From: Herminiimonas sp. KBW02
GTDB taxonomy: Bacteria > Pseudomonadota > Gammaproteobacteria > Burkholderiales > Burkholderiaceae_D
DNA length: 64,000 bases
Direction of reading: 5' to 3'
Assembly (NCBI RefSeq): GCF_003852535.1
Contig: NZ_QAJP01000004.1
Coordinates: 854,719-918,718, forward strand
In this document: piece by piece, positions 1-64,000 of the stretch
Layout of the letters: each line of letters starts with the position of its first letter
Position numbering within the stretch: the stretch's first letter is position 1
Position numbers and translations under genes: made by a program
Notes under the pieces: generated by a model
Database searches by the model: none
What the model saw: the letters and a program-made list of their open reading frames with translations, nothing else
Told to the model about the DNA's origin: nothing

Positions 1-117
1 TACAAGCCGACCGAGTTTGGCTTGTCGCTGGGCGAGATTATTAACGCGATGTGCGACTGGGGACAGGTGAACTTTGACCGCATCACGGAGGCGCGTGTTC
101 GTCGTGATGGTGAGTGA
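1..117 (+). CDS. HxlR-family transcriptional regulator, C-terminal fragment
   Basis: Only the last 38 codons are inside the window, in frame 1 and ending at TGA. The residues YKPTEFGLSLGEIINAMCDWG, read as YKPTEFGLSL followed by GEIINAMCDWG, match the end of the HxlR winged helix, where the wing leads into the last helix ending in a conserved Trp-Gly. HxlR proteins are small dimeric repressors or activators that often respond to electrophiles or redox signals. The start, any partner gene and the operator lie outside the window, so no specific role can be given. It is convergent with the phospholipase D-like gene 24 bases further on. Confidence 0.75.
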   Translation, partial: YKPTEFGLSLGEIINAMCDWGQVNFDRITEARVRRDGE

Positions 118-140
118 GCGATGAATGTGTGATGCGCTGC

Positions 141-1541
141 TTATAGCCAGTACTCGAGGCGTCGCGCCATCCATTCTTTCATGCGATTCGAGAACGGGCG
201 TTTGTCCCATTCTTCCGCTGTGATCTCTATCGAATTTTTCAGGTCTTCATTGAACGCGCTTTCCATCACATCGCCGAAAGCACGATCCAATGCGATCAGA
301 TTTACTTCACGATTGTGCAGGAAGCTGCGCATGTCCAGGTTGGTCGAGCCGACAGTAGACCAGTAGCCATCGATCACGGCAGTCTTGGCATGCAGCACCG
401 ATGCCTGTAACTCAAAGATGCGCACACCAGCTGCCAGCAGCTCGCTGTAAAACGAGCGGCCTGCGTGCATGACCAGACCAGCATCCGACATGCCGGGAAA
501 GACCATCTTTACATCCACGCCGCGTTTCGCCGCATTGGTGATGGCTTGCACCAGTTGTACATCCGGTACGAAGTAGGCATTGGTAACGTGGATCGAAACC
601 TTGGCTTCCTGCATGGCCAGCACGTAAGCTTTGTACACCTCATAGTTGCCGCCTGGTTCACTGCCGATCACGCGTACCACTTTGTCGCCCATGCGCGTCA
701 ATGGCGGGAAGTAATTGCGCGTTGAGAGATTCTCATTTTTCTGGCTGACCCAGGTTTGCATGAAGAGCCACTGGAAAGAGGCGACTGCCGGACCCTCAAC
801 CTGAATGTGCGTATCGCGCCATCCAAGGTCTTCATCGTCCTGTTTCTTGCTCGAACGGAACAGCGATTTTGATGAGTAATCGCTGCTGATATTGATGCCG
901 CCAGTGAATGCGATACGTCCATCGACTATCAGTATCTTGCGATGATCGCGATTATTCAGGCGCGTCGAGAAAGCGCGTTTGAAAGGGTTAACCGGGCTGA
1001 ATTCCAGCAGATTGATGCCACTGTCACGCAGCTTCTTGAAAAACTCCGGCGGCGTATTGATAGAGCCTATGCTGTCGTAAATAATATTGACCTGCACGCC
1101 TTCGCCTTGCTTTTGCATGAGCAGCTCGGCGAACTCGGCGCCGATCGCATCTTCGTTGAAGATGTAGGTTTCCAGGTTGACGTGATCCCTGGCCGCACGT
1201 ATTGCTGCCAGCATCGCACGCATGGTATCGGGGCCATCATTGAGCAAGGTCAGTTTGTTGCCTGCGATGAGCGGACTGCCGGTAGCGGCTTCTTCCAGTG
1301 CCGCCAGTTCAGGCAGGGCGACATTGTCGCTGCGCAGGCGGCGCGCCAGCAATGATTCTGTTTTTTCTTTGGAGAGGGTGCTGCCCTGGGCGGTTTGTAT
1401 GGTCGCCGAGTCTTGCGGTTGCAGGGAAGTTTTTAAATATGTGACGTCCGGTAGCGAGGCACATGCCGAGAGAGAAAGGCTGGTGAACAGTAGGCCTATG
1501 CGAGTAAAAAATGGTGTACGTACTAGGAGGTTACGAGACAT
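141..1541 (-). CDS. Phospholipase D/cardiolipin synthase-like lipoprotein
   Basis: A 466-residue protein with two phospholipase D (HKD) motifs: H200-x-K202-x4-D207 (DHRKILIVDG) and H384-x-K386-x4-D391 (LHAKTAVIDG). Two HKD halves in one chain form a complete active site, and the length is that of bacterial cardiolipin synthases (about 410-490 residues), which transfer a phosphatidyl group through a phospho-histidine intermediate. The N-terminus is a hydrophobic signal ending in a lipobox, LSAC, with Cys27 as the lipidation site. So the enzyme is probably an envelope lipoprotein, closer to the ClsC/YmdC type than to ClsA, which has two N-terminal membrane helices. It is transcribed alone, downstream of the chemoreceptor gene but separated from it by a terminator. 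Cardiolipin synthesis is inferred; another phosphatidyl transfer or phospholipase activity is possible. Confidence 0.85.
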   Translation of the reverse strand: MSRNLLVRTPFFTRIGLLFTSLSLSACASLPDVTYLKTSLQPQDSATIQTAQGSTLSKEKTESLLARRLRSDNVALPELAALEEAATGSPLIAGNKLTLLNDGPDTMRAMLAAIRAARDHVNLETYIFNEDAIGAEFAELLMQKQGEGVQVNIIYDSIGSINTPPEFFKKLRDSGINLLEFSPVNPFKRAFSTRLNNRDHRKILIVDGRIAFTGGINISSDYSSKSLFRSSKKQDDEDLGWRDTHIQVEGPAVASFQWLFMQTWVSQKNENLSTRNYFPPLTRMGDKVVRVIGSEPGGNYEVYKAYVLAMQEAKVSIHVTNAYFVPDVQLVQAITNAAKRGVDVKMVFPGMSDAGLVMHAGRSFYSELLAAGVRIFELQASVLHAKTAVIDGYWSTVGSTNLDMRSFLHNREVNLIALDRAFGDVMESAFNEDLKNSIEITAEEWDKRPFSNRMKEWMARRLEYWL

Positions 1542-1733
1542 TTTTTTCGGATATTCCGTTGGCTATTTCAAATCAATCGATAGAGCATTTTTTCATTAGA
1601 ATCAGTCTTAATCTTGCCACTAATTTGTATAGGCGCCGAGTTTTATTTCACCGGATAAAACAACAGCATGAAAATTTTACAAAACGTATTGCAAAACGGT
1701 TAAACCTGATCGCAAGCCGGTGGTTTTCAAATG

Positions 1734-1770
1734 AAAAGCGGCGCACCATGAATTCGATCAGGTACGCCGC
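1734..1770 (-). terminator. Rho-independent terminator after the chemoreceptor gene
   Basis: Read on the minus strand, GCGGCGTACC and GGTGCGCCGC form a 10-bp stem with one G-T type mismatch and a 13-nt loop, followed by TTTT. It lies just downstream of the chemoreceptor stop codon and would separate that transcript from the phospholipase D-like gene. Confidence 0.6.
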
Positions 1771-1806
1771 AATTCGTTACAGCGACAAGTGTTGGCGGAT
1801 GAAATA

Positions 1807-3399
1807 TCAGGCGGCTAACGGTGCGCCGTGATCATCCAGTTTGAAGCTGCGCACGGTAAGAGCCAATTGCTCCGCCTGGTTTTGCAGGGAGGCAGCGGCA
1901 GCGGCTGCCTGTTCCACCAGCGCTGCATTTTGCTGTGTGACTTCGTCCATTTGGCCGATGGCCTGATTGACTTGCTCTATGCCTGCACTTTGTTCCTGGC
2001 TGGCAGCAGTAATTTCCGCCATGATGTCAGTGACCCGTTTCACACTGGTAACAATCTCATCCATCGTGGTGCCGGCTTCTGCTACCAGTTTTTCACCCGT
2101 ATCAACGCGCGCGGCCGAGTCGCCTATTAATGCCTTGATTTCTTTGGCGGCAGATGCCGAGCGTTGCGCCAGGTTGCGTACTTCTGCCGCGACTACCGCA
2201 AAGCCGCGACCTTGCTCACCGGCGCGGGCTGCTTCAACCGCTGCATTCAGGGCCAGGATATTGGTTTGGAAGGCAATGCCATCAATTACGCTGATGATAT
2301 CGCCTATCCGTTTGGATGATTCATTGATGGACTCCATCGTGACCACCACCTGGGAGACGACTGCGCCACCTTTGAGGGCGATGTCCGAAGCACTGGCGGC
2401 CAATTGATTGGCCTGTCTGGCATTGTCTGCATTTTGCTTGACGGTAGAGGTGATCTCTTCCATCGACGACGCCGTTTCTTCAAGGGCGCTTGCCTGTTCC
2501 TCAGTGCGTGAAGACAGATCCAGGTTACCTGCCGCGATCTGATTCGATCCGGTCGCGATTGCATCCGTGCCGTGGCGGACCTTGGTCACGATGCGCATCA
2601 GATTTTCATTCATATCCTTCAGTGCATGCAACAACTGACCGGTTTCATCCCTGGAGCTGACGTCGATTTTGGCGGTGAGGTCACCCGACGCTACCGTGCG
2701 CGCGATATCGATGGCATTGCTTAATGGTCGCGTCACGCTGGTGATGATCCAATAGGTGAGGCCGGTGCCCACTATGGTGAGTATGGTCAGGGCCAATAAG
2801 ATGGTTTTAGTCGCCAGCTCATTTTGCTCTTGTGCGGCTAGTCGATTGTGTTCACGGATATTGGCTGATTGCTTGCTGACATAACTAACGATTTGATCGA
2901 TTTTTTGTGTAGGTTCGCGATCCATGCCTTTCACCAATGCATCGATCTCGGCTACGCCGCCCGTTGCGATGTGATTGTTTTGTCCGAGGGCAGCCAGATA
3001 ATTTTTCTCCAGTTGCAGCAGCGAGGCCTGAGCCTCATTCAGTAGCGGAGAGCTCAGCTGCAGCTTGCTGAAGATCGCACGCAGTTCATTTAAGCCGTCA
3101 TTGGTTGCTTTGCCTTGTTTGATGAAGGCGGCTTTGTACCTGGCGAAGTCAGTAGTGTTGTGACCGCGCAGCAGGATATTTTTCCATTCCTGAATCTGGA
3201 TTTTGAAATCGACTTGTGCCTTGCGCGCCGTGTCTACCGTGCGTTCCACATCGGATGCTTGTTCAAGCGTTAACATCATGAGCGCATTGGATTGCTTGAT
3301 GGTGCTCCATCCTGTCAAACCGAGGGCGATCGAACCCAGAATTAAAAATGTGCTGAGCAGAATCAGACGACTGGAAATTTTGACATTTTGTATGCGCAT
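1807..3399 (-). CDS. Methyl-accepting chemotaxis protein
   Basis: A 530-residue transmembrane chemoreceptor. A membrane helix lies at about 12-32, then a periplasmic four-helix-type sensor region of about 160 residues, a second membrane helix at about 193-216 ([15 protein letters not shown]), a HAMP domain to about 270 and a long cytoplasmic signalling domain. The hairpin tip is intact ([20 protein letters not shown]), which is where CheA and CheW dock. The C-terminus ends in DDHGAPLAA, with no CheR-tethering pentapeptide. The ligand cannot be predicted. The start ATG has an AAGG-type ribosome site in front of it. The gene is monocistronic and divergent from the YjfB gene. A second receptor of the same architecture lies at 33.5 kb. 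Confidence 0.95.
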
Positions 3400-3576
3400 G
3401 TTGACTACCTTTTAAACCCGGCAGGACGCCGTAAGCCTATAACGGCGAGGCATATACAAACTCAAGCGTTTTTTTGCTGCATTGCAATTAAAAAAGCGGG
3501 CATGCATAAAGAATGCCGAATCGCTGCCGTTAAAGATAGAGAAACGCCATTCCCGGCGTATGGATGTGAGGTGGAT

Positions 3577-3765
3577 ATGGACGTAAGCAATATTGCCAGC
3601 CTGGCGAGCAGCATGGCGCAGCAGCGCACCAGCAACGAAGTGGCATTGACTGTGTTCAAGAAGGCAATGGATATCCAAAGCACGACGGCGACGACTCTGC
3701 TCGACGCTATTCCCAAAGTCAGCCTGCCAGCCAACATAGGACAAAACGTCAACACCACCGCCTGA
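3577..3765 (+). CDS. yjfB: YjfB-family putative motility protein
   Basis: A 62-residue protein, MDVSNIASLASSMAQQ at the start, followed by a helical stretch and a Pro/Asn-rich tail ending in NIGQNVNTTA. This is the size and pattern of the YjfB family, found in flagellated bacteria and labelled a putative motility protein; its biochemical function is unknown. The reading frame stays open upstream, but the ATG chosen follows a purine-rich GTGAGG ribosome site and gives the family's normal N-terminus. It stands alone between a divergent chemoreceptor gene and the DUF924 gene, which fits a link to motility, though this is inference. Confidence 0.7.
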   Translation: MDVSNIASLASSMAQQRTSNEVALTVFKKAMDIQSTTATTLLDAIPKVSLPANIGQNVNTTA

Positions 3766-3837
3766 TTGCCGACTTCCGCATTGTGGCAAGCTATGCGACC
3801 ATAGCCCACGATACGGCTGTTTAGCACAGGAGATGGT

Positions 3838-4443
3838 ATGACGATGGAAACGGCAGATGCGGTATTGACGTTCTGGTTTGGTAACGAATCGGATGATACA
3901 AAAACCGCAGCACAACAAAACAAACTCTGGTGGTCCAAGGACGCGGCAACAGATCAGGCCATCAGCGCCCGCTTCAAGAGCAGTACACTGGCTGCTGCCA
4001 ATGGTGAACTGGATGAGTGGGCCGCGCAACCGCGCGACTTGCTGGCGCTGATCCTGCTAACGGATCAATTCCCGCGCAATATGTATCGTGGCTTGCCGAC
4101 TTCGTTTGCCTTCGATGCGCTGGCCTTGCAGTGGACCTTGATTGCGCTGGATCACGGCTTCGAACGTCATTTACGCCCGATAGAACGGGTCTTCCTTTAC
4201 CTTCCGCTCGAACATTCCGAAGTGCTGGAACATCAGCATCGTTCAGTGCAATTGTTTGAACAGTTGTCGCTGGATGTACCTGCATCGCATAAGGAAACCT
4301 TTGCCGGTTTTACCCAGTTTGCGATCAAACATAGAGATATTGTGGAGCGCTTCGGGCGCTTCCCGCACCGCAATGAAATCTTCGGGCGCGAGACTACGGA
4401 AGAAGAACACGCGTTCCTGCAAACGCCGGGCTCTTCATTTTGA
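3838..4443 (+). CDS. DUF924 family protein
   Basis: A 201-residue soluble protein that matches DUF924 from end to end: VLTFWFG near residue 10, the LWWSKD segment, then LALILLTDQFPRNMYRG and a C-terminal part with FLYLPLEHSE. The DQFPRN core is the family's signature. The family is helical, TPR-like and has no established enzymatic activity. The second codon pair (ATGACGATG) gives two possible starts, three residues apart; the first follows an AGGAGA ribosome site. It is 72 bases downstream of yjfB and could be cotranscribed with it. A strong hairpin follows the stop codon. Confidence 0.9.
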   Translation: MTMETADAVLTFWFGNESDDTKTAAQQNKLWWSKDAATDQAISARFKSSTLAAANGELDEWAAQPRDLLALILLTDQFPRNMYRGLPTSFAFDALALQWTLIALDHGFERHLRPIERVFLYLPLEHSEVLEHQHRSVQLFEQLSLDVPASHKETFAGFTQFAIKHRDIVERFGRFPHRNEIFGRETTEEEHAFLQTPGSSF

Positions 4444-4463
4444 TTTCTGACGGGGAAATGTAG

Positions 4464-4493
4464 ACAGCGGGCAGGACGCCCGCTGTTTTGTTT
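4464..4493 (+). terminator. Rho-independent terminator after the DUF924 gene
   Basis: ACAGCGGGC and GCCCGCTGT form a perfect 9-bp GC-rich stem with a 5-nt loop, followed by TTTTGTTT. It sits between two convergent genes and on the plus strand has the better T tract. Confidence 0.85.
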
Positions 4494-5140
4494 CAGGCTA
4501 CTGCTTTTGCTACCGGCCAGGCGCGCATCGCGGCTGATGCAATGGCCAGCAATTTATCGCGGTCACAGGTATCTCGTGCCTGCATAGTCATGCCTTGCAG
4601 GACCGCCGCATAAAAATTGGCCAGCGTGGCAGCGTCTATGCTGGTTGGCAGTTCGCCTTCCTGTATGCCTTGTTCTATGCGCGCCGTAATCATGCCTTCG
4701 ATATTCTCGCGGCGCTCGGTCATGACGGTTTGTACATGTTCGGCGGAAGCGGAGCAATTGGTGGCGGCCATCACAACCAGGCAGCCGGGCGGGTGACTCG
4801 GGCAGGTGTTATCGACGGCGCTGCTTTGCAATAAACGTTCTATCGCATCGCGTGCGGTCGGTGCTTGCGCAAACATATCTTGCAGCGCATCGCATCGTTT
4901 GGTGGAGTAACGCTCCACCGCTTCCAGGAAGAGTTGTTCTTTGTCGCCGAAAGCCGCGTACAGGCTGGGCGGCGTAATACCCATCGCGGATGTCAGTTCG
5001 CTCAGCGATGCAGCTTCATAGCCGTAACGCCAAAACACCAGCATCGCGCGCTCGAGCGCAGCTTCCCGGTCGAAAGAGAGCGGCCGACCACCTTTTTTGC
5101 GTGGTTTGTCGGCTTGTTCGGATTTATTTTCCATTTCCAT
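4493..5140 (-). CDS. TetR/AcrR-family transcriptional repressor
   Basis: A 215-residue regulator. After a Lys-rich N-terminal tail (NKSEQADKPRKKGGRP) comes a TetR helix-turn-helix, with residues SLSELTSAMGITPPSLYAAFGDKEQLF, read as SLSELTSAMG then ITPPSLYAAFGDKEQLF, the hallmark of the family. The C-terminal helical domain carries the ligand pocket and contains a VDNTCPSHPPGCLVV segment seen in one branch of TetR proteins. It is divergent from the RND efflux operon, and a 22-bp palindrome lies in the shared intergenic region. The expected role is repression of that efflux operon and of itself, relieved by a pump substrate; this is inferred from arrangement. ATGGAAATGGAA gives two possible starts. 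Confidence 0.92.
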   Translation of the reverse strand: MEMENKSEQADKPRKKGGRPLSFDREAALERAMLVFWRYGYEAASLSELTSAMGITPPSLYAAFGDKEQLFLEAVERYSTKRCDALQDMFAQAPTARDAIERLLQSSAVDNTCPSHPPGCLVVMAATNCSASAEHVQTVMTERRENIEGMITARIEQGIQEGELPTSIDAATLANFYAAVLQGMTMQARDTCDRDKLLAIASAAMRAWPVAKAVA

Positions 5141-5152
5141 AGCGATCGATAG
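5138..5152. promoter_or_regulatory. Possible second TetR half-operator at the tetR start codon
   Basis: CATAGCGATCGATAG overlaps the start codon of the TetR gene and resembles the core of the 22-bp palindrome 50 bases away (CATAG, GATC, CTATG). It is imperfect on one side. Binding here would block translation initiation or transcription of the regulator itself. Confidence 0.4.
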
Positions 5153-5199
5153 TAAACCCCTTGACAGCTTTAAACAAGCAATATACAGTCACATCATAC

Positions 5200-5221
5200 T
5201 TTCATAGTGATCGCTATGAAA
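5200..5221. promoter_or_regulatory. Palindromic operator, likely for the TetR repressor
   Basis: TTTCATAG and CTATGAAA are perfect 8-bp inverted arms around the 6-nt centre TGATCG. The 22-bp size and 8-bp arms are typical of TetR operators. It lies between the divergent repressor and efflux genes. A TTGACA at 5161-5166 with TATACA about 15 bases on, just upstream of the palindrome, could be a plus-strand promoter that it would block, although the spacing is short. Confidence 0.75.
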
Positions 5222-5335
5222 TATGAAAGTGTCATGAAATTGAAATATTTTTTAAGGCCTTTCGGCCATCAAGGATCGTTCTTTTAGTTTCTATCTATCA
5301 ACTTTTATTTACTGACGAAGCAGTGAGTGTACCAA

Positions 5336-5518
5336 ATGAAAAACCGTCTCTACCAAATAACCGTTGTTGCTGCCAGTACGCTCGCGCTGTCTGCCGCGAT
5401 GCGTAATGAGGCACTGCAAGACATGATTTACGACAGCGCCCTGACCGGCGGCGCGGTGTGGGCCGGTGCCACCGTCTCACTGGGCAACTTCGGTCTAAGC
5501 CTTCCTGCCGAGCATTAA
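5336..5518 (+). CDS. Small hypothetical protein with signal-like N-terminus
   Basis: An open frame of 60 residues starting MKNRLYQITVVAAS, whose first 20 residues look like a signal or membrane segment (VVAASTLALSAA), followed by a short acidic stretch and a Gly/Ala-rich end (TGGAVWAGATVSLGNFG). The preceding bases contain only a weak ribosome site, and an in-frame GTG nine bases earlier is an alternative start. It sits in the leader of the efflux operon, downstream of the operator, so it would be cotranscribed with the pump. No family was recognised. It may be a genuine small secreted protein or an accidental frame. Confidence 0.35.
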   Translation: MKNRLYQITVVAASTLALSAAMRNEALQDMIYDSALTGGAVWAGATVSLGNFGLSLPAEH

Positions 5519-5699
5519 GCCATGCGCAAGAGCGACATCATGCCACTAATTGCCGATACGCGTCGGCTGCCTGGCTTTTTGTCGTTCCCGGATCCTGTAC
5601 ACCAGGCAGCGACCGGAGGGGAAAACGCGCAGCGATGTTGATTTTTCATCGTAACGAATTTCTTTAGCTACCAATTTTTCACAGATTACTTTTCAGGGA

Positions 5700-6932
5700 A
5701 TGAAAATGAAAACATCAACTACTCCACGTTTTTCCCGTAGTGCCATTGCGATAGCGGTCGGCGTCTTATTAATCGTTGGCGCGACCACCGTGTCACTCAC
5801 AGGTCGCGCAGAAAAAACGCCGGCCGCAGCACCGGCAGCAGTCAGCGTCACCGTTGCCAGCGTACTGGAACGCTCGGTAACCGAATGGGATGATTTTTCC
5901 GGACGGGTAGAAGCGGTCGAACGGGTTGAGATCCGGCCGCGTATTTCCGGCACCATCGATGCCGTACATTTCCAGGATGGCCAATTGGTGAAGAAGGGCG
6001 CGTTACTGTTCACCATCGATCCGCGTCCATACAAAGCAGAACTGGCGCGCGCCGAAGCTGCACGCGCCGGTGCACAAGCGCGACTGGCACTGGCAAAAAC
6101 CGAACTCGAGCGTACCAAACGTTTGCTGGAAGAACGTGCGGTTGCACAACGTGAACTTGATACCCGCGAAAACGCCATGCAGGAAGCGGATGCCAATCTG
6201 AAAGCAACTGATGCGGCGGTACTGACTGCGCGTTTGAACCTGCAATACACCGAAATTACCGCACCGGTTGCCGGTCGTGTCTCGCGTGCAGAAATCACCG
6301 TCGGCAATCTGGTCGCTACCGGCCCGACCGCGCCGACGCTGACCACCGTGGTGTCGGTGTCGCCGGTCTACGTCAATTTTGAAATCGATGAGCCTACTTA
6401 TATCCGTTACGCAGGTAATGGCACGGTCGGTAACAGCGGTGTGAACCGCATACCGGTATCTATCGGTTTGACCAGCGAAGACGGTTATCCGCGCAACGGT
6501 CACGTCAAGTCCTTCGACAACCGTCTCGACACCGGCTCCGGCACGATACGGGTCCGCGCAGTATTCAATAACGAAGACGGCACACTGACGCCAGGCATGT
6601 ATGCGCGGGTACGTACCGGCGATTCCAATGCCAAGAATGCTTTGCTGATCGATGATAAGGCCGTTGGCACCGACCAGGATAAAAAATACGTCATGGTCGT
6701 CGGTGCTGATAACAAGGTGATCTATCGTCCGGTCAGCCTCGGTCCTATCGTTGACGGTTTGCGCGTGGTACGCAGCGGTTTGCAAAAGGATGAGCGCATT
6801 GTTGTCAACGGTTTGCAACGCATACGCCCGAATGACACGGTGACCCCTGAAGTCGTGAAGATGGATGCACGTGTCGCCAGTGCCGATACAGTGAAGCCGG
6901 CAGGGCAGGCGGCTTCCAGCGCAGTCAACTAA
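5700..6932 (+). CDS. mexE: RND efflux periplasmic adaptor (MexE type)
   Basis: A 410-residue membrane fusion protein. An N-terminal uncleaved or signal segment (IAIAVGVLLIVGATTVSL) is followed by a Pro/Ala linker, a barrel-sandwich (lipoyl-like) half with RIEIRPRISG-like sequence VEIRPRISGTIDAV, a long coiled-coil hairpin (about 100-170, rich in Ala, Arg and Glu), the second lipoyl half (LNLQYTEITAPVAGRVSR) and a beta-barrel plus membrane-proximal domain. It joins the inner membrane pump to the outer membrane channel in a tripartite exporter. The gene is first in a three-gene operon, 53 bases before the pump. The sequence fits the MexE/BpeE group best, judging by the clear MexF character of its partner. 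Confidence 0.92.
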   Translation: MKMKTSTTPRFSRSAIAIAVGVLLIVGATTVSLTGRAEKTPAAAPAAVSVTVASVLERSVTEWDDFSGRVEAVERVEIRPRISGTIDAVHFQDGQLVKKGALLFTIDPRPYKAELARAEAARAGAQARLALAKTELERTKRLLEERAVAQRELDTRENAMQEADANLKATDAAVLTARLNLQYTEITAPVAGRVSRAEITVGNLVATGPTAPTLTTVVSVSPVYVNFEIDEPTYIRYAGNGTVGNSGVNRIPVSIGLTSEDGYPRNGHVKSFDNRLDTGSGTIRVRAVFNNEDGTLTPGMYARVRTGDSNAKNALLIDDKAVGTDQDKKYVMVVGADNKVIYRPVSLGPIVDGLRVVRSGLQKDERIVVNGLQRIRPNDTVTPEVVKMDARVASADTVKPAGQAASSAVN

Positions 6933-6985
6933 ATCAGGAACGACCTGGCTGACTACGCTCCCCACATTTAAAAAGAAAAACTGAA

Positions 6986-9900
6986 ATGAATATCTCTCGA
7001 TTTTTTATCGATCGCCCCATCTTTGCCGGCGTTTTGTCGGCCATCATCCTGATCGGTGGTCTGATCTCGATGCTGAATCTGCCGATCTCTGAATATCCGG
7101 AAGTCGTACCGCCATCCGTGGTGGTCAAGGCCAACTTCCCGGGTGCCAACCCGCAAACCATCGCGGAAACCGTATCTACCCCGATAGAAGAGCAGATCAA
7201 CGGCGTCGAAGGCATGTTGTACATGCAGTCGCAGGCTACCTCCGACGGCCTGATGACCCTGACCGTTACTTTCAAACTCGGCGTCTCGCCGGATCAGGCG
7301 CAGCAATTGGTGCAGAACCGCGTCAACCAGGCTTTGCCACGTCTGCCCGATGTGGTGCAGCGACTCGGTGTGACGACTACCAAGAGCTCGCCGGATCTGA
7401 CGATGGTGGTCCATCTGGTGTCGCCTAATGACCGATACGACATGGCTTACCTGCGTAACTACGCCGTGCTGAACGTGAAAGACCGACTGGCACGTTTGCA
7501 AGGGATCGGCGCGGTGCAGTTGTTTGGTTCCGGTGATTACTCGATGCGCGTCTGGCTCGACCCACGCAAAGTAGCGGAACGTGGTTTGTCCGCGAATGAT
7601 GTGGTTGATGCCATCCGCCAGCAAAACGTTAACGTGGCGGCTGGTGTGATCGGTGCCTCGCCTTCGGTACCTGGCGTTGATTACCAGATATCGGTGAACG
7701 CACAAGGTCGCCTCAGCACTGAAGATGAATTCCGCGATATCGTGATCCGTACTTCGCCGGATGGTGTCGTTACGCGTCTGCGTGATGTCGCCCGCGTTGA
7801 GCTGGGTGCCAGCGAATACGCGTTGCGTTCCTTGCTAAACAATAAGTCTGCGGTCGCGATTCCTATCTTCCAGTCGCCTGGTTCCAATGCGCTCGATATT
7901 TCGAACAATGTGCGCAAGACCATGGCCGAGCTGAAGAAAGACATGCCGGAAGGCGTCGACTACAGCATCGTCTATGATCCGACCCAGTTCGTCCGCGCTT
8001 CGATAGAAGCGGTAGTGCATACGCTGCTGGAAGCGATCCTGCTGGTGGTGATCGTCGTGATCATCTTCCTGCAAACCTGGCGTGCTTCCATCATTCCTTT
8101 GCTGGCAGTGCCGGTCTCGGTTATCGGTACTTTCGCGGTGATGATGGGCCTGGGCTTTTCGATCAATGCGCTCAGTCTGTTCGGGCTGGTGCTGGCGATT
8201 GGTATCGTGGTCGATGATGCGATTGTGGTGGTGGAAAACGTCGAACGGAATATTGAAGACGGCCTGACCGCACGCGAAGCAACTTATAAAGCGATGCGTG
8301 AAGTGTCGGGTCCGATTATCGCGATTGCGCTGACCCTGTCGGCAGTGTTTGTGCCGCTCGCCTTCGTCAGTGGCCTGACTGGTCAATTCTTTAAACAGTT
8401 CGCGTTGACGATTGCTATTTCCACTGTGATCTCTGCGTTCAACTCGCTGACCTTGTCGCCGGCACTGGCTGCCTTGCTGCTGAAGAGCCACGGCGCGCCT
8501 AAAGATAAATTCCAGTTGGCGATCGACAAGGCGTTTGGCTGGTTTTTTGTCCGCTTCAATCGTGTTTTCCATCGTGGTTCTGAAAACTACGGCGGTGGCG
8601 TGACCGGCATCCTGAAACGCAAATCTATTGCGCTGGCAGTGTACGCGGCACTCATCGGTGCCACCATGTTCCTGTTCCATCATGTACCGGCCGGCTTTAT
8701 TCCAGGTCAGGACAAACAGTACCTGGTTGGTTTCGCGCAATTGCCGGATGCATCTTCGCTCGATCGTACCGAAGACGTGATCCGTCAAATGTCTGAAATC
8801 GGCATGAAGACACCAGGCGTGGAATCGGCGGTGGCGTTCCCGGGCTTGTCGATTAACGGCTTCGTGAACAGCCCGAGCTCCGGCATTGTGTTCATGTCGC
8901 TCAAACCGTTTGAAGAACGTCGTAGCAAAGACTTGAGTGGTCCGGCGATTGCACAAAAGCTGAACCAGCAAATGTCCGGCATCAAGGGTGCATACATTGC
9001 GATGTTCCCGCCGCCACCAGTGCAAGGTCTCGGTACCATCGGTGGCTTCAAGCTGCAGATCCAGGACCGTGGCGCTTTGGGCAAGGAGGCGTTGAACGAT
9101 GCATTGAAAGCCTTCCTGGCCAAAGCGTACCAGGCACCTGAACTGGCTGGCATGTTCTCCAGCTATCAGATCAACGTGCCGCAACTGTATGCGAACCTGG
9201 ATCGCACGCGTGCCCAACAACTGGGGCTGTCGGTACCGGCCGTGTTCGATACCTTGCAGGTTTACCTCGGCTCGTTGTACGTCAACGATTTTAATAAGTT
9301 CGGTCGTACCTTCCAGGTGCGCGTACAGGCAGATGCACCGTTCCGCGCGCATGCTGAAGATGTTGGTTTGCTGAAAGCACGTAACAAGAACGGTGAAATG
9401 GTGCCTTTGTCGTCGGTCCTGAAAATGACACAGAGCTACGGCCCTGATCAATTCATTCGTTACAACGGCTTCCCGGCAGCGGACGTGAACGGTGGCCCGG
9501 CTCCCGGTTACAGCACTGGTCAGGCGCAGGCAGTGGTAGAGCGTTTGCTGGCAGAAACACTGCCGCGCGGCATCAGCTATGAATGGACCGAGATTACGTA
9601 TCAGGACAAGATCGCTGGCGATACCTTGTTTGTGATCCTGCCGCTGGCGATGTTGCTGGTGTTCTTCGTCTTGGCTGCACAGTATGAAAGCCTGACCTTG
9701 CCATTGGCTGTGTTGCTGATCGTGCCTATGGGCTTGCTGTCTGCGATCTTCGGTGTCTGGCTGACGGGTGGCGACAACAACATCTTCACGCAGATCAGTC
9801 TGATCGTGCTGGTGGGGCTGGCCTGTAAGAACGCGATTCTGATCGTTGAGTTTGCGCGTGAACTGGAGCATCAGGGACGTGGCATCTATGAAGCAGCGAT

Positions 9901-10204
9901 TGAGGCAGCACGTTTGCGTCTGCGTCCTATCCTGATGACTTCGATTGCGTTTATCGCTGGTGTGGTCCCGCTGATCCTGTCGACCGGTGCGGGTGCAGAA
10001 ATGCGTCATGCGATGGGTGTGGCGGTGTTCTCCGGCATGATAGGTGTGACTGCGTTCGGTTTGTTCCTGACGCCTATCTTCTACGTGCTGTTGCGTACGC
10101 TGGAAAAGAAATTTACCCGCAAGAAAGCGGTGGAGGATGAAGCGTATGTCGCACATCCGGCCCCGGTTGCGGTAGCGGACAATCCGCACAATTACGAGGT
10201 GTGA
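6986..10204 (+). CDS. mexF: RND multidrug efflux pump, MexF/BpeF type
   Basis: A 1072-residue inner membrane proton/drug antiporter of the hydrophobe/amphiphile RND family. It starts MNISRFFIDRPIFAGVLS, has LPISEYPEVVPPSVVV, the proton-relay pair Asp-Asp in GIVVDDAIVVVENVER (about residue 407), and the C-terminal GLACKNAILIVEFARE with the conserved Lys. Two large periplasmic loops and twelve membrane helices follow the usual order. The length fits the family (about 1030-1070). Sequence detail, such as FPPPPVQGLGTIGGF, is characteristic of MexF rather than AcrB or MexB. Known relatives export chloramphenicol, trimethoprim and quinolones. Regulation here appears to be by TetR rather than by the LysR protein that controls MexEF-OprN. 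Confidence 0.95.
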   Translation: MNISRFFIDRPIFAGVLSAIILIGGLISMLNLPISEYPEVVPPSVVVKANFPGANPQTIAETVSTPIEEQINGVEGMLYMQSQATSDGLMTLTVTFKLGVSPDQAQQLVQNRVNQALPRLPDVVQRLGVTTTKSSPDLTMVVHLVSPNDRYDMAYLRNYAVLNVKDRLARLQGIGAVQLFGSGDYSMRVWLDPRKVAERGLSANDVVDAIRQQNVNVAAGVIGASPSVPGVDYQISVNAQGRLSTEDEFRDIVIRTSPDGVVTRLRDVARVELGASEYALRSLLNNKSAVAIPIFQSPGSNALDISNNVRKTMAELKKDMPEGVDYSIVYDPTQFVRASIEAVVHTLLEAILLVVIVVIIFLQTWRASIIPLLAVPVSVIGTFAVMMGLGFSINALSLFGLVLAIGIVVDDAIVVVENVERNIEDGLTAREATYKAMREVSGPIIAIALTLSAVFVPLAFVSGLTGQFFKQFALTIAISTVISAFNSLTLSPALAALLLKSHGAPKDKFQLAIDKAFGWFFVRFNRVFHRGSENYGGGVTGILKRKSIALAVYAALIGATMFLFHHVPAGFIPGQDKQYLVGFAQLPDASSLDRTEDVIRQMSEIGMKTPGVESAVAFPGLSINGFVNSPSSGIVFMSLKPFEERRSKDLSGPAIAQKLNQQMSGIKGAYIAMFPPPPVQGLGTIGGFKLQIQDRGALGKEALNDALKAFLAKAYQAPELAGMFSSYQINVPQLYANLDRTRAQQLGLSVPAVFDTLQVYLGSLYVNDFNKFGRTFQVRVQADAPFRAHAEDVGLLKARNKNGEMVPLSSVLKMTQSYGPDQFIRYNGFPAADVNGGPAPGYSTGQAQAVVERLLAETLPRGISYEWTEITYQDKIAGDTLFVILPLAMLLVFFVLAAQYESLTLPLAVLLIVPMGLLSAIFGVWLTGGDNNIFTQISLIVLVGLACKNAILIVEFARELEHQGRGIYEAAIEAARLRLRPILMTSIAFIAGVVPLILSTGAGAEMRHAMGVAVFSGMIGVTAFGLFLTPIFYVLLRTLEKKFTRKKAVEDEAYVAHPAPVAVADNPHNYEV

Positions 10205-11652
10205 TGATGAAGAAATTTAATTTATCCCTGAGCACGATGGTAGCGGCGCTGGTACTGGCCGGTTGCTCGACGGCGCGGCCGCCGGAACAGCTCAAGCTGG
10301 ATCTGCCGACCGCATACCGTGAGCAAGCTACCGCACTGGATGGCGCATGGAAACTGGCGGCGCCAGCTGATAACAAGGATCGCGGTGCATGGTGGAAGGT
10401 GTTTGGCGACGACCAATTGAGTGAGCTGATTGTGGAAGCAGGCAAGGCTAACCTGAACCTGGCGATTGCACTGGCGCGCGTGAAAGATGCGCGTGCGATT
10501 GCCGGTGTGGTCGATGCAGATCGCGGCGTGCAGGTAGACGTTGGTGTCGGTCCGACGCGCAGTGGAAATGCACAGGCTGCCAGCACCACATATCGCGCAC
10601 CGCTGAGTTTCGGCTATGAAGTGGATCTGTTCGGTCGCCTGTCCGATGCCAGCCGTGCCGCCAAGCTGGATGCGGAAGGGCAGGAAGCGGCTTACCGTTC
10701 GGTCTTGCTGGCTTTACAGTCTGACGTCGCGCAGCAGTACTTCACGATACGTTCGCTGGATTCGGAACTGGACGTCCTGCAAAAGACGGTGTCCCTGCGT
10801 CAGGAAGCGCTGGAGCTGACACAGCACCGCTACAAGGCAGGTGATACCAGTGAGCTGGATGTGGCGCAGGCAAAAACTGAGTGGGCCACCACCAGTGCTG
10901 AATTGGAAGGGGTCAAACGTCAGCGTGCGCAGCGTGATCACGCATTGGCGATTTTGCTGGGCAAGGCCCCCGCCGAATTCACCTTGCCGGCAGCGCCACT
11001 GGTCGCTGCAGTGGTGACGGTGCCATCCGGCTTGCCGTCCGACTTGCTGGAACGTCGTCCCGATATCGCGCAGGCACAGCGTCAGCTGGCAGCGTCCAGT
11101 GCACGTATCGGCGCAGCCAAGGCCGCCTTCTTCCCGAAATTGCTGCTGACCGGATCGGCTGGCTACGAGTCGAATGAGTTACGCGACTTGTTCAAATGGT
11201 CGAGCCGCAGCTGGATGCTGGGTCCGGTGGTCGGCACCATACTGAGCATGCCTTTGTTTGATGGTGGTCGTAACCGTTCCAACCTGGAGCGTGCTGATGC
11301 CAACTACGAAGCGCTGGTTGCCAACTACCGGCTGCAAGTGCTGGTTGGCTTCCAGGACGTCGAAGACAACCTGAGTGCCTTGCGTACGCTGGACCGCCAA
11401 CTGCAATTTGAAGATCAGGCTGTCAGCTCGGCGCAACTGGCTGCACGCCTGGCCGACTCGCGTTATCGCTATGGCTCGGCCAGCTACTTCGAAGTGATTG
11501 ATGCGCAGCGTTCCAGTCTGTCGACACAACGGTCGAAGATACGCAGCACGGGGCAGCGCGCAGTGGCATCGGTCGGCCTGATACGTGCACTCGGTGGTGG
11601 TTGGGATACACCGGCCGCCAAAGATGGCCTGGCATTGGCAGTCCAGCCATAA
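10204..11652 (+). CDS. Outer membrane efflux channel lipoprotein (NodT/OprM family)
   Basis: A 482-residue TolC-like channel protein with two outer membrane efflux repeats. The N-terminus is a lipoprotein signal with lipobox LAGC and Cys21 as the anchor. Typical motifs include WWKVFGDDQLSELI, AYRSVLLALQSDVAQQYF, ERRPDIAQAQRQL and SRYRYGSASYFEVIDAQR. The ATG overlaps the pump's stop codon (TGATG), indicating translational coupling; a GTG one codon upstream is a less likely start. It completes the tripartite exporter by opening a duct across the outer membrane. A strong terminator follows, so the operon ends here. Confidence 0.93.
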   Translation: MMKKFNLSLSTMVAALVLAGCSTARPPEQLKLDLPTAYREQATALDGAWKLAAPADNKDRGAWWKVFGDDQLSELIVEAGKANLNLAIALARVKDARAIAGVVDADRGVQVDVGVGPTRSGNAQAASTTYRAPLSFGYEVDLFGRLSDASRAAKLDAEGQEAAYRSVLLALQSDVAQQYFTIRSLDSELDVLQKTVSLRQEALELTQHRYKAGDTSELDVAQAKTEWATTSAELEGVKRQRAQRDHALAILLGKAPAEFTLPAAPLVAAVVTVPSGLPSDLLERRPDIAQAQRQLAASSARIGAAKAAFFPKLLLTGSAGYESNELRDLFKWSSRSWMLGPVVGTILSMPLFDGGRNRSNLERADANYEALVANYRLQVLVGFQDVEDNLSALRTLDRQLQFEDQAVSSAQLAARLADSRYRYGSASYFEVIDAQRSSLSTQRSKIRSTGQRAVASVGLIRALGGGWDTPAAKDGLALAVQP

Positions 11653-11679
11653 GCAAAGTTTGCGAGGTGCTGTAGTTGA

Positions 11680-11717
11680 CGCCGATTGGAAGAAGTCTTC
11701 CAGTCGGCGTTTTTTTA
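11680..11717 (+). terminator. Rho-independent terminator of the efflux operon
   Basis: CGCCGATTGGAAGA and TCTTCCAGTCGGCG form a 14-bp stem with one mismatch and a two-base loop, followed by seven T residues. Confidence 0.9.
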
Positions 11718-11924
11718 TCTGCTCACGGCTGTACACGTCTGGCAAGCTGGTTTTCTCTCCGGCAATTCATGCTCCCATCTTTATGTGATGACAGTCACTT
11801 TTGCTTGCAATTGTTTGCGGCAAACTGCTGCCGTAAAAACGCGCCTTGCGATAATATGAGGCAGCTATCGCAGTTCAGATCAAAATCGCACCATCCCACA
11901 CATCGCTTTTATTCAGGAGGCAGC

Positions 11925-12620
11925 ATGTTCACCCAACATTTTTCCAAAACGGCACTGGCAGTTTCATTGAGCCTGGTTGTTTCCGCGGCCTTTGCCGTAT
12001 CACTGGCAGATCTGAGCAACAAGGATGCAACGACAGGCGTGAAAGCGGCGCTGGAAAAAGGCGCAACTGTCGCCGTCTCCAAACTCGGTGTGGAGAATGG
12101 TTTCCTGAATAATGAAAAAGTAAAAATCGGTTTGCCTAGCGTCGTCGAAAAAGCGATGCCTATCCTGAAGATGACCGGGCAGGGTAAGAAGGTAGAAGAA
12201 TTACAGGTGTCGATGAATCACGCAGCCGAATCTGCAGTTGCGTTGGCTAAACCATTGTTGCTCGATGCAGTGAAATCGATGTCGGTGACCGATGCGAAAA
12301 ATATCCTCACCGGTGGCGATACCTCGGTGACCGATTTTTTCCGTCAAAAAACCGCGACACCTTTAGGTGCGCAATTCCTGCCAGTCGTTAAAAAGATCAC
12401 CGATAAAAATGGCCTGGCGCCGCAATACAACGCCATCATGGGCAAGGTAGGGTCCAGCGGTCTGGTATCGCAGGATGAAACGACGGTCGAAGGCTACGTT
12501 ACCAAACGCGCACTCGATGGCCTGTATACGATGATCGGCGAAGAAGAGAAAGCGATACGCCAGGATCCGGTTGGTGCCGGTAGTGCCATCCTGGGCAAAG
12601 TTTTTGGCGCCTTGAAGTAA
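11925..12620 (+). CDS. DUF4197 family secreted protein
   Basis: A 231-residue protein starting MFTQHFSKTALAVSLS, with a cleavable signal peptide ending near SAAFA. The mature part begins with an SLADLSNKDATTGVKAALEKG segment, read as SLADLSNKDA then TTGVKAALEKG, which is the DUF4197 signature, and continues with the family's RALDGLYTMIGEEEKAIRQDP end. The start ATG has a perfect AGGAGG ribosome site six bases upstream, so the longer upstream frame is not used. The family is widespread in Proteobacteria and has no known function; a periplasmic or outer membrane location is inferred from the signal peptide. It stands alone. Confidence 0.9.
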   Translation: MFTQHFSKTALAVSLSLVVSAAFAVSLADLSNKDATTGVKAALEKGATVAVSKLGVENGFLNNEKVKIGLPSVVEKAMPILKMTGQGKKVEELQVSMNHAAESAVALAKPLLLDAVKSMSVTDAKNILTGGDTSVTDFFRQKTATPLGAQFLPVVKKITDKNGLAPQYNAIMGKVGSSGLVSQDETTVEGYVTKRALDGLYTMIGEEEKAIRQDPVGAGSAILGKVFGALK

Positions 12621-12636
12621 GTGCGCGTTTTACTTT

Positions 12637-12673
12637 GAAAAATGGCCGGCGGCTCATACGAGCCCGTCGGCCA
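12637..12673 (-). terminator. Terminator of the GlxA-type regulator gene, overlapping its stop codon
   Basis: On the minus strand TGGCCG, GGCTC, GAGCC and CGGCCA form a stem with small internal mismatches, followed by TTTTT. The stop codon of the regulator falls in the loop region, so gene end and terminator overlap. Confidence 0.65.
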
Positions 12674-13787
12674 GAGTGTTTTTTCCGATAGCATCGAACA
12701 CGAGTATCGGTGCCTGCGAATTCGTGGGTGCAGGTGTAATCACAGGTGTGGGTTCTATTGCCTGATTCTGTGCGTTGCGTTCATTGCGCCTGTATTCGCA
12801 CGGCGAAATTTGTAGGTGCTTGCGAAACAGTTTGGAGACATGCTCTCCATTTAAAAATCCACAGCGCCTGGCAATTTTATCGACAGGCAAATCTGTCCGT
12901 GCCAACTGCTGACGCACTGCGTCGAGACGCAGGTGCAGTAAAAATTCATGTGGCGTCCATCCGGTCTCGCGCTTGAATTGTCGCTGGAAATTACGTTCAC
13001 TCATCGAGACGTAGTTGGCGGCATCAATGATGCTGATGGCTTCAGCCATGTGTTCTACAAACCAGCGCGATGCTTGCTGTATTTTTGTGCAGGTAACAGG
13101 TTCAGCAATTTTGCTGGGTCTTACCGGAATTTGTTCACGCCGACGTTGCGTTACCTGCAGGCTTTCAGCAACACGCTTTGCGACGCTGCTGCCTAAATCA
13201 TCTTCCAGGAACGCCAGTGCGAGATCGGTCGCCATGCCGACTTCGCTGGCAGTGAATATGCCATCGTCTTCCGTCGTGCTGGCGTCGCGCTCAACTTTGA
13301 TTTGCGGAAATTCACGAATCAATTTATCTTGCAGCGCCCAGTGTGTCGTCGCGCGTTTCTGATCCAGTAAGCCTGCTGCCGCCATGACGAAGACGCCGGT
13401 GCATACGGCGCCGATGCGTCTCACATTGCTATTGGCATCTTGCAGCCAGCCGACCAGACCAGGATCACGATACGCATCAAAGTTGCCGGTGCCGCTGGCA
13501 ATCAATATTGTGTCGAAATTGTGATTGTCATGCGGTGGCAGAGGCAAGGTCATGATCTGCACACAAGTCGAAGATCGTATGATGCCGCCGTTGAGGGAAA
13601 GAAGGGATATTGCATATCCGGATTGACCTGCAAAGACTGACGAAATTAATTTGTCTCCTACGCCGAACACATCTGCTGCACCAATTACATCAGCAAGTAT
13701 GACGCCTTCAAAAACGATAATTCCGATGTGTCTGATAGTCCGTGTAGTCTCGGATAAAGCCGGTAATTTGAAAGACATTTGTTCCAT
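12654..13787 (-). CDS. GlxA-family AraC-type transcriptional regulator
   Basis: A 377-residue protein with two parts. Residues about 17-200 are a DJ-1/PfpI (class I glutamine amidotransferase-like) domain, with the nucleophile-elbow region GAVCTGVFVMAAAGLLDQKRATTHW, read as GAVCTGVFVMAAAG then LLDQKRATTHW. Residues about 235-340 are an AraC helix-turn-helix pair (SMSERNFQRQFKRETGWTP and VDKIARRCGFLNGEHVSKLFRK). This fusion defines GlxA-type regulators, related to CdhR, ArgR and GbdR of Pseudomonas that control amine and amino acid catabolism. A Pro-rich tail of about 40 residues follows. No catabolic gene lies next to it, so the regulon is unknown. The start has a GGGAGA ribosome site. Confidence 0.92.
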   Translation of the reverse strand: MEQMSFKLPALSETTRTIRHIGIIVFEGVILADVIGAADVFGVGDKLISSVFAGQSGYAISLLSLNGGIIRSSTCVQIMTLPLPPHDNHNFDTILIASGTGNFDAYRDPGLVGWLQDANSNVRRIGAVCTGVFVMAAAGLLDQKRATTHWALQDKLIREFPQIKVERDASTTEDDGIFTASEVGMATDLALAFLEDDLGSSVAKRVAESLQVTQRRREQIPVRPSKIAEPVTCTKIQQASRWFVEHMAEAISIIDAANYVSMSERNFQRQFKRETGWTPHEFLLHLRLDAVRQQLARTDLPVDKIARRCGFLNGEHVSKLFRKHLQISPCEYRRNERNAQNQAIEPTPVITPAPTNSQAPILVFDAIGKNTLADGLV

Positions 13788-13999
13788 GTCATATCTCCCG
13801 CCTAACTTATGTTCTTATTTCTTCTATTCACTAAATAAAAAATTTATTGCCAGTGAATAATATTTTTCTAGACTGATGAAGGTGAGATGATTGCCCATCG
13901 CCATGATAAAAATCACCTTTTCAATATATGCTTATTTAATCCTAAGCGCATCTAAATTTGCTGAGAAGAACATTACGATTTGTGAACCTTTGTTTCGAA

Positions 14000-14257
14000 T
14001 TACTTGCTCTCAAGCATATCTTTCAAGCGGGCATTTTCTAAAGCAAGTTCTGCCACGATTTGTTTAAGTTTGTTGTTCTCTTCCTGCAGACATTTCAAGT
14101 CTTGCGGAAAGCCTGGCAGTGCACTGTAACGCTTCTTCCAATCAAGAAACGTATGCTCTGAAACACCGGCTTGCCGCAAGACATCTTCCAACGGAATGCC
14201 TAGCTCCTCTTGTTTCAAGGCAGCTGCGATTTGATCGCTTGTTATCGTACGCTTCAT
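14000..14257 (-). CDS. Solitary IS3-family OrfA-like (transposase helix-turn-helix) protein
   Basis: An 85-residue protein built like the OrfA subunit of IS3 elements. It starts with a helix-turn-helix (SDQIAAALKQEELGIPLEDV then RQAGVSEHTFLDWKKRY), followed by a leucine-zipper-like coil (LQEENNKLKQIVAELALENARLKDMLESK, read as LQEENNKLKQIV then AELALENARLKDML). OrfA binds the terminal repeats and normally needs OrfB, made by frameshifting, for catalysis. No OrfB frame or DDE motif is present in the 210 bases downstream, and no terminal inverted repeats were seen. So it is either a relic of an insertion or a retained DNA-binding protein. The frame is intact, which slightly favours retention. 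Confidence 0.75.
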   Translation of the reverse strand: MKRTITSDQIAAALKQEELGIPLEDVLRQAGVSEHTFLDWKKRYSALPGFPQDLKCLQEENNKLKQIVAELALENARLKDMLESK

Positions 14258-14332
14258 CGCAGGGCCTTTGATTCAGTTGATTGCAGGAATTATTTCTCTC
14301 TGTAAATTACATCTGTCTACAATTGCTCAAAC

Positions 14333-15064
14333 TTAAGGAAGCGGTTCCAGGCCCATACGTTTGCGTACGATAGGATCCGAATACTGGTCGGCCGAGCTTT
14401 GCATGACCGAATAGGTTTGCACTGGATTTGCTGCATCTTGTTTCGGTGCGCTAGGACAGGAACGACCGGTTGCTTCGATTGCTTTGCGATTGGCTTCGCT
14501 TTGGCAAAGCAGCGCAAGCGCAACATCATTCATGCCCATGGCGCGGAACTCTCTCGAGTCGAGGCGGCGTACGCATGCTTCGTCAACCATCGTGATACCA
14601 CCTGTCAGGCCGAAGCCGACTGCTGATACACCCAACGATACCGAACCCATACAGGTGTCGGACAAGGTTGTTGTCAGCGATGGAGCAAGCACACCTGGTA
14701 CATTTTTGACTGTGTAGCTGCCGCCGTAATCAACTGTTGCTTTCGTATTGTTGGCACTACTACCTGCTTCACCGACTGCGCCCAATGGAGCTGCAGCGGC
14801 TGATACACCACCGGTGCCGGCATTTACTGAGACATTCACATTCGACGCACCGCCGGATGCCGAGCCGCCGGTTGCACTACCGCCGGTTGCTGCACCACCA
14901 GCACCACCAGCACCACCGGTTGCAGATGAAGATGAATTGGACGTGGGTGCTGCACTTGCGCTCGAGCCTGATCCGGAGCCTGACCCATGTCCGTGCGGGC
15001 TTCCTGCCCATGCTGGCAAGGCAAACATCGAGGCTACCAGCAGGCCTATAAGATTGCTTTTCAT
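14333..15064 (-). CDS. Gly/Ser-rich secreted protein with conserved C-terminal part
   Basis: A 243-residue protein with a signal peptide (MKSNLIGLLVASMFALPAWA), followed by a His-Gly patch (SPHGHGSGSGSGSS) and about 60 residues of Gly, Ala, Ser and Thr in repeats of the type GGAGGAGGAATGGSATGG. The C-terminal 140 residues are a normal folded-looking domain with two Cys (DTCMGS and DEACVR), a hydrophobic SVSLGVSAVGFGLTGGITMV stretch and a third Cys pair region (LLCQSEANRK). No family was recognised. It follows another Gly-rich secreted protein on the same strand, 97 bases away, with the same signal-HGHG-Gly plan. A surface or biofilm role is possible but not shown. Confidence 0.7.
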   Translation of the reverse strand: MKSNLIGLLVASMFALPAWAGSPHGHGSGSGSGSSASAAPTSNSSSSATGGAGGAGGAATGGSATGGSASGGASNVNVSVNAGTGGVSAAAAPLGAVGEAGSSANNTKATVDYGGSYTVKNVPGVLAPSLTTTLSDTCMGSVSLGVSAVGFGLTGGITMVDEACVRRLDSREFRAMGMNDVALALLCQSEANRKAIEATGRSCPSAPKQDAANPVQTYSVMQSSADQYSDPIVRKRMGLEPLP

Positions 15065-15161
15065 GGCTGCTCCATCACAATGACGACGCTTTTTTAAATG
15101 AGGAAGAGAGTTGCCTCTCTTCCTGTCTGGCTACTATGTTGATAGCCGGTTTGCTCCTGGC

Positions 15162-15782
15162 TTAGTGAACAGCGATTGCCGCCGAATTGCCGCCATTGCC
15201 ACCGTTGCCGCCAAACGCTGGACCGCTCTTAGCATCGCCGCCGATAGTCACCGACTTGCCATCGCCGGCGTAGTTGCCGTTGCCGCTGCCGGAGGCTGCG
15301 TCACCGGTGGACGATTTGGTTTGTCCGCCGATTGCAAGAGAGTTGCCGTTGAATTTCTGCGTTGCTGAAGCATCGCCTGCTTTTGCGCTGCCACCACCGC
15401 TAGCTTGGTGGCCACGGCTGCCGTGACCGCCACCGGAGGGTGCTGCAGCTCCGACTTTAGCTGTGTTGCTGACGTTGGCAGTTGTGTCGCCACCGAATGA
15501 CTTAACGCCGCCGGTGCTCGTCCAGTTGCCGCCGGTGTTTGCAGTGCCGCCGGAATTGTTTTGAGTTGCGTTCCCGCCGCTTGCGTTGCCGCCTGTGGTC
15601 GCGCCGCCTGTAACGTTCCCTGATGTTGCGCCGCCACCGGCACCCCCAGCGCCACCGACTGAAGCGGCTGATACGTTACCGCTGGGTGCTGGCATGGATG
15701 GACCCCCATGGCCATGACCGCCTGCAAAAGCAGCTGCGGCGAACAATGAGGTGATGGCTGCTGCAATGATGTGCTGTTTCAT
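15162..15782 (-). CDS. Glycine-rich secreted protein
   Basis: A 206-residue protein with a signal peptide (MKQHIIAAAITSLFAAAAFA) and a mature chain that begins GGHGHGGPSMPAP and then is almost wholly Gly, Ala, Ser, Thr and Asn. Short motifs such as GGNASGGNAT, GGNWTSTGG and NGGNGGNS recur without a strict period. There are no Cys residues in the mature part. Low-complexity Gly/Asn chains like this occur in amyloid-like and adhesive surface proteins, but no curlin or other family signature was seen. It shares the HGHG start and signal peptide plan with the next gene downstream, so the two are likely diverged relatives or functional partners. The start ATG follows an AGGAGA ribosome site. Confidence 0.65.
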   Translation of the reverse strand: MKQHIIAAAITSLFAAAAFAGGHGHGGPSMPAPSGNVSAASVGGAGGAGGGATSGNVTGGATTGGNASGGNATQNNSGGTANTGGNWTSTGGVKSFGGDTTANVSNTAKVGAAAPSGGGHGSRGHQASGGGSAKAGDASATQKFNGNSLAIGGQTKSSTGDAASGSGNGNYAGDGKSVTIGGDAKSGPAFGGNGGNGGNSAAIAVH

Positions 15783-15828
15783 TTTTGTTTCTCCTGAATG
15801 TGGATAGAGTGTTGTTTACCTTGATGTC

Positions 15829-16071
15829 TCATTCAAAGTCACCGGAGGGCAGGTAGAAAAGTATTGAGTTAGCACCTGTCTTCGGATCAATCCACTTATG
15901 CCAGCGGCCTACTGGTTTCGTTTGGATTGGCTTGATATTAGGTCGCGGAATCTTTTTCTTGGCGACAAAACCTTGGCTACTTAAGACAGCCGCGCATGGC
16001 GGTTTTTGGCAAATGGCTGAACACTTTATGTGATGTATCAGTAGGTATTTTTTTTGTGTATGGACTGCCAT
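15829..16071 (-). CDS. Hypothetical basic protein
   Basis: An open frame of 80 residues, MAVHTQKKYLLIHHIKCSAI at the start and ending LFYLPSGDFE, strongly basic in the middle (KKKIPRPNIKPIQTKPVGRW) with three Cys near the N-terminus. It lies 46 bases upstream of the glycine-rich protein on the same strand and could be the first gene of that transcript. The upstream region is very AT-rich, which could hold a promoter. No family was recognised and the ribosome site is not clear, so it may not be translated. Confidence 0.35.
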   Translation of the reverse strand: MAVHTQKKYLLIHHIKCSAICQKPPCAAVLSSQGFVAKKKIPRPNIKPIQTKPVGRWHKWIDPKTGANSILFYLPSGDFE

Positions 16072-16189
16072 ATGAAATGAAAATGCGTAATGAAATTTCG
16101 TGCATTTTCATAGAGAAAAAATGAAAAAAAGAGTGAAGTTTTTTTATTTATGATGAGTGATTTTTTTTAGATAAATTTTTATAAAAAAA

Positions 16190-16222
16190 CGAAAAAAAAG
16201 CATCCGTTAAAAACGGATGCTT
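16190..16222 (-). terminator. Rho-independent terminator of the dehydrogenase gene
   Basis: AAGCATCCGTT and AACGGATGCTT are perfect 11-bp arms with a 3-nt loop. On the minus strand the stem is followed by a long T run, so it ends the transcript of the zinc-type dehydrogenase gene. The next 120 bases are unusually rich in A and T runs. Confidence 0.85.
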
Positions 16223-16305
16223 ATCGTTCTTATTCCAAAAAATGGCGCGATACAGATCGTTCTACTTACGTCGACGATTGTAAATTTGTTCGTGGATTAT
16301 TTTTT

Positions 16306-17310
16306 TCAAAAACCTTCAAGTACGATTTTCCCTTTTGCTGTATTGCTCTCTAGCAAGGCGTGTGCGCGCTTCAGGTTGCTTGCATTGATAGTGCCGAAAT
16401 TTTCAGCTACCGTGGTTTTAATAATGCCGGTATCGATCAGTCGCGCAACTTCATTCAGTAGTTCGTGTTGCTTGTGCATATCGACAGTTGCGAACAATGC
16501 GCGCGTGAACATGAATTCCCAGTGCAGTGAAATGCTTTTTCGCTTTAGCAAGCGACAATCAAGCGCAACCGGATCATCGATCAATGCAAGCTTGCCTTGT
16601 GGTGCAAGCGCTTCCACGATTTCGGAAAAATGTTGCTCAGTCTGATTCAGGCTAGCCACATATTTAACATTGTCTATGCCGATTTTTTTCAATTCCTGAC
16701 TGAGGGGGTGGGCATGGTCGATCACGTGATGTGCGCCGAGTTCACGTACCCATTGTTGTGTGTGCGGACGTGAAGCCGTACCGATCACAGTCAGGCCGGT
16801 AAGCTGACGCGCCAGTTGCACCAGGATGGAGCCGACGCCACCGGCCGCGCCTATGATGAGTATTGCTTCCTTGCTGTCGGCCGGAACTTCGAGTCGTTCA
16901 AACAATAATTCCCATGCCGTGATCGCAGTCAAAGGCAAGGCCGCTGCCTGCGCAAAATCCAGCGAGCTCGGCATATGCCCGGTGATGAACTCATCGACCA
17001 GGTGCAATTCGCTATTGGTGCCGGCGCGCGCAATCGAACCTGCATAGAACACGCGATCACCCGGTTTGAATAAGGTCACGGCATCGCCTACTGCACGCAC
17101 GATGCCGGCGGCGTCCCAGCCTATGACTTTGTATTCGCCATCTGGCGGATTGGCGCTGCTGCGAACTTTGACGTCAACCGGGTTCACCGATATGGCCTGA
17201 ACTTCAACCAGCAAGTCGTGACCGCTGGCTATCGGGTCGGGCAGAGTGACGTCGAGCAGGGATTGCTCATCCTTGATTGGTAATGCACGTTTGTAGGCGA
17301 TGGCTTTCAT
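16306..17310 (-). CDS. Zinc-binding alcohol dehydrogenase family (MDR) oxidoreductase
   Basis: A 334-residue medium-chain dehydrogenase/reductase. The N-terminal GroES-like part has NPVDVKVRSS and GWDAAGIVRAVG, and the NAD(P)-binding Rossmann motif is IIGAAGGVGSILVQLARQLTG, read as IIGAAGGVGS then ILVQLARQLTG. The Cys and Glu ligands of the catalytic zinc are not seen (VDVK instead of a Cys at the usual place), so it belongs with the zinc-independent quinone reductase-like branch despite its family name. The start used here is preceded by AAGGAA; a longer frame exists upstream. It is divergent from a LysR regulator 119 bases away, which probably controls it. The substrate is likely an alpha,beta-unsaturated carbonyl or quinone, by family analogy. 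Confidence 0.9.
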   Translation of the reverse strand: MKAIAYKRALPIKDEQSLLDVTLPDPIASGHDLLVEVQAISVNPVDVKVRSSANPPDGEYKVIGWDAAGIVRAVGDAVTLFKPGDRVFYAGSIARAGTNSELHLVDEFITGHMPSSLDFAQAAALPLTAITAWELLFERLEVPADSKEAILIIGAAGGVGSILVQLARQLTGLTVIGTASRPHTQQWVRELGAHHVIDHAHPLSQELKKIGIDNVKYVASLNQTEQHFSEIVEALAPQGKLALIDDPVALDCRLLKRKSISLHWEFMFTRALFATVDMHKQHELLNEVARLIDTGIIKTTVAENFGTINASNLKRAHALLESNTAKGKIVLEGF

Positions 17311-17429
17311 GCTGGGTTCCTTATAGAAATGAGCGGCTTGCCTGTGATTTGCAAGCACCATGCACGCAGTTTCCGCTATATTCTCTTTATTGAAAATACG
17401 TTGAATAAACTATCACTTTCAAAAATAAA

Positions 17430-18338
17430 ATGAAAATACCGCGTATTGAAGATTTGATGCTATTTGTGCAGGCTGCCGATTGCGGCGGTTTGTCTGCCGC
17501 TGCACGCGAACTGGATATCGCTCCGGCTGCGGCCAGTGCCGCCCTCAAACGGCTGGAAGCAGCGCTGGGGGCGCGCCTGTTCGTGCGCTCCACGCGCAGT
17601 TTGCGGTTGACGACGGATGGCGAGCGCTATCTGGTGCATGCGCGTGCGGTACTGCTGGCGCTGGATGAAGGTGCTGCCAGTGTGGCGCGTGATGCGCAAA
17701 CGATAGGCGGCGATCTGAGTTTGTCGATCCCGTCTGATCTGGGGCGCAATGTGATGCTGCCGTGGCTGGATGAATTCCAGGCGCAACATCCGGCGCTTCG
17801 CCTGCGCATAAGGATTAGTGACAGGCTGGCTGATCTGTACCGACAGACAATCGACGTGGCCATCCGTTATGGTGAGCCGGAAGACTCCGGCATGGTGGCC
17901 TTGCCACTGGCGCCGGATAACCGGCGTGTGCTGTGTGCTTCCCCCGCTTATTTCAAACGGCATGCAGCACCTCAGAAGCTGAGCGATTTGCAGTCGCATA
18001 ATTGCCTGCGCTTTGTATTGGGCGACGCCGTGCATGAGCGCTGGAATTTCTGGCGCAACAAGAAAATGGAAACCATCACGGTGGACGGCGATCGCGTCAG
18101 CGATGACGGCGATCTGGTGCGGCGCTGGGCGCTGGCAGGAAATGGGCTGGCCTATAAATCGCGACTGGATGTCAGCAACGATTTGAAGAAGGGGCGCCTG
18201 ATAGCGACGTTAAGCAACTATCAGGGCGAGCGTGCGCCGTTGAACCTGGTATGTGCACATCGCCTGATGCTGTCGCCGGCGGTGGTCAGCTTGCGCGACT
18301 TCCTGCGCCAGCGCCTGGAACAGCTCAAGGATGGATGA
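17430..18338 (+). CDS. LysR-family transcriptional regulator
   Basis: A 302-residue LysR protein. The N-terminal winged helix-turn-helix is clear (LSAARELDIAPAAASAALKRLEAALGARLFVRSTRS, seen as SAAARELDIAPAAASAALKR followed by LEAALGARLFVRSTR). The rest is a periplasmic-binding-protein-like effector domain, with VAIRYGEPEDSGMVALPL and a C-terminal NLVCAHRLMLSPAVV. The sequence falls in the large CrgA/PecT-like group, whose members usually control a divergent oxidoreductase. It is divergent from the MDR dehydrogenase, which is the likely target. The coinducer is not predictable. Confidence 0.93.
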   Translation: MKIPRIEDLMLFVQAADCGGLSAAARELDIAPAAASAALKRLEAALGARLFVRSTRSLRLTTDGERYLVHARAVLLALDEGAASVARDAQTIGGDLSLSIPSDLGRNVMLPWLDEFQAQHPALRLRIRISDRLADLYRQTIDVAIRYGEPEDSGMVALPLAPDNRRVLCASPAYFKRHAAPQKLSDLQSHNCLRFVLGDAVHERWNFWRNKKMETITVDGDRVSDDGDLVRRWALAGNGLAYKSRLDVSNDLKKGRLIATLSNYQGERAPLNLVCAHRLMLSPAVVSLRDFLRQRLEQLKDG

Positions 18339-18362
18339 GCAGGAAGGATGAAGCTAGTCTGC

Positions 18363-19262
18363 TCAGACTTTCATATCATTGCTGATCCAGTCGAAGACCG
18401 AGGTGTGCGTCGGTTTCCAGTCCAGTTCCTTGCGCGCCAGTGCTGCGGTGACGCGGCTGTTGGAGCCGAAGGAGTAGACGGCATGACCGTAGCCCCATTC
18501 CTTGATCGCTTCTTCCACCGGCCATGATTGCGGCCGTCCGAGTTGCAGGCGTTGCGCAATAGCGCTGACGATATCGGCGTACGATGCTTCGCCGTTTTCT
18601 ACAAAGTAGTAGGAACCTGCGCGTGCATTTGTCAGGGCGAGCAAATACAGTTCGACCACGTCCTTGATATGGACGTTGGACCAGACATTCACACCCTGGC
18701 CGACGTAGCGTGCAATGCCGCTCTTTTGAGCCTGCGCGACCAGCGGCGGGATTTGCACACTGTCCGCGCTGACGCCGAGGCCGGTACCGTAAATCATGGT
18801 ATTGCACAGGATGACCGAACGTACATCGCGTTTGGCTGCATCGCGTATCAATTGATCGAGCGAAGCGCGTGCGGCTTTTTCCGGCACTACTGCAACCGGC
18901 GTGTCTTCTGCATACACCTGGTCCGATTTCCATGCACCGCGCGCATCGTCGCCGACCACGCTGGAGCCGCTGGTGTGGATGAATGCCTTGCCGGAACCTG
19001 CCAGTGCATCCAGCATCGCTTCGACTGAGGGGCGGTGATCCGAGCTGGCGGCATTGATGACGGCATCTGCCTGCTGCGCTTCATGTGCCAGGATGGCGGC
19101 CTCGTCGAGTGTACCGATGACAGGGTCTATGCCTAACGCTTTTACTTTTTCTGCCTGTGCCGCGGTGCGTACCAGACCACGTACGGTATAGCCTTCCTGC
19201 AGCAAACGTGCTGCCACCGAACCACCGATATAACCTGCTGCACCCGTAATAAATACTTTCAT
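18363..19262 (-). CDS. NAD(P)-dependent epimerase/dehydratase (extended SDR) family protein
   Basis: A 299-residue extended short-chain dehydrogenase-like protein. It starts with MKVFITGAAGYIGGSVAARL, containing the Rossmann motif GAAGYIG (GxxGxxG). There is a HTSGSSVVGD segment in place of the catalytic Ser region and YGTGLGV in place of the YxxxK site, typical of the atypical NAD(P)-binding group with weakly conserved catalytic residues. The longer upstream frame lacks a ribosome site, so the internal Met is preferred. It is divergent from a LysR regulator, with a 9-bp inverted repeat between them. A reductase or epimerase role on a small carbonyl or sugar is inferred only. Confidence 0.88.
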   Translation of the reverse strand: MKVFITGAAGYIGGSVAARLLQEGYTVRGLVRTAAQAEKVKALGIDPVIGTLDEAAILAHEAQQADAVINAASSDHRPSVEAMLDALAGSGKAFIHTSGSSVVGDDARGAWKSDQVYAEDTPVAVVPEKAARASLDQLIRDAAKRDVRSVILCNTMIYGTGLGVSADSVQIPPLVAQAQKSGIARYVGQGVNVWSNVHIKDVVELYLLALTNARAGSYYFVENGEASYADIVSAIAQRLQLGRPQSWPVEEAIKEWGYGHAVYSFGSNSRVTAALARKELDWKPTHTSVFDWISNDMKV

Positions 19263-19375
19263 GATGTTGTCCTTACATTCTTTTATATAAGCGGCGCTGT
19301 GCGAGTCGCGGATAGCGCCGGATGTCGGGGCTTCAGGCTGACGCCGGAAGCTGATGGTCACACTATGCCGGTATT

Positions 19376-19432
19376 TATTGTTGAGAAAAATAGCTGTACT
19401 ATCAAATGATATTTGCTTGAGAATCAACAATA
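19376..19432. promoter_or_regulatory. Widely spaced inverted repeat between LysR and SDR genes
   Basis: TATTGTTGA at one end and TCAACAATA at the other are perfect 9-bp inverted arms about 57 bases apart in total. They flank the shared promoter region of the divergent pair. LysR tetramers bind two sites at about this distance, so the arms could be the two contact regions. Confidence 0.4.
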
Positions 19433-19442
19433 GGTGTCAACA

Positions 19443-20324
19443 ATGGATATCAATTCAGACGATTTAAAGACCTTTGTTGCGGTGATAGATAGTGGCACTT
19501 TAGGCGCCGCTGCGCAGCACCTCGGACTGACCACCTCGGCTGTCAGCCGTACCTTGTCGCGGCTTGAAGAAAAACTGGCAACGACTTTGCTGACCCGTAC
19601 CACGCGTCGCATGGAGTTGACCGATGAAGGGCGGCTCTTGCTGAACAAGGCACGCAGCATCCTGGCGGCGATGGATGAGGCGGAAGAAGCGATACGTGTA
19701 CGGCGACAGCGCCCCAGCGGCCGCTTGCGCATCGATGCCGCTTCGCCGTTCATCCTGCATGTGATCGTGCCGCATGTGGCAGAGTTTCGTGCGCTGTATC
19801 CGGATATCACACTGGAACTGACCAGCAATGATCAGATTGCCGATCTGCTGGAACACAGGATAGATATTGCGATACGCGTTGGCGAGCTGACTGACTCCAC
19901 CTTGCATGCGCGTCCTTTGCGTTCCGGTGCGATGGCGATACTGGCCAGTCCTGATTATTTGAAAAAGCATGGCGTACCGAAGAAGCCGGCAGACCTGGCA
20001 CAGCATCAGACGCTGGGCTTCCTGCAGTATGAAAGCGGGAATAGCTGGCCTTTGCGGCACGACGGTGGCGAGTGGCTGGCGACCACACCGGCATTGCTGG
20101 CGTCCAGCGGCGAAACCCTGCGCGCACTGGCATTAGCGGGACAAGGCATCGCCTGCCTGTCGGAGTTCATGACGAAGAAAGATATCGCCGCCGGTACGCT
20201 GGTGCCGATACTCGGCAAGTTTTACACCGGTTACCAGCGCCCGATACACGCGGTGTATTACCGCAATACGCAGCTATCGCGCCGTATCAGTTGCTTCCTC
20301 GAGTTCCTGCAGCAGAAGATGTGA
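19443..20324 (+). CDS. LysR-family transcriptional regulator
   Basis: A 293-residue LysR protein beginning MDINSDDLKTFVAVIDSGTL. The helix-turn-helix is GAAAQHLGLTTSAVSRTLSR followed by LEEKLATTLLTRTTRRMELT. The effector domain has DIAIRVGELTDSTLHARPL. A GTG three codons upstream is an alternative start; the ATG gives the usual N-terminus. It is divergent from the epimerase-like gene and close to it, so that gene is the probable target. It ends ten bases before a convergent peptidase gene, with no terminator between them. Confidence 0.93.
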   Translation: MDINSDDLKTFVAVIDSGTLGAAAQHLGLTTSAVSRTLSRLEEKLATTLLTRTTRRMELTDEGRLLLNKARSILAAMDEAEEAIRVRRQRPSGRLRIDAASPFILHVIVPHVAEFRALYPDITLELTSNDQIADLLEHRIDIAIRVGELTDSTLHARPLRSGAMAILASPDYLKKHGVPKKPADLAQHQTLGFLQYESGNSWPLRHDGGEWLATTPALLASSGETLRALALAGQGIACLSEFMTKKDIAAGTLVPILGKFYTGYQRPIHAVYYRNTQLSRRISCFLEFLQQKM

Positions 20325-20334
20325 GTGAGAAGTG

Positions 20335-20886
20335 TCAGGCCTGGTCTGGCTGGTAACACCAATGCCAGGGTTCATAGATGAAGCCCAATTGGTTATCGCG
20401 CGGATACGACAGCGTAAAGCCAAAGCGACCAGCGTGCGTACATAGCCAGCGATAGGCTGCGGTGTCGTGGAATTCTTCCTCCGTTGCCATGCAGCCTGGT
20501 GTGTTGATGTCGATGGCGCGGCCGGTGTGGTGTTCGCTATAGCCGGGCGGTGCGCTCAGGGTCAGGATTTTTTCTATCGGCATGTAACGCTCCAGTTTGT
20601 ACTGGATGATTTCTATTTGCCGTTCTATCGAACGAAAGGCTGAGACGACTTCCAGCACGATGCCATCATCTGCCGCCGCCTGTTTCATTGCATGCCATGC
20701 GTCCGCTGTGGCTGGCGTCATCTGGAATTCACGCCCGTTGGCGTCTGTCTCTGCAACGGTCAGTTCGTCCGCTTCGGCATAGAAGGGCAGCTTTTTCGCG
20801 CTGATCAATTCCAGCGAAATGCCGAGTTTGTCCAGTTCCTGGTGAATGCGATCCTGATAGCTAAGTGATGGGAGTTCGTGTTTCAT
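20335..20886 (-). CDS. VanY-like D-alanyl-D-alanine carboxypeptidase (M15 family)
   Basis: A 183-residue metallopeptidase of the M15B/VanY family. The zinc site motifs are present: SAFRSIERQ, SEHHTGRAIDINTPG (the SxHxxGxAxD motif with His and Asp ligands) and the C-terminal EPWHWCY with the catalytic Glu and third zinc ligand His. No signal peptide or membrane helix is seen, so it is either cytoplasmic or secreted by another route. VanY enzymes remove the terminal D-Ala from peptidoglycan stem peptides; in Gram-negative bacteria such proteins may act in recycling. It lies 22 bases upstream of the GGDEF gene on the same strand, read second or separately. Confidence 0.88.
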   Translation of the reverse strand: MKHELPSLSYQDRIHQELDKLGISLELISAKKLPFYAEADELTVAETDANGREFQMTPATADAWHAMKQAAADDGIVLEVVSAFRSIERQIEIIQYKLERYMPIEKILTLSAPPGYSEHHTGRAIDINTPGCMATEEEFHDTAAYRWLCTHAGRFGFTLSYPRDNQLGFIYEPWHWCYQPDQA

Positions 20887-20908
20887 GCGTGTACGGATGT
20901 GCGTAAGG

Positions 20909-22273
20909 TCAGGCCTGAGGGGTAAGACCGAGTTCTGCTTTTAATTCTTGCGTTGGACGGGCATGCTTTTCTATATACATAGCCTGGTCGGCGTATTTCA
21001 ATAATTGCTCTTCGCTGTCACCGTGATCCGGATAGTGCGCGATGCCTATGCTCGGGACGGCGCTGAGCGTGTGCTTGTCTACGGTGATGGGCGGGCGCAG
21101 GGCCTCACGGATCTTTTCCGTGACCAGAGCGGCATGTTCCGGCAACGGAATCGGCTGCAGCAGGATCACGAATTCATCGCCGCCTACCCGTGCCACAGTA
21201 TCTGATTCCCGCAGGCAATTTTTCAGGCGGTGCGCGACCTCCTGCAGCAGCAGGTCGCCGACGTGATGGCCCAGCGTGTCATTGACTTGCTTGAACTTGT
21301 CCAGATCGAGGAACAGTAGTGATAAATGCCCGCGTTCACGACGTGCCTTCAGCAAGGCGACGCGCAGGCGGTCATACAGCAGTGCGCGATTGGGCAGGGC
21401 CGTGAGCTGGTCGTACTGCGCCATGTATTGCAAACGGGCCTGCATCTGCTGACGTTCGATTGCGGTCGCAATCTGGGTCGAGACGAACTGCAGCAATTCC
21501 TGATCCTGTTCGTTGTAGCAGGTTCCGCCCGGATAGCTTTTGCATACCAGCACACCTATCGTGCCGTTCTGTGATTTGAGCGGTACACCCAGCCAGCATA
21601 GTGGCACCGTGTTGACGGTGATTTGCTGCTCGGTCAGGTAATCCTGCATGTTTTCGGGTGTCAGCAAAAGTGGCTGGCCGTTCAGGATGACTTCTTCGCA
21701 TAGGGTGCTGACTGGAACGCAGGTTTCGGGCATCGTGTCGATGTGATAAGGAAAGCTGAGGCTATTGTTTTCCTGGTCGTAAAGCGCAACGGCAAAATTA
21801 TCGACCGCCAGCAGCGTGCCGATGATTTGATGGATGTTCTGGAAGAGGGTGGGCAGGTCTGCGGCCGTTGATGTTGCCTCGGAAATCGCGTAAAGCACGG
21901 CTTGCTTGGACTCGGCACGCTTGCGTTGTGTAACGTCGCGTGCAACGCCTATCCGGACCTGGTCCGGCGGTGACCAGCGCGTTGACCACATAATGTAGGC
22001 AATTTGACCATCTTTGCGGATGTAGCGATTCTCGAAATTCAATTGCGGCTGGCCAGCCATGACCTGCTGTACTGACTGCAGGGTGCGTTCACGATCTTGC
22101 GGCACGATCATGTCAAACATGACGCGACCCAGCATCTCTTGCGGTGTGTAGCCAAAAATGCGCTCGCAGGCTGCGCTGGCAAACAGCACACGGCCATCAG
22201 CATCAACCGCAAAGACGGCGTCTATCAGAAGATCGATGAAACTGACTGGCAGTGTGTAAGGCTTCGTTTCCAT
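20909..22273 (-). CDS. Diguanylate cyclase with PAS and GAF domains
   Basis: A 454-residue soluble protein. Residues about 8-125 are a PAS domain (DAVFAVDADGRVLFASAACER then IFGYTPQEMLGR) with a PAC tail, residues about 140-275 are a GAF domain, and about 285-445 are a GGDEF domain. The active-site motif is intact (RVGGDEFVIL), and an RxxD inhibitory site (RESD) lies exactly five residues upstream, so product inhibition by cyclic di-GMP is expected. It would make c-di-GMP in response to a ligand or redox signal sensed by PAS/GAF; which signal is unknown. No EAL domain follows. It is transcribed ahead of the VanY-like gene. Confidence 0.95.
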   Translation of the reverse strand: METKPYTLPVSFIDLLIDAVFAVDADGRVLFASAACERIFGYTPQEMLGRVMFDMIVPQDRERTLQSVQQVMAGQPQLNFENRYIRKDGQIAYIMWSTRWSPPDQVRIGVARDVTQRKRAESKQAVLYAISEATSTAADLPTLFQNIHQIIGTLLAVDNFAVALYDQENNSLSFPYHIDTMPETCVPVSTLCEEVILNGQPLLLTPENMQDYLTEQQITVNTVPLCWLGVPLKSQNGTIGVLVCKSYPGGTCYNEQDQELLQFVSTQIATAIERQQMQARLQYMAQYDQLTALPNRALLYDRLRVALLKARRERGHLSLLFLDLDKFKQVNDTLGHHVGDLLLQEVAHRLKNCLRESDTVARVGGDEFVILLQPIPLPEHAALVTEKIREALRPPITVDKHTLSAVPSIGIAHYPDHGDSEEQLLKYADQAMYIEKHARPTQELKAELGLTPQA

Positions 22274-22474
22274 GTGAGGAAAGCTAATTCAACAGAATAG
22301 TGTGAGTATGCCCGGATATTGGAAAAAATGGCGGACTAGCTGCGTGCGCATATGAAATCGTCGCATCAATGCAGCAATGTGCTTGCATGAACATTGATTG
22401 CACGCATGTCACCCGGCAGCCATGCAAATAATATGGCTTCCGATGCCGGTATCATGACCCGCGATACCTAGTGA

Positions 22475-23614
<1,140 letters not shown>

Positions 23615-23702
23615 TCAATTTTGTAGTGATGAATCGAACTGCGTTATTATGCGTGCCAAAGAAATAGCTTCCGGAAAACAGGTTTTAGCTTAGGGGTGAC
23701 TA

Positions 23703-24290
23703 GTGAAATTCAAGATGAATCAAAATTCTATCTTTGCCATGCTGCTGCGCTCGCCGTGGTGGATTAGTGCAGGGATAGCCTTATTTATTGCGTTGATTGC
23801 AGCTGCGGTCGTACCGCGTCCCTACGTCATTTACGGTATTTTCACGGGTTTCCCTTTTATGGTGATCAGTGTGATTGCCTTGCGCCGGCAATGGGGTAAA
23901 CCTAGCGCGACGCGTGCCGCGGAAATCCTGCAGGCGGTACGTGCAATGTCGTGGCGTGATTTTTCGGTGGAAATTGAAAATGCATTGAAACGTGACGGCT
24001 TTGTAGTCACGCGCATCGATTTGCCGGAAGCGGATTTCTCGATCACCAGTGAAGGACGTACTGCCCTGGTCAGCTGCAAGCGCTGGAAAGCGGCCAGTAC
24101 CGGCATCGAAATCCTGCGCGATTTGCAAAAGGCGAGGGAAGCCAAGGCAGCGCATGATTGCTTTTATATTACGTCCGGCGACTTTACGCAGAACGCCATG
24201 CAATTTGCAGTCGAAAACAAAATGCGTCTGGTGCATGGCGAAGGCCTGGCCAAGTTACTGCGCAAGATGAAGACGGCGAACGCCAGCTAA
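23703..24290 (+). CDS. Membrane-anchored Mrr-like restriction endonuclease domain protein
   Basis: A 195-residue protein. Two membrane helices cover about 15-35 and 42-60 (WWISAGIALFIALIAAAVV and YVIYGIFTGFPFMVISVIAL), and the remainder is a PD-(D/E)xK nuclease fold of the Mrr type: WRDFSVEIENALKRDGF, then the catalytic core with Asp in EADFSI and the Cys-Lys-Arg-Trp motif ALVSCKRWK, and ending DCFYITSGDFTQNAMQFA. The usual QxK is replaced by SCK. The start is GTG, after an AGGGGTG ribosome site. Such proteins are widespread in Burkholderiales but their role is not established; no methylase gene is nearby, so a classical restriction system is unlikely. Confidence 0.85.
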   Translation: MKFKMNQNSIFAMLLRSPWWISAGIALFIALIAAAVVPRPYVIYGIFTGFPFMVISVIALRRQWGKPSATRAAEILQAVRAMSWRDFSVEIENALKRDGFVVTRIDLPEADFSITSEGRTALVSCKRWKAASTGIEILRDLQKAREAKAAHDCFYITSGDFTQNAMQFAVENKMRLVHGEGLAKLLRKMKTANAS

Positions 24291-24336
24291 GTTGCGCTAT
24301 CGATAGCAGGGCGCTTCCCGCGTCCTGCAGTTATCT

Positions 24337-24359
24337 ACCCGGCCTGGTGCCGGGTTTTT
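24337..24359 (+). terminator. Rho-independent terminator after the nuclease-like gene
   Basis: ACCCGGC and GCCGGGT form a perfect 7-bp stem with a CTGGT loop, followed by TTTT. Confidence 0.85.
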
Positions 24360-24386
24360 GCATTTGGGGCGTGCTCAAATAAATAC

Positions 24387-24404
24387 ATCATATTGTGATA
24401 TGAT
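24387..24404. promoter_or_regulatory. Palindromic operator upstream of the MarR-ClC operon
   Basis: ATCATAT and ATATGAT are perfect 7-bp arms around TGTG, 50 bases before the MarR start codon. MarR proteins bind palindromes of 16-20 bp and commonly regulate their own operon, so this is the likely site. Confidence 0.65.
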
Positions 24405-24454
24405 TTGCGACTTCTGTATTTTGATCTCAGTTGCCGCCTGGCACATCCACTCTT

Positions 24455-24889
24455 ATGAGCAGCTCCGCACCACTGGAACAAGCCGATTTCGAGGCCTTGT
24501 CCGAATTCCGTTATCAATTACGCCGTTTCCTCAGGTTCAGTGAAGATGCTGCCCAGAGTGCCGGGCTGACGCCTTTGCACTATCTGGTATTGCTGCATAT
24601 CAAGGGTTTCCCAGGGCAGGACTGGGCGACGATAGGACAACTGGCTGAACGTCTGCAAATGCAACATCACGGCGCCGTAGCGCTGGTGTCGCGTTGCGAA
24701 AAAGCCGGCCTGGTGACGCGCAGTCCAGGCGTGCACGATAAGCGCCTGGTTTGTGTGCGCCTGACGGCGCTGGGCGAAAAGAATTTGCGTCATCTGGCTG
24801 AGTTGCATCGCAATGAATTGCGCTCGCTGTCGAATGTATTCAAGGTGGCGCGCATTTCTGCATTTAACGATAGTGAAGGCGGGGCATAA
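24455..24889 (+). CDS. MarR-family transcriptional regulator
   Basis: A 144-residue winged-helix regulator starting MSSSAPLEQADFEALSEF. The DNA-binding part includes WATIGQLAERLQMQHHGAVA then LVSRCEKAGLVTRSPGVHDK, with the wing RLVCVRLTALGEK typical of MarR. The downstream ClC gene begins four bases after its stop, so the two form an operon. A perfect palindrome stands just upstream. So it probably senses a signal linked to chloride, acid or an aromatic compound and controls the channel gene, though the ligand is not predictable. A TTG further upstream keeps the frame open, but the ATG gives the family's normal length. Confidence 0.9.
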   Translation: MSSSAPLEQADFEALSEFRYQLRRFLRFSEDAAQSAGLTPLHYLVLLHIKGFPGQDWATIGQLAERLQMQHHGAVALVSRCEKAGLVTRSPGVHDKRLVCVRLTALGEKNLRHLAELHRNELRSLSNVFKVARISAFNDSEGGA

Positions 24890-24893
24890 GATC

Positions 24894-26648
24894 ATGCATC
24901 AGACTGCAAGCAAGCATCAGCGCGATTTCTCGCTGGATAAACGGATACTGTTGTTGTGTGCAATCGCAGTAGTGATCGGTGCCATCAGTACCGTTGCTGC
25001 GTATGTGTTGCTGAACTCGATACATTTCTTCACCAATCTGTTTTTCTTTCAGACTTTTTCCTTCGAGGACAGATCGCCGGCTAATCATACGCTCGGCGCA
25101 TGGGTGATCGCCTTGCCGGTTATCGGCGGACTGATCGCCGGGCTGATCGCCCGTTACGGCTCTGAGAAAGTGCGCGGCCACGGCATCCCGGAAGCGATAG
25201 AGGCGATCCTGTTTCGCAAGAGCCAGATGTCGCCCAAGGTGGCAGTACTCAAACCGCTGACCTCCGGCATTGTGATCGGCAGCGGTGGTCCTTTCGGTGC
25301 TGAAGGTCCCATCATCATGACGGGCGGTGCGATCGGTTCGCTGATTGCGCAGAATTTCTCCATCAGTGCGGCAGAGCGCAAGACCTTGCTGGTGGCTGGC
25401 GCCACGGCCGGGATGACAGCGGTGTTTGGTACGCCGGTGGCGGCCGTTTTGCTGGCAGTGGAGTTACTGCTGTTTGAATGGCGGCCGCGCAGTTTGTTGC
25501 CAGTGATCCTGGCGTGTGCGGTGGCGGCTTTTTGCCGACCCTTGTTGCTGGATTCCGGCCCTTTGTTCCCGCTGCATACCGCGCCGGTCGGTATGGCAGC
25601 ATTTGCGATTTGCATCGTGGCTGGTTTGTTGAGCGGCATGCTGTCGGCCAGTATGTCGCTGGCGCTGTATCGCGTCGAAGACTGGTTCGGCAAATTGCCG
25701 GTGCACTGGATGTGGTGGCCAGCCATAGGCGGACTGGTGGTTGGCATCGGTGGTTACTTCCAGCCGCGTGCGCTGGGTGTCGGCTATGACGTGATTTCTG
25801 ATCTGCTGAATAATCACATCGCGCTATCGGTCGCCTTGTCGCTGCTGCTGGTTAAGGCGGTGATCTGGGTGGTGGCGCTGGGTTCCGGTACGTCTGGCGG
25901 TGTGCTGGCGCCGTTGCTGATGCTGGGGGCCGGGCTGGGTGCGGTGATTGCATATTTTTTCCCCGGCAGCGATCCGACTTTATGGCCTCTGGTGTGCATG
26001 GCTGCGGTACTGGCAGGCGTGCTGGGAGCGCCGTTGACGGCTGCTATTTTTGCGCTGGGACTGACCGGTGATTTCAATGCCTTGCTGCCTTTGTTGCTGG
26101 CAACCGGCGTGTCTTACGGCTTTACGGTGCTGCTGATGAAACGCTCCATCATGACCGAAAAAATTGCCCGTCGAGGCCTGCATATTTATCGCGAGTACAG
26201 CGTTGATCCGCAAGAGCGGGCGTTTGTCAGTGAGGTGATGACGAAGGATGCGGTGAGCATCGCTGCACATCTGACCCTGCACGAAGCGGCACAGCAATAC
26301 TTTGGCAGCGAGCAAAAGCATCGCAGCTTCCCGGTAGTGGATACGCACGGCACATTGCTGGGCATGCTGGAACGTGACAATTTATTGCATCACATCGCTT
26401 TGCATGGCGGCGATCAGCAACTGGCGGCGATATTGGATACCGGACACGCGTCACTGGCATTGCCGACCGAGACTTGCCAGGTAGTGGGGCGTCGCATGGC
26501 GATCCAGCATGCGGAACGGCTGCCGGTGGTGGCGGATAAGGAGTCGCGCCGACTGCTCGGCATTATCAGTCGCAGCGATTTGCTCAAGCCTGCGCATACG
26601 GTATTCCATGAGGAGCATGTGCGCGAACGTCTGTTCCGTTCTTCCTGA
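24894..26648 (+). CDS. ClC-family chloride channel/transporter with C-terminal CBS domains
   Basis: A 584-residue membrane protein. The ClC core spans about residues 15-430 with many membrane helices. Signature motifs are GSGGPFGAEGPI (the GxEGP motif with the gating glutamate), GATAGMTAVFGTPVAAVLLAVE and GSGTSGGVLAPLLMLGAGLG. Residues about 450-580 form two CBS domains (VMTKDAVSIAAHLTLHEAA and LPVVADKESRRLLGIISRSD), which in other ClC proteins bind nucleotides and regulate transport. The gating glutamate suggests a proton/chloride exchanger. It is the second gene of an operon with a MarR regulator, an uncommon arrangement that suggests inducible expression. A strong terminator follows. Confidence 0.93.
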   Translation: MHQTASKHQRDFSLDKRILLLCAIAVVIGAISTVAAYVLLNSIHFFTNLFFFQTFSFEDRSPANHTLGAWVIALPVIGGLIAGLIARYGSEKVRGHGIPEAIEAILFRKSQMSPKVAVLKPLTSGIVIGSGGPFGAEGPIIMTGGAIGSLIAQNFSISAAERKTLLVAGATAGMTAVFGTPVAAVLLAVELLLFEWRPRSLLPVILACAVAAFCRPLLLDSGPLFPLHTAPVGMAAFAICIVAGLLSGMLSASMSLALYRVEDWFGKLPVHWMWWPAIGGLVVGIGGYFQPRALGVGYDVISDLLNNHIALSVALSLLLVKAVIWVVALGSGTSGGVLAPLLMLGAGLGAVIAYFFPGSDPTLWPLVCMAAVLAGVLGAPLTAAIFALGLTGDFNALLPLLLATGVSYGFTVLLMKRSIMTEKIARRGLHIYREYSVDPQERAFVSEVMTKDAVSIAAHLTLHEAAQQYFGSEQKHRSFPVVDTHGTLLGMLERDNLLHHIALHGGDQQLAAILDTGHASLALPTETCQVVGRRMAIQHAERLPVVADKESRRLLGIISRSDLLKPAHTVFHEEHVRERLFRSS

Positions 26649-26663
26649 TTCATCCAGGCAAAG

Positions 26664-26703
26664 AAAAACGGCAAGCAGTGTAAGGCTGCTTGCCGTTTTT
26701 TTT
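26664..26703. terminator. Bidirectional terminator between ClC and PAS genes
   Basis: AAAAACGGCAAGCAG and CTGCTTGCCGTTTTT are perfect 15-bp arms around a 7-nt loop, with T runs on both strands. It serves the convergent ClC and PAS genes. Confidence 0.92.
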
Positions 26704-26730
26704 GGGGCCTTGTGAATGAGCTGTTATGAA

Positions 26731-27198
26731 TTAGCTGTTACCCGCGTTCTTTTCCTGCAGTGCTTTTTCCAGCTCAGCTATGCGCAGGCGTTGTGCGCGG
26801 TCATTGGCCTGGCGCTCGGTAATGTCGCGTGCGACCGCCAGTGCACCCAATACTTTGCCTGCCTCATCCTTCACAAAGCCGAAGCTCATATCGACATAGA
26901 TGCGTGTGCCGTCCTTGTGCATGGAGCGGGTGGTCAGCACCTTGTCGGCATACTTCATCTGGCCGGACGACATGGCATGGTTAAAACCGTTGTTATGGCC
27001 TTGTAGCAGTTGTTCAGGAATGATGATGTCGAGCGGGCCATCGATCACGTCTTCCGCCTTGTGGCCGAAGATGCGTTCTGCGCCGCTATTCCAGATTTGA
27101 ATCATACCTTGCGGATCGGCAAAGATAATGGCGTCCGGGGCCTGATCTACGATGGCTTTGGATAAGGCCAGATTGACAGCTTCATTGGTGGTTTGCAT
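26731..27198 (-). CDS. Stand-alone PAS domain protein
   Basis: A 155-residue soluble protein made of one PAS domain with its PAC segment (DAIIFADPQGMIQIWNSGAER then IFGHKAEDVIDG and GALAVARDITERQAN) plus a short C-terminal coiled coil (RLRIAELEKALQEK). There is no output domain. It is 42 bases downstream of the HPP-CBS gene on the same strand, with a GAGGAG ribosome site, so the two are probably cotranscribed. Single PAS proteins can act as redox, oxygen or ligand sensors or as dimerisation partners. The conserved heme-binding residues could not be judged by eye. Confidence 0.88.
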   Translation of the reverse strand: MQTTNEAVNLALSKAIVDQAPDAIIFADPQGMIQIWNSGAERIFGHKAEDVIDGPLDIIIPEQLLQGHNNGFNHAMSSGQMKYADKVLTTRSMHKDGTRIYVDMSFGFVKDEAGKVLGALAVARDITERQANDRAQRLRIAELEKALQEKNAGNS

Positions 27199-27240
27199 TG
27201 CTTCTCCTCGTTGGCGGCTGCAGCTATAGGCTATACAGAA

Positions 27241-28425
27241 TCAGGGTTTGATGTAATTGCTGGTCAGGCTGTGCTCGTACAGCGCAGCGATCATATCGGT
27301 TTGGGAAATCATGCCGACCAGGCGTCCGCGATCGTCGATCACCGGCACCTGGTGCAATTCGGAATCCGACATCAGTGGTACCAGGTCCAGGATGGACTGG
27401 TTTTCATCAGCGGTCAGGACTTCCTTGGTCATGATCTGGCCGACGACTTCATGTTTCTCGGTATGACTCAGCATGGACGGCGTGATCAGATGCTTGAGAC
27501 GTTCGGTCAAACCTTCATGGGGTTCGAGCTCCGCGTGCTTGAGGAAGTCTGCCTTGGTGACGATGCCGATGACATGGCGACCGCGATCAATCACCGGCAA
27601 CGCGGTCAGGTCATGTTCCTGCAGGATGGTCCAGGCTTCCGCCAGCGTGGTGCCGAATTCTGCCGTGACAACATCCCTGGACATGACGGCCGCACACACG
27701 GTTTCGCCCAGGCGGCGGCGATAGGCCTGCATTTCGGTTTGCAGCATGATGGCTTCGAGATCGTCGCGGCTGATATCGAGCACCTGGTTATAGCGGGTCA
27801 ATACAGCATCCAGATCTTCTGGTGCGATACCGATGCGCTCGGTCGGTGCGACATCTTTAGTATTGTGTTTGTTTGCGTTGTCCGGCGGCAATGGGCGATG
27901 CGGGTAACGGCGACCGGTGGCATTGTTGTAGAACAGGGCGGTGATTAGCAGCAATGCCGAATTTAATGCGACCGGGATCAATACGAAGTTATATCCCATC
28001 GCATGCACGGCCGGGCCACCGAGTACGGCGGTCAGTGCCACTGCGCCACTGGGTGGGTGGATACAACGGGCAGCGAACATCGCACCTATCGCCAGTGCAG
28101 CCGCGACGCCAGCTGCCAGTATCGGCTCATCGATCATTTTGGCGCAGGTGACGCCTATGATGGCGGCCAGAATATTGCCGCCCATGATGGACCAGGGCTG
28201 TGCCAGCGGACTGGCGGGTACGGCGAACAGCAAGACCGACGAAGCGCCCATGGGGGCGATCAGCCAGGCTGCGTGGATATCTTTGCCGAGGATGAAATAA
28301 CTGCACAGACCGGTGAGGACGAGACCGAACAAGGCGCCGGCACAGGCGCGCATTTTTTCATATCGATCGACGGTACCGGGTGTAGGGAAGATGCGCGTGA
28401 ACGACTTCCATGCCGATTGAACCAT
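27241..28425 (-). CDS. HPP-family membrane protein with two CBS domains
   Basis: A 394-residue protein. The N-terminal half (about 15-190) is an HPP domain with four or five membrane helices and the eponymous HPPSGAVALTAVLGGPA motif. The C-terminal half holds a pair of CBS domains (VMSRDVVTAEFGTTLAEAW and IMTKEVLTADENQSILDLV, each with an LPVID or VPVID strand). HPP proteins in cyanobacteria and chloroplasts transport nitrite; the substrate here is unknown. The chosen start MVQSAWKSF has an AGGAG ribosome site partly built from the end of an adjacent MITE-like element. A longer frame runs through that element but is unlikely to be coding. Confidence 0.87.
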   Translation of the reverse strand: MVQSAWKSFTRIFPTPGTVDRYEKMRACAGALFGLVLTGLCSYFILGKDIHAAWLIAPMGASSVLLFAVPASPLAQPWSIMGGNILAAIIGVTCAKMIDEPILAAGVAAALAIGAMFAARCIHPPSGAVALTAVLGGPAVHAMGYNFVLIPVALNSALLLITALFYNNATGRRYPHRPLPPDNANKHNTKDVAPTERIGIAPEDLDAVLTRYNQVLDISRDDLEAIMLQTEMQAYRRRLGETVCAAVMSRDVVTAEFGTTLAEAWTILQEHDLTALPVIDRGRHVIGIVTKADFLKHAELEPHEGLTERLKHLITPSMLSHTEKHEVVGQIMTKEVLTADENQSILDLVPLMSDSELHQVPVIDDRGRLVGMISQTDMIAALYEHSLTSNYIKP

Positions 28426-28432
28426 ACTGCTC

Positions 28433-28703
28433 CTAGAACTCATTTCATAAATATCCGCGAGTGCGAACGCGGCTATTTGGGAGGTAGTGCAAGGCGTGTC
28501 GCGCTGCCAAGGGTGGTCCCCTTGGCAAGCGGCGCAACGCAGCAATACGCCCAAATAGCCCGTTCCCTTCGGGTTCTTACCAAAAGCGGCGCTGGCCGCG
28601 TTGTGCTCCTTGCGCATAGGCCACTATGCGACGCGTCGCACGCCTTACCAGCACCGCTTTTGGTAAGAACGCATCTCACGGATATTTATGAAATGAGTTC
28701 TAG
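28433..28703. mobile_element. MITE-like element with 29-bp terminal inverted repeats
   Basis: A 271-bp stretch bounded by near-perfect 29-bp inverted repeats: left begins CTAGAACTCATTTCATAA, right ends TTATGAAATGAGTTCTAG, with one mismatch over 29 bp. Inside are two nested hairpin units. The first has outer arms GGCTATTTGGG and CCCAAATAGCC with an inner GCCAAGGG/CCCTTGGC stem. The second has 23-bp arms (28573-28595 and 28648-28670, one mismatch) around CGCATAG/CTATGCG. No transposase frame fits. The outer CTAG is self-complementary and may be a target duplication or part of the repeat. This matches a non-autonomous element moved by a transposase elsewhere. Confidence 0.8.
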
Positions 28704-29064
28704 TTACTTGTTCCTGCATTACATCACAGCCTGCGGGTATGGTGCTGTTTTATAAATTTGCGGTGTTGACGTCTGACAGCAAGATATATGCAAGCATGGA
28801 TATGCCCCATAAAGGTGAAAGTTTAAATATGTTGCATATGAAATGCAATATATATTCAAATTATTGTTTTTATACGGCCAGCTATACAGGCATGAGCCGA
28901 AATGCAGGCTATTGGTTAAAAACATTCATCTCAATGCCGGCAGGGAACAAATAAAATAGCTGGCAGAAAATCAGGAAGCCGGCGAAACCGGTATTGCTTC
29001 AGGTTTGCACACACCACTATAAATAGCGCTTCGATTCAGATTGCGCGCCCACAAGGAGATACAC
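28704..29064. other. AT-rich intergenic region upstream of lldD
   Basis: About 360 bases without a convincing gene, AT-rich compared with its neighbours. It contains a small palindrome, TTGCAT and ATGCAA around ATGAA at 28832-28848, which could be a regulator site for lldD. The ribosome site AAGGAGAT lies directly before the lldD start. Confidence 0.5.
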
Positions 29065-30210
29065 ATGTCGGTTATTACCAATATCGAAGACTTGCGCGTA
29101 CTCGCGCAGAAGCGTGTTCCCCGCATGTTTTACGATTATGCCGACTCCGGTTCATGGACTGAATCCACTTACCATGCCAACACCAGCGATTTCGCGCAAA
29201 TGAAATTCCGCCAGCGCGTCGCGGTGAATATGGAAAACCGTACCCTCAAAACCAAAATGGTGGGGCAGGACGTGCATATGCCGGTAGCGATCGCACCGAC
29301 CGGTCTGACCGGCATGCAGCACGCTGATGGTGAAATCCTGGCGGCGCGCGCGGCTGAAAAGTTCGGCATTCCTTTCACGCTGTCGACCATGAGTATCTGC
29401 TCGATCGAAGATATTGCTGCGCACACCAGCAAGCCGTTCTGGTTCCAGTTATATGTGATGAAAGACCGGCCTTTCATCGAGCGTCTGATCGAGCGCGCCA
29501 AAGCGGCGAAATGCTCGGCGCTGGTCCTGACGCTGGATTTGCAGATCCTGGGCCAACGCCACAAGGATTTGAAGAACGGTCTGTCGGCGCCGCCTAAGTT
29601 GACGATTGCCAACATCCTCAACATGATGACCAAGCCGCGCTGGTGCATGGGCATGCTGGGTACGCCGCGTCGCAACTTCGGCAACATCGTCGGTCACGCC
29701 AGCGATGTGTCGGACATGTCGTCCTTGTCGTCATGGACTTCGCAGCAATTCGACCTGGCCTTGTCATGGAAAGACGTCGAATGGATCAAGCGCTGCTGGG
29801 GTGGCAAGCTCATCATCAAAGGCATCATGGATGCAGAAGATGCGCGCCTCGCAGTAGAGAGTGGTGCGGATGCCATCATCGTCTCCAATCACGGTGGTCG
29901 TCAGTTGGATGGCGCGCTGTCCAGCATCGCTGCCTTGCCTTCCATCGTCGCGGCGGTAGGCGAGCAGATAGAAGTGCATATGGATGGCGGCATACGCTCG
30001 GGACAGGACGTCATCAAGGCGCTGGCGCTGGGTGCAAAAGGCACCTACATCGGTCGTTCTTTCCTGTACGGCCTGGGCGCAATGGGCGAAGAGGGCGTGA
30101 CCAAATGCCTGAAGATTATTGAAAACGAACTCGACCTGACGATGGCATTTTGCGGTCTGACCGACGTCAAGAAAGTCGATCAGCACATCCTGATACCGGG
30201 TACTTACTGA
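29065..30210 (+). CDS. lldD: FMN-dependent L-lactate dehydrogenase
   Basis: A 381-residue member of the alpha-hydroxy acid oxidase family. It begins MSVITNIEDLRVLAQKRVPR, contains FYDYADSGSWTE, the FMN-binding FWFQLYVMKDR and LVLTLDLQILGQRHKD, the catalytic His and Arg in SNHGGRQLDG, and the phosphate-binding DGGIRSGQDVIKALALGA, read as DGGIRSGQDV then IKALALGAKG. LldD oxidises L-lactate to pyruvate on the inner face of the membrane and passes electrons to the quinone pool. The length (E. coli LldD 396) and motifs support the call over glycolate or mandelate oxidase, though those are close relatives. It has an AAGGAGAT ribosome site, and no lldP or lldR is adjacent. Confidence 0.93.
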   Translation: MSVITNIEDLRVLAQKRVPRMFYDYADSGSWTESTYHANTSDFAQMKFRQRVAVNMENRTLKTKMVGQDVHMPVAIAPTGLTGMQHADGEILAARAAEKFGIPFTLSTMSICSIEDIAAHTSKPFWFQLYVMKDRPFIERLIERAKAAKCSALVLTLDLQILGQRHKDLKNGLSAPPKLTIANILNMMTKPRWCMGMLGTPRRNFGNIVGHASDVSDMSSLSSWTSQQFDLALSWKDVEWIKRCWGGKLIIKGIMDAEDARLAVESGADAIIVSNHGGRQLDGALSSIAALPSIVAAVGEQIEVHMDGGIRSGQDVIKALALGAKGTYIGRSFLYGLGAMGEEGVTKCLKIIENELDLTMAFCGLTDVKKVDQHILIPGTY

Positions 30211-30230
30211 TAGTTAGCCAGGCCAATAAA

Positions 30231-30270
30231 AAAGCGGTGCATCTGTAAAAAGATGCACCGCTTTTGTTTT
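30231..30270. terminator. Bidirectional terminator between lldD and the MFS gene
   Basis: AAAGCGGTGCATCT and AGATGCACCGCTTT are perfect 14-bp arms around a 6-nt loop, with a T-rich tail on the plus strand and an A/T run on the other side, serving both convergent genes. Confidence 0.92.
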
Positions 30271-30281
30271 GTCAGGTTGCT

Positions 30282-31706
30282 TTAAACCCCGGGATTGATG
30301 CGGCGCGCCAGCAGCATCGCCATCGCTGGCGTCAGTGCAAAGCTCAGGAACAGCCAGACTGCCGCAGACTGCGCACCGGTGGTGCCACCCGGTGCAGTGA
30401 TGCCAGCCGCATTCACGACCAGACCCGCAATCGCAGCGCCGATTGCCATCCCGTACAGCTGTACTGTTGTAATGGCGGCTGAAGCGGTGGACTCTTCGCC
30501 TTGCGGTGCAACTGTCAACACGCGTGTCACCAGGTGCGGCCAGCCTATGCCGACACCCGCACCGGCACCAGCTAATGCGATTGCACACAGTGCCATATGC
30601 CAGCTCGGTGCAAGCCCGAGATTGAATGGCAGCAGGAGTGCGAGAGCCAGCAAGCTAATCGCGCAGAGCGCAGGCCCGGCGCGCAGGAGTCGCGCCGCAC
30701 CGATATTGCCATGCCCGGAAAACAACAAGGAACCCACACTCCAGCCTGCCGCCATCACTGCAGTCAGGTAGCCCGCAACCAGCGGTTCATGACCATGCAG
30801 GGTTTGCAGGAAGTAGGGCACAAAAATCTCGGTCATGACGCCGATCAAGAGCAAGGCGATGCTGGCATAGATGGCTCCCAGCGGCGTGCTGACGACAGTA
30901 CCCAGCGTGGGCAGCATATGGGTGCTGGCACGACGTTCGCAGAATATCGTTGCTACGCCGAGCAGCAAGCCCGCGCCTACGCCGACTGCTTGCCACAGCA
31001 ATGCCGGCGACAGGCTGCCTGCAGCGATGGCCAATACGGAGATGGTGAGCAGCACAATTTGTTGCAGCGGCACAGGAGGTGTTGAAGTATCGCGCGGGAC
31101 AGTCGCCAGGTTTGCCGGGCGCAATTGCGCAGCGACCAATGCTGATTGTGCGAGCGCAATCGGCAGCAAAGTCCAGAACGCCCAGCGCCAGTGACCTGCT
31201 TGCGCGAACAAACCGCCGACCGCTGGCCCGCACAAGGTAGAGATACCCCACATGCCGGACACCAGCGCAATCGCACGTGGCCACAAAGGTGCGGCAAACA
31301 CCACGCGTATCAGTGCGTAACTGAGTGCCGCCAGCAAGCCGCCACCCAGGCCTTGTACACTGCGTCCGGCCAGCATCATAGGCATGGAAGCGGCCATCGC
31401 GCAGATGGCCGAGCCGACCGCGAAAGCAAGCAAGGCAGACAGATATGAACCGCGCGGCCCGAGTGCGGCCAGCACGCGCACTGAAAACGATGCCCCTATG
31501 ATGGAGGTAACCATGAAGAGGGTAGTGTTCCACGCATACCAGTCGAGGCCACCGATTTCATGCACGACTGAGGGCAGGACAGTGGTGACGATATGAACAT
31601 TGATCGCATGCAGCGCAACGCCGCCGGTCAAAGCCAGTGCGCGCAAACCGTTCTGGCCGCGTATTAAAGCACTCCAACTGGCGGTGGGGATGTGGTTGTT
31701 ACTCAT
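30282..31706 (-). CDS. MFS drug exporter (DHA2-like)
   Basis: A 474-residue MFS transporter with about fourteen hydrophobic segments. It contains the first-helix sequence ALTGGVALHAINVHIVTTVLPS, read as ALTGGVALHAINVHI then VTTVLPS, and the GRSVQGLGGGLLAALSYALI segment seen in DHA2-type (EmrB/QacA) exporters. A 27-residue longer frame exists upstream, but MSNNHIPTAS is the more usual N-terminus. It is divergent from a SufR-like iron-sulphur regulator with a palindrome between them. So an export system whose expression follows Fe-S or redox status is a reasonable inference; the substrate is unknown. Confidence 0.9.
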   Translation of the reverse strand: MSNNHIPTASWSALIRGQNGLRALALTGGVALHAINVHIVTTVLPSVVHEIGGLDWYAWNTTLFMVTSIIGASFSVRVLAALGPRGSYLSALLAFAVGSAICAMAASMPMMLAGRSVQGLGGGLLAALSYALIRVVFAAPLWPRAIALVSGMWGISTLCGPAVGGLFAQAGHWRWAFWTLLPIALAQSALVAAQLRPANLATVPRDTSTPPVPLQQIVLLTISVLAIAAGSLSPALLWQAVGVGAGLLLGVATIFCERRASTHMLPTLGTVVSTPLGAIYASIALLLIGVMTEIFVPYFLQTLHGHEPLVAGYLTAVMAAGWSVGSLLFSGHGNIGAARLLRAGPALCAISLLALALLLPFNLGLAPSWHMALCAIALAGAGAGVGIGWPHLVTRVLTVAPQGEESTASAAITTVQLYGMAIGAAIAGLVVNAAGITAPGGTTGAQSAAVWLFLSFALTPAMAMLLARRINPGV

Positions 31707-31735
31707 TAATTCCTCGACATGATGGCTGCGACGGC

Positions 31736-31765
31736 CTATTATCCAAACATTTTCTTGGATATTAG
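31736..31765. promoter_or_regulatory. Palindromic operator between MFS exporter and SufR-like regulator
   Basis: CTATTATCCAA and TTGGATATTAG are 11-bp inverted arms with one mismatch, separated by 8 bases. The site ends nine bases before the regulator's start codon and 30 bases from the MFS start, well placed to repress both. Confidence 0.65.
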
Positions 31766-31774
31766 GCTGCGCGC

Positions 31775-32425
31775 ATGAATTATGCAAGTAATTACTTTGA
31801 AAATAAGGATGCCACGCATGAGCGCATCCTTTTATTCATCAAAACCAAGGGCCCGATCTCGACCGCGGATTTGGCGCGCGAGCTGGAAATGACGCCGGAA
31901 GCAGCGCGTCAACAGGTGCAAAAACTATTGATCGCAGGCCTGATCGCCGGACGGCAGGAAGCGGCAACAGGCGTCGGTCGTCCACGCCAGCGCTGGGTCC
32001 TGACCGAAGCCGGTTACGCCCGTTTCCCCGATACCCATGCACAACTCACGGTGCAATTGCTGGACACCGTACGCCACTTATTTGGTGATGAAGGCCTGGA
32101 GCGGCTGATCGGCCAGCGCGAAGAAGAAACGCGCATCGTCTACCAGCGCGCCTGCAGTGGGAAAGACTTGCCGGAACGCTTGCACAGTCTGGCTGAAGTC
32201 CGTAGCGCGGAAGGCTACATGGCGCGGGTAGAGCAGGACGGCGAGGATTGGTTGCTGATAGAAGATCATTGCCCGATCTGTGCGGCGGCGCGTACCTGCC
32301 AGGGATTCTGTCGCTCGGAATTGCGCGTATTCCAGGAAATCGTAGGGGATGAGGCTACGGTCACGCGCGAGCAACATCTGTTGGCAGAGGCCGGGCGTTG
32401 CGTTTATCGGATCGTCGCGAAGTAA
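31775..32425 (+). CDS. SufR-like iron-sulphur transcriptional regulator
   Basis: A 216-residue regulator with an N-terminal winged helix (ISTADLARELEMTPEAARQQ then VQKLLIAGLI) and the linker GVGRPRQRWVLTEAGYARFPD. It closes with a Cys cluster, HCPICAAARTCQGFCRSEL, plus a Cys near the C-terminus (EAGRCVYRI). That is the pattern of the SufR branch (COG2345), whose members bind a 4Fe-4S cluster and lose DNA affinity when it is oxidised or lost. It is not an ArsR metal sensor, although databases often name it so. No suf genes are adjacent; the divergent MFS gene is the likely target. Cluster binding is inferred from the Cys positions. Confidence 0.85.
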   Translation: MNYASNYFENKDATHERILLFIKTKGPISTADLARELEMTPEAARQQVQKLLIAGLIAGRQEAATGVGRPRQRWVLTEAGYARFPDTHAQLTVQLLDTVRHLFGDEGLERLIGQREEETRIVYQRACSGKDLPERLHSLAEVRSAEGYMARVEQDGEDWLLIEDHCPICAAARTCQGFCRSELRVFQEIVGDEATVTREQHLLAEAGRCVYRIVAK

Positions 32426-32504
32426 ATCTGCTTTCCGATTGCGGCGTGACAGAATAAACTGCTGCTTCCAGATAAAATCCATCAGGCCCCGCGGCCACTA
32501 CACC

Positions 32505-33146
32505 ATGCATACCGCTTCCAGCGCGCAGGACGAACTCAGTACAGACTTGAGCGAAGAGCTCGAGCTGCGCATAGGGAACGACTTGTTCGATCAGGGCTGG
32601 TCGCAGCAGGATGGATTTTTGTCTGCAAGACTGAGCGCGGCACTGGCGGAAGAATGTCGCGCCTTCATCGCTGCCGGTGCCTTGAAAAAGGCGGGCATAG
32701 GTCGGGGCGAAGAGCAAACGATACGGCCGGATATCCGTGGTGATCACATACTGTGGTTGCGTAGGGGGCAGTCTGCTGCCTGCGATCGCTACCTGCAATT
32801 AATGGATCAATTGCGTGTCGCATTGAATCGCAGCTTCTTCCTCGGGCTGGAGGAATACGAAAGCCACTTCGCTTTCTATCCGCCCGGTACCGCTTACCAG
32901 ACCCACCTCGACCGCTTTCGTGATGACGACAAGCGCACCATTTCTGCAGTGATTTACCTCAATGACGCATGGCTGCCGGAACACGGCGGCGCACTGCGTA
33001 TGCATCCGGAAGACAAAGCGGCGGTAGAAGTGTTGCCGCTGGGTGGTCGGCTTGTGGTGTTCCTCTCGGCGAGCATGCCGCATGAAGTGCTACCGGCGAC
33101 GCGGGATCGTTTGTCGCTGGCTGGCTGGTTTCGGCGTCGCGCTTAG
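32505..33146 (+). CDS. 2OG-Fe(II) oxygenase (prolyl 4-hydroxylase-like)
   Basis: A 213-residue dioxygenase. The iron ligands are visible in QTHLDRF (His-x-Asp) and MPHEVLPATRDRLSLAGW (distal His and the 2-oxoglutarate-binding Arg), with the strand RTISAVIYLNDAWLPEHGGALRM between them. This is the double-stranded beta-helix of the prolyl 4-hydroxylase alpha-subunit/PKHD type. The protein substrate in bacteria is often a ribosomal or elongation factor or the enzyme's host protein is unknown; none can be named here. There is no clear ribosome site before the ATG used. It is 79 bases after the SufR-like gene on the same strand and may be cotranscribed. Confidence 0.87.
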   Translation: MHTASSAQDELSTDLSEELELRIGNDLFDQGWSQQDGFLSARLSAALAEECRAFIAAGALKKAGIGRGEEQTIRPDIRGDHILWLRRGQSAACDRYLQLMDQLRVALNRSFFLGLEEYESHFAFYPPGTAYQTHLDRFRDDDKRTISAVIYLNDAWLPEHGGALRMHPEDKAAVEVLPLGGRLVVFLSASMPHEVLPATRDRLSLAGWFRRRA

Positions 33147-33495
33147 CCTTCACAATTCATCCCGGCTAGCAAGGCCAACCCTGTCTGTTCGTTTGTTGTT
33201 GAGCTTCCCTGAGTATCAGCAAACAAGGGCAGGGCATCCTTTGTCTTTTCAGCATCATTCGCTTCTATCTGGCGTGCTGCGACGCATGTAAGCAGCTGAT
33301 GACATAAGTAGTGTCCGCAAATTTACTAAATATGACATTTGTTTACTTGGCAAATCGCCGCAAACATCTAACATGTCAGGCTAATAAATATTGATCGTCA
33401 TATTAAATATACCTATCGTCTTTCTTTTTTGATGATCAGCGTATGTAAGTCAGGCGGCGTTGCGCAACTCAGCAACACGCATCTCGGGAAATATC
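33147..33495. other. Intergenic region upstream of the second chemoreceptor
   Basis: About 350 bases with no gene that can be supported. The second half is AT-rich and probably holds the promoter of the chemoreceptor. No hairpin or repeat of note was seen. Confidence 0.5.
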
Positions 33496-35145
33496 ATGCA
33501 ATCCGTAAGAAATCTAAATATTGGCAAGAAACTGGGCCTCGGGTTCGGCGCGGTAACCGTACTCATGCTCTTGCTGGCCGCCTTCGCGATGGTGCGCATA
33601 TCTGGTGTGACAGATGCGTTCAATAAGCAGCATCAGGTGCAATTGCAAAAACTGGCGCCACTTTACGTCGCGCGCGAAGCGTTGGCGCAAACCGGTCTGG
33701 CGGCGCGCAATGCTTTGATCTTTAGCGATGAAGCGAGCGCGCAGAAGGAACTGGCCATACTTGATGAGCAAAAGGAAATCTATCTTGCCGCGTTGGCAGA
33801 GCTTGCGCCTCGTTTCGGCAGCGATGCCAATTTCAAGAAGGTGGAAACCGGCTTGCTCGCGATGGCAGAAGAGTTAAAGCGACCGCGCCGTTATCGCAAT
33901 GAGAAAGACATGGCCGCTTACGGCAAATTTCTGGTCGAGGAGTGCAGCCCATTACGGCGTCAGATCGTGACGGACATCGATGTGGTGCTTAATCAGGTGC
34001 TGGCAGAAAACGCCCGGGCAACGCAGAAAACAGAAGGCATCCTCGAGGAATCCATGAAGTTCGTGCTAGGTCTGGCTGCAATCGCACTGATGGTTAGCGT
34101 CGCGATTGCTGTCATGATCACGCGCGGCTTGTTGCGCCAGCTTGGTGGCGAGCCGACATATGCCGTCACGATTGCCGGAAAAATAGCGCAAGGTGATCTG
34201 GCGACCGACATCGTTACCCGTCCTGAAGACAGATCCAGTCTGCTGTATGCACTCAAGGCCATGCGCGACAACCTCGCTTCTATCGTTCGCGAAGTGCGCA
34301 TCGGTACGGATACGATGGCAGCATCGTCGTCAGATATCGCGCTTGGCAACTCTGATTTGTCGTCGCGTACCGAGCAGCAGGCGTTTGCACTTGAAAAAAC
34401 AAATGCAGAAATGTTGAAGCTGACCGAGACCGTCCAGTTGAATGCTGACAATGCACAGCAAGCCAGTCAGCTTGCTGTGAGTGCGTCACAAATCGCTACC
34501 CACGGCGGCACGCTTGTAGAGCAAGTGATCGCCACGATGGAGTCGATAGACGCTTCGTCACGCAAGATAGTAGAGATTATTGCCGTCATCGATGGCATTG
34601 CTTTCCAGACGAATATCCTGGCGTTGAATGCAGCCGTTGAAGCGGCAAGGGCGGGTGAGCAGGGGCGTGGGTTTGCGGTGGTAGCCGCCGAGGTGCGTAG
34701 TCTTTCGCAACGCTCAGCGAGTGCGGCAAGAGAAATCAAGACGCTTATCAATGATTCCGTGGGCCGGATCGAAGCAGGTAGCGTGCTCGTGAGCGAGGCC
34801 GGTGCAACCATGGAAAAGGTGGTTGCCAGCGTTCGTCGCGTGACCGACGTGGTGGCGGAGATCAGCATCGCCGGACAAGAGCAAAGCGCAGGCATCAGCG
34901 CAGTCAGCAGGGCGGTGACAGAAATGGATCAAGGCACGCAACAGAACGCTGCTTTAGTTGAGCAAGCCTCGGCAGCTGCAGACTCGCTGCGTGATCAGGC
35001 GGATAAACTTTCCCGTCTGGTGCAAACTTTTGTGCTGGCTGACGCATCTGCATACGAAACGATGGTCATGCACAATTCTGCTATACCTGCGCTTGCATCG
35101 AACGACGGTTCAAGCTCGGGGGTGAAGCGCTTGAGCCATGGCTGA
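33496..35145 (+). CDS. Methyl-accepting chemotaxis protein
   Basis: A 549-residue receptor starting [17 protein letters not shown]. The first membrane helix is at about 14-34, followed by a periplasmic helical bundle of about 150 residues, a second helix near 186-208 ([20 protein letters not shown]), a HAMP domain and the signalling domain. The hairpin tip is [20 protein letters not shown]. The last 60 residues are variable, with no CheR-tethering pentapeptide. Overall it is a paralogue of the receptor at 1.8 kb with the same type of sensor. A TTG start further upstream is unlikely because the internal ATG gives the usual N-terminus. It stands alone upstream of the adhesin island. Confidence 0.94.
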
Positions 35146-35341
35146 CTGGTAAATAAGTACATCAAGAGACCTAAACTTTTGGTGTGCTGCCAAAACGCCA
35201 GGAAAATCATCTACTGCATTTACAGTATTGTCATCCGTTTCTGACGTTGATATGCTCCCGCCCTTTAAATCATAAAACATGGCTGAAGGCTCAACTCTGA
35301 TCGCGCCGACTAGCCACTTGACGATACTGTCGACGTCCTAA

Positions 35342-37039
35342 ATGGCTACCCCTCACAAATATCGGCGTCCTGTACGGCCTGGCGCAGTCTATTCGCTGGC
35401 AGGCTTGCTGATCGCATCCTTGTCTGTTTCGGCCGCACCAGCAGCAGCGCAAACCATGCCCGATGCCGGACGCCTGCTGGACGATATTCAGCCCCCGAGG
35501 CAATTGCAAAAAAGTAGTGTCGAGGCGCTCCCTGCGCCCTTGCCACGTGCGCCGTTACAGCTTCCGGCTGATATCAAGGTCCAGGTCGAGACCATCCGTA
35601 TTACCGGTGCCCAAGCCTTCCCGGTGGCTGAGTTGCAAGACCTCGTAGGCGACCTGACCGGCGGTCAACATAGCCTGGCCGAATTGGAACAAGGCGCGAT
35701 GCGTATCACGCAGCATTACCGCGAGGCGGGCTATCTGTTAGCCCGGGCCTATTTGCCGACGCAGGAGATCAAGAACGGTGTAGTCGACATCCAGGTACTG
35801 GAAGGGCGGCTGGGCAAGCTCTCGCTGAATAACCAATCCAGCTTCAGTGATGACCGCATACGCGAACAGGTGGCGGGGATAACGCCCGATCAGGCCTTGC
35901 GCGGCGACACGGTAGAACGCGGATTGTTACTCCTGAGTGATATCCCTGGCCTGGTTGTGCGCTCGACCTTGTCGCCAGGCGCTTCGCTGGGTACCACCGA
36001 TCTGGATATACAGGTAAAGAATGGCAAGCCCTATGACGCCAACGTAAGTGTAGACAATCTCGGTAATCGTTATACCGGTGAAGCACGCATCAATGGCAGC
36101 GCGACCTTGAACAATCCTTTGGGTCTGGGCGATGCATTGCAATTAAATGCCTTGAGTTCAGGTAGTGGCCTGGTCTATGGACGTTTGAGCTATCAATTAC
36201 CAATCAATCGCCAGGGCACCCAGATCGGGGCGGCCTATGCCCAGATGCGTTATCGGCTCGGTGAAGAGTTCAGCAATCTCGATGCGCATGGTACGGCACG
36301 TATCGCCAGTTTCTATCTTCTCCATCCGCTGCTGCGTAGTCGCCAGGCCAATCTTAATCTGCAAATTAATGTTGATCACAAAGAGCTCGACGACAATATT
36401 GATCTGACGGCCACTACCACGAGGAAGACACTCAATAATCTAAGCGTGGGGTTGTCTGCTTATCGCAACGACGATGCGATGGGCGGCGGGATCAGCCACG
36501 GTAGCCTGAGCGTCACGGCGGGCAAGCTGAAACTCGACGCCGAAAGCGCTGCACTGGACGCACTTGGTCACAATACGCAAGGCAACTTCATCAAGAGCAA
36601 TATCCAGCTCGGTCGATTACAGCGATTGAGTCAGCGATGGAATCTGTCAGCGCAATTGAGCGCGCAATACGCTGGCAATAACCTCACTTCTACCGAAAAA
36701 ATGTCGCTGGGTGGTGCCTACGGCGTACGTGCATATCCGCAAGGTGAAGCGCCCGCCGATGACGCATGGTTGCTTAACCTGGAGCTGCGTTATGACGTCA
36801 CACCGCAAGCGCAAGCGCTCTTGTTTTACGACGGCGCGGAAGGCCGTCTGAATCACAAGCCTATTGCTGTTGATGGAAACAATCGCCGCTCGCTCTCGGG
36901 CGTGGGCACTGGCATACGCTGGGCTGGGCCGCAAGGCTTGAGCTTGCAGGCCAGTGTAGCCTGGCGCACAGACGATGCACCGAACTCCGACAAGGACAAG
37001 ACACCTCGAGCCTGGCTACAGATAGCCAAGCGCTTCTAA
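35342..37039 (+). CDS. Two-partner secretion outer membrane transporter (TpsB, ShlB/FhaC family)
   Basis: A 565-residue protein with a signal peptide (SLAGLLIASLSVSAAPAAAQ), a periplasmic POTRA region at about 75-230 (VQVETIRITGAQAFPVAELQ, then LVGDLTGGQHSL and ARAYLPTQEIKNGVVDIQVLEG, read in those pieces) and a C-terminal 16-strand beta-barrel. Barrel motifs include YDANVSVDNLGNRYTGEARI, LGGAYGVRAYPQGEAPAD (VRGY-like, conserved loop 6) and the C-terminal strand ending AKRF. TpsB proteins recognise the N-terminal TPS domain of a partner and thread it across the outer membrane. The partner gene starts 21 bases downstream. The 196 bases before the gene hold no recognisable operator. Confidence 0.94.
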   Translation: MATPHKYRRPVRPGAVYSLAGLLIASLSVSAAPAAAQTMPDAGRLLDDIQPPRQLQKSSVEALPAPLPRAPLQLPADIKVQVETIRITGAQAFPVAELQDLVGDLTGGQHSLAELEQGAMRITQHYREAGYLLARAYLPTQEIKNGVVDIQVLEGRLGKLSLNNQSSFSDDRIREQVAGITPDQALRGDTVERGLLLLSDIPGLVVRSTLSPGASLGTTDLDIQVKNGKPYDANVSVDNLGNRYTGEARINGSATLNNPLGLGDALQLNALSSGSGLVYGRLSYQLPINRQGTQIGAAYAQMRYRLGEEFSNLDAHGTARIASFYLLHPLLRSRQANLNLQINVDHKELDDNIDLTATTTRKTLNNLSVGLSAYRNDDAMGGGISHGSLSVTAGKLKLDAESAALDALGHNTQGNFIKSNIQLGRLQRLSQRWNLSAQLSAQYAGNNLTSTEKMSLGGAYGVRAYPQGEAPADDAWLLNLELRYDVTPQAQALLFYDGAEGRLNHKPIAVDGNNRRSLSGVGTGIRWAGPQGLSLQASVAWRTDDAPNSDKDKTPRAWLQIAKRF

Positions 37040-37060
37040 GACTCAGCAAGAGGAAAAACC

Positions 37061-39946
37061 ATGCAACATTACCACTGCCCCGTCCGCCATATTTTCCGCG
37101 AAGATAAGCCGCAATACCGGCTCAGCCCGGCGCATCGCATACTGGCAATATTTGCCGGTAGCGTAATCGCCGTGGCGACCCCATTTGCCTGGGCAGCCCC
37201 GGCAGATGGGGTGGTGACTAGTGGCAGCGGCACCATCAGCAGCAGCGGCAATGTCACCAACATCGTTCAAGGTAGCAACAAACTTGCGATTAATTGGGGC
37301 AGTTTCAATATCGCCAGCAATGAAACCGTCAATTTCATCCAGCCCGGCCGCGATGCGATTGCCTTGAATCGCATCATTGGTAGCGGTGCCACCGAAATCT
37401 ACGGCAAGCTCAACGCCAACGGCCAGGTATTCCTGCTGAACCCGAATGGCGTGTTGTTTGGTGCCAGCGCCAGCGTCAATGTCGGCGGCCTGCTGGCCAG
37501 TACCTTGAATCTCAGCGACGCGGACTTCAATGCCGGCAACTACCGTTTTACTTCTGTCAGCAATAGTGCCGCCGGAATTATCAATCAAGGCAACATCACC
37601 GCTGCAAACGGCGGCTACGTCGCTTTGCTGGGGAGCCAGGTCAGCAATCAGGGCACCCTGGTCGCCAGGCTGGGCAATGTGACGCTGGCGGCAGGCAGCG
37701 ACATGACGCTCGACTTCGCCGGTGACGGCTTGTTAAGCGTCAAGGTAAACCAGGGTAGCCTGCAGGCGCTGGTGCAGAACAAGCAACTGATCCAGGCCGA
37801 TGGCGGCACGGTCGTGATGCACGCCAAGACTGCGGACAGTCTGATACAGGCAGTCGTCAATAATGACGGCATGATCCAGGCCAACGCGGTGGATACACGC
37901 GATGGTCGTGTCATGCTGGTCAGCGACAATGGGCAATTGCAATTGAATGGTGACATCCGTGCGCAAGGCGGTCGGGTATTGGCCGATGCTGGCAACGGCG
38001 ACACCATGCTGCAAGGCCGTGTCGATGTGTCCAATGCGACTGGCCAGGGTGGCCAGGTCAGTCTGCTGGGTGAGCGCGTCGGTTTATTTGGCACGGCTCA
38101 GGTTGATGCCAGTGGACGTGACGGTGGCGGAACAGTGTTGATCGGTGGCGACTTCCAGGGTAGCAACGCTGCGGTACGCAACGCCAGCCAGACCGTGGTA
38201 TCCGCCGCTACGCAGATTGATGCGAATGCTACAGGGAGGGGTAATGGCGGGCGCGTCATCGTTTGGTCCGACGGTACGACAGTGGCGCAAGGAAAAATTA
38301 ATGCGAAGGGCGGTGATAGCGGTGGTGATGGCGGCTTCGTCGAGGTATCCGGCAAGCAGACGCTCAGTTTCAGCGCACAGGTCGACACGCGCGCTGCGCT
38401 CGGTACCATGGGTAGCTTGCTGCTTGATCCGACCGATCTTGACGTGATCGACTGCATGAATACTTGTGGCTTCACGTTGCCGGTCATCGGTTTTGGTGAC
38501 CTGCCCAGCGGCCAGTCGACAATACTGGGTGCCACCTTGAGCAGTGCGACGAGCAATGTCAGTCTGCAAGCGACCAACAGTATCAACTTCTACGATCCGG
38601 TATCTATCGCCGCTGCAGGCAAATCGCTGACCGCCGAAGCTGGTAACACCATCAATGTGTACAACACCATTTATGCTCCTGGCAGTGTCAAGTTAAAGGC
38701 GCCATCTATTTATATTTCGAGTAATGTTGACAGCGGCAGTAGCGTCCATTTGCTGGCAGATGGTCTAACCATATCGGGAGGGTCTGGCTCCCTCGTTAAT
38801 GCACCGAGAGTCATCATTGAGCCATACAGCGCCGGATTTGGCGTGTCCGTTGGCGGCATGGGGGCGGGTGGTACCTTGACGCTATCAACAGGGAGCCTGG
38901 CCGGGATAGACGGAAATGCCAGCCTGACCCTGATGGGCAGTAATATCGATCTCAACGCTACGCTGAATCGTAGCGGTGACACCATCATGGTGGCCAGCAG
39001 TAGCTTCGCAAGCTATGTGGCCAACATGTCTATCGGTGGCCGCTACCTGGTCTATGCTGCTAATCCCGTTACCAGCAACCGCAATGGGGCAGGCTCCTAC
39101 AGCAAACATTACAACGTGAGCTATGACGGTACCACGCCTAGCTATGCCGGCAGCGGCAACTGGTTTTTATATAGCATAGCGCCGACTTTGCAACTCACTC
39201 CGACGGGCGGCTCCATCGTCTACGGCAACGCACTGCCTTCCGGCTATACCATCGGTACCGGAGGATTGATCGACGGTGACACACTGACCACCGCCGGCAT
39301 CTCCGGCACCCCTACGTTCGGCGTCACAGCTGGTAGTACGTCGGCATCAGGCCATCTCAATGTGGGCAGCTATGCGCTGGATTACACCGGTAACCTGGCC
39401 TCCAGCCTCGGCTACCAAATTGTATCCAATGCAGGTAATGTGACTGTCACCCCGGCTAGTCTGACCGTCAGCGGTGCTATCGCACAAAACAAGACTTATG
39501 ACGGCAATACCAGCGCCACCATCAGCGGCGGCATGCTGAATGGCTTGTTGACGGGTGACGCGGTCGTCCTCAACCAGAACGGTAATTTCGACAGCGCATC
39601 CGTAGGCAATGGCAAGACTGTCAATCTGGCGTTCAGCCTAAGCGGTGCAGACCAGGGCAACTATGTATTGAGCAACCCAGGCGGTAACACACTGGCCAAC
39701 ATCACGAATAACACGCGTAGCACGCAAGCTCTGGCCTGGTATCAGGCTGCGATCAATAGCGCTGATCATCCAGATTTTGCTCCGACATTCACGACACAAG
39801 CTGGCCTGAATATTGTTAATCAGGATGCGCCAGCTGCGAGTGGAACAGATCAAGCGGAGCAGCCGCGCAACGATAGTAGCAACGATATCGCTGGTAAGAA
39901 GGATGCCGCCAATAGTGTGTTGACCATCATTGATGGCGGTGTATAA
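37061..39946 (+). CDS. Filamentous haemagglutinin-type adhesin (TpsA exoprotein)
   Basis: A 961-residue exoprotein. A long signal region (about 1-47, hydrophobic core LAIFAGSVIAVATPFAWA) precedes a TPS secretion domain (about 48-300) with the hallmark NPNGVLFGASASVNVGGLLAS, read as NPNGVLFG then ASASVNVGGL. Then come beta-helix-like repeats, the family phrase GSLLLDPTDLDVID, and near the C-terminus MBG and YDG-type domains (SIVYGNALPSGYTIGTGG, and QNKTYDGNTSATISGG). It is short compared with FhaB. Role: secreted through the adjacent TpsB and retained at or released from the cell surface as an adhesin. Cys pair DCMNTC is one of few cysteines. A terminator follows. Confidence 0.93.
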   Translation: MQHYHCPVRHIFREDKPQYRLSPAHRILAIFAGSVIAVATPFAWAAPADGVVTSGSGTISSSGNVTNIVQGSNKLAINWGSFNIASNETVNFIQPGRDAIALNRIIGSGATEIYGKLNANGQVFLLNPNGVLFGASASVNVGGLLASTLNLSDADFNAGNYRFTSVSNSAAGIINQGNITAANGGYVALLGSQVSNQGTLVARLGNVTLAAGSDMTLDFAGDGLLSVKVNQGSLQALVQNKQLIQADGGTVVMHAKTADSLIQAVVNNDGMIQANAVDTRDGRVMLVSDNGQLQLNGDIRAQGGRVLADAGNGDTMLQGRVDVSNATGQGGQVSLLGERVGLFGTAQVDASGRDGGGTVLIGGDFQGSNAAVRNASQTVVSAATQIDANATGRGNGGRVIVWSDGTTVAQGKINAKGGDSGGDGGFVEVSGKQTLSFSAQVDTRAALGTMGSLLLDPTDLDVIDCMNTCGFTLPVIGFGDLPSGQSTILGATLSSATSNVSLQATNSINFYDPVSIAAAGKSLTAEAGNTINVYNTIYAPGSVKLKAPSIYISSNVDSGSSVHLLADGLTISGGSGSLVNAPRVIIEPYSAGFGVSVGGMGAGGTLTLSTGSLAGIDGNASLTLMGSNIDLNATLNRSGDTIMVASSSFASYVANMSIGGRYLVYAANPVTSNRNGAGSYSKHYNVSYDGTTPSYAGSGNWFLYSIAPTLQLTPTGGSIVYGNALPSGYTIGTGGLIDGDTLTTAGISGTPTFGVTAGSTSASGHLNVGSYALDYTGNLASSLGYQIVSNAGNVTVTPASLTVSGAIAQNKTYDGNTSATISGGMLNGLLTGDAVVLNQNGNFDSASVGNGKTVNLAFSLSGADQGNYVLSNPGGNTLANITNNTRSTQALAWYQAAINSADHPDFAPTFTTQAGLNIVNQDAPAASGTDQAEQPRNDSSNDIAGKKDAANSVLTIIDGGV

Positions 39947-40019
39947 GCGACAGGAACTATACAGAAGCGGACGACAACTACAACGCTCGACGGAAACGCT
40001 AAGGGAAGCGAGCAGTCTG

Positions 40020-40049
40020 ATGGCCCGTTGAAAAACTGGGCCATTTTTT
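40020..40049 (+). terminator. Rho-independent terminator after the adhesin gene
   Basis: ATGGCCC and GGGCCAT pair around a GTTGAAAAACT loop, followed by TTTTT. It lies 75 bases after the TpsA stop codon. Confidence 0.8.
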
Positions 40050-40250
40050 ATGGCAGGTCGGAGAGCAGTGCGACGATTTTTGATGGTGCCGGAAGGTGTA
40101 ATTCTCCCGTATACACACCCAAGCCTCCCAATTACTCATCAAATGCACGACTTGACGCTGATAGGTGATGCTGTCGCTCGTGGCGCCGAAAGAGGCTCGC
40201 TTTCGCAAGAGGTTTAGATGCCAAGCGAGATTAGAAAGCCAAACGGAATC

Positions 40251-40275
40251 TTGAACATCACTGAAAATTGCTATT
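40251..40275 (+). repeat. Copy C of a 25-bp motif (TTGAACAT...TGAAAA...TATT)
   Basis: Reads TTGAACATCAC, TGAAAATTGC, TATT. Eight bases at the start, TGAAAA in the middle and TATT at the end are shared with two copies upstream of the response regulator. This copy continues into TCGGTGATG so that CATCAC and GTGATG form an inverted repeat (40256-40283) with inner GAA/TTC arms. Confidence 0.7.
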
Positions 40276-40337
40276 CGGTGATGTCTTTGCAGAAAAAACA
40301 GATAGAAATTTCTCTGTCAGCAAGCCGAGCAAAGAAT

Positions 40338-42218
40338 TTATTGCGGAGCTAAAGATGGCGTTAGTTGTATTGTCGCAGTGAGGGCAGTGCGTCCAGTTTT
40401 CGAGCTTACTTCAAGTGTTCCGTGTATGGCAATGATGCGCGCATGCATGCTGCGCATGCCGACACTGATGCCAGCCTGGCGCACAGCGGCGACATCGAAA
40501 CCGACGCCATTGTCTTCAACGCTGAGCACCAGCACATCGTATTCAGGTAGATGCATTCGAACTTCTACACGTCGCGCACGGCTATGCTTTACAACGTTAA
40601 CCAGCGACTCTTCCAGCAGTCGTGTCAACGTCAGGCATTGCAAAGCATTCGGCGACGTGCGCCACTCAGCTGGCAATTGCCAGGTAGCGTCTATCTCGAG
40701 TTCATCGAAGAGCTGCATAAAACGGTGACGCAAGGGCGCGATCCATTCAGTTGGCGTGGCTGGTACTTTGACACCAGCACTGGATCCACTGTCTATGGTT
40801 TGTCGCAAATCGTCGCGGATGAGTTTGAGCATGGAGAGAACCTGCTGGTTCTGTAGAGGCATATCTGCTTGCTGCACCATTGCCATCATGCGTACTAGCG
40901 ATCCGCCCAATCCATCGTGCAGGTCATGAGCGATTTGCAGTCTTTCTTGCAGCCGATTATTTGTCAGTGCCAATGCGTGTTCACGCTCCAGCGTCGCACT
41001 GAGGTCGGCACGTGCGCGACCAATACCTACTTCCAGCTGATGATTGAAGCGGTCAATTTGTCTCATGTTGCGCGCATGGCGCAAGCCAAGTATTCCTGAC
41101 ATAGCGAGTGTGGTCGCAATACTACTGATCGCGCTATACGCGCGGCCATTTTCGATGATCTTTAGTAGCAGCAACAGATCATGCAAGACAACTGCAAAAA
41201 AGAACAACAACAAGCCAGCCAGAATCACATGTTCGGTTTTTCGGGTGCGCCACGCGTGGAAAGGAAACTGCAGACAGTTGATAAAAAAGAGTGCGGCTGG
41301 GATGAGTATGCCAATTCCCAATGCTCCGGCAAGATAGGCTGCCGGTGCCACCATCAGCATGACGACCAACAGGGCCGCACCTGTCCACATGACCTTTTCT
41401 ATTCGAGGCAGCGATTGCCCACCAAATCGCCAGGTAAACATGCAAAAACTCGCGACATACAGAATCGCCATGACCGCATTGGCTTTGGCCGCCATCACAG
41501 AGTCTGGAAATGGCCAAGGAGTGGTGGCGAGCACGTTAGATGCGAACAGTACCCAGAATAACGTCATCAATGCATACCAGCCATGCTCGCTTTGTGTGCG
41601 ACGCATCAGCCAGATGCAGAAGAATAAGATACCCATCACAACATTTACGACAATGTTGACCACGAACAGAGTGCGATTTTGCCATTGCAAGTCTTCATAA
41701 AGCTGCAGAGTGGCGTGTAGCTCGCCTAAGTATACCGGGCCTAGTCCCGGCGTCTGTCCGGCGACACCAATGACTCTGACCCATAAGGTATTGACGCCGT
41801 CCTTCAACAGCGTTTCTGGCAAGCGCCAGTAGCGTGGCATATTCCAGCTGCGCGAGAGCGGTTCGGTCAAGTGTTTGTCGCGCCAGATCTGGCTGTCATT
41901 GACATAGACTTCGCCTGCCATGACGATAGATTCAAGTGCCAATGCAACGGGACTTGAACGCTGGTTTTGTCCATTTATACATTGGCGTTGCCAATCGACG
42001 CGATACCACGCAGTACCGCTGTAGTCTGGCCAGCGTGATGTCCAGTTATCAGGCAAGGTGACGGTCTGCCATTTTGCATCGACCGGTCGGCGGCCATCAG
42101 CATCTCCCTGTGTGGATTGAACCTTGAGTATCTGTGCTGTACACGCGGTAGTTACGCTTGTCTGGGCATACGCAGGCGCAATCAATGCTATCCAACAGAT
42201 AAATGCGAGCAACCTCAA
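40338..42218 (-). CDS. Sensor histidine kinase with DISM-like extracellular domain and HisKA_3/HATPase
   Basis: A 626-residue kinase with a signal peptide, a periplasmic beta-sandwich domain of about 160 residues (WRDKHLTEPLSRSWNMPRYW then RLPETLLKDGVNTLWVRVIG, as in 7TMR-DISM proteins), about seven membrane helices, a coiled coil and a NarX-type kinase module. The phosphorylated His is in HDLHDGLGGSLV, and the ATPase G-box is VEDNGVGFD. It overlaps the response regulator gene by four bases (ATGA-type), so the two are coupled. It sits between the two-partner secretion genes and the autotransporter gene, all likely targets. The DISM domain suggests a carbohydrate or peptide signal outside the cell. 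Confidence 0.92.
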   Translation of the reverse strand: MRLLAFICWIALIAPAYAQTSVTTACTAQILKVQSTQGDADGRRPVDAKWQTVTLPDNWTSRWPDYSGTAWYRVDWQRQCINGQNQRSSPVALALESIVMAGEVYVNDSQIWRDKHLTEPLSRSWNMPRYWRLPETLLKDGVNTLWVRVIGVAGQTPGLGPVYLGELHATLQLYEDLQWQNRTLFVVNIVVNVVMGILFFCIWLMRRTQSEHGWYALMTLFWVLFASNVLATTPWPFPDSVMAAKANAVMAILYVASFCMFTWRFGGQSLPRIEKVMWTGAALLVVMLMVAPAAYLAGALGIGILIPAALFFINCLQFPFHAWRTRKTEHVILAGLLLFFFAVVLHDLLLLLKIIENGRAYSAISSIATTLAMSGILGLRHARNMRQIDRFNHQLEVGIGRARADLSATLEREHALALTNNRLQERLQIAHDLHDGLGGSLVRMMAMVQQADMPLQNQQVLSMLKLIRDDLRQTIDSGSSAGVKVPATPTEWIAPLRHRFMQLFDELEIDATWQLPAEWRTSPNALQCLTLTRLLEESLVNVVKHSRARRVEVRMHLPEYDVLVLSVEDNGVGFDVAAVRQAGISVGMRSMHARIIAIHGTLEVSSKTGRTALTATIQLTPSLAPQ

Positions 42219-42898
42219 CCGATCAATCCACGCGAACGTGCCTCATGGATGGCGCGTGTACGGGAAGACACCGCAAGCTTGCGATAGATATGTTTGACAT
42301 GACATTCAACGGTGTAGCGCGACAAATGCAGTTGCTCGGCGATTTCGCGATTGCTTAGGCCTTGTGCGACCAGGCTGAGAATTTCATTTTCGCGTGGGCT
42401 TAAGGTTTCGCCACTCGCCGTGTCGGTAGCTTGCTCTGCCTTCGGTTTTAATTCGTCGATGATCCGGCGTGCGACGAAGGGATCGATAGGTGCACCGCCG
42501 CGCAAAACACTGCGGATGGAGAGTAAAACTTCCATATCGTCGCGTTCCTTGAGTACATAACCAGTTGCACCAGCACGCAAGGCGGCAAGAATCGCATCTT
42601 CGGTACACCAGGCTGAGATGACGAGAATCGCGAGACTTGGATCGGCCGTATGCATTTCTGCAATCAGATCAATGCCGCTGCCATCAGGCAGGCCTAGGTC
42701 GACTAGCGCCAGCGCGATTGGCTGATTCGCCAGACAAATGCGTGCCTCGGCGAGTGATGACGCTGTCACCAAGGCATCGGGCGTATAGCCTAATTGTTGT
42801 AGCAAACCTTCCAGGCGGCGTTGAATCAGCTGCTCGTCCTCCACCAAAAGGACGGGGGCGGGCAGGGTGGATTCAACAGAGAAAGTATTGGCTGCCAT
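42215..42898 (-). CDS. NarL/FixJ-family response regulator
   Basis: A 227-residue two-component regulator. The receiver has acidic EDE near residue 21, the phosphorylated Asp in LALVDLGLPDGSG, a Ser/Thr-type ISAW and VLKERDDME with the conserved Lys. A LuxR helix-turn-helix is at the C-terminus (LSPRENEILSLVAQGLSNRE then IAEQLHLSRYTVECHVKHIY). It is transcribed before its kinase and overlaps it by four bases. Upstream, between this gene and the divergent autotransporter gene, two copies of a 25-bp motif face each other and are its best candidate binding sites. Confidence 0.94.
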   Translation of the reverse strand: MAANTFSVESTLPAPVLLVEDEQLIQRRLEGLLQQLGYTPDALVTASSLAEARICLANQPIALALVDLGLPDGSGIDLIAEMHTADPSLAILVISAWCTEDAILAALRAGATGYVLKERDDMEVLLSIRSVLRGGAPIDPFVARRIIDELKPKAEQATDTASGETLSPRENEILSLVAQGLSNREIAEQLHLSRYTVECHVKHIYRKLAVSSRTRAIHEARSRGLIG

Positions 42899-42954
42899 CG
42901 AAAGAAACGTAGGGTGAAATTATCCAGAGTGTACTGTGAACCAAGGAGGGTAAT

Positions 42955-42979
42955 TTGAACATACTTGAAAACTGGTATT
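42955..42979 (+). repeat. Copy A of the 25-bp motif
   Basis: Reads TTGAACATACT, TGAAAACTGG, TATT, 57 bases upstream of the response regulator start. ATACTT and AAGTAT at 42961-42992 add a symmetric frame around it. Confidence 0.7.
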
Positions 42980-43045
42980 TTGAAATAAGTATAAAGCCAT
43001 CGCCGCTCATCACTCATCTACAACATACCGCCGAAATATACTTCA

Positions 43046-43070
43046 AATACCTATTTTCAGTGATGTTCAA
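43046..43070 (-). repeat. Copy B of the 25-bp motif, opposite orientation
   Basis: On the minus strand reads TTGAACATCAC, TGAAAATAGG, TATT. It points towards copy A, with 66 bases between them. Confidence 0.7.
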
Positions 43071-43335
43071 TCAGATGCATTCGTGTATTCTCTTGCCAGG
43101 AAAACATCAAGCCAATACAAAAGACAGGCGCAGATATCCGGATATCTGAACTGATCTGAGCAAAAAAATAGTGATCCAACATCCCTTGATAGGGATGGCG
43201 CAGCTGGTCGCGCAAGCGGACTACGACGATATCGGCGAGTGGTCAGTCAGTACTGCAGCTCCTATTTTTTGATCGTTCAGTAGTCCGTCGACCAAAGCAA
43301 ATATCGGCATATTAAACAGTCAGTAACCATACATC

Positions 43336-45798
43336 ATGTCTATAAAATCTAAAAAGCGTCGCTTGCAACGGCCGTCAGTAAAAAAAAGTAGCGAACTTTC
43401 AGTCATCGTTTTGGCGGTCGGCTTCGCACTGGGTAACAGTGCTCATGCCAATGCCGCGTGCACTCCCGTTAACACCAATGTTACGGTTGTGGGCCCTGAA
43501 AGCTGTGTGGCGTGGAGTGGCGGAAATCTTACGGTGGCGAACGTCGGGGGGCTTAGTGACGTAACGGCTGTCGAGGTATCAGGCATCGTAGGCACACTGA
43601 GCAATGATGGCGTAATCGACGGCACTACTTCCGGGATCCACAACACGGGCGCTATGACCGCCCTGAACAACAACAAGACCATTTCAGGCGGCACCTATGG
43701 TATTCATAGCGACAACGGTAGCAGTATCACTTCGCTGCATAACACTGGCACCGGTACGATTAGTGGTGACACCGGCATTTTGGCAGGAAACCTGACGCCA
43801 ACTGGCTCGATCACTATTGGTACCATCACCAACGACGGTTCCATCTCGGGAACGGGCAACGTCGGTGTCGGCGCCAGTACCAACGCGACTATCGGTACCC
43901 TGGTCAATACCGGCACCATCACAGGCTTTCTGGGCGGCGTTGCCAATGCAGGCAATATCAACATATTGAACAATAGCGGAACCATCTCAAGCAGCGGTTA
44001 TGCCATTTATAACGCAGCAACCGGCACCTTTGGCCCTATCACCAATAGCGGTATGATCGCCGGTACGATCGCAAATTTCTCTGCCAATGACCTGACTATC
44101 AACGGTGCCAGCGGTGCCAGTTTCGGGATTTTGACAGGTTACAGCGGAGGCCTGGGCAACGCTGATCGGACTGTAATCACCAATACCTTTTCAAACCTCA
44201 CCTTCAACTCCGGCAATCTTCTGCTGAACAATAACATCAACGTCGGCACCCACACGGTTAGCAACACCGCAGCCACGCTGCAGATCAATAACGGTATTAC
44301 CGTCACTGGCAATTACAATCAAGGCGCTGGCGCAACCCTGCTCATAGGCGTTGCGAATGGTGCAGTAGCTACAGGCGCCGTTAACTCTGATAGCGGTTAC
44401 GGTCGTTTGGTGGTTTCAGGTAATGCCACGATTGCCGCCGGTTCAGCGGTCACGTTAAAACCATTAACTACCTACGCCTTCGCTGCAGGTCAACGCTTTG
44501 TCGTGGTAACTGCGTCTGGTGTCGCTAGCTACAACGAGCATGCATTGAATTATGCTGCCTCCGGCTATACAGGGTCTCTCTTTGGTAGCAATGTAACGTC
44601 CGGTGGCACTAACAATCTGGTAGTAACACTGGGAACAAATCCTGCCACCCCAGCACAGTCTTCCCCTGCAACCTTACCGAATGCTGTCGCTGCACTTGGC
44701 GGGCTATCTGGCTACACAGGTATCGATCCGGCTCTTTTAAATTTGTTCAATGCAGGTCAGGCATTGAATCTGGGTTCCACCGCAGATGCCAACCGCGCTG
44801 GCCGTCAGTTAAATCCTGTCTCATCACCTGTAAGCAGTCAGGCAGTTACCGCGCCCACAGTCGACACACTTAATATCGTGGCCGCCCATACTGATAGTTT
44901 GCGTTTGGCACAGACCGGCAGAGCCAGCGGTCTCTCTGCTGGCTCTGCGGCATCTGCTACCGGCGTATGGGGACAAGCTTTCGCTGGGCAAGCCAGACAG
45001 GATGAGCGTGATGATGTCAGCGCTTATCGTGCCAATTATAGTGGCCTGTTATTTGGCGTTGACCAGCAGTTGGACGAGCGCTGGAATATAGGCGGGGTAT
45101 TCAGTTATAGCAATGCTCGCATCCGTGACACCGGTAGCAATGCAGGTGATTCCAGTGATGTGGACGCTTACGGTTTGCTGGCTTACGGTAGTTATAGTGG
45201 TCAGCCCTGGTATCTGAATTTCTCTGCAGGCGCAGTCCAGCAGCGTTACGCTACGACCCGTATCGTCAGCTTCCCTGGTTTCGCTGGCGTTGCTACCGGC
45301 AAGTTTGACGGCATGCAGTATGTGGCGAAGGCAGAAGTGGGTTATCCGCTGGCCACAGGTAATGTCACCACCACCCCATTATTAGGTCTGACCTATAGCC
45401 GCTTGAACCAGGATGCCTATACGGAAAGCGGCGGCAACGGCGCTGCGCTGGCCGTTGGTGCAACTAGCGTCAATTCGCTGCAAAGTGATCTGGGTGTTAA
45501 ATTCGAACGCGAACTGGCGACTTCGTATGGGAATTTGATACCGAGCCTGAAACTGGCCTGGCGTCATGAATTTGATAATAATCGCGTGGCGACCAATGCA
45601 CGTTTTGCAGCAGATCCAAGCGGCGAAACCAGCTTTACGTCGCTTGGTGTCAGCCCGATCAAGAATTCGGCGATGATCTCTTTGGGTGCAACGCTGTTAC
45701 GCCAGAAAAATTTGAGCTTGTCCGTTCGTTATGACTTGCAGACAGGATCAGGCTTCCTTGCCCAGAGTGGTAGCTTACGTTTGCGTAAATTGTTTTAA
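43336..45798 (+). CDS. Classical (type Va) autotransporter with beta-barrel domain
   Basis: An 820-residue protein. The N-terminus is basic and long (SIKSKKRRLQRPSVKKSSE) before the hydrophobic core VIVLAVGFALGNSAHA, as in many autotransporter signals. The passenger to about 520 is a beta-helix with repeated Asn-Gly/Thr-Gly turns such as NTGTITGFLGG and NSGTISSSG, and contains GTISGDTGIL. From about 540 the autotransporter barrel follows (VWGQAFAGQARQDE) and ends with LRLRKLF, whose terminal Phe is the Bam-recognition residue. The passenger function is unknown. It is divergent from the two-component genes, with two motif copies between them, so it is probably regulated by them. Confidence 0.94.
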   Translation: MSIKSKKRRLQRPSVKKSSELSVIVLAVGFALGNSAHANAACTPVNTNVTVVGPESCVAWSGGNLTVANVGGLSDVTAVEVSGIVGTLSNDGVIDGTTSGIHNTGAMTALNNNKTISGGTYGIHSDNGSSITSLHNTGTGTISGDTGILAGNLTPTGSITIGTITNDGSISGTGNVGVGASTNATIGTLVNTGTITGFLGGVANAGNINILNNSGTISSSGYAIYNAATGTFGPITNSGMIAGTIANFSANDLTINGASGASFGILTGYSGGLGNADRTVITNTFSNLTFNSGNLLLNNNINVGTHTVSNTAATLQINNGITVTGNYNQGAGATLLIGVANGAVATGAVNSDSGYGRLVVSGNATIAAGSAVTLKPLTTYAFAAGQRFVVVTASGVASYNEHALNYAASGYTGSLFGSNVTSGGTNNLVVTLGTNPATPAQSSPATLPNAVAALGGLSGYTGIDPALLNLFNAGQALNLGSTADANRAGRQLNPVSSPVSSQAVTAPTVDTLNIVAAHTDSLRLAQTGRASGLSAGSAASATGVWGQAFAGQARQDERDDVSAYRANYSGLLFGVDQQLDERWNIGGVFSYSNARIRDTGSNAGDSSDVDAYGLLAYGSYSGQPWYLNFSAGAVQQRYATTRIVSFPGFAGVATGKFDGMQYVAKAEVGYPLATGNVTTTPLLGLTYSRLNQDAYTESGGNGAALAVGATSVNSLQSDLGVKFERELATSYGNLIPSLKLAWRHEFDNNRVATNARFAADPSGETSFTSLGVSPIKNSAMISLGATLLRQKNLSLSVRYDLQTGSGFLAQSGSLRLRKLF

Positions 45799-45830
45799 TC
45801 TGCGGAGCTGGATGTCGCTGTCGTGAGGAG

Positions 45831-45861
45831 TGCATCAAGAGCTTTCTAAACTCTTGATGCA
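45831..45861. terminator. Hairpin after the autotransporter gene
   Basis: TGCATCAAGAG and CTCTTGATGCA are perfect 11-bp arms around a 9-nt loop, 33 bases after the stop. No T run follows, so it may be a terminator of the Rho-assisted type or an mRNA-protecting hairpin. Confidence 0.5.
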
Positions 45862-45918
45862 CCAACAAAGCGCGAAGGAAGTCAAACAGTTAGATGGCTC
45901 GTCGCGTGACGAACAGTC

Positions 45919-46131
45919 TCAGGGTTTGCTCGGATCCAGCACTTTTACCGTGCGCCAGCGGAAGTTGTCGTTATCTGCCGGAATCCACTGCAGGCACCAG
46001 GGATTGATGCATTCCTGCCCCTCGGTTCCTGGTGCGACAGCCAGGAAACTTTCCTCGTCGTAGTGCTGTACCTCGGACCGCTGCCAGGTCATGCAGAATT
46101 TACAGCGGATTTCGCCAAAGCCTTTTTTCAT
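45919..46131 (-). CDS. Small zinc-ribbon-like hypothetical protein
   Basis: A 70-residue protein starting MKKGFGEIRCKFCMTWQRSE. Two Cys pairs, CKFC and CINPWC, could bind one zinc ion, with the Trp-rich part IPADNDNFRWRTVKV between them and the C-terminus. No family was named with confidence. It is convergent with the autotransporter gene and separated from the nitrate reductase-associated gene by 177 AT-rich bases. The ribosome site is weak, so its translation is uncertain, but the Cys spacing argues against chance. Confidence 0.55.
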   Translation of the reverse strand: MKKGFGEIRCKFCMTWQRSEVQHYDEESFLAVAPGTEGQECINPWCLQWIPADNDNFRWRTVKVLDPSKP

Positions 46132-46308
46132 CGCATGGTCCCACTGTTACTTATGCGGACACAACTGCCAGATATGAATGGCAAATAGCTTGGGTGTACA
46201 CAAGTGTCATTGGGCTGGAAAGCAGGGGGCTTATTCATTCTTGATCAATTTTGATTCAAATGCACGGTGATAAAACCTGTGCAAGAAGGATACTCTTTAG
46301 TTAAGCAA

Positions 46309-46812
46309 TCAATCGATTAAATGAAATTCTTTCAGCGCTGGCAGAAAATTCATATTCTCATGTTGCGCTCGAGTGAGTTTAATTAAAGCGAATCTCTGCA
46401 GCGGATTCAAGGTCTGCCATGTCTCATCTTTTAAATGCACATTTTTTTCCTGAGCCTTTTTTGCGATGGGGTCAGGAATTGCATCTTCCGATAACCAATA
46501 TGGTGTGAGATCTATACCCATATTGATCACCGCTTCATCTGTTTTCTTAATCTCGTCGCTTAAATACGCCCGGTACTTATCAATATCCATGGGGAGCTCG
46601 GTCGGCAGCAACATCAGATTTTCGCGTATAGAACGATCGAGCTGATTCCAGGCTCGCAGGGAAAGTTTCATGCCGCATCGGTCCAGCTTGAAGCGAACGA
46701 TCATCGGTATGCAGCAGAGCGCATCTATAAAATCTGACTCGAATTCAAATAGCAGGTGTGCGACCGGCGAATTTTCAACGGCCTGAGTACGGGATATTAA
46801 TGATTTTTTCAT
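46309..46812 (-). CDS. Nitrate reductase-associated protein (NarM-like)
   Basis: A 167-residue protein with the features of the nitrate reductase-associated family: LLFEFESDFIDALCCIPMIV near residue 20, RFKLDRCGMKLSLRAWNQLD, and ending LNPLQRFALIKLTRAQHENM. In cyanobacteria the family member NarM is needed for activity of the molybdenum-dependent nitrate reductase. No nitrate reductase gene lies in this window. A ModE-like regulator gene is directly upstream on the same strand, and three motifs resembling ModE operators lie between the two genes, so molybdenum-responsive control is likely. The enzyme it serves may be encoded elsewhere. Confidence 0.8.
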   Translation of the reverse strand: MKKSLISRTQAVENSPVAHLLFEFESDFIDALCCIPMIVRFKLDRCGMKLSLRAWNQLDRSIRENLMLLPTELPMDIDKYRAYLSDEIKKTDEAVINMGIDLTPYWLSEDAIPDPIAKKAQEKNVHLKDETWQTLNPLQRFALIKLTRAQHENMNFLPALKEFHLID

Positions 46813-46864
46813 GGCTGATTACTGATCCTGCATCGAATTTGTCTCTGTGAAAGAGTGTGTCTAT

Positions 46865-46975
46865 CGTTGGGTGAAAAATGACATAACGGTGAGCAAGAAA
46901 AAATCGCCCGGCGAAAAATGGCATAACAAGAGACCAGGTTAAAGCGTTCGGTGAAAAATGACATAACGATGAGCA
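46865..46975. repeat. Three motifs with an exact 40-bp period, resembling ModE operators
   Basis: GGTGAAAAATGACATAACGG, GGCGAAAAATGGCATAACAA and GGTGAAAAATGACATAACGA begin at 46870, 46910 and 46950. The first and third are preceded by CGTT so that CGTT and AACG enclose 24 bp, the same length and ends as the E. coli ModE operator as I recall it. They lie in the promoter region of the NarM-like gene and directly after the ModE-like gene. Confidence 0.65.
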
Positions 46976-47015
46976 TAAACCATTTCGGGCTGGCTTGGAT
47001 ATTTAGGGAGGGAAT

Positions 47016-47372
47016 TTAGTACTTGGCCAGTTTCTGCAGGGCGTCCAGTTCTTTGACAGATGCAGCGTTCATGCGCTCTTCAAGCGCGATGTATCTATCC
47101 AGCAGCGCTTCCCCCAGTGGGGTTAATGATGTGCCGCCACCGCCTTTTCCACCAGAAATCGTTGCCACTACGGGCTCTCCGAATCCCTGATTAAGCGAAT
47201 CGATCAATAACCAGGCACGTTTATACGGTATGCCCAAAGCCCTGCCTGCAGCAGAAATAGAGTGAGTTTCACGTATTTGTTGCAACAAATCGATCTTGCC
47301 TGGCCCTATGGATATTGAGTCGCCTATAGAGATGCGCGGACGGACGATGATCGCGGTTTTAGCGTTGGACAT
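47016..47372 (-). CDS. ModE-like winged-helix regulator (single domain)
   Basis: A 118-residue protein with the ModE N-terminal winged helix only: GPGKIDLLQQIRETHSISAA, GRALGIPYKRAWLLIDSLNQ, then the Gly-rich wing GGKGGGGTSLTPLGEALLDR, each piece as in ModE. There is no molybdate-binding MOP domain, so it is either a molybdate-independent regulator or relies on a partner. Proteins like this usually sit near molybdoenzyme or molybdate transport genes. Its neighbour on the same strand is the NarM-like gene, 200 bases downstream, with candidate operators between. A Leu/Ala-rich C-terminal helix (MNAASVKELDALQKLAKY) may dimerise it. Confidence 0.88.
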   Translation of the reverse strand: MSNAKTAIIVRPRISIGDSISIGPGKIDLLQQIRETHSISAAGRALGIPYKRAWLLIDSLNQGFGEPVVATISGGKGGGGTSLTPLGEALLDRYIALEERMNAASVKELDALQKLAKY

Positions 47373-47565
47373 GTTATTGATGATGGGTAATCGGTATCTT
47401 GTCGCGTATTTTACGTTGGATACTTGAATGTAATAACGAAGTTCTTGAATCCGTATGGATTAACTCGCCGATCATGATAACTGGTGGGACAAACTTAGAC
47501 GCAACCTGAGGGAGCAATCAACTGCATGGCTATAGGCCTGCAGCCGTAAGCTCTTCCCATTTTCA

Positions 47566-47667
47566 ATGAAGGATAAACGCAGCCTGATCTACGTCACTGA
47601 CGATATCTACTATTCAGGTGCTGGTACGCTGCGCCCGGCGTACGTCGGTCTGCGCGTGCGCTACTGA
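47566..47667 (+). pseudogene. Possible remnant of an outer membrane beta-barrel gene
   Basis: A 33-codon open frame reading MKDKRSLIYVTDDIYYSGAG then TLRPAYVGLRVRY and stopping. The end alternates hydrophobic residues and closes with an aromatic residue, as in the last strand of outer membrane barrels. There is no upstream coding context and a good terminator follows 17 bases later, so it looks like the 3' end of a gene whose rest was lost by deletion. Confidence 0.4.
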
Positions 47668-47683
47668 TGTAGCCCGAACGCAT

Positions 47684-47715
47684 GAAAAAAGGCGAGCCTG
47701 GTGCTCGCCTTTTTT
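47684..47715. terminator. Bidirectional terminator between the remnant and the glycosyltransferase gene
   Basis: AAAAAAGGCGAGC and GCTCGCCTTTTTT are perfect 13-bp arms around CTGGT, with T runs on both strands. Confidence 0.92.
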
Positions 47716-47724
47716 ACTCTGCCT

Positions 47725-49179
47725 TCATTCCGGTTTGATCAAGGCCCGGTTTTTCCCGACAAACAGGATGTGATCAGCGGCTATTCCTTGTTGTGCCAGC
47801 TCATTACGATCCACCACCACCAATTCATTGTGTGTGTTCTTGTTGAGTACGGCGTCTGGTTCGTAGTGCAAGGCATTGCGGGCATAGTAGTCGGATGAAT
47901 ACTCGGGACGTACCTTGTACGCGAGCTGCATGCCCGGTACGGCGGCACGGTGGAAGGCCTGTATCAAATCACGGTCGGAATTGGCGCTGGCTTTGCTGAC
48001 GACATACGGGCCGCACATGACGGCTAGCAGTGCCAACAGCGCGATAGCAATACCGGTGCGGCTTTGAGTTTTGGTTGAGGTGTTTTCCAGCCAACGCGCC
48101 ACCAGCACGCTGAAAGGCAAGGCAGCGGTCAGACCATAAGTCCAGATGATGTTGCGGCTGAAGGTGAAGAACAGCAGCGGCGCCAGTGTCGCACACCAGA
48201 GGAAGCGTTCGATAGCTAATGATTGCTTGGGCCGCTTACTGAAAAAGCGCAGCAATTCACTGACGAAGACCCCCAGCCACGGCAACATGCCTATGCTCCA
48301 GAAGATCCAGATCGCACCCATAGGTTGTTGCTGCGCGATGCCGTAGTGATCACCTTTCCAGCCGGGAACCAGGAAGCGCGAGAAGTGCTCGCCGATGATG
48401 AAATAATTCAGGAAGCCCGGGTTGGTGTACTCGGCTGCGATGTACCACGGCATGAAGATACCCAGCGCCAGCGCCACGCCACCCCAACTGAATACATGGC
48501 GGAACATTTGCCACGGACGGCGTTCCACTAATGCATACGCGATCAGCGGCAAACCTATCAATGCCCAGGTCGCCAGGCCCTTGCACAAGGCACCGAGTCC
48601 AATCATGCTCCAGAACGCGAGCCGCCATTTGAAGGCGTCATCACCAATACTATTCAGTGTGCGCCAGGCGAAGTAGAGCGCAGCAACGATGATCACCATT
48701 TGCAGTGCATCAGTCATGACTGCACCGGCACACAGGAAAAATAGCGGCGAAGCAGCCAGTACCGGTGCGACCAGCCAGCTGCGACGCAGCTTCATCTCTC
48801 GCGCAAAACCCATCGCAACGATGACAGCGAGCAAGGATGCCAGCAATGCCGGCAGGCGCGCGGCGAACTCATTGATGCCAAATATTTCCATCGAGATGGC
48901 ACTGGCCCAGGTCGAGAGTGGTGGCTTGGCAAAGAAGGGCGTCTGTGGATCGATATGTGGCATTAGCCAGTAGCCATTGCTGACGGCTTGCCGTGCGATT
49001 TCACCGTAACGTGCTTCGGTCGTATCCGCCAGCGGCAGCAGCGCCATCAAGCCTATGCGGTAAGCCAGCAGCAGTAGTGCCGCGGCCAGCAAGTACCAGA
49101 GATAGGCGGGGACGTGGCGGGCGCGGGATGGATTTACTGCTGCAAGCGAAAACGGTTCAGGAAATGTTTGGGGATTCAT
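47725..49179 (-). CDS. ArnT-like membrane glycosyltransferase (PMT family)
   Basis: A 484-residue protein with about twelve membrane helices. The catalytic-loop sequence LADTTEARYGEIARQAVSNG then YWLMPHIDPQTPFFAKPPLS matches ArnT/PMT enzymes, where an acidic pair after the first helix acts with a lipid-phosphate sugar donor. The start is MNPQTFPEPFSL, which overlaps the sensor kinase gene by 23 bases; the longer frame is unlikely. The gene is the last of a four-gene operon with a PAP2 phosphatase and an OmpR-type two-component system, a setting that suggests sugar addition to lipid A. Whether the sugar is aminoarabinose is not shown; no arnABCD genes are in the window. Confidence 0.88.
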   Translation of the reverse strand: MNPQTFPEPFSLAAVNPSRARHVPAYLWYLLAAALLLLAYRIGLMALLPLADTTEARYGEIARQAVSNGYWLMPHIDPQTPFFAKPPLSTWASAISMEIFGINEFAARLPALLASLLAVIVAMGFAREMKLRRSWLVAPVLAASPLFFLCAGAVMTDALQMVIIVAALYFAWRTLNSIGDDAFKWRLAFWSMIGLGALCKGLATWALIGLPLIAYALVERRPWQMFRHVFSWGGVALALGIFMPWYIAAEYTNPGFLNYFIIGEHFSRFLVPGWKGDHYGIAQQQPMGAIWIFWSIGMLPWLGVFVSELLRFFSKRPKQSLAIERFLWCATLAPLLFFTFSRNIIWTYGLTAALPFSVLVARWLENTSTKTQSRTGIAIALLALLAVMCGPYVVSKASANSDRDLIQAFHRAAVPGMQLAYKVRPEYSSDYYARNALHYEPDAVLNKNTHNELVVVDRNELAQQGIAADHILFVGKNRALIKPE

Positions 49180-50551
49180 GCTGTTCTCTGAGGGGAAAGG
49201 CGGTGCGTGTCGCGCTGCGTGAGCGTGGGTCGGCGACCATCTGTTTGATGCGTAGGGTGGCGAGCAAGCCCTGGCCATCATCGGGATTGCCCAGTTCTAT
49301 GGTGGCGTCGTGCTGGGCGGCGATGGTTCTTGCGATGAAGAGGCCGAGGCCGCTACCGGAAACGCCGCTGCCTTCGCGTCGATAGAAGCGATCAAAGACA
49401 CGTTCCCGGTCTGCGGCTGGTATGCCGGGGCCGTTATCGGAGACTTGCAGAAGTGCATAACCGTCAGCGCTGGATACACTGACATCAACGCGGCCATATG
49501 CCGGGGTATAGCGCACCGCATTGTCAACCAGGTTGCCGAGCAGGATGCGCAAGTTCTCTACATCACCATAGGCGTAGATAGCGTGGTCGCTGCCGTCGGC
49601 TGCTGCGATCACACCGAGGTCCACGTGCTTGTGTTCGGCCTGCGGTGCAAGGTCGGAAACCACGCCTGCAACCAGTAGTTGCAAGTTCACTTTCTGGTAA
49701 CGTCGATCCGGCAAGCGTCCTTCATGCCGTGCCAGTGTCAACAGTTGTTGCACCAGGTGGCTAGCGCGGTTCAGGCGCTGATGCAATTTTCCCAGACCCG
49801 GCTGTAGTTCGGGATCCTGATTGTCGCGCTCGACGAGTTGCAGTTGCAGCTTGAGTGCAGCCAGCGGTGTACGCAATTCATGTGCGGCATCCGAGACGAA
49901 AGCACGCTGCGTCGTGCGCGCTTGCTCCAGGCGTGCCAGCAAGCCATTCAGGGCCAGCAGCATGGGCTGTAGTTCCGGCGGATAAACGCCATCGCTGATG
50001 CTCTCCAGTGTTTCCGGTGTACGCTGGTTGATGGAGGCTGCCAGGCGTCCTATCGGTTGCAGTGCGCGCCCGACGACGATCCAGATTAGCAGACCCAATA
50101 AGGGAATCAGTACGACGAATGGAATCAGCGAACGCAAAGCCATGGATGCGGCCATGCGATTGCGGATGGCGGTGGGTTGCGATACCTGAATGAAGCGGCC
50201 TTGGTCGAGCTGGCTATAGACGCGCCAGTTTTGCTGGTTCAGCCTGGTTTTGCTGAAGCCTATGGTGTTGACCCGGCGCAGCTGTATGGTTGGTGCCGAT
50301 GTAAACAGTAGTTGATTATCCTTGTACCAGATCTGCAGCATGACTTCGTCTTCCGAGTCATCGCCCACCTGCAGCGTATGGCTGACTGATAGTTCGGTAG
50401 GGAAGGCGGTGGCAATCTGTTGCAACTGATAGTCGAACATTTCATTCATCTCATGCCGTACTTGTACATAGGTGGCAAAGCCGGCAAGCAAGGTGGCGGA
50501 GATCATTCCGCCAAACAGATACATGAGTAATTTGCGGCGTATGCTGATCAT
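49157..50551 (-). CDS. Sensor histidine kinase (QseC/PmrB type)
   Basis: A 464-residue kinase. A first membrane helix at about 10-30, a periplasmic sensor of about 130 residues (with HEMNEMFDYQLQQIATAFPTE, read as HEMNEMFDYQ then LQQIATAFPTE), a second membrane helix near 150-170, HAMP, the H-box VSDAAHELRTPLAALKLQLQ, the N-box NLVDNAVRYTPAYGR and the G-box VSDNGPGIPAADRERVFDRF. The first 4 bases overlap the end of the response regulator gene. Related kinases (PmrB, QseC) respond to cations, acid or amines. The C-terminus runs 23 bases into the glycosyltransferase gene. Confidence 0.94.
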   Translation of the reverse strand: MISIRRKLLMYLFGGMISATLLAGFATYVQVRHEMNEMFDYQLQQIATAFPTELSVSHTLQVGDDSEDEVMLQIWYKDNQLLFTSAPTIQLRRVNTIGFSKTRLNQQNWRVYSQLDQGRFIQVSQPTAIRNRMAASMALRSLIPFVVLIPLLGLLIWIVVGRALQPIGRLAASINQRTPETLESISDGVYPPELQPMLLALNGLLARLEQARTTQRAFVSDAAHELRTPLAALKLQLQLVERDNQDPELQPGLGKLHQRLNRASHLVQQLLTLARHEGRLPDRRYQKVNLQLLVAGVVSDLAPQAEHKHVDLGVIAAADGSDHAIYAYGDVENLRILLGNLVDNAVRYTPAYGRVDVSVSSADGYALLQVSDNGPGIPAADRERVFDRFYRREGSGVSGSGLGLFIARTIAAQHDATIELGNPDDGQGLLATLRIKQMVADPRSRSATRTAFPLREQHESPNIS

Positions 50552-51210
50552 GCTGCCAGTCCCAGCTTGTAGCCTATGCCGCGTACGTTCTTGATGAAGT
50601 CCGTACCGAGCTTTTTACGCAAGCCGTGCACATAGACTTCGATCGCATTGCTGCCTATCTCTTCATTCCAGCCATACAAACGTTCTTCCAGTTGTGCGCG
50701 TGACATGACGCGTCCTGGCTGGTCTATCAGTGCCAGCAGCAGTGCAAACTCGCGCGCCGATAAATGCAGCGGTGCGCCTTTGTAGGTAATGGTGCGGGTC
50801 GCCGGATTGATGCTGAGGTCTGCGTAGGTGAGTTCCGGATTGCTGCGTCCGGCACGGCGCCTGATCAGCGCGCGCATGCGGGCGAACAATTCATCGAGGT
50901 CGAATGGTTTGACCAGGTAGTCGTCGGCGCCCGCATCGAGACCCTGTATGCGGACGCTGGTCGCATCGCGTGCCGACAGGATCAATACTGCGGCATCACC
51001 ATGCTTGCGGCGATAATCATCCAGTACGCGGATGCCGTCTTTGCGCGGCAAACCGATATCGAGCAGGATCAGGTCGTAGCTGTGATTGCATAGCGCCAGG
51101 TCGGCTGCATGGCCGTCCTGTACCCAATCGACTGCGTAGTGTTCCTTGCGTAATCCTTCTTCCAGGCTCTCGCCTATCATCGTATCGTCTTCTACCAGTA
51201 GTACCCGCAT
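50548..51210 (-). CDS. OmpR/PhoB-family response regulator
   Basis: A 220-residue regulator starting MRVLLVEDDTMIGESLEEGL, chosen because GGAG lies six bases upstream; an ATG five codons earlier is the alternative. The receiver has the acidic pocket EDD, the phosphorylated Asp in LILLDIGLPRKDGIRV and VKPFDLDELFARM with the Lys. The winged-helix output is at the C-terminus (LSAREFALLLALIDQPGRVM then SRAQLEERLYGWNEEIGSNA and HGLRKKLGTDFIKNVRGIGY). It overlaps its kinase by four bases. It probably activates this operon and other lipid A genes. Confidence 0.95.
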   Translation of the reverse strand: MRVLLVEDDTMIGESLEEGLRKEHYAVDWVQDGHAADLALCNHSYDLILLDIGLPRKDGIRVLDDYRRKHGDAAVLILSARDATSVRIQGLDAGADDYLVKPFDLDELFARMRALIRRRAGRSNPELTYADLSINPATRTITYKGAPLHLSAREFALLLALIDQPGRVMSRAQLEERLYGWNEEIGSNAIEVYVHGLRKKLGTDFIKNVRGIGYKLGLAA

Positions 51211-51291
51211 GCTTGCTCCATTCATGGCAACACCGACCCTGTCGAGGTCAGCCTGAGCGAGCAGGCTAGCGCTACCGACGTTAAGAGCGGG

Positions 51292-51999
51292 TTAAGCATA
51301 CGTCTGCTTGCCTGAAGGAAACTTGCTGGTAGTCGTGAGGTGTAAGCGCTGCTGGTCAAACAGCATGGTGACGCTGGTGACCCAGGCCAGCGAGAGCAAG
51401 AGACTGGCGGCGATGTCGGACGGATAGTGCAAGCCGAGATACATGCGGCATAGTCCAACCAGCAGCACAAATACGCTCGCTGCGGCCATGATGCTGCGCA
51501 GGTGACGCGACGCACGCAGCAGGAACACCAGAGCCAGCGCCAGTGTCATCGCCTGCATCGCATGGCCGCTCGGGAAGCTGAAGGTGGTTTCCGGCGCGGC
51601 CAGCGCCCACAAGGCCGGGCGATGACGTTCGACTACATGTTTGACGACCACATTCAGGATGGCGGAACCGCCGACGGCTACCAGCCAGAACATGACGGCA
51701 TGCCATTGTCGTTTTAGTGCCAGCAGCGCCAGTACCAGCAGGCTGAGTGCGGTAACGGCGGCCGATACTTTCAGAGCAATGCTGTTCAGTAAAGGCGTTG
51801 CATACGCATGCAGTGCGAGCAGGAAGGATGAGTCGAAGGCGTAGCCGACGTCGTTCTTGATATCGATTGCAAGTGCACAGAACAGCAATACCGGCAGGAA
51901 TACGCCGAGCAAGGGCATCACGCTCTTGATGGACAGCTTTTGCGTGCGCGCGGTGGCGACTAGGGATGTGTAAGGTGGCGCTTTATCAGTCTGGTTCAT
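51292..51999 (-). CDS. PAP2-family membrane phosphatase
   Basis: A 235-residue membrane protein with about six helices and the three PAP2 motifs: K-x6-R-P in KHVVERHRP, PSGH in FSFPSGHAMQAMT and S/C-R-x5-H-x3-D in CRMYLGLHYPSD. These residues form the phosphate-transfer site of lipid phosphatases such as undecaprenyl pyrophosphate phosphatase, PgpB and the lipid A phosphotransferase LpxT. The gene is first in the operon with the OmpR-type two-component system and ArnT-like enzyme, so a part in lipid A or undecaprenyl carrier metabolism is the likely role. Confidence 0.9.
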   Translation of the reverse strand: MNQTDKAPPYTSLVATARTQKLSIKSVMPLLGVFLPVLLFCALAIDIKNDVGYAFDSSFLLALHAYATPLLNSIALKVSAAVTALSLLVLALLALKRQWHAVMFWLVAVGGSAILNVVVKHVVERHRPALWALAAPETTFSFPSGHAMQAMTLALALVFLLRASRHLRSIMAAASVFVLLVGLCRMYLGLHYPSDIAASLLLSLAWVTSVTMLFDQQRLHLTTTSKFPSGKQTYA

Positions 52000-52091
52000 G
52001 CCTGCTTCCCGTTTTTAACTGGTACGGGAAGCAGATTAGGCGGCAATACTTAAGGACAACTTAAGGCGGTTTGCGCCCTGGTGAGGTGTAA

Positions 52092-52541
52092 TCAGCGGTC
52101 GATTTTTCGTACCAGGGTATTGCTGGCGTTCAATTTGCGGCCGTTAGCCGAGCGCGCTTCCATTTTTGGTATGGCCTTGCCGCTTTGCTTTTCCAGCAAC
52201 AGCGAACGCGGTTCATTTTTATCAAACAGATATTCCTCGCCCCATTGCCGCAGGCTGACGATGAGGGTGAAGAGTGCTTCGCCCTTGGCCGTCAGTACAT
52301 AGTCCTGATACGCGCTGCCGTCCGTCGCCGGGACGGCTTCCAGTATTCCTTGCAGCTGTAGCTTGTGCAGCCTGTCCGACAGGATGTTTTTGGCGATGCC
52401 CAGGCCTTTTTGGAAATCACCAAAGCGACCCATGCCGTCAAAAGCATTGCGCACGATCAGCAGCGACCATCTGTCACCGATGACGTCGAGTGCACGGGCG
52501 ACCGGGCAGGGTTCAGCTTGCAGGGTGATTTTGCCGGGCAT
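52092..52541 (-). CDS. HxlR-family transcriptional regulator
   Basis: A 149-residue winged-helix regulator starting MPGKITLQAEPCPVARALDV. The motif PVARALDVIGDRWSLLIVRN is the HxlR signature, with a Cys in front of it (EPCPVARALD) that in relatives senses electrophiles. Then come FGDFQKGLGIAKNILSDRLH and the wing QDYVLTAKGEALFTLIVSLR. The shorter start is preferred over a 16-codon upstream ATG because it gives the family's normal N-terminus. It is divergent from the MFS gene, with two similar palindromes between, so it probably represses that exporter and itself. Confidence 0.91.
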   Translation of the reverse strand: MPGKITLQAEPCPVARALDVIGDRWSLLIVRNAFDGMGRFGDFQKGLGIAKNILSDRLHKLQLQGILEAVPATDGSAYQDYVLTAKGEALFTLIVSLRQWGEEYLFDKNEPRSLLLEKQSGKAIPKMEARSANGRKLNASNTLVRKIDR

Positions 52542-52568
52542 GGTGTTGATCCTTGAGGATAAAAATAT

Positions 52569-52588
52569 CTGGTTGCATTTTAAAACCA
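52569..52588. promoter_or_regulatory. Palindrome 1 of the HxlR-MFS divergent region
   Basis: TGGTT and AACCA are inverted arms separated by 9 bases. It shares the TGGTT/AACCA arms with palindrome 2, whose centre is 37 bases on. Confidence 0.55.
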
Positions 52589-52605
52589 TATTCGATATGC
52601 TTCAA

Positions 52606-52626
52606 CTGGTTTTAATTTGAAACCAG
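52606..52626. promoter_or_regulatory. Palindrome 2 of the HxlR-MFS divergent region
   Basis: CTGGTTT and AAACCAG are perfect 7-bp arms around TAATTTG, 13 bases before the MFS start codon. With palindrome 1 it makes a likely double operator for the HxlR protein. Confidence 0.6.
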
Positions 52627-52638
52627 ATTGGAGTCGTC

Positions 52639-53877
52639 ATGACTTGCCCGCAAGCATCCGCAGCAACCATAAATCCATGTGCCGTATCAGCCGCAGCTGC
52701 CAGTGTCCCAGGCTGGATGGTGTGGCTGTTCGCCGTCGCCTGCGGCTTGAGCGTGGCCAATGTCTATTACGCGCAACCCTTGCTGGATGCGCTGGCGACC
52801 GACTTCGGGCTGGCAACCGGCGTGATCGGCATCGTGGTCACCGTGACGCAGGCCGGCAGTGCGTTGGCCTTGCTGCTGCTGGTGCCGCTGGGCGATATGC
52901 TGAATCGTCGGCGCTTGCTGCTTACCCAGCTTGGGGCATTGGCATTGGCTTTAACGCTGGTTGCGGCTGCAGCGACACCTGCTTATTTATTGATAGGGAT
53001 GCTGTTTGTCGGCATGCTGGGTACGGCGATGACGCAGGGCCTGATCGCTTATGCCGCGACGGTAGCGGCACCGGGCGAGCGCGGTCGCGTGGTCGGTACG
53101 ACGCAGGCTGGCGTGCTGGTTGGTTTGCTGTCGGCGCGTGTGCTGGCGGGTGCTATTGCCGATATCTCCGGCTGGCGCATGGTGTATCTGGTTTCGGCCG
53201 GTCTGATGCTGATGCTGGCCGTGCTTTTATTGCGCGTGCTGCCGCGCCAGCAGACGCAGGCATCCGGTTTGTCTTACTTGCAATTGCTGGCGTCGATGGG
53301 GCAGCTGATGTGGCGCGAGCGTGTGTTGCAAGTGCGCGGCGTGATTGCGATGCTGATGTTTGCCGCGCTGAGTATCTTCTGGAGTGCGCTGGTGTTGCCG
53401 CTCAGCGCAGCGCCTTATCACTATTCAAAGACTGCGATAGGCGCGCTCGGCCTGATCGGTGTGCTGGGTGCACTGGCAGCGAGTCGCACCGGACGCTGGG
53501 CGGATCAGGGCTGGGGCCAAAGGACCAGTGCCGCTGCCCTGATCCTGTTAGTCCTGTCGTGGCTGCCACTGGCCTTGATGCAGCATGGCTGGATCTTCCT
53601 GATCGTCGGCATCATCGCGCTGGATCTGGCCGGACAGGCGATACATGTGACGAATCAAAGCATGATCTTTAATGTGCAGCAGGGATCGTCCAGTCGCCTG
53701 GTCGGTTGTTACATGCTGTTTTATGCAGCCGGTAGCGGCCTCGGTGCGATTGCCGCGACCCGGGCCTTTGCTTACGGCGGCTGGTCGGTGGTGTGTCTGC
53801 TGGGAGCTACTGTAAGCGGATCGGCCTTGCTGTTCTGGTGGCTCAGCCGCCCGTCATCAACTGAAAACAGTGCCTGA
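52639..53877 (+). CDS. MFS transporter (arabinose-efflux/drug exporter-like)
   Basis: A 412-residue transporter with twelve predicted membrane helices. The first helix (LFAVACGLSVANVYYAQPLL) and the loop-2 motif GDMLNRRRLL place it with the small MFS exporters of the YdhP/AraJ type. A GGAG ribosome site lies six bases before the ATG. Its last 20 bases overlap the end of the convergent GST gene. It is divergent from an HxlR regulator, so expression is probably induced by an electrophilic or toxic compound that it exports. The substrate is unknown. Confidence 0.91.
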   Translation: MTCPQASAATINPCAVSAAAASVPGWMVWLFAVACGLSVANVYYAQPLLDALATDFGLATGVIGIVVTVTQAGSALALLLLVPLGDMLNRRRLLLTQLGALALALTLVAAAATPAYLLIGMLFVGMLGTAMTQGLIAYAATVAAPGERGRVVGTTQAGVLVGLLSARVLAGAIADISGWRMVYLVSAGLMLMLAVLLLRVLPRQQTQASGLSYLQLLASMGQLMWRERVLQVRGVIAMLMFAALSIFWSALVLPLSAAPYHYSKTAIGALGLIGVLGALAASRTGRWADQGWGQRTSAAALILLVLSWLPLALMQHGWIFLIVGIIALDLAGQAIHVTNQSMIFNVQQGSSSRLVGCYMLFYAAGSGLGAIAATRAFAYGGWSVVCLLGATVSGSALLFWWLSRPSSTENSA

Positions 53878-54462
53878 GAAACTCTCGCGTTGCAGCATGC
53901 GTGTGCGTAAAGCAGCTAGCGCCGGATACTTGCCTTGCCATTCGACTTCCGGCAAACGAAAGGCGATGTAGTCGAGTGCAACGGCGACGACTATATCTGC
54001 CAGTGTCAGTGAGCTGGATGCAGGCAAAGATGCAGCATACGCCGTATCCAGCGCAGGCAAGGTGCGTTCTATCGCCTGCAGGCGACGCTGGCCGAGCACG
54101 CTGTCATCGATTTCTTTGCCGTGATGTTTGCGCGTGATCATGGTGGTAAATGCGGCATCGATCAAACCTTGCGCCCAGCCTGTCAATTGCAGGATTTCGG
54201 CATAGCGATCGGCTGGCAGCAAGATGTCGCCGCTGCCGACGCGATCCAGATACAAAGCGATCAGCAGCGATTCGCTAATGCTCAGACCGTCATCGGTGAC
54301 CAGTACCGGTATGCGTCGCACCGGATTGTGTTGTACCAGCTTGGCATCCTCATTCCACGGGTCGCTCCATATTAATAGCAGCTTGTCGGCGCAGCCTTTT
54401 TCCAGCGCGACGATACGCGCGATGCGGGCATAGGGTGAGGTGCGATTCAGCAGTAGTTCCAT
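53857..54462 (-). CDS. Glutathione S-transferase
   Basis: A 201-residue GST. The N-terminal thioredoxin-like domain starts MELLLNRTSPYARIARIVAL with the catalytic Ser/Tyr region, and has the glutathione gamma-Glu-binding motif PVLVTDDGLSISESLLIALY (cis-Pro and Glu-Ser). The C-terminal helical domain includes ALDTAYAASLPASSSLTLAD then IVVAVALDYIA. It is read just after the YbfB-type MFS gene, with only one base between stop and start, so the two are coupled. Its 3' end overlaps the convergent MFS gene by 21 bases. A detoxification role is inferred from family and from coupling to an exporter. Confidence 0.91.
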   Translation of the reverse strand: MELLLNRTSPYARIARIVALEKGCADKLLLIWSDPWNEDAKLVQHNPVRRIPVLVTDDGLSISESLLIALYLDRVGSGDILLPADRYAEILQLTGWAQGLIDAAFTTMITRKHHGKEIDDSVLGQRRLQAIERTLPALDTAYAASLPASSSLTLADIVVAVALDYIAFRLPEVEWQGKYPALAALRTRMLQRESFSGTVFS

Positions 54463-54463
54463 A

Positions 54464-55672
54464 TCAGTTTCCGTTCTTGCAAAGTTTGATTGTAGTTGCG
54501 GGTTTGGTTTCAGATCTGGGTGTCAGCATCAGCAGGAGGCAGCCACTGGCCATGAACAGGCTGCCGATGGCAAACAGGGGCAGGTAAGTGCCGAGTACGC
54601 CATAAAGCGCAGACATGCCGTAAGCAGACAAAGCTTGCGCGCTGGAAAAGGATACTGCGCCTATACCCCAGACCCGTTTATACGCTGCTGGTCCGACCAG
54701 TTCCATCACACGCCCCGAGGTCAGCGTCACCAGTCCGGTCACCATAGTGCCGACGATGAGTGAGGAGGCTGAGCGCCAAAATAGCGTGATCGACAGCAGT
54801 GGAATCGCAATTGCCGCTGCCTTGATAAAGAATCCCAAAGCCAGGCTGCGGTGCCAGCCGAAACGCTTGCCGAGGTAACCGGCAAGCAGCGGGCCGATGA
54901 TTGCCCCTATGCCGAACAGCAACCACTGCATCGACGCAGCATCAGTGCCCAGTGATTTTTCGCGATCGAGGAAGTCGACCCAGAACACGGTGTGTGGGAT
55001 GAAGCCGATTGCGTCCAGACCATAGGCCAGTACTACCAGCAGTGCGGCAAGGCTGAGTGCCGGCACCGGCTGCGCCACCTCTGACTGGACTGGTACAGAT
55101 GCTTTATGTATGGCGATGCGACGCATGCCCCAGTCAGCCAGCAAGCCTGCACCTATAGCCAGCAGGCCGAGTACCAGCCAGGCCGCGCTCAGGTTCAGGC
55201 GCAACAGCATGGGGATCATGCTGGCCGACAGGATGGCACCCATGCCGATGCCGGTGAACACGAAAGAGGCGACTGCGCTCCGGCGCTCCGGCGGTATCGC
55301 GGTCAATGCCACCGACGGCCCGATCACCATCAATAAACCACCAGCCAGTCCCGAGATAAAGCGCCAGACGAAGAACCAGCTAAATACCTCAGGCAATGCA
55401 CACAGGATGAAGCTGAGTGCGATAGCGACAAAGGACAGGCCGAGGAGTTTGCGCGTGTCAAAACGTTCCGGCAGACGCACCGCCAGCAAGGCTCCCAGCA
55501 GATAGCCGAGCAGGTTGGCAGCGCCGAGGTACACCGCCTGCGAACTGTGGAACCAGCCTTCATGGATGACAGCTGGCAACAATGGCGTGTAGGCGAGACG
55601 TGCCAGGCCGATGGCAGCCAGGGTGGCTGTGGTACCGACGGCGATGGCGGGTAAGTCGCTCCGTGAAGGCAT
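54464..55672 (-). CDS. YbfB/YjiJ-family MFS transporter
   Basis: A 402-residue transporter with twelve membrane segments. The start MPSRSDLPAIAVGTTATLAA then IGLARLAYTPLLPAVIHEGW is the signature of the YbfB/YjiJ family. It is transcribed divergently from a LysR regulator and coupled to the GST gene downstream. Members of the family are thought to export small drug-like or aromatic compounds but few are characterised. The LysR protein next door is the likely regulator. Confidence 0.93.
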   Translation of the reverse strand: MPSRSDLPAIAVGTTATLAAIGLARLAYTPLLPAVIHEGWFHSSQAVYLGAANLLGYLLGALLAVRLPERFDTRKLLGLSFVAIALSFILCALPEVFSWFFVWRFISGLAGGLLMVIGPSVALTAIPPERRSAVASFVFTGIGMGAILSASMIPMLLRLNLSAAWLVLGLLAIGAGLLADWGMRRIAIHKASVPVQSEVAQPVPALSLAALLVVLAYGLDAIGFIPHTVFWVDFLDREKSLGTDAASMQWLLFGIGAIIGPLLAGYLGKRFGWHRSLALGFFIKAAAIAIPLLSITLFWRSASSLIVGTMVTGLVTLTSGRVMELVGPAAYKRVWGIGAVSFSSAQALSAYGMSALYGVLGTYLPLFAIGSLFMASGCLLLMLTPRSETKPATTIKLCKNGN

Positions 55673-55794
55673 ATGGTTTCCTGTGGCGCAAGAGTGCTTC
55701 TTATGGATACATCATAGGCTGGGCTGGCTAACACTACAAACGATTAGTAATGATATGCTGTATCACGTTTAGAGATGTATTCCGGAGTCGAATC

Positions 55795-56691
55795 ATGGAC
55801 CTGAAGTCGCTGCGTTTATTCCTGGCAGTAGCCGAAACAGGCAGCTTTGTGGCGGCTGCCGAGCGTCATCACACGGTGCAGTCGAATGTGACCGCGCATA
55901 TCAAAAAGCTGGAAGATGAAGTAGGCGCACAATTAATAGAACGCGGCGCACGTGCTCGTCCGAGTTCGGCAGGTTTTACACTGATGGCCTATGCCGAACG
56001 CCTGATACAGACCCACGACGAAGCGCTGGCCTTGTTCAAGGGCGATAAGGTGAGCGGCAGCCTGCGGGTAGGCGCAATGGAAACCACAACCGCGCTGCGT
56101 CTGCCACCCATGCTGACGCAATTCCACGCCGACCATCCCGAGGTTGACCTGAAGCTGACCACCGGGCCGACTGCCAAACTCGTGGCTGGCTTGAATGAAG
56201 GGCGTTTCGATTGCGTCTTTATCGCGGGCAAGCTGGAAAGCCCGCGTCTGTATCAATACAAAGCTTATAGAGAAGAGCTGGTGCTGGTGTCTGCGTCACC
56301 GATGAAGAGCATGCCGTCGGCCGAGACATTACGGGCGTCAACGTTCCTGGTATTCGGCCAGGGCTGCAGTTACCGCCAGCGCGTCGATCTGCTGCTGGCC
56401 GACAGCGGCGTGTTTTCATCGCGCATGGTCGATTTCGGTTCGCTTGATGCGATCCTGGGTTGTGTCGGTGCCGGTATGGGCTATGCGTTGATGCCCAAGG
56501 TGGTGTTCGATGCGCACAAACACCGCTTCCCGATTTACAGCCTGAAACTGCCACCGAGACTGGGGGCAGTGGATACCTATTTCGTCGCGGCCGACAGCAG
56601 CGGCTGGACGCCTGCCTTGACTTCGTTTGCCGAGGCATTGCGTGCTTCGGTCATGACTAAGCAGCTTGAAGGAAAAATTGCAGTGCTGTAA
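55795..56691 (+). CDS. LysR-family transcriptional regulator
   Basis: A 298-residue LysR protein with the helix-turn-helix MDLKSLRLFLAVAETGSFVA then AERHHTVQSNVTAHIKKLED. The effector domain is present to the end. The longer frame (45 bases more) lacks a ribosome site. It lies between the divergent YbfB-type MFS gene and the GltS gene 54 bases downstream on the same strand. So it may control either; the usual LysR arrangement favours the divergent MFS-GST operon. Confidence 0.93.
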   Translation: MDLKSLRLFLAVAETGSFVAAAERHHTVQSNVTAHIKKLEDEVGAQLIERGARARPSSAGFTLMAYAERLIQTHDEALALFKGDKVSGSLRVGAMETTTALRLPPMLTQFHADHPEVDLKLTTGPTAKLVAGLNEGRFDCVFIAGKLESPRLYQYKAYREELVLVSASPMKSMPSAETLRASTFLVFGQGCSYRQRVDLLLADSGVFSSRMVDFGSLDAILGCVGAGMGYALMPKVVFDAHKHRFPIYSLKLPPRLGAVDTYFVAADSSGWTPALTSFAEALRASVMTKQLEGKIAVL

Positions 56692-56745
56692 TGTGGGACT
56701 ATCGCTGTTGTTCTGATCGTCGGTCTACGTATCGAAAGGAAGCAG

Positions 56746-57957
56746 ATGATTAGCCTGGACGTGCTGGAAACGCTGGTTGCAGCATCGCTGGTACTGTTAT
56801 TGGGACGCAAGCTGGTCGCGTCTTCTTCTTTCCTCAAAGCCTATAGCATCCCCGAGCCGGTAGTCGGCGGCCTGCTGGTCGCCTTGCTGTTGTTTGCGCT
56901 GCGTGGCGTGTCGGATACGCAAGTGAGGTTCGACGGCAGCCTGCAAGGGCCGCTGATGCTGACTTTCTTTGCCACCATAGGCCTGAATGCGAATCTGGCC
57001 AGCCTGAAAGCGGGCGGGCGGACCCTGGCTTTATTCCTCGTTGTCGTACTGGGCTTGCTGGTCGCGCAAAACATCATAGGCATCAGCATGGCGAAGCTGA
57101 TGGGGCTGGATCCGCTCATCGGTTTGCTCGGCGCCTCGATTTCCTTATCCGGCGGACATGGTACCGGTGCGGCCTGGGGCAAGGTATTTGCAGAGCGGCA
57201 TGGCCTGGCGGCAGCGACCGAGATCGCGATTGCCTGCGCCACTTTCGGTTTGATTCTGGGCGGCCTGGTAGGCGGTCCGGTGGCGGGATTTCTGGTAAAA
57301 CGCTTCAAACTGCAATCAAGCGAAACAGAGCAGGATAGCGAAAACACGATACAGCAGAGCTTTGAGAAACCCAAAGCGGTGCAACTGATTACACCGCAGG
57401 CTTTCATAGAAGCGCTCGCATTAATAGCGATCAGTCTTTCAGCGGGTACCGTGCTTGCAAATCAATTGAACGGCACCGCATTTGAATTGCCGACCTTTGT
57501 GTGCGTATTGTTTGTCGGTGTGGTGCTCAGCAATGGCTTGTCAGCACTGGTCGGTTACAAGATTTTTGAGCGCGCAATCCAGCTGCTGGGCAATGTCAGC
57601 CTGTCGTTATTTCTCGCAATGGCGCTGATGAGTTTGCGTTTGTGGGATCTGGCGTCGCTGGCTCTGCCTGTCCTGCTGATACTGGCCGTGCAGGCGGTAG
57701 CGATGGCAGCGTACGCCGCATTCGTCACTTTCCGGGTGATGGGTTCGAACTATGACGCCGCGGTGCTGGCAGCAGGGCACTGCGGTTTTGGGCTGGGCGC
57801 GACACCGACTGCGATTGCCAATATGCAGGCGGTGACTGAGCGCTTCGGGCCGTCACATGTAGCTTTCCTGGTGGTACCTATGGTCAGCGCATTCTTCATC
57901 GATATCGCGAATGCGCTGGTGATCAAGCTATTCCTGGCGCTGCCTATTTATAACTAG
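56746..57957 (+). CDS. gltS: Sodium/glutamate symporter
   Basis: A 403-residue membrane protein of the GltS (ESS) family. It starts MISLDVLETLVAASLVLLLG and contains the paired Gly-rich reentrant motifs LGASISLSGGHGTGAAWG and LAAGHCGFGLGATPTAIA, the hallmark of the family, in two inverted halves separated by a cytoplasmic loop (about 185-215). GltS imports glutamate with sodium. A good AAAGGA ribosome site is present. It is convergent with the CheY gene, 17 bases away, and has no operon partner except perhaps the LysR gene upstream. Confidence 0.94.
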   Translation: MISLDVLETLVAASLVLLLGRKLVASSSFLKAYSIPEPVVGGLLVALLLFALRGVSDTQVRFDGSLQGPLMLTFFATIGLNANLASLKAGGRTLALFLVVVLGLLVAQNIIGISMAKLMGLDPLIGLLGASISLSGGHGTGAAWGKVFAERHGLAAATEIAIACATFGLILGGLVGGPVAGFLVKRFKLQSSETEQDSENTIQQSFEKPKAVQLITPQAFIEALALIAISLSAGTVLANQLNGTAFELPTFVCVLFVGVVLSNGLSALVGYKIFERAIQLLGNVSLSLFLAMALMSLRLWDLASLALPVLLILAVQAVAMAAYAAFVTFRVMGSNYDAAVLAAGHCGFGLGATPTAIANMQAVTERFGPSHVAFLVVPMVSAFFIDIANALVIKLFLALPIYN

Positions 57958-57974
57958 CAACCGCAGTAAGGCTA

Positions 57975-58340
57975 TCAGGCAACCAGTTTCTTGAGTGTTG
58001 CGAGTACGGCGTCACCTTTGAACGGTTTGACGATCCAGCCCTTGATGCCGGCGGCCTTGCCGCGTTCTTTCATCATCGGCGAATTTTCCGTGGTCAGCAT
58101 GATGATGTTAACGCCGCTGTTGCCGAGTTCACTGCGGATTTTTTCGGCCATGGTCAAGCCATCCATATTCGGCATGTTCACATCTGAAATCACCAGCTTG
58201 ATCGCGCTGTCGCCTTTCAGTTTGGCGAGGCCGTCGCGGCCATCAACGGCGAGAACGACATCAAGGTCATTTTTCTTCAGGAAATCGCCCACTTCGTTAC
58301 GGACGGTGGCGGAATCATCGACTACCAGTATTTGTGCCAT
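57975..58340 (-). CDS. CheY-like single-domain response regulator
   Basis: A 121-residue receiver domain with all active-site residues: acidic VDDS, phosphorylated Asp in LVISDVNMPNMDG, Thr in IIMLTTENSP and Lys in IVKPFKGDAV. There is no output domain, so it signals by binding a partner, as CheY does. It is the last gene of a four-gene operon with a CheX-like phosphatase, a receptor-like protein and a CheA-like membrane kinase, which are its likely phosphatase, sensor and phosphodonor. Confidence 0.93.
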   Translation of the reverse strand: MAQILVVDDSATVRNEVGDFLKKNDLDVVLAVDGRDGLAKLKGDSAIKLVISDVNMPNMDGLTMAEKIRSELGNSGVNIIMLTTENSPMMKERGKAAGIKGWIVKPFKGDAVLATLKKLVA

Positions 58341-58375
58341 GTTTTTCTTCTCAAGTAATTTCTAAAATAATAGGT

Positions 58376-58927
58376 TTAAAACAGTTCAAGCTCGCCGGTA
58401 CTGGCGCTTGCTTCATCTTCTGCAACTTCAAAATCCAGATCGTCATAAGCACTGACGCACAGACTGACGTGGAACAGGGGGCTGCCATCCACATCAACCG
58501 CGAAGTGCTGGATGTGGCTGCAATTGAGCATTTCGATATACGACAGGCAGTGACCGTCGAGGAAGTTCGGCGTGGACATGCCGATGTGCGGGAAGTAGCT
58601 GCCGAGCTCGCGGTTCAGGATGCCGCAGAACAGGTTGCCGTATTCGGCAATGGCGTCCAGAAAGGTTTGCTTGTCGTCGCCGCCTTCACTTGTTTCATGC
58701 ATGCCTGCCATATACGATTTGGTGGGTGCATCCTGTTTGAAATGGATCATCACCATCAGTCGGAACAGATAGGACGAAACAGTCAGCACAACGGCCTCCT
58801 GCTCGACCAGGCCGGCGACGTCGGAAGTGATGCCGATTTCGCTGTGCTCCAGTGCGGACGGAAGACTGGCCTTCAGTGAACGTATGAGTAAGAGGTCGAA
58901 ACCTTCCTGGGCGTTTGGGCTGATCAT
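58376..58927 (-). CDS. CheX-like phosphatase domain protein
   Basis: A 183-residue protein with the CheC/CheX phosphatase motif ExxN in AIAEYGNLFCGILNRELG, where Glu and Asn insert into a CheY active site to remove phosphate. The surrounding alternation of beta strands (VVLTVSSYLFRLMVMIHF, HIQHFAVDVDGSPLFHVS) fits the CheX fold. The C-terminus is acidic (LDFEVAEDEASASTGELELF). It lies five bases after the receptor-like gene and 35 bases before the CheY gene, and so probably dephosphorylates that CheY. CheX is otherwise rare in Betaproteobacteria chemotaxis operons, where CheZ is usual. Confidence 0.75.
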   Translation of the reverse strand: MISPNAQEGFDLLLIRSLKASLPSALEHSEIGITSDVAGLVEQEAVVLTVSSYLFRLMVMIHFKQDAPTKSYMAGMHETSEGGDDKQTFLDAIAEYGNLFCGILNRELGSYFPHIGMSTPNFLDGHCLSYIEMLNCSHIQHFAVDVDGSPLFHVSLCVSAYDDLDFEVAEDEASASTGELELF

Positions 58928-58932
58928 GATGC

Positions 58933-59652
58933 TTAGACGGTGAGTGCTTCTTTGGTTTTATCGTTGACCAGATTCAGGCCGATGACCGCACCGACGATCA
59001 TCTTGCCGCCTGCCTGCAAGTCCTGGAAGGTGGTGGTCGTGATCAGGTCGCTTTCATGCAGATTGCTGCGATAGCTCTTCGACAGTTTTTCTGCACGTTG
59101 TGCCAGTGAACGCACTTCGGAGGCGACCACAGCGAAGCCGCGGCCATGTTCGCCTGCGCGAGCTGCTTCTATCGATGCATTCAGCGCGACGATGATGACT
59201 TGATTGACGATGAGGGCGAACTCGTCATTCTTCACACGCATCTCGCGGTTGTGCTTGATCAGCACGCCCATGTCGTCGTGCCAGCGTTCAAAGGTTTTGA
59301 TCAGTCCCATCAGACGCGCGATGGTATCGGCGGCACGTTCGCAGTTCTCCACTGCGGCTGCATTGCTGTCGGCATTGCGTTCGGACAGGCTCTGTATCAG
59401 TTGCTCATGCTCTTCCTGCAATTGCGACAGCTGATCCTGATTCATGAGTTTTTCCTGTTCCAGCAGGATTGCATGTTGTTCCATCTTTTGCTGCATGTCG
59501 CGCATGACGTTTTGCAAGTCCTGCTCCAGTGTCTGCGCTTGTGCGATGTCGACCATGCCGGTCAGACGTTGTTGCAGCTTGCGGACGCGTAGTTGCTGCA
59601 ACAGGCCGCACAGCAGGAATCCGACCACGAAGAAAATAATAGAGTTAAGCAT
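58933..59652 (-). CDS. Short membrane-anchored chemoreceptor-like protein
   Basis: A 239-residue protein. One N-terminal membrane helix ([20 protein letters not shown]) is followed by a coiled coil of about 60 residues ([20 protein letters not shown] then [19 protein letters not shown]) and a helical hairpin whose tip is [20 protein letters not shown] then [18 protein letters not shown], the CheA/CheW-binding tip of chemoreceptors. There is no periplasmic domain, no HAMP and a shortened second hairpin helix. It is coded directly after a CheA-like kinase and before CheX and CheY genes. It may scaffold or modulate that kinase instead of sensing a ligand itself. The internal Met is chosen as start since the longer frame lacks a ribosome site. 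Confidence 0.85.
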
Positions 59653-59695
59653 GATGAATGTGATTCTCTGTTCAGTAGACCATGAATGATGTTGC

Positions 59696-62116
59696 TTACG
59701 CGACGCGGCTTTCGTCCTGTGCATCCTTGCTATTGCTGTGCTCGGACAGCGGTGCTTGCAGCAATTCCTGCAGCAGCGTGTCATCCGCTTCATCCGCCTT
59801 CACGCCAAAGGCGGCAGGCAGGGCAACGATGATGTGGAACTGGCGGAAGTCAGCGCCGACGGCTTCATCGTCAAAGCGGATATCGATGGTGCCGTTTTCG
59901 CGGGTGACGAATGCCAACACTGCATCCATGCCGACGCCACGACCGGAGACTTCGCTGACTTTATCGGCGGTCGAGAAACCTGCCTGCAGGATCAGACGCG
60001 CTGCAGCCAGGTCATCCAGTTGTTCTGGCGCTTCATGCAAACCTTTTTGCTGTGCGATCTGGCGTATCCGTTTCAATGCCAGGCCACGACCATCGTCGCG
60101 CAGGCTGATGTTCAGCATGTGCTCGTCCATGTCCATGTGCAGACTGATCTTGCCGGCTTCGGCTTTGCCTTGTGCGACGCGTACTTCCGTTGTTTCTATG
60201 CCGTGATCCATGGCGTTGCGGATCAAATGCATGAAGACGTCCTTGAGCAGGGCGCTGATCTGGTTATGCACGACATAACCGCCATCCTTGATGTCGATGA
60301 CTGGTGCTTGCTTGCCGAGTTCCTGTGCCAGCGCCGGCATCGAGGCGATCACGCCGGACAGTGTTTCATCCAGACGTTCGGTGCCGAGCAGGCGCAGGGT
60401 GCGACGCACTGCATTGCGCACGGCAACCAGTTCATGCAGGTTGGCGGTGTTGACGTTTTCCAGGCGGTGCAGGCTTTCCTGGATGTGTTTTTTATCGATC
60501 ATCAGATAGCTGTCGACCTTGCCGCCACGGCCCGGGCCTTGACGGCTCAGGCTGACTTCATTGATGCGTGCATAACGTTCGACTGCAGCACGTACGCCAG
60601 CCAGTTCATCCAGCAGCAATTCCTGGTTCCACACACGGCCGCTGTCCGCCTTGCGCAATTCGTCGTAGTGTTGTTCCGCTTCGTGCACGACGTCGGCCAG
60701 ATGCAGCAAGCCATAGGTACGGCCATTGCCCTTGATGGTGTGCATATTGCGGAACAGTTTGGCGATGGTGAATTCGCCGGTGTCAGTGCTGTGACGGATG
60801 ATCAGTTCGTTTTCATCGATGAACTTCAGCGAGCTGACGATGAAGTCATGGAATTTATCCTGGCTGACGGCGAGGATTTCACCGATGATTTCGAGTTCAC
60901 GTTTTTGTTCATTGGCTTCTGCCGCCAGTTGACGCAGTTCCGTCACGTCGCGTACGCACAGCATGAGGCGAACTATCATGTCGTTTTCATCGACGATAGG
61001 CGACCAGCTCAGATCCAGCACCTTGATGCGGCCATCGGCCATGCGTTTTTCAATTTCACCCACCATCAGATGCTGGTTGAATTCAAAGTTCATCAGGTCT
61101 TCACCTATGCAGGCGCCGCCGATTGCTTCCATTTGCGCCAGTGCATCGGCACCGAGATTGGTATCGGAAAACACAAAGTCCATGATGTCGCGACCGACGA
61201 TGTCTTTGGTTTCAAACACGGTTTCCAGATACGCCGAGTATTCGGGATGGATTTTGTTGCCATCGACGATGGTCAGAATGCCTTGCGGAATATTTTGCAG
61301 CATGGTCTGGATGTCGGCCGTTTTCTGGCGCACCAGTGCTGATGCTTCTTCGATTTTCTCCAGCATGCCGTTAAAGGCCTTGATCGAATGACCGACTTCA
61401 TCCATGCGATGGATAGGGACGCGGCGCGTAAAGTCCTGACTGGCGGCGATCTCGCTCATCATTTTTTGCATACGGCTGATCGGGCCGGTAATCTGGCGAT
61501 ACAGCAGGAAGCCGATGGTCGCCAGGAAGATCACGGCGAGGATGGTGACGACTGTAATTGCCGTGGTAGTTGTTGCGAGGTTTTCGTTCAACGCGGCGAT
61601 AGCGACGTCCTTGCTGCGGTTTTTCTCTATGCGCAGGGTGTCGATGATTTGCTCCAGTTCCTGCTGGAACTGGACTACGTTGCCGAACAGCGATGCCTTG
61701 GCGATTTCTTCCTTGCCTGCCAGCTTGAGTTGCATGGTGCTGTCTATCGCATCGAAGTAATTGACCAGGCTTTCTTGCGCCTGCTCGACCAGGCCGCGTT
61801 GTGCCTGGCTGTCGACTTGCGCCAATTGCTTGTCCAGCGCTTTTTCGAGGATGGCTTTCTTGCCGCCCAGTTTTTCATTGTTCTGTATTGCGATCTGCGC
61901 ATCCGGCTCGGACACGATGGCCATCGCCGACAGCTGTACTTCTTTCAGCTGCGCTACCAGATCCGATGAAGCGAGCGTGCTTGGTACCACGCCTTCAGTA
62001 ACAGACTTCACCTCGACAGCGCTGCCGCGTGACTGGAAGACCGCGTAGCCACCGATCAGCGAAATGGCGATGAAGGTCAGTATGACGAGGAGGGTGATGC
62101 GCAGGCGTATGGTCAT
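59696..62116 (-). CDS. Membrane CheA-like histidine kinase (HAMP-PAS-HPt-HATPase)
   Basis: An 806-residue kinase. Order: membrane helix 5-27, a periplasmic four-helix bundle of about 160 residues, second membrane helix ([20 protein letters not shown]), HAMP, a PAS domain (about 265-385), an HPt domain with the phosphorylatable His in [11 protein letters not shown], and a CheA-type ATPase ([30 protein letters not shown]). A P5/CheW-like regulatory domain is absent, as is a recognisable P3 helix pair. So receptor-type sensing and CheA-type kinase are fused in one chain. Read first in the operon with the receptor-like, CheX-like and CheY genes. The internal Met is used because the longer frame has no ribosome site. 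Confidence 0.9.
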
Positions 62117-62431
62117 GGCAGAGGGTCTTCCATTGGATGGTGGGCAAATGCCGCAGGCGGAGCGCGTGGCGTAAGACCGTTGGGACTTGCTTGAAGATGT
62201 TTCCGTACGGCATTGTTGCACCGGCGCATGACAGGCTTATGACAAGGAATCATCTGTTAACAAGCGCGCCAGGAATTGAAATCCACGCGAATTTGAGAGC
62301 GGGCGGCGACAAAATAGGCGGTCGGCAGCAAACAATTTTTATATATCGTACAATTACGATATTAAATTCTGAGGAAGGCGATATTCGTTTCGCCTTTTAA
62401 CGAAAAGTACTGAACAGAGACATAAGGACAG
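62117..62431. other. Divergent region between the chemosensory-like operon and the ArsR gene
   Basis: About 315 bases holding the promoters of both divergent units. The palindrome described separately is close to the ArsR gene. No gene or other repeat was seen. Confidence 0.55.
62343..62362. promoter_or_regulatory. Perfect palindrome, likely ArsR-family operator
   Basis: ATATCGTA and TACGATAT are perfect 8-bp arms around CAAT, 70 bases before the ArsR start codon. ArsR-family repressors bind similar AT-rich palindromes, so it is the likely operator of the ArsR-MFS unit. Confidence 0.65.
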
Positions 62432-62737
62432 ATGAAGATCATGGACATAGATGCTATTCACAAAGCGCTGGCTAACCCGGTACGCAGGCAAATCCTGCAG
62501 TGGCTGAAATCGCCTGAAGAGTATTTTGCAGAGCAGGAGCACCCGCTGGATTTCGGTGTTTGCTGCGGCATGATCGACAAGCGCAGCGGCTTGTCCCAAT
62601 CCACCATTTCTGCCCACTTGGCGACCTTGCAGGCAGCGGAACTCATTACTCCGCGTCGTGTTGGTCAGTGGGTGTTTTTCAAACGCAATGAAGCCACGAT
62701 CCAGGCCTTTCTGGATTCGATACACGGCGATTTGTAA
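62432..62737 (+). CDS. ArsR-family transcriptional regulator
   Basis: A 101-residue winged-helix protein: IHKALANPVRRQILQWLKSP then the helix-turn-helix LSQSTISAHLATLQAAELIT and the wing RRVGQWVFFKRNEATIQAFL. A loop with Cys-Cys (FGVCCGMID) lies before the recognition helices, but the classical CVC metal-binding motif is absent, so it may sense a thiol-reactive or organic compound rather than a metal. The MFS exporter gene starts 21 bases after its stop, forming an operon, and a perfect palindrome lies upstream. It probably represses its own operon. Confidence 0.91.
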   Translation: MKIMDIDAIHKALANPVRRQILQWLKSPEEYFAEQEHPLDFGVCCGMIDKRSGLSQSTISAHLATLQAAELITPRRVGQWVFFKRNEATIQAFLDSIHGDL

Positions 62738-62758
62738 TCCCATATTCAGAAAGGCTGT

Positions 62759-63931
62759 ATGCCCTTAGCTTTAGTCATCCTGGCGCTTAGCGCCTTTGCC
62801 ATCGGTACCACGGAGTTCGTCATCATGGGCTTGCTGCCCGACGTGGCACGCAGTTTGTCGGTATCCATACCCAGCGCTGGCTGGCTGATCAGCGGTTATG
62901 CATTGGGCGTCGCAATCGGCGCTCCCATCATGGCGGTGGCGACGGCGTCCTTGCCGCGCAAACGCGCCTTACTCTTATTGATGGGTATTTTCATTGTCGG
63001 TAATGTCTTGTGTGCGGTTGCGACCAATTACAACTTCCTGATGGTGGCGCGCATTATCACTGCGCTGTGTCACGGCGCTTTCTTTGGCATAGGCTCCGTC
63101 GTCGCGGCCAGCCTGGTACCGGAAAATCGCAAGGCTTCAGCAGTTGCATTGATGTTTACCGGCCTGACGCTGGCAAACGTATTGGGTGTACCTCTGGGTA
63201 CCGCACTGGGTCAGGTCGCCGGCTGGCAAATGCCGTTCTGGGCCGTGGCAGTACTGGGGGTTCTTTCGCTGATCGGTTTGTGGCGCGTGATGCCGGTGAA
63301 CCGGCATGAAGAAAAAACCGATTTGCGTGCCGAGATAGGTCAATTGCGCAATGCCGGATTGTGGGCGGCGCTGGCAACCACCATGCTGTTCTCCGCTGCG
63401 ACCTTTGCCTTGTTTACATATGTCGCGCCGCTGCTGGAAGACGTCACCCATCTGTCGCCGCGTGGCGTGACCTGGACGCTGTTCCTGATTGGTGTCGGCC
63501 TGACGGTCGGTAACTATATCGGTGGTCGTCTCGCCGACTGGCGTCTGGGCACTGCACTGACTGGCATCTTCCTGGCGCTGGCTGTGGTCAGCTCCATCGT
63601 GCGCTGGACCAGCCCTGATTTAATTTCGGTAGAAATCAATTTATTCCTGTGGGCGATGGTGTCGTTTGCCGCTGTGCCAGGTTTGCAGGTCAACGTGATG
63701 ATCTTTGGCAAAGCGGCACCGAATCTGGTGGCGACGCTGAATATCGGCGCGTTCAATGTTGGTAATGCGCTGGGCGCGTGGGTCGGTGGCTCCGTGATCA
63801 GTGCCGGTTTTGGTTTGCAGGCAGTACCGTTGGCAGCAGGCGTGCTTGCGCTGACCGCAGTGCTGGCTATGCGCGTATCAATGCGCCTGGCTGGTGAAGA
63901 CGCGACAGCACCTGCTGTTGCAGTAGCTTAA
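62759..63931 (+). CDS. MFS transporter (AraJ-like sugar/drug exporter)
   Basis: A 390-residue MFS protein with twelve membrane helices. The start MPLALVILALSAFAIGTTEF then VIMGLLPDVARSLSVSIPSA is typical of the AraJ/YdhP/Cml-type exporters, and loop 4-5 and helix 5 carry the GxLxxxP-type antiporter pattern (LANVLGVPLGTALGQ). It is cotranscribed with the ArsR regulator. An Old Yellow Enzyme gene begins 25 bases downstream on the same strand, so the operon probably continues, pairing an exporter with a reductase for electrophilic compounds. Confidence 0.92.
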   Translation: MPLALVILALSAFAIGTTEFVIMGLLPDVARSLSVSIPSAGWLISGYALGVAIGAPIMAVATASLPRKRALLLLMGIFIVGNVLCAVATNYNFLMVARIITALCHGAFFGIGSVVAASLVPENRKASAVALMFTGLTLANVLGVPLGTALGQVAGWQMPFWAVAVLGVLSLIGLWRVMPVNRHEEKTDLRAEIGQLRNAGLWAALATTMLFSAATFALFTYVAPLLEDVTHLSPRGVTWTLFLIGVGLTVGNYIGGRLADWRLGTALTGIFLALAVVSSIVRWTSPDLISVEINLFLWAMVSFAAVPGLQVNVMIFGKAAPNLVATLNIGAFNVGNALGAWVGGSVISAGFGLQAVPLAAGVLALTAVLAMRVSMRLAGEDATAPAVAVA

Positions 63932-63956
63932 TTCTGAATAATTTTTTTGAAAGAAT

Positions 63957-64000
63957 ATGATGACTAGCCATTTATTTACTCCTGTTAAAGTCGGTGACCT
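63957..64000 (+). CDS. Old Yellow Enzyme-type alkene reductase, N-terminal fragment
   Basis: Only 14 codons lie inside the window: MMTSHLFTPVKVGDL. The phrase LFTPVKVGDL is the start of NemA-like flavin-dependent alkene or nitroester reductases, which begin LFxPxxLGxL. The reading frame is open to the window end. Its position, 25 bases after an ArsR-regulated MFS exporter gene, is typical for reductases of electrophilic compounds. The rest of the gene is needed for certainty. Confidence 0.65.
   Translation, partial: MMTSHLFTPVKVGD

Follow-up and report, generated by a model that had tools for sequence, protein, structure and literature searches.

A conserved CheA-type kinase, free receptor tip, CheX and CheY gene set without CheW or P5 in Herminiimonas, apparently an undescribed signaling module

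Introduction

In chemotaxis, the control of the kinase by receptors is held to run via two couplers, CheW and the P5 domain of the kinase. A set of four genes of Herminiimonas sp. KBW02, located in the stretch of 64,000 nucleotides analyzed here (the window), raises the question of how receptor parts could serve a kinase where the set itself encodes neither coupler. A conserved system with both couplers missing, but with CheX, CheY, a CheA-type ATPase and the tip of a receptor in place, would test the need for CheW and P5 in such control, and would show the reuse of receptor parts as separate subunits. A sequence-only reading of the locus had seen in it a compact phosphorelay that signals through receptor parts and brings its own phosphatase, possibly controlling something other than flagella.

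A four-gene set with a P5-less kinase

All four open reading frames are present (Table 1), with gaps of 43 bases between kinase and hairpin, 5 between hairpin and CheX, and 35 between CheX and CheY. A promoter and terminator scan of the operon was uninformative: it returned 3 and 6 sites, where shuffled sequence gave 2.6 and 4.3 on average. In one annotation record the genes of the set are scattered under the names "Hpt domain-containing protein", "methyl-accepting chemotaxis protein" and "hypothetical protein".

Table 1. Features of the four-gene set (positions in the window)
Feature	Coordinates	Strand	Remarks
Four-gene set	62116-57975	-	all ORFs present
Membrane sensor kinase, 806 aa	59696..62116	-	N-terminal TM, possible four-helix sensor, second TM, HAMP, PAS-like; then HPt (H459), P3-like linker (by eye), CheA-type P4 ATPase; no P5
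Membrane-anchored receptor-tip hairpin, MCP-like, 239 aa	58933..59652	-	no HAMP, no sensor
CheX-type CheY phosphatase (predicted), 183 aa	58376..58927	-	E95xxN98, tail TGELELF
CheX C-terminal tail, GELELF codons and stop	58376..58396	-	common to RECX of relatives
CheY-type single-domain response regulator, 121 aa	57975..58340	-	D8, D9, D53, K105

The earlier description of a membrane kinase with HAMP, HPt and a CheA-type ATPase is borne out by Pfam, HAMP (204-257), HPt (448-510; PF01627) and HATPase_c (624-758; PF02518) all scoring above cut-off, while 4HB_MCP (the four-helix sensor) and PAS give matches below cut-off only; in the kinase of one relative, L069, 4HB_MCP does exceed it. Two hydrophobic segments, HAMP and the PAS-like region provide the protein with a sensor part of its own, unlike CheA. 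The phosphorylatable histidine, H459, lies within RNMHTIKG of the HPt domain, the motif FRN[ML]HT[IV]KG being found in 79/80 related kinases, and the best sequence match in the PDB is E. coli CheA (E 9.5e-25).

An overlooked CheW-like domain was sought and not found: CheW (P5) gave no Pfam match at E<=1 in the window kinase, and none in that of L069. The window kinase has 48 residues C-terminal of its ATPase domain, and the distance from the GRGVGM motif to the C-terminus is 57-96 residues in 80/80 related kinases, whereas the CheW model spans 138 positions; these kinases thus lack P5, as too few residues follow P4. The P3 dimerization domain had no Pfam match in the kinase, in which a P3-like stretch at about 545-600 was judged by eye.

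A receptor tip as a separate protein

The second gene had been taken to encode a receptor-like protein with the chemoreceptor tip but no sensor, in agreement with its Pfam match to MCPsignal (PF00015, E 5.7e-18, profile positions 45-93 of 172) and with the lack of any HAMP or sensor-domain match over its 239 residues. Its N-terminus is hydrophobic (windows within residues 1-23), so that the protein is predicted to be membrane-anchored. The predicted structure (pLDDT 87.5, pTM 0.49) is a long two-helix hairpin, with helices at 36-165 and 167-238, FERWH at 121-125 and FQDLQ at 209-213, that matches chemoreceptors; all 16 Foldseek matches at E<=0.001 are chemoreceptors, as are the best phmmer matches. 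The hairpin ends about 67 residues past the turn, leaving no room for a second methylation helix at the position that we take this helix to occupy in MCPs.

The positions of Tsr N381, E385 and R388 are invariant across 53 aligned hairpins; a 3-mer filter had reduced the 78 loci to 52 for the hairpin alignment and to 58 for that of CheX. Chemoreceptor turn residues are also retained in most of 79 hairpins compared in gapless windows anchored on EAAR, an anchor that retains E385-R388 by construction and that 2/17 ordinary receptors did not fit, and of which the 53-row alignment is independent. The position of Tsr F373 is occupied by R, N or K in 75/79 hairpins, and by F in 14/15 aligned ordinary MCPs of the genome; that of T375 is V in 75/79, and 77/79 have V, I or L in place of N376. 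As F373 and its neighbors are presumably trimer-contact residues, their replacement makes ordinary trimers of dimers unlikely for the hairpin.

The strong conservation of the turn suggests a partner with the fold of CheW or P5, which is supplied by neither the operon nor the kinase. The hairpin tip could bind CheW, or the P5 domain of the flagellar CheA, from elsewhere, making the set an accessory branch of flagellar chemotaxis rather than a pathway of its own. We consider this unlikely but worth weighing, given the retained turn residues and a genome that encodes 12 CheW-domain matches, 17 MCP matches besides the hairpin and two CheZ. FliM, moreover, is encoded in 16/16 carriers against 121/145 family genomes overall, but the association is weak (P = 0.046, kinship uncorrected), and the proposal is further opposed by the replacement of F373, T375 and N376, by the missing P5, and by the finding (by eye) that the set is not accompanied by a CheW gene in any locus included in the neighbor comparison. 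The FliM figures were too weak to be used as proof of a flagellar link; they lean, if anything, away from the suggested control of something other than flagella.

As had been stated, no CheW-domain match occurs in the window, the nearest in the genome being about 174 kb away on the same contig, and no chemotaxis or flagellar family was detected among ten ORFs near the set (one scanned in part), one of which is an OmpR-type regulator. Across the 80 loci, no conserved neighbor family was found beyond the set. The most recurrent neighbors (ORFs >=130 aa, antisense ORFs inside the operon removed), none of which exceeds 13 loci or 6 genus labels, belong to generic superfamilies, namely ABC ATPases, LysR, SDR (by eye) and GGDEF (Pfam), and deducing an output from them was rejected for that reason.

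A further, improbable, alternative is that the hairpin itself binds CheY or acts as a phosphatase element like CheZ, meeting CheY with its FERWH and TFQDIQ patch, located about 43-45 residues to each side of the turn. The patch is well conserved (TFQD[LIVM]Q in 78/78 hairpins, FERWH in 70/78) and TTTTFQDL is similar to AQDFQDLTGQ, found in a CheZ of the same genome, but an hhalign comparison of the hairpin profile with one CheZ yielded no homology (probability 0.2%, 8 columns), DxxxQ is absent, a Gly standing four positions after the Asp, and the Foldseek matches above are all to chemoreceptors. Kinship with CheZ, suggested by the likeness of TFQDLQ to FQDLTGQ, was for these reasons kept at low rank.

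Phosphatase, response regulator and a common tail

The assignment of the remaining genes to a CheX-like phosphatase with ExxN and to a CheY held, the former through E95xxN98 and a predicted CheX fold, the latter through its receiver match (Response_reg, PF00072, E 3.1e-23); D8, D9, D53 and K105 are presumably its phosphorylation-site residues. The window CheX lies just under the Pfam cut-off of 27 bits (24.7 bits, E 2.5e-5), the CheX of L069 scoring 29.6 bits; no solved structure matched it by sequence at E<=1, and a genome-wide CheX profile search did not pick it up. A Foldseek search with its predicted fold (pLDDT 81.8) matched CheX of T. maritima at E 7.6e-8 (TM 0.60/0.70, 17% identity), and the Borrelia CheX-CheY complex is also among the matches.

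Two observations go beyond the sequence-only reading: the presence of RECX in many relatives, and a C-terminal tail common to CheX and RECX. RECX is a second CheX-domain gene, absent from the window, whose receiver part was recognized by eye only. ExxN is invariant in 59/59 aligned CheX (E95/N98) and in 24/24 aligned RECX (22 of 24 thinned RECX plus two further ones). GELELF or close variants stand at the extreme C-terminus of 78/78 CheX and 47/47 RECX, and in 0/6,356 other ORFs of the same loci, the latter being the informative count, as the pattern was written after the tails had been seen. Searched against the genome, it recovered CheX and one 101-aa frame judged spurious. The tail of CheX is predicted to be disordered (pLDDT < 50 at 172-183). 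This common tail is new here, as is the replacement of F373 in a hairpin that retains the chemoreceptor turn; the tail leads to a direct, testable hypothesis of how the phosphatase finds its response regulator.

Conservation and distribution

The comparison covered the best 80 of 259 kinase relatives, so that distant members are under-sampled. All four families occur together in 78 of these 80 loci, in many genera and several gene orders, with RECX additionally present in 46 of the 78; the set is hence conserved, as opposed to a chance arrangement in one strain. All four genes are under purifying selection, with dN/dS of 0.04-0.07 in a comparison with H. contaminans, and the pairwise distances of the four genes correlate across the 78 loci (r 0.89-0.97). 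These sequence data support the proposed compact unit with its own phosphatase and with neither P5 nor an operon CheW, and such recurrence in many related bacteria argues for a real signaling module. The idea of an ordinary two-component system that the receptor and CheX genes adjoin by chance, to which the unrelated surrounding genes might lend some weight, is highly implausible and refuted as far as sequence allows by the cohesion of the four genes in varying surroundings.

The set is patchy in distribution: the hairpin was found in at least 16/399 genomes and at least 14/159 genera of the order, in a survey that scored no more than the first seven candidates of each receptor-rich genome, and the family sample held 16 carriers among 145 genomes. 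Incomplete sets also occur. L081 holds the kinase, RECX and CheY, the hairpin and CheX being absent from its 18.4 kb, and L052 holds the kinase alone, near a contig end. In genome G376 the kinase frame ends before HPt, beside an intact hairpin and CheX, with RECX and CheY not found in 17 kb; in the family sample, the kinase of L034, at 564 aa, is either short, broken or cut, and was omitted from the family kinase alignment (15/16 rows). Genome G383 has a hairpin-CheX-RECX-CheY set with no adjacent kinase, and elsewhere two kinases of the same family, with other sensor regions, that end shortly past P4 (by eye).

A possible mechanism

We lean slightly towards a self-contained CheA-type phosphorelay in which tail-bearing phosphatases act on CheY and the hairpin is a separate adaptor. 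Sensing would fall to the N-terminal part, HAMP and PAS of the membrane kinase itself, whose P4-type ATPase would phosphorylate H459 of HPt, from which phosphate would pass to D53 of CheY. CheX, and RECX in many relatives, are predicted to dephosphorylate CheY via ExxN. The C-terminal tail of CheZ docks on CheY; by analogy, the common GELELF-type peptide would recruit CheX and RECX, probably by docking on CheY. The hairpin would be a receptor tip freed from its receptor, a membrane-tethered and probably dimeric adaptor that may hold or control the kinase-CheY complex, performing as a separate subunit part of the job that receptor, CheW and P5 share in chemotaxis.

The two G383 kinases, with other sensor regions and away from the remaining genes, were counted in favor of the phosphorelay reading. 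Counted against it were the strongly conserved receptor-turn residues of the hairpin, with the CheW- or P5-like partner that they suggest, L081 without hairpin and CheX, the solitary kinase of L052, the truncated kinase of G376, the short or broken one of L034, and the lack of a Pfam dimerization domain. A fuller picture is offered only tentatively: a separate chemosensory branch, free of CheW and P5, in which a free receptor-tip membrane adaptor could serve one or several kinases, and two CheX-type phosphatases could be recruited by their tails to a shared CheY.

Relation to known systems

The set is apparently an undescribed signaling module, no description of it having been found in the literature searched, which covered subscription journals thinly and included excerpts of PMC5789663, PMC7005262 and PMC6606802; term look-ups in PMC6746300 and PMC10653900 gave no hit. 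The kinase shares with CheA, of the class II histidine kinases, an HPt domain with a phosphorylatable His and a CheA-type ATPase, and differs from CheA by the missing P5 and by having HAMP, a PAS-like part and a transmembrane region of its own; one survey of CheA architectures had no CheA sequence in its data set without a detected CheW domain (PMC10782961). The split kinase CheA3/CheA4 of R. sphaeroides likewise departs from the standard CheA layout, but P5 is retained in both proteins, which act together with CheW and with a soluble receptor (PMC3964821 and PMC10782961). Canonical chemosensory systems (F, Tfp and ACF classes) combine CheA with P5 and CheW in one unit, whereas the window set has neither.

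The window hairpin has the hairpin turn in common with Tsr and other MCPs, and differs in lacking sensor and HAMP, in the loss of F373, and in its own FERWH and TFQD[IL]Q patch. With the CheX/CheC phosphatases of T. maritima and B. burgdorferi, the window CheX shares the fold and ExxN; it differs in a sequence that is borderline for the Pfam model, in having no PDB sequence match and in its conserved GELELF tail, and the second CheX-domain gene of its relatives is a further difference. CheZ has another motif, DxxxQ (excerpt of PMC3510030), and the hairpin has no detectable homology to it, but CheZ, too, ends in a short acidic-hydrophobic C-terminal tail (DDLLESLGF and DGLLADLGF in this genome).

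Organization of the operon and its kinase

The sequence-only reading described a four-gene operon with a kinase lacking P5, the CheW-like domain of CheA, and with no CheW nearby, and ORF analysis, Pfam and a CheW search bear this out. The ORFs are separated by 43, 5 and 35 bases, and the next genes encode a glutamate symporter, LysR, MFS transporters, GST and an ArsR-type regulator. In the kinase, HAMP, HPt and HATPase_c were matched above the Pfam cut-off and 4HB_MCP and PAS under it, the sensor region being bounded by two hydrophobic segments (residues ~7-27 and ~185-206). The receptor-tip protein, or hairpin, matched MCPsignal and CheY matched Response_reg, while CheX remained sub-threshold.

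The kinase ends 48 residues after the ATPase domain (P4), and 57-96 residues follow the ATPase motif GRGVGM in 80/80 related kinases, the CheW model being 138 positions long. No CheW match at E<=1 was found in this kinase or in that of a relative's locus (L069), and none of the 12 CheW-domain matches of the 3.64 Mb genome that holds the window (G000) lies inside it. P5 is missing from the kinase, which thus does not qualify as a CheA.

The operon's CheY shares 42% identity with the next receiver of G000, whose gene neighbours a chemotaxis cluster on the contig that carries the operon. Two ordinary MCP genes lie in the window at a distance from the operon (signalling domains at 1936-2406, minus strand, and 34465-34932, plus strand), and at 47725-51999 (minus strand) a PMT_2-type glycosyltransferase, an OmpR-type response regulator and a PAP2 phosphatase, near one another, may form an envelope-modification cluster. 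On G000 contig C11 (L151, ~357-360 kb), a second CheZ adjoins a 624-aa CheW-domain frame, at a location distinct from that of the chemotaxis genes (735-742 kb).

Coordinates of the operon and of related genes
Feature	Position	Strand	Description
Kinase	62116-59696	-	ORF, window
Hairpin	59652-58933	-	ORF, window
CheX	58927-58376	-	ORF, window
CheY	58340-57975	-	ORF, window
RECX example	L039:6612-7568	-	Second CheX-domain gene in a relative's operon
G383 kinases	L198:3723-7013; L199:3967-7245	-	Unlinked to L175; sensor regions differ

Conservation of the gene set

A search for conserved four-gene order, as the earlier reading had proposed, shows the set to recur, in several orders: among the best 80 of 259 kinase relatives retained from named genomes, all four families occur together in 78 loci. 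Within these best 80, the order is kinase-hairpin-CheX-RECX-CheY in 39 loci, RECX being a second CheX-domain gene; kinase-hairpin-CheX-CheY in 31, one of which (L061) has an extra weak kinase match on the opposite strand; kinase-RECX-CheY-hairpin-CheX in seven, one with an additional receiver gene downstream; and kinase-CheY-hairpin-CheX in one. The exceptions are L052, a kinase alone close to a contig end, and L081, where kinase, RECX and CheY are present and hairpin and CheX absent. The closest named relative of the kinase comes from Herminiimonas contaminans (95% identity), and the genera among the 80 include Herbaspirillum, Paraburkholderia, Caballeronia, Pandoraea, Trinickia, Cupriavidus, Formivibrio, Paludibacterium and one Methylophilaceae genome.

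Within the family, the hairpin was detected in 16 of 145 genomes at E <= 2.5e-40, well separated from ordinary receptors, which follow at 8e-16 or worse; kinase, CheX and CheY adjoin it in all 16, the kinase of L034 being short or broken. Samples drawn from the order, class and phylum show the hairpin to be rare yet spread, in at least 16/399, 5/369 and 5/398 genomes respectively, these being lower bounds since only seven candidates were scored per genome; ten class genomes fell within the E limit, five of them through longer receptor-like proteins (397-563 aa frames). Between the window and H. contaminans, dN/dS is 0.04-0.07 for all four genes. Across 78 loci, the pairwise distances of one protein track those of the others (correlations 0.89-0.97, shuffle maximum 0.16). 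Any co-inherited genes would be expected to show this, so the correlation supports linkage over time rather than contact.

The kinase occurs in 7 of 72,556 plasmid records, mainly replicons of millions of bases, and CheX had no match among phage records. On one Ideonella dechloratans plasmid (L179, 5941-14039), a kinase, an MCP and a hypothetical protein, by position a putative CheX, are consecutive, with an integrase and then a diversity-generating retroelement beyond them; neither RECX nor CheY is annotated at this locus.

The hairpin

The hairpin starts with one hydrophobic segment, within residues 1-23. AlphaFold places helices at 36-165 and 167-238 (pLDDT 87.5, pTM 0.49), and all 16 Foldseek matches at E<=0.001 are chemoreceptors, headed by Tsr. 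The turn, ~67 residues from the C-terminus, was compared in 79 hairpins and 15 ordinary receptors of G000, the other two of its 17 having misfitted the anchor. In Tsr numbering, the hairpins retain L380 (76), N381 (77), G393 (77), R394 (76), F396 (78) and V399 (77), and replace F373 by R/N/K (75), T375 by V (75) and N376 by V/I/L (77); in a gapped alignment of 53 hairpins, positions N381, E385 and R388 are invariant. FERWH (121-125; 70/78 hairpins) and TFQD[LIVM]Q (78/78) flank the helix break at residue 166 at distances of ~43-45 residues, a spacing by which the two motifs should, in the predicted fold, face each other. A 397-aa receptor-like frame in genome G482 (L144) carries FQDRVSQ in its C-terminal region, the DxxxQ pattern as in CheZ, and gave no Pfam match to CheZ.

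RECX and a shared C-terminal tail

Of the 80 loci (L047-L126), 47 encode RECX (~320 aa), namely L081 and 46 that carry the complete four-gene set; the window has none. In both RECX proteins scanned, the C-terminal half scored as a CheX domain above the Pfam cut-off, and all 24 aligned rows keep E223 and N226. The N-terminal part possibly resembles, by eye, a degenerate receiver, and gave no Response_reg match in the proteins scanned; in 6/7 Pandoraea loci, RECX has 213-224 aa and this part is mostly gone.

CheX ends in G-E-L-E-L-F, with G -6, E -3 and F -1 in 78/78 and the remaining positions in 72-77/78, and RECX has G -6, L -4 and F -1 in 47/47, position -5 being E or A and position -3 E or D. 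The 80 loci contain 6,481 ORFs of >=70 aa, and the tail is confined to 125 of these, all CheX or RECX. Overall, the two families align weakly (hhalign probability 24%, E 8e-4). The CheX tail is predicted to be disordered. A docking peptide is the best reading of the tail, which is shared, terminal and flexible on two phosphatases of one regulator; by analogy with CheZ, it would probably dock on CheY. A divergent hairpin (L176:7084-7923) ends in DFELDF, similar to the CheX tail.

Variant loci and comparison with known systems

Genome G383 has a hairpin-CheX-RECX-CheY set (L175) with no adjacent kinase, and two kinases of the same family (1097 and 1093 aa frames) on other contigs, both by eye with GAF-like regions and a C-terminus shortly after P4. 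In genomes G151 and G377, kinase similarity starts only at about the end of HAMP. The sensor part thus differs from kinase to kinase, and a single downstream set may act with more than one of them. Genome G376 counts against a tidy picture of the module: its kinase frame (L174:8694-9617) breaks off in the PAS region, 308 residues in, next to an intact hairpin and CheX, and the 17 kb stretch yielded neither RECX nor CheY. A transposase-like frame, seen by eye, lies upstream.

The proposal of a phosphorelay using receptor parts and possibly controlling something other than flagella stands in part: the set probably works like a chemosensory phosphorelay; what the hairpin does and what the module controls are inferences. 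In contrast to CheA, the kinase has no P5; unlike a chemoreceptor, the hairpin is without sensor, HAMP and F373, and falls outside that class.
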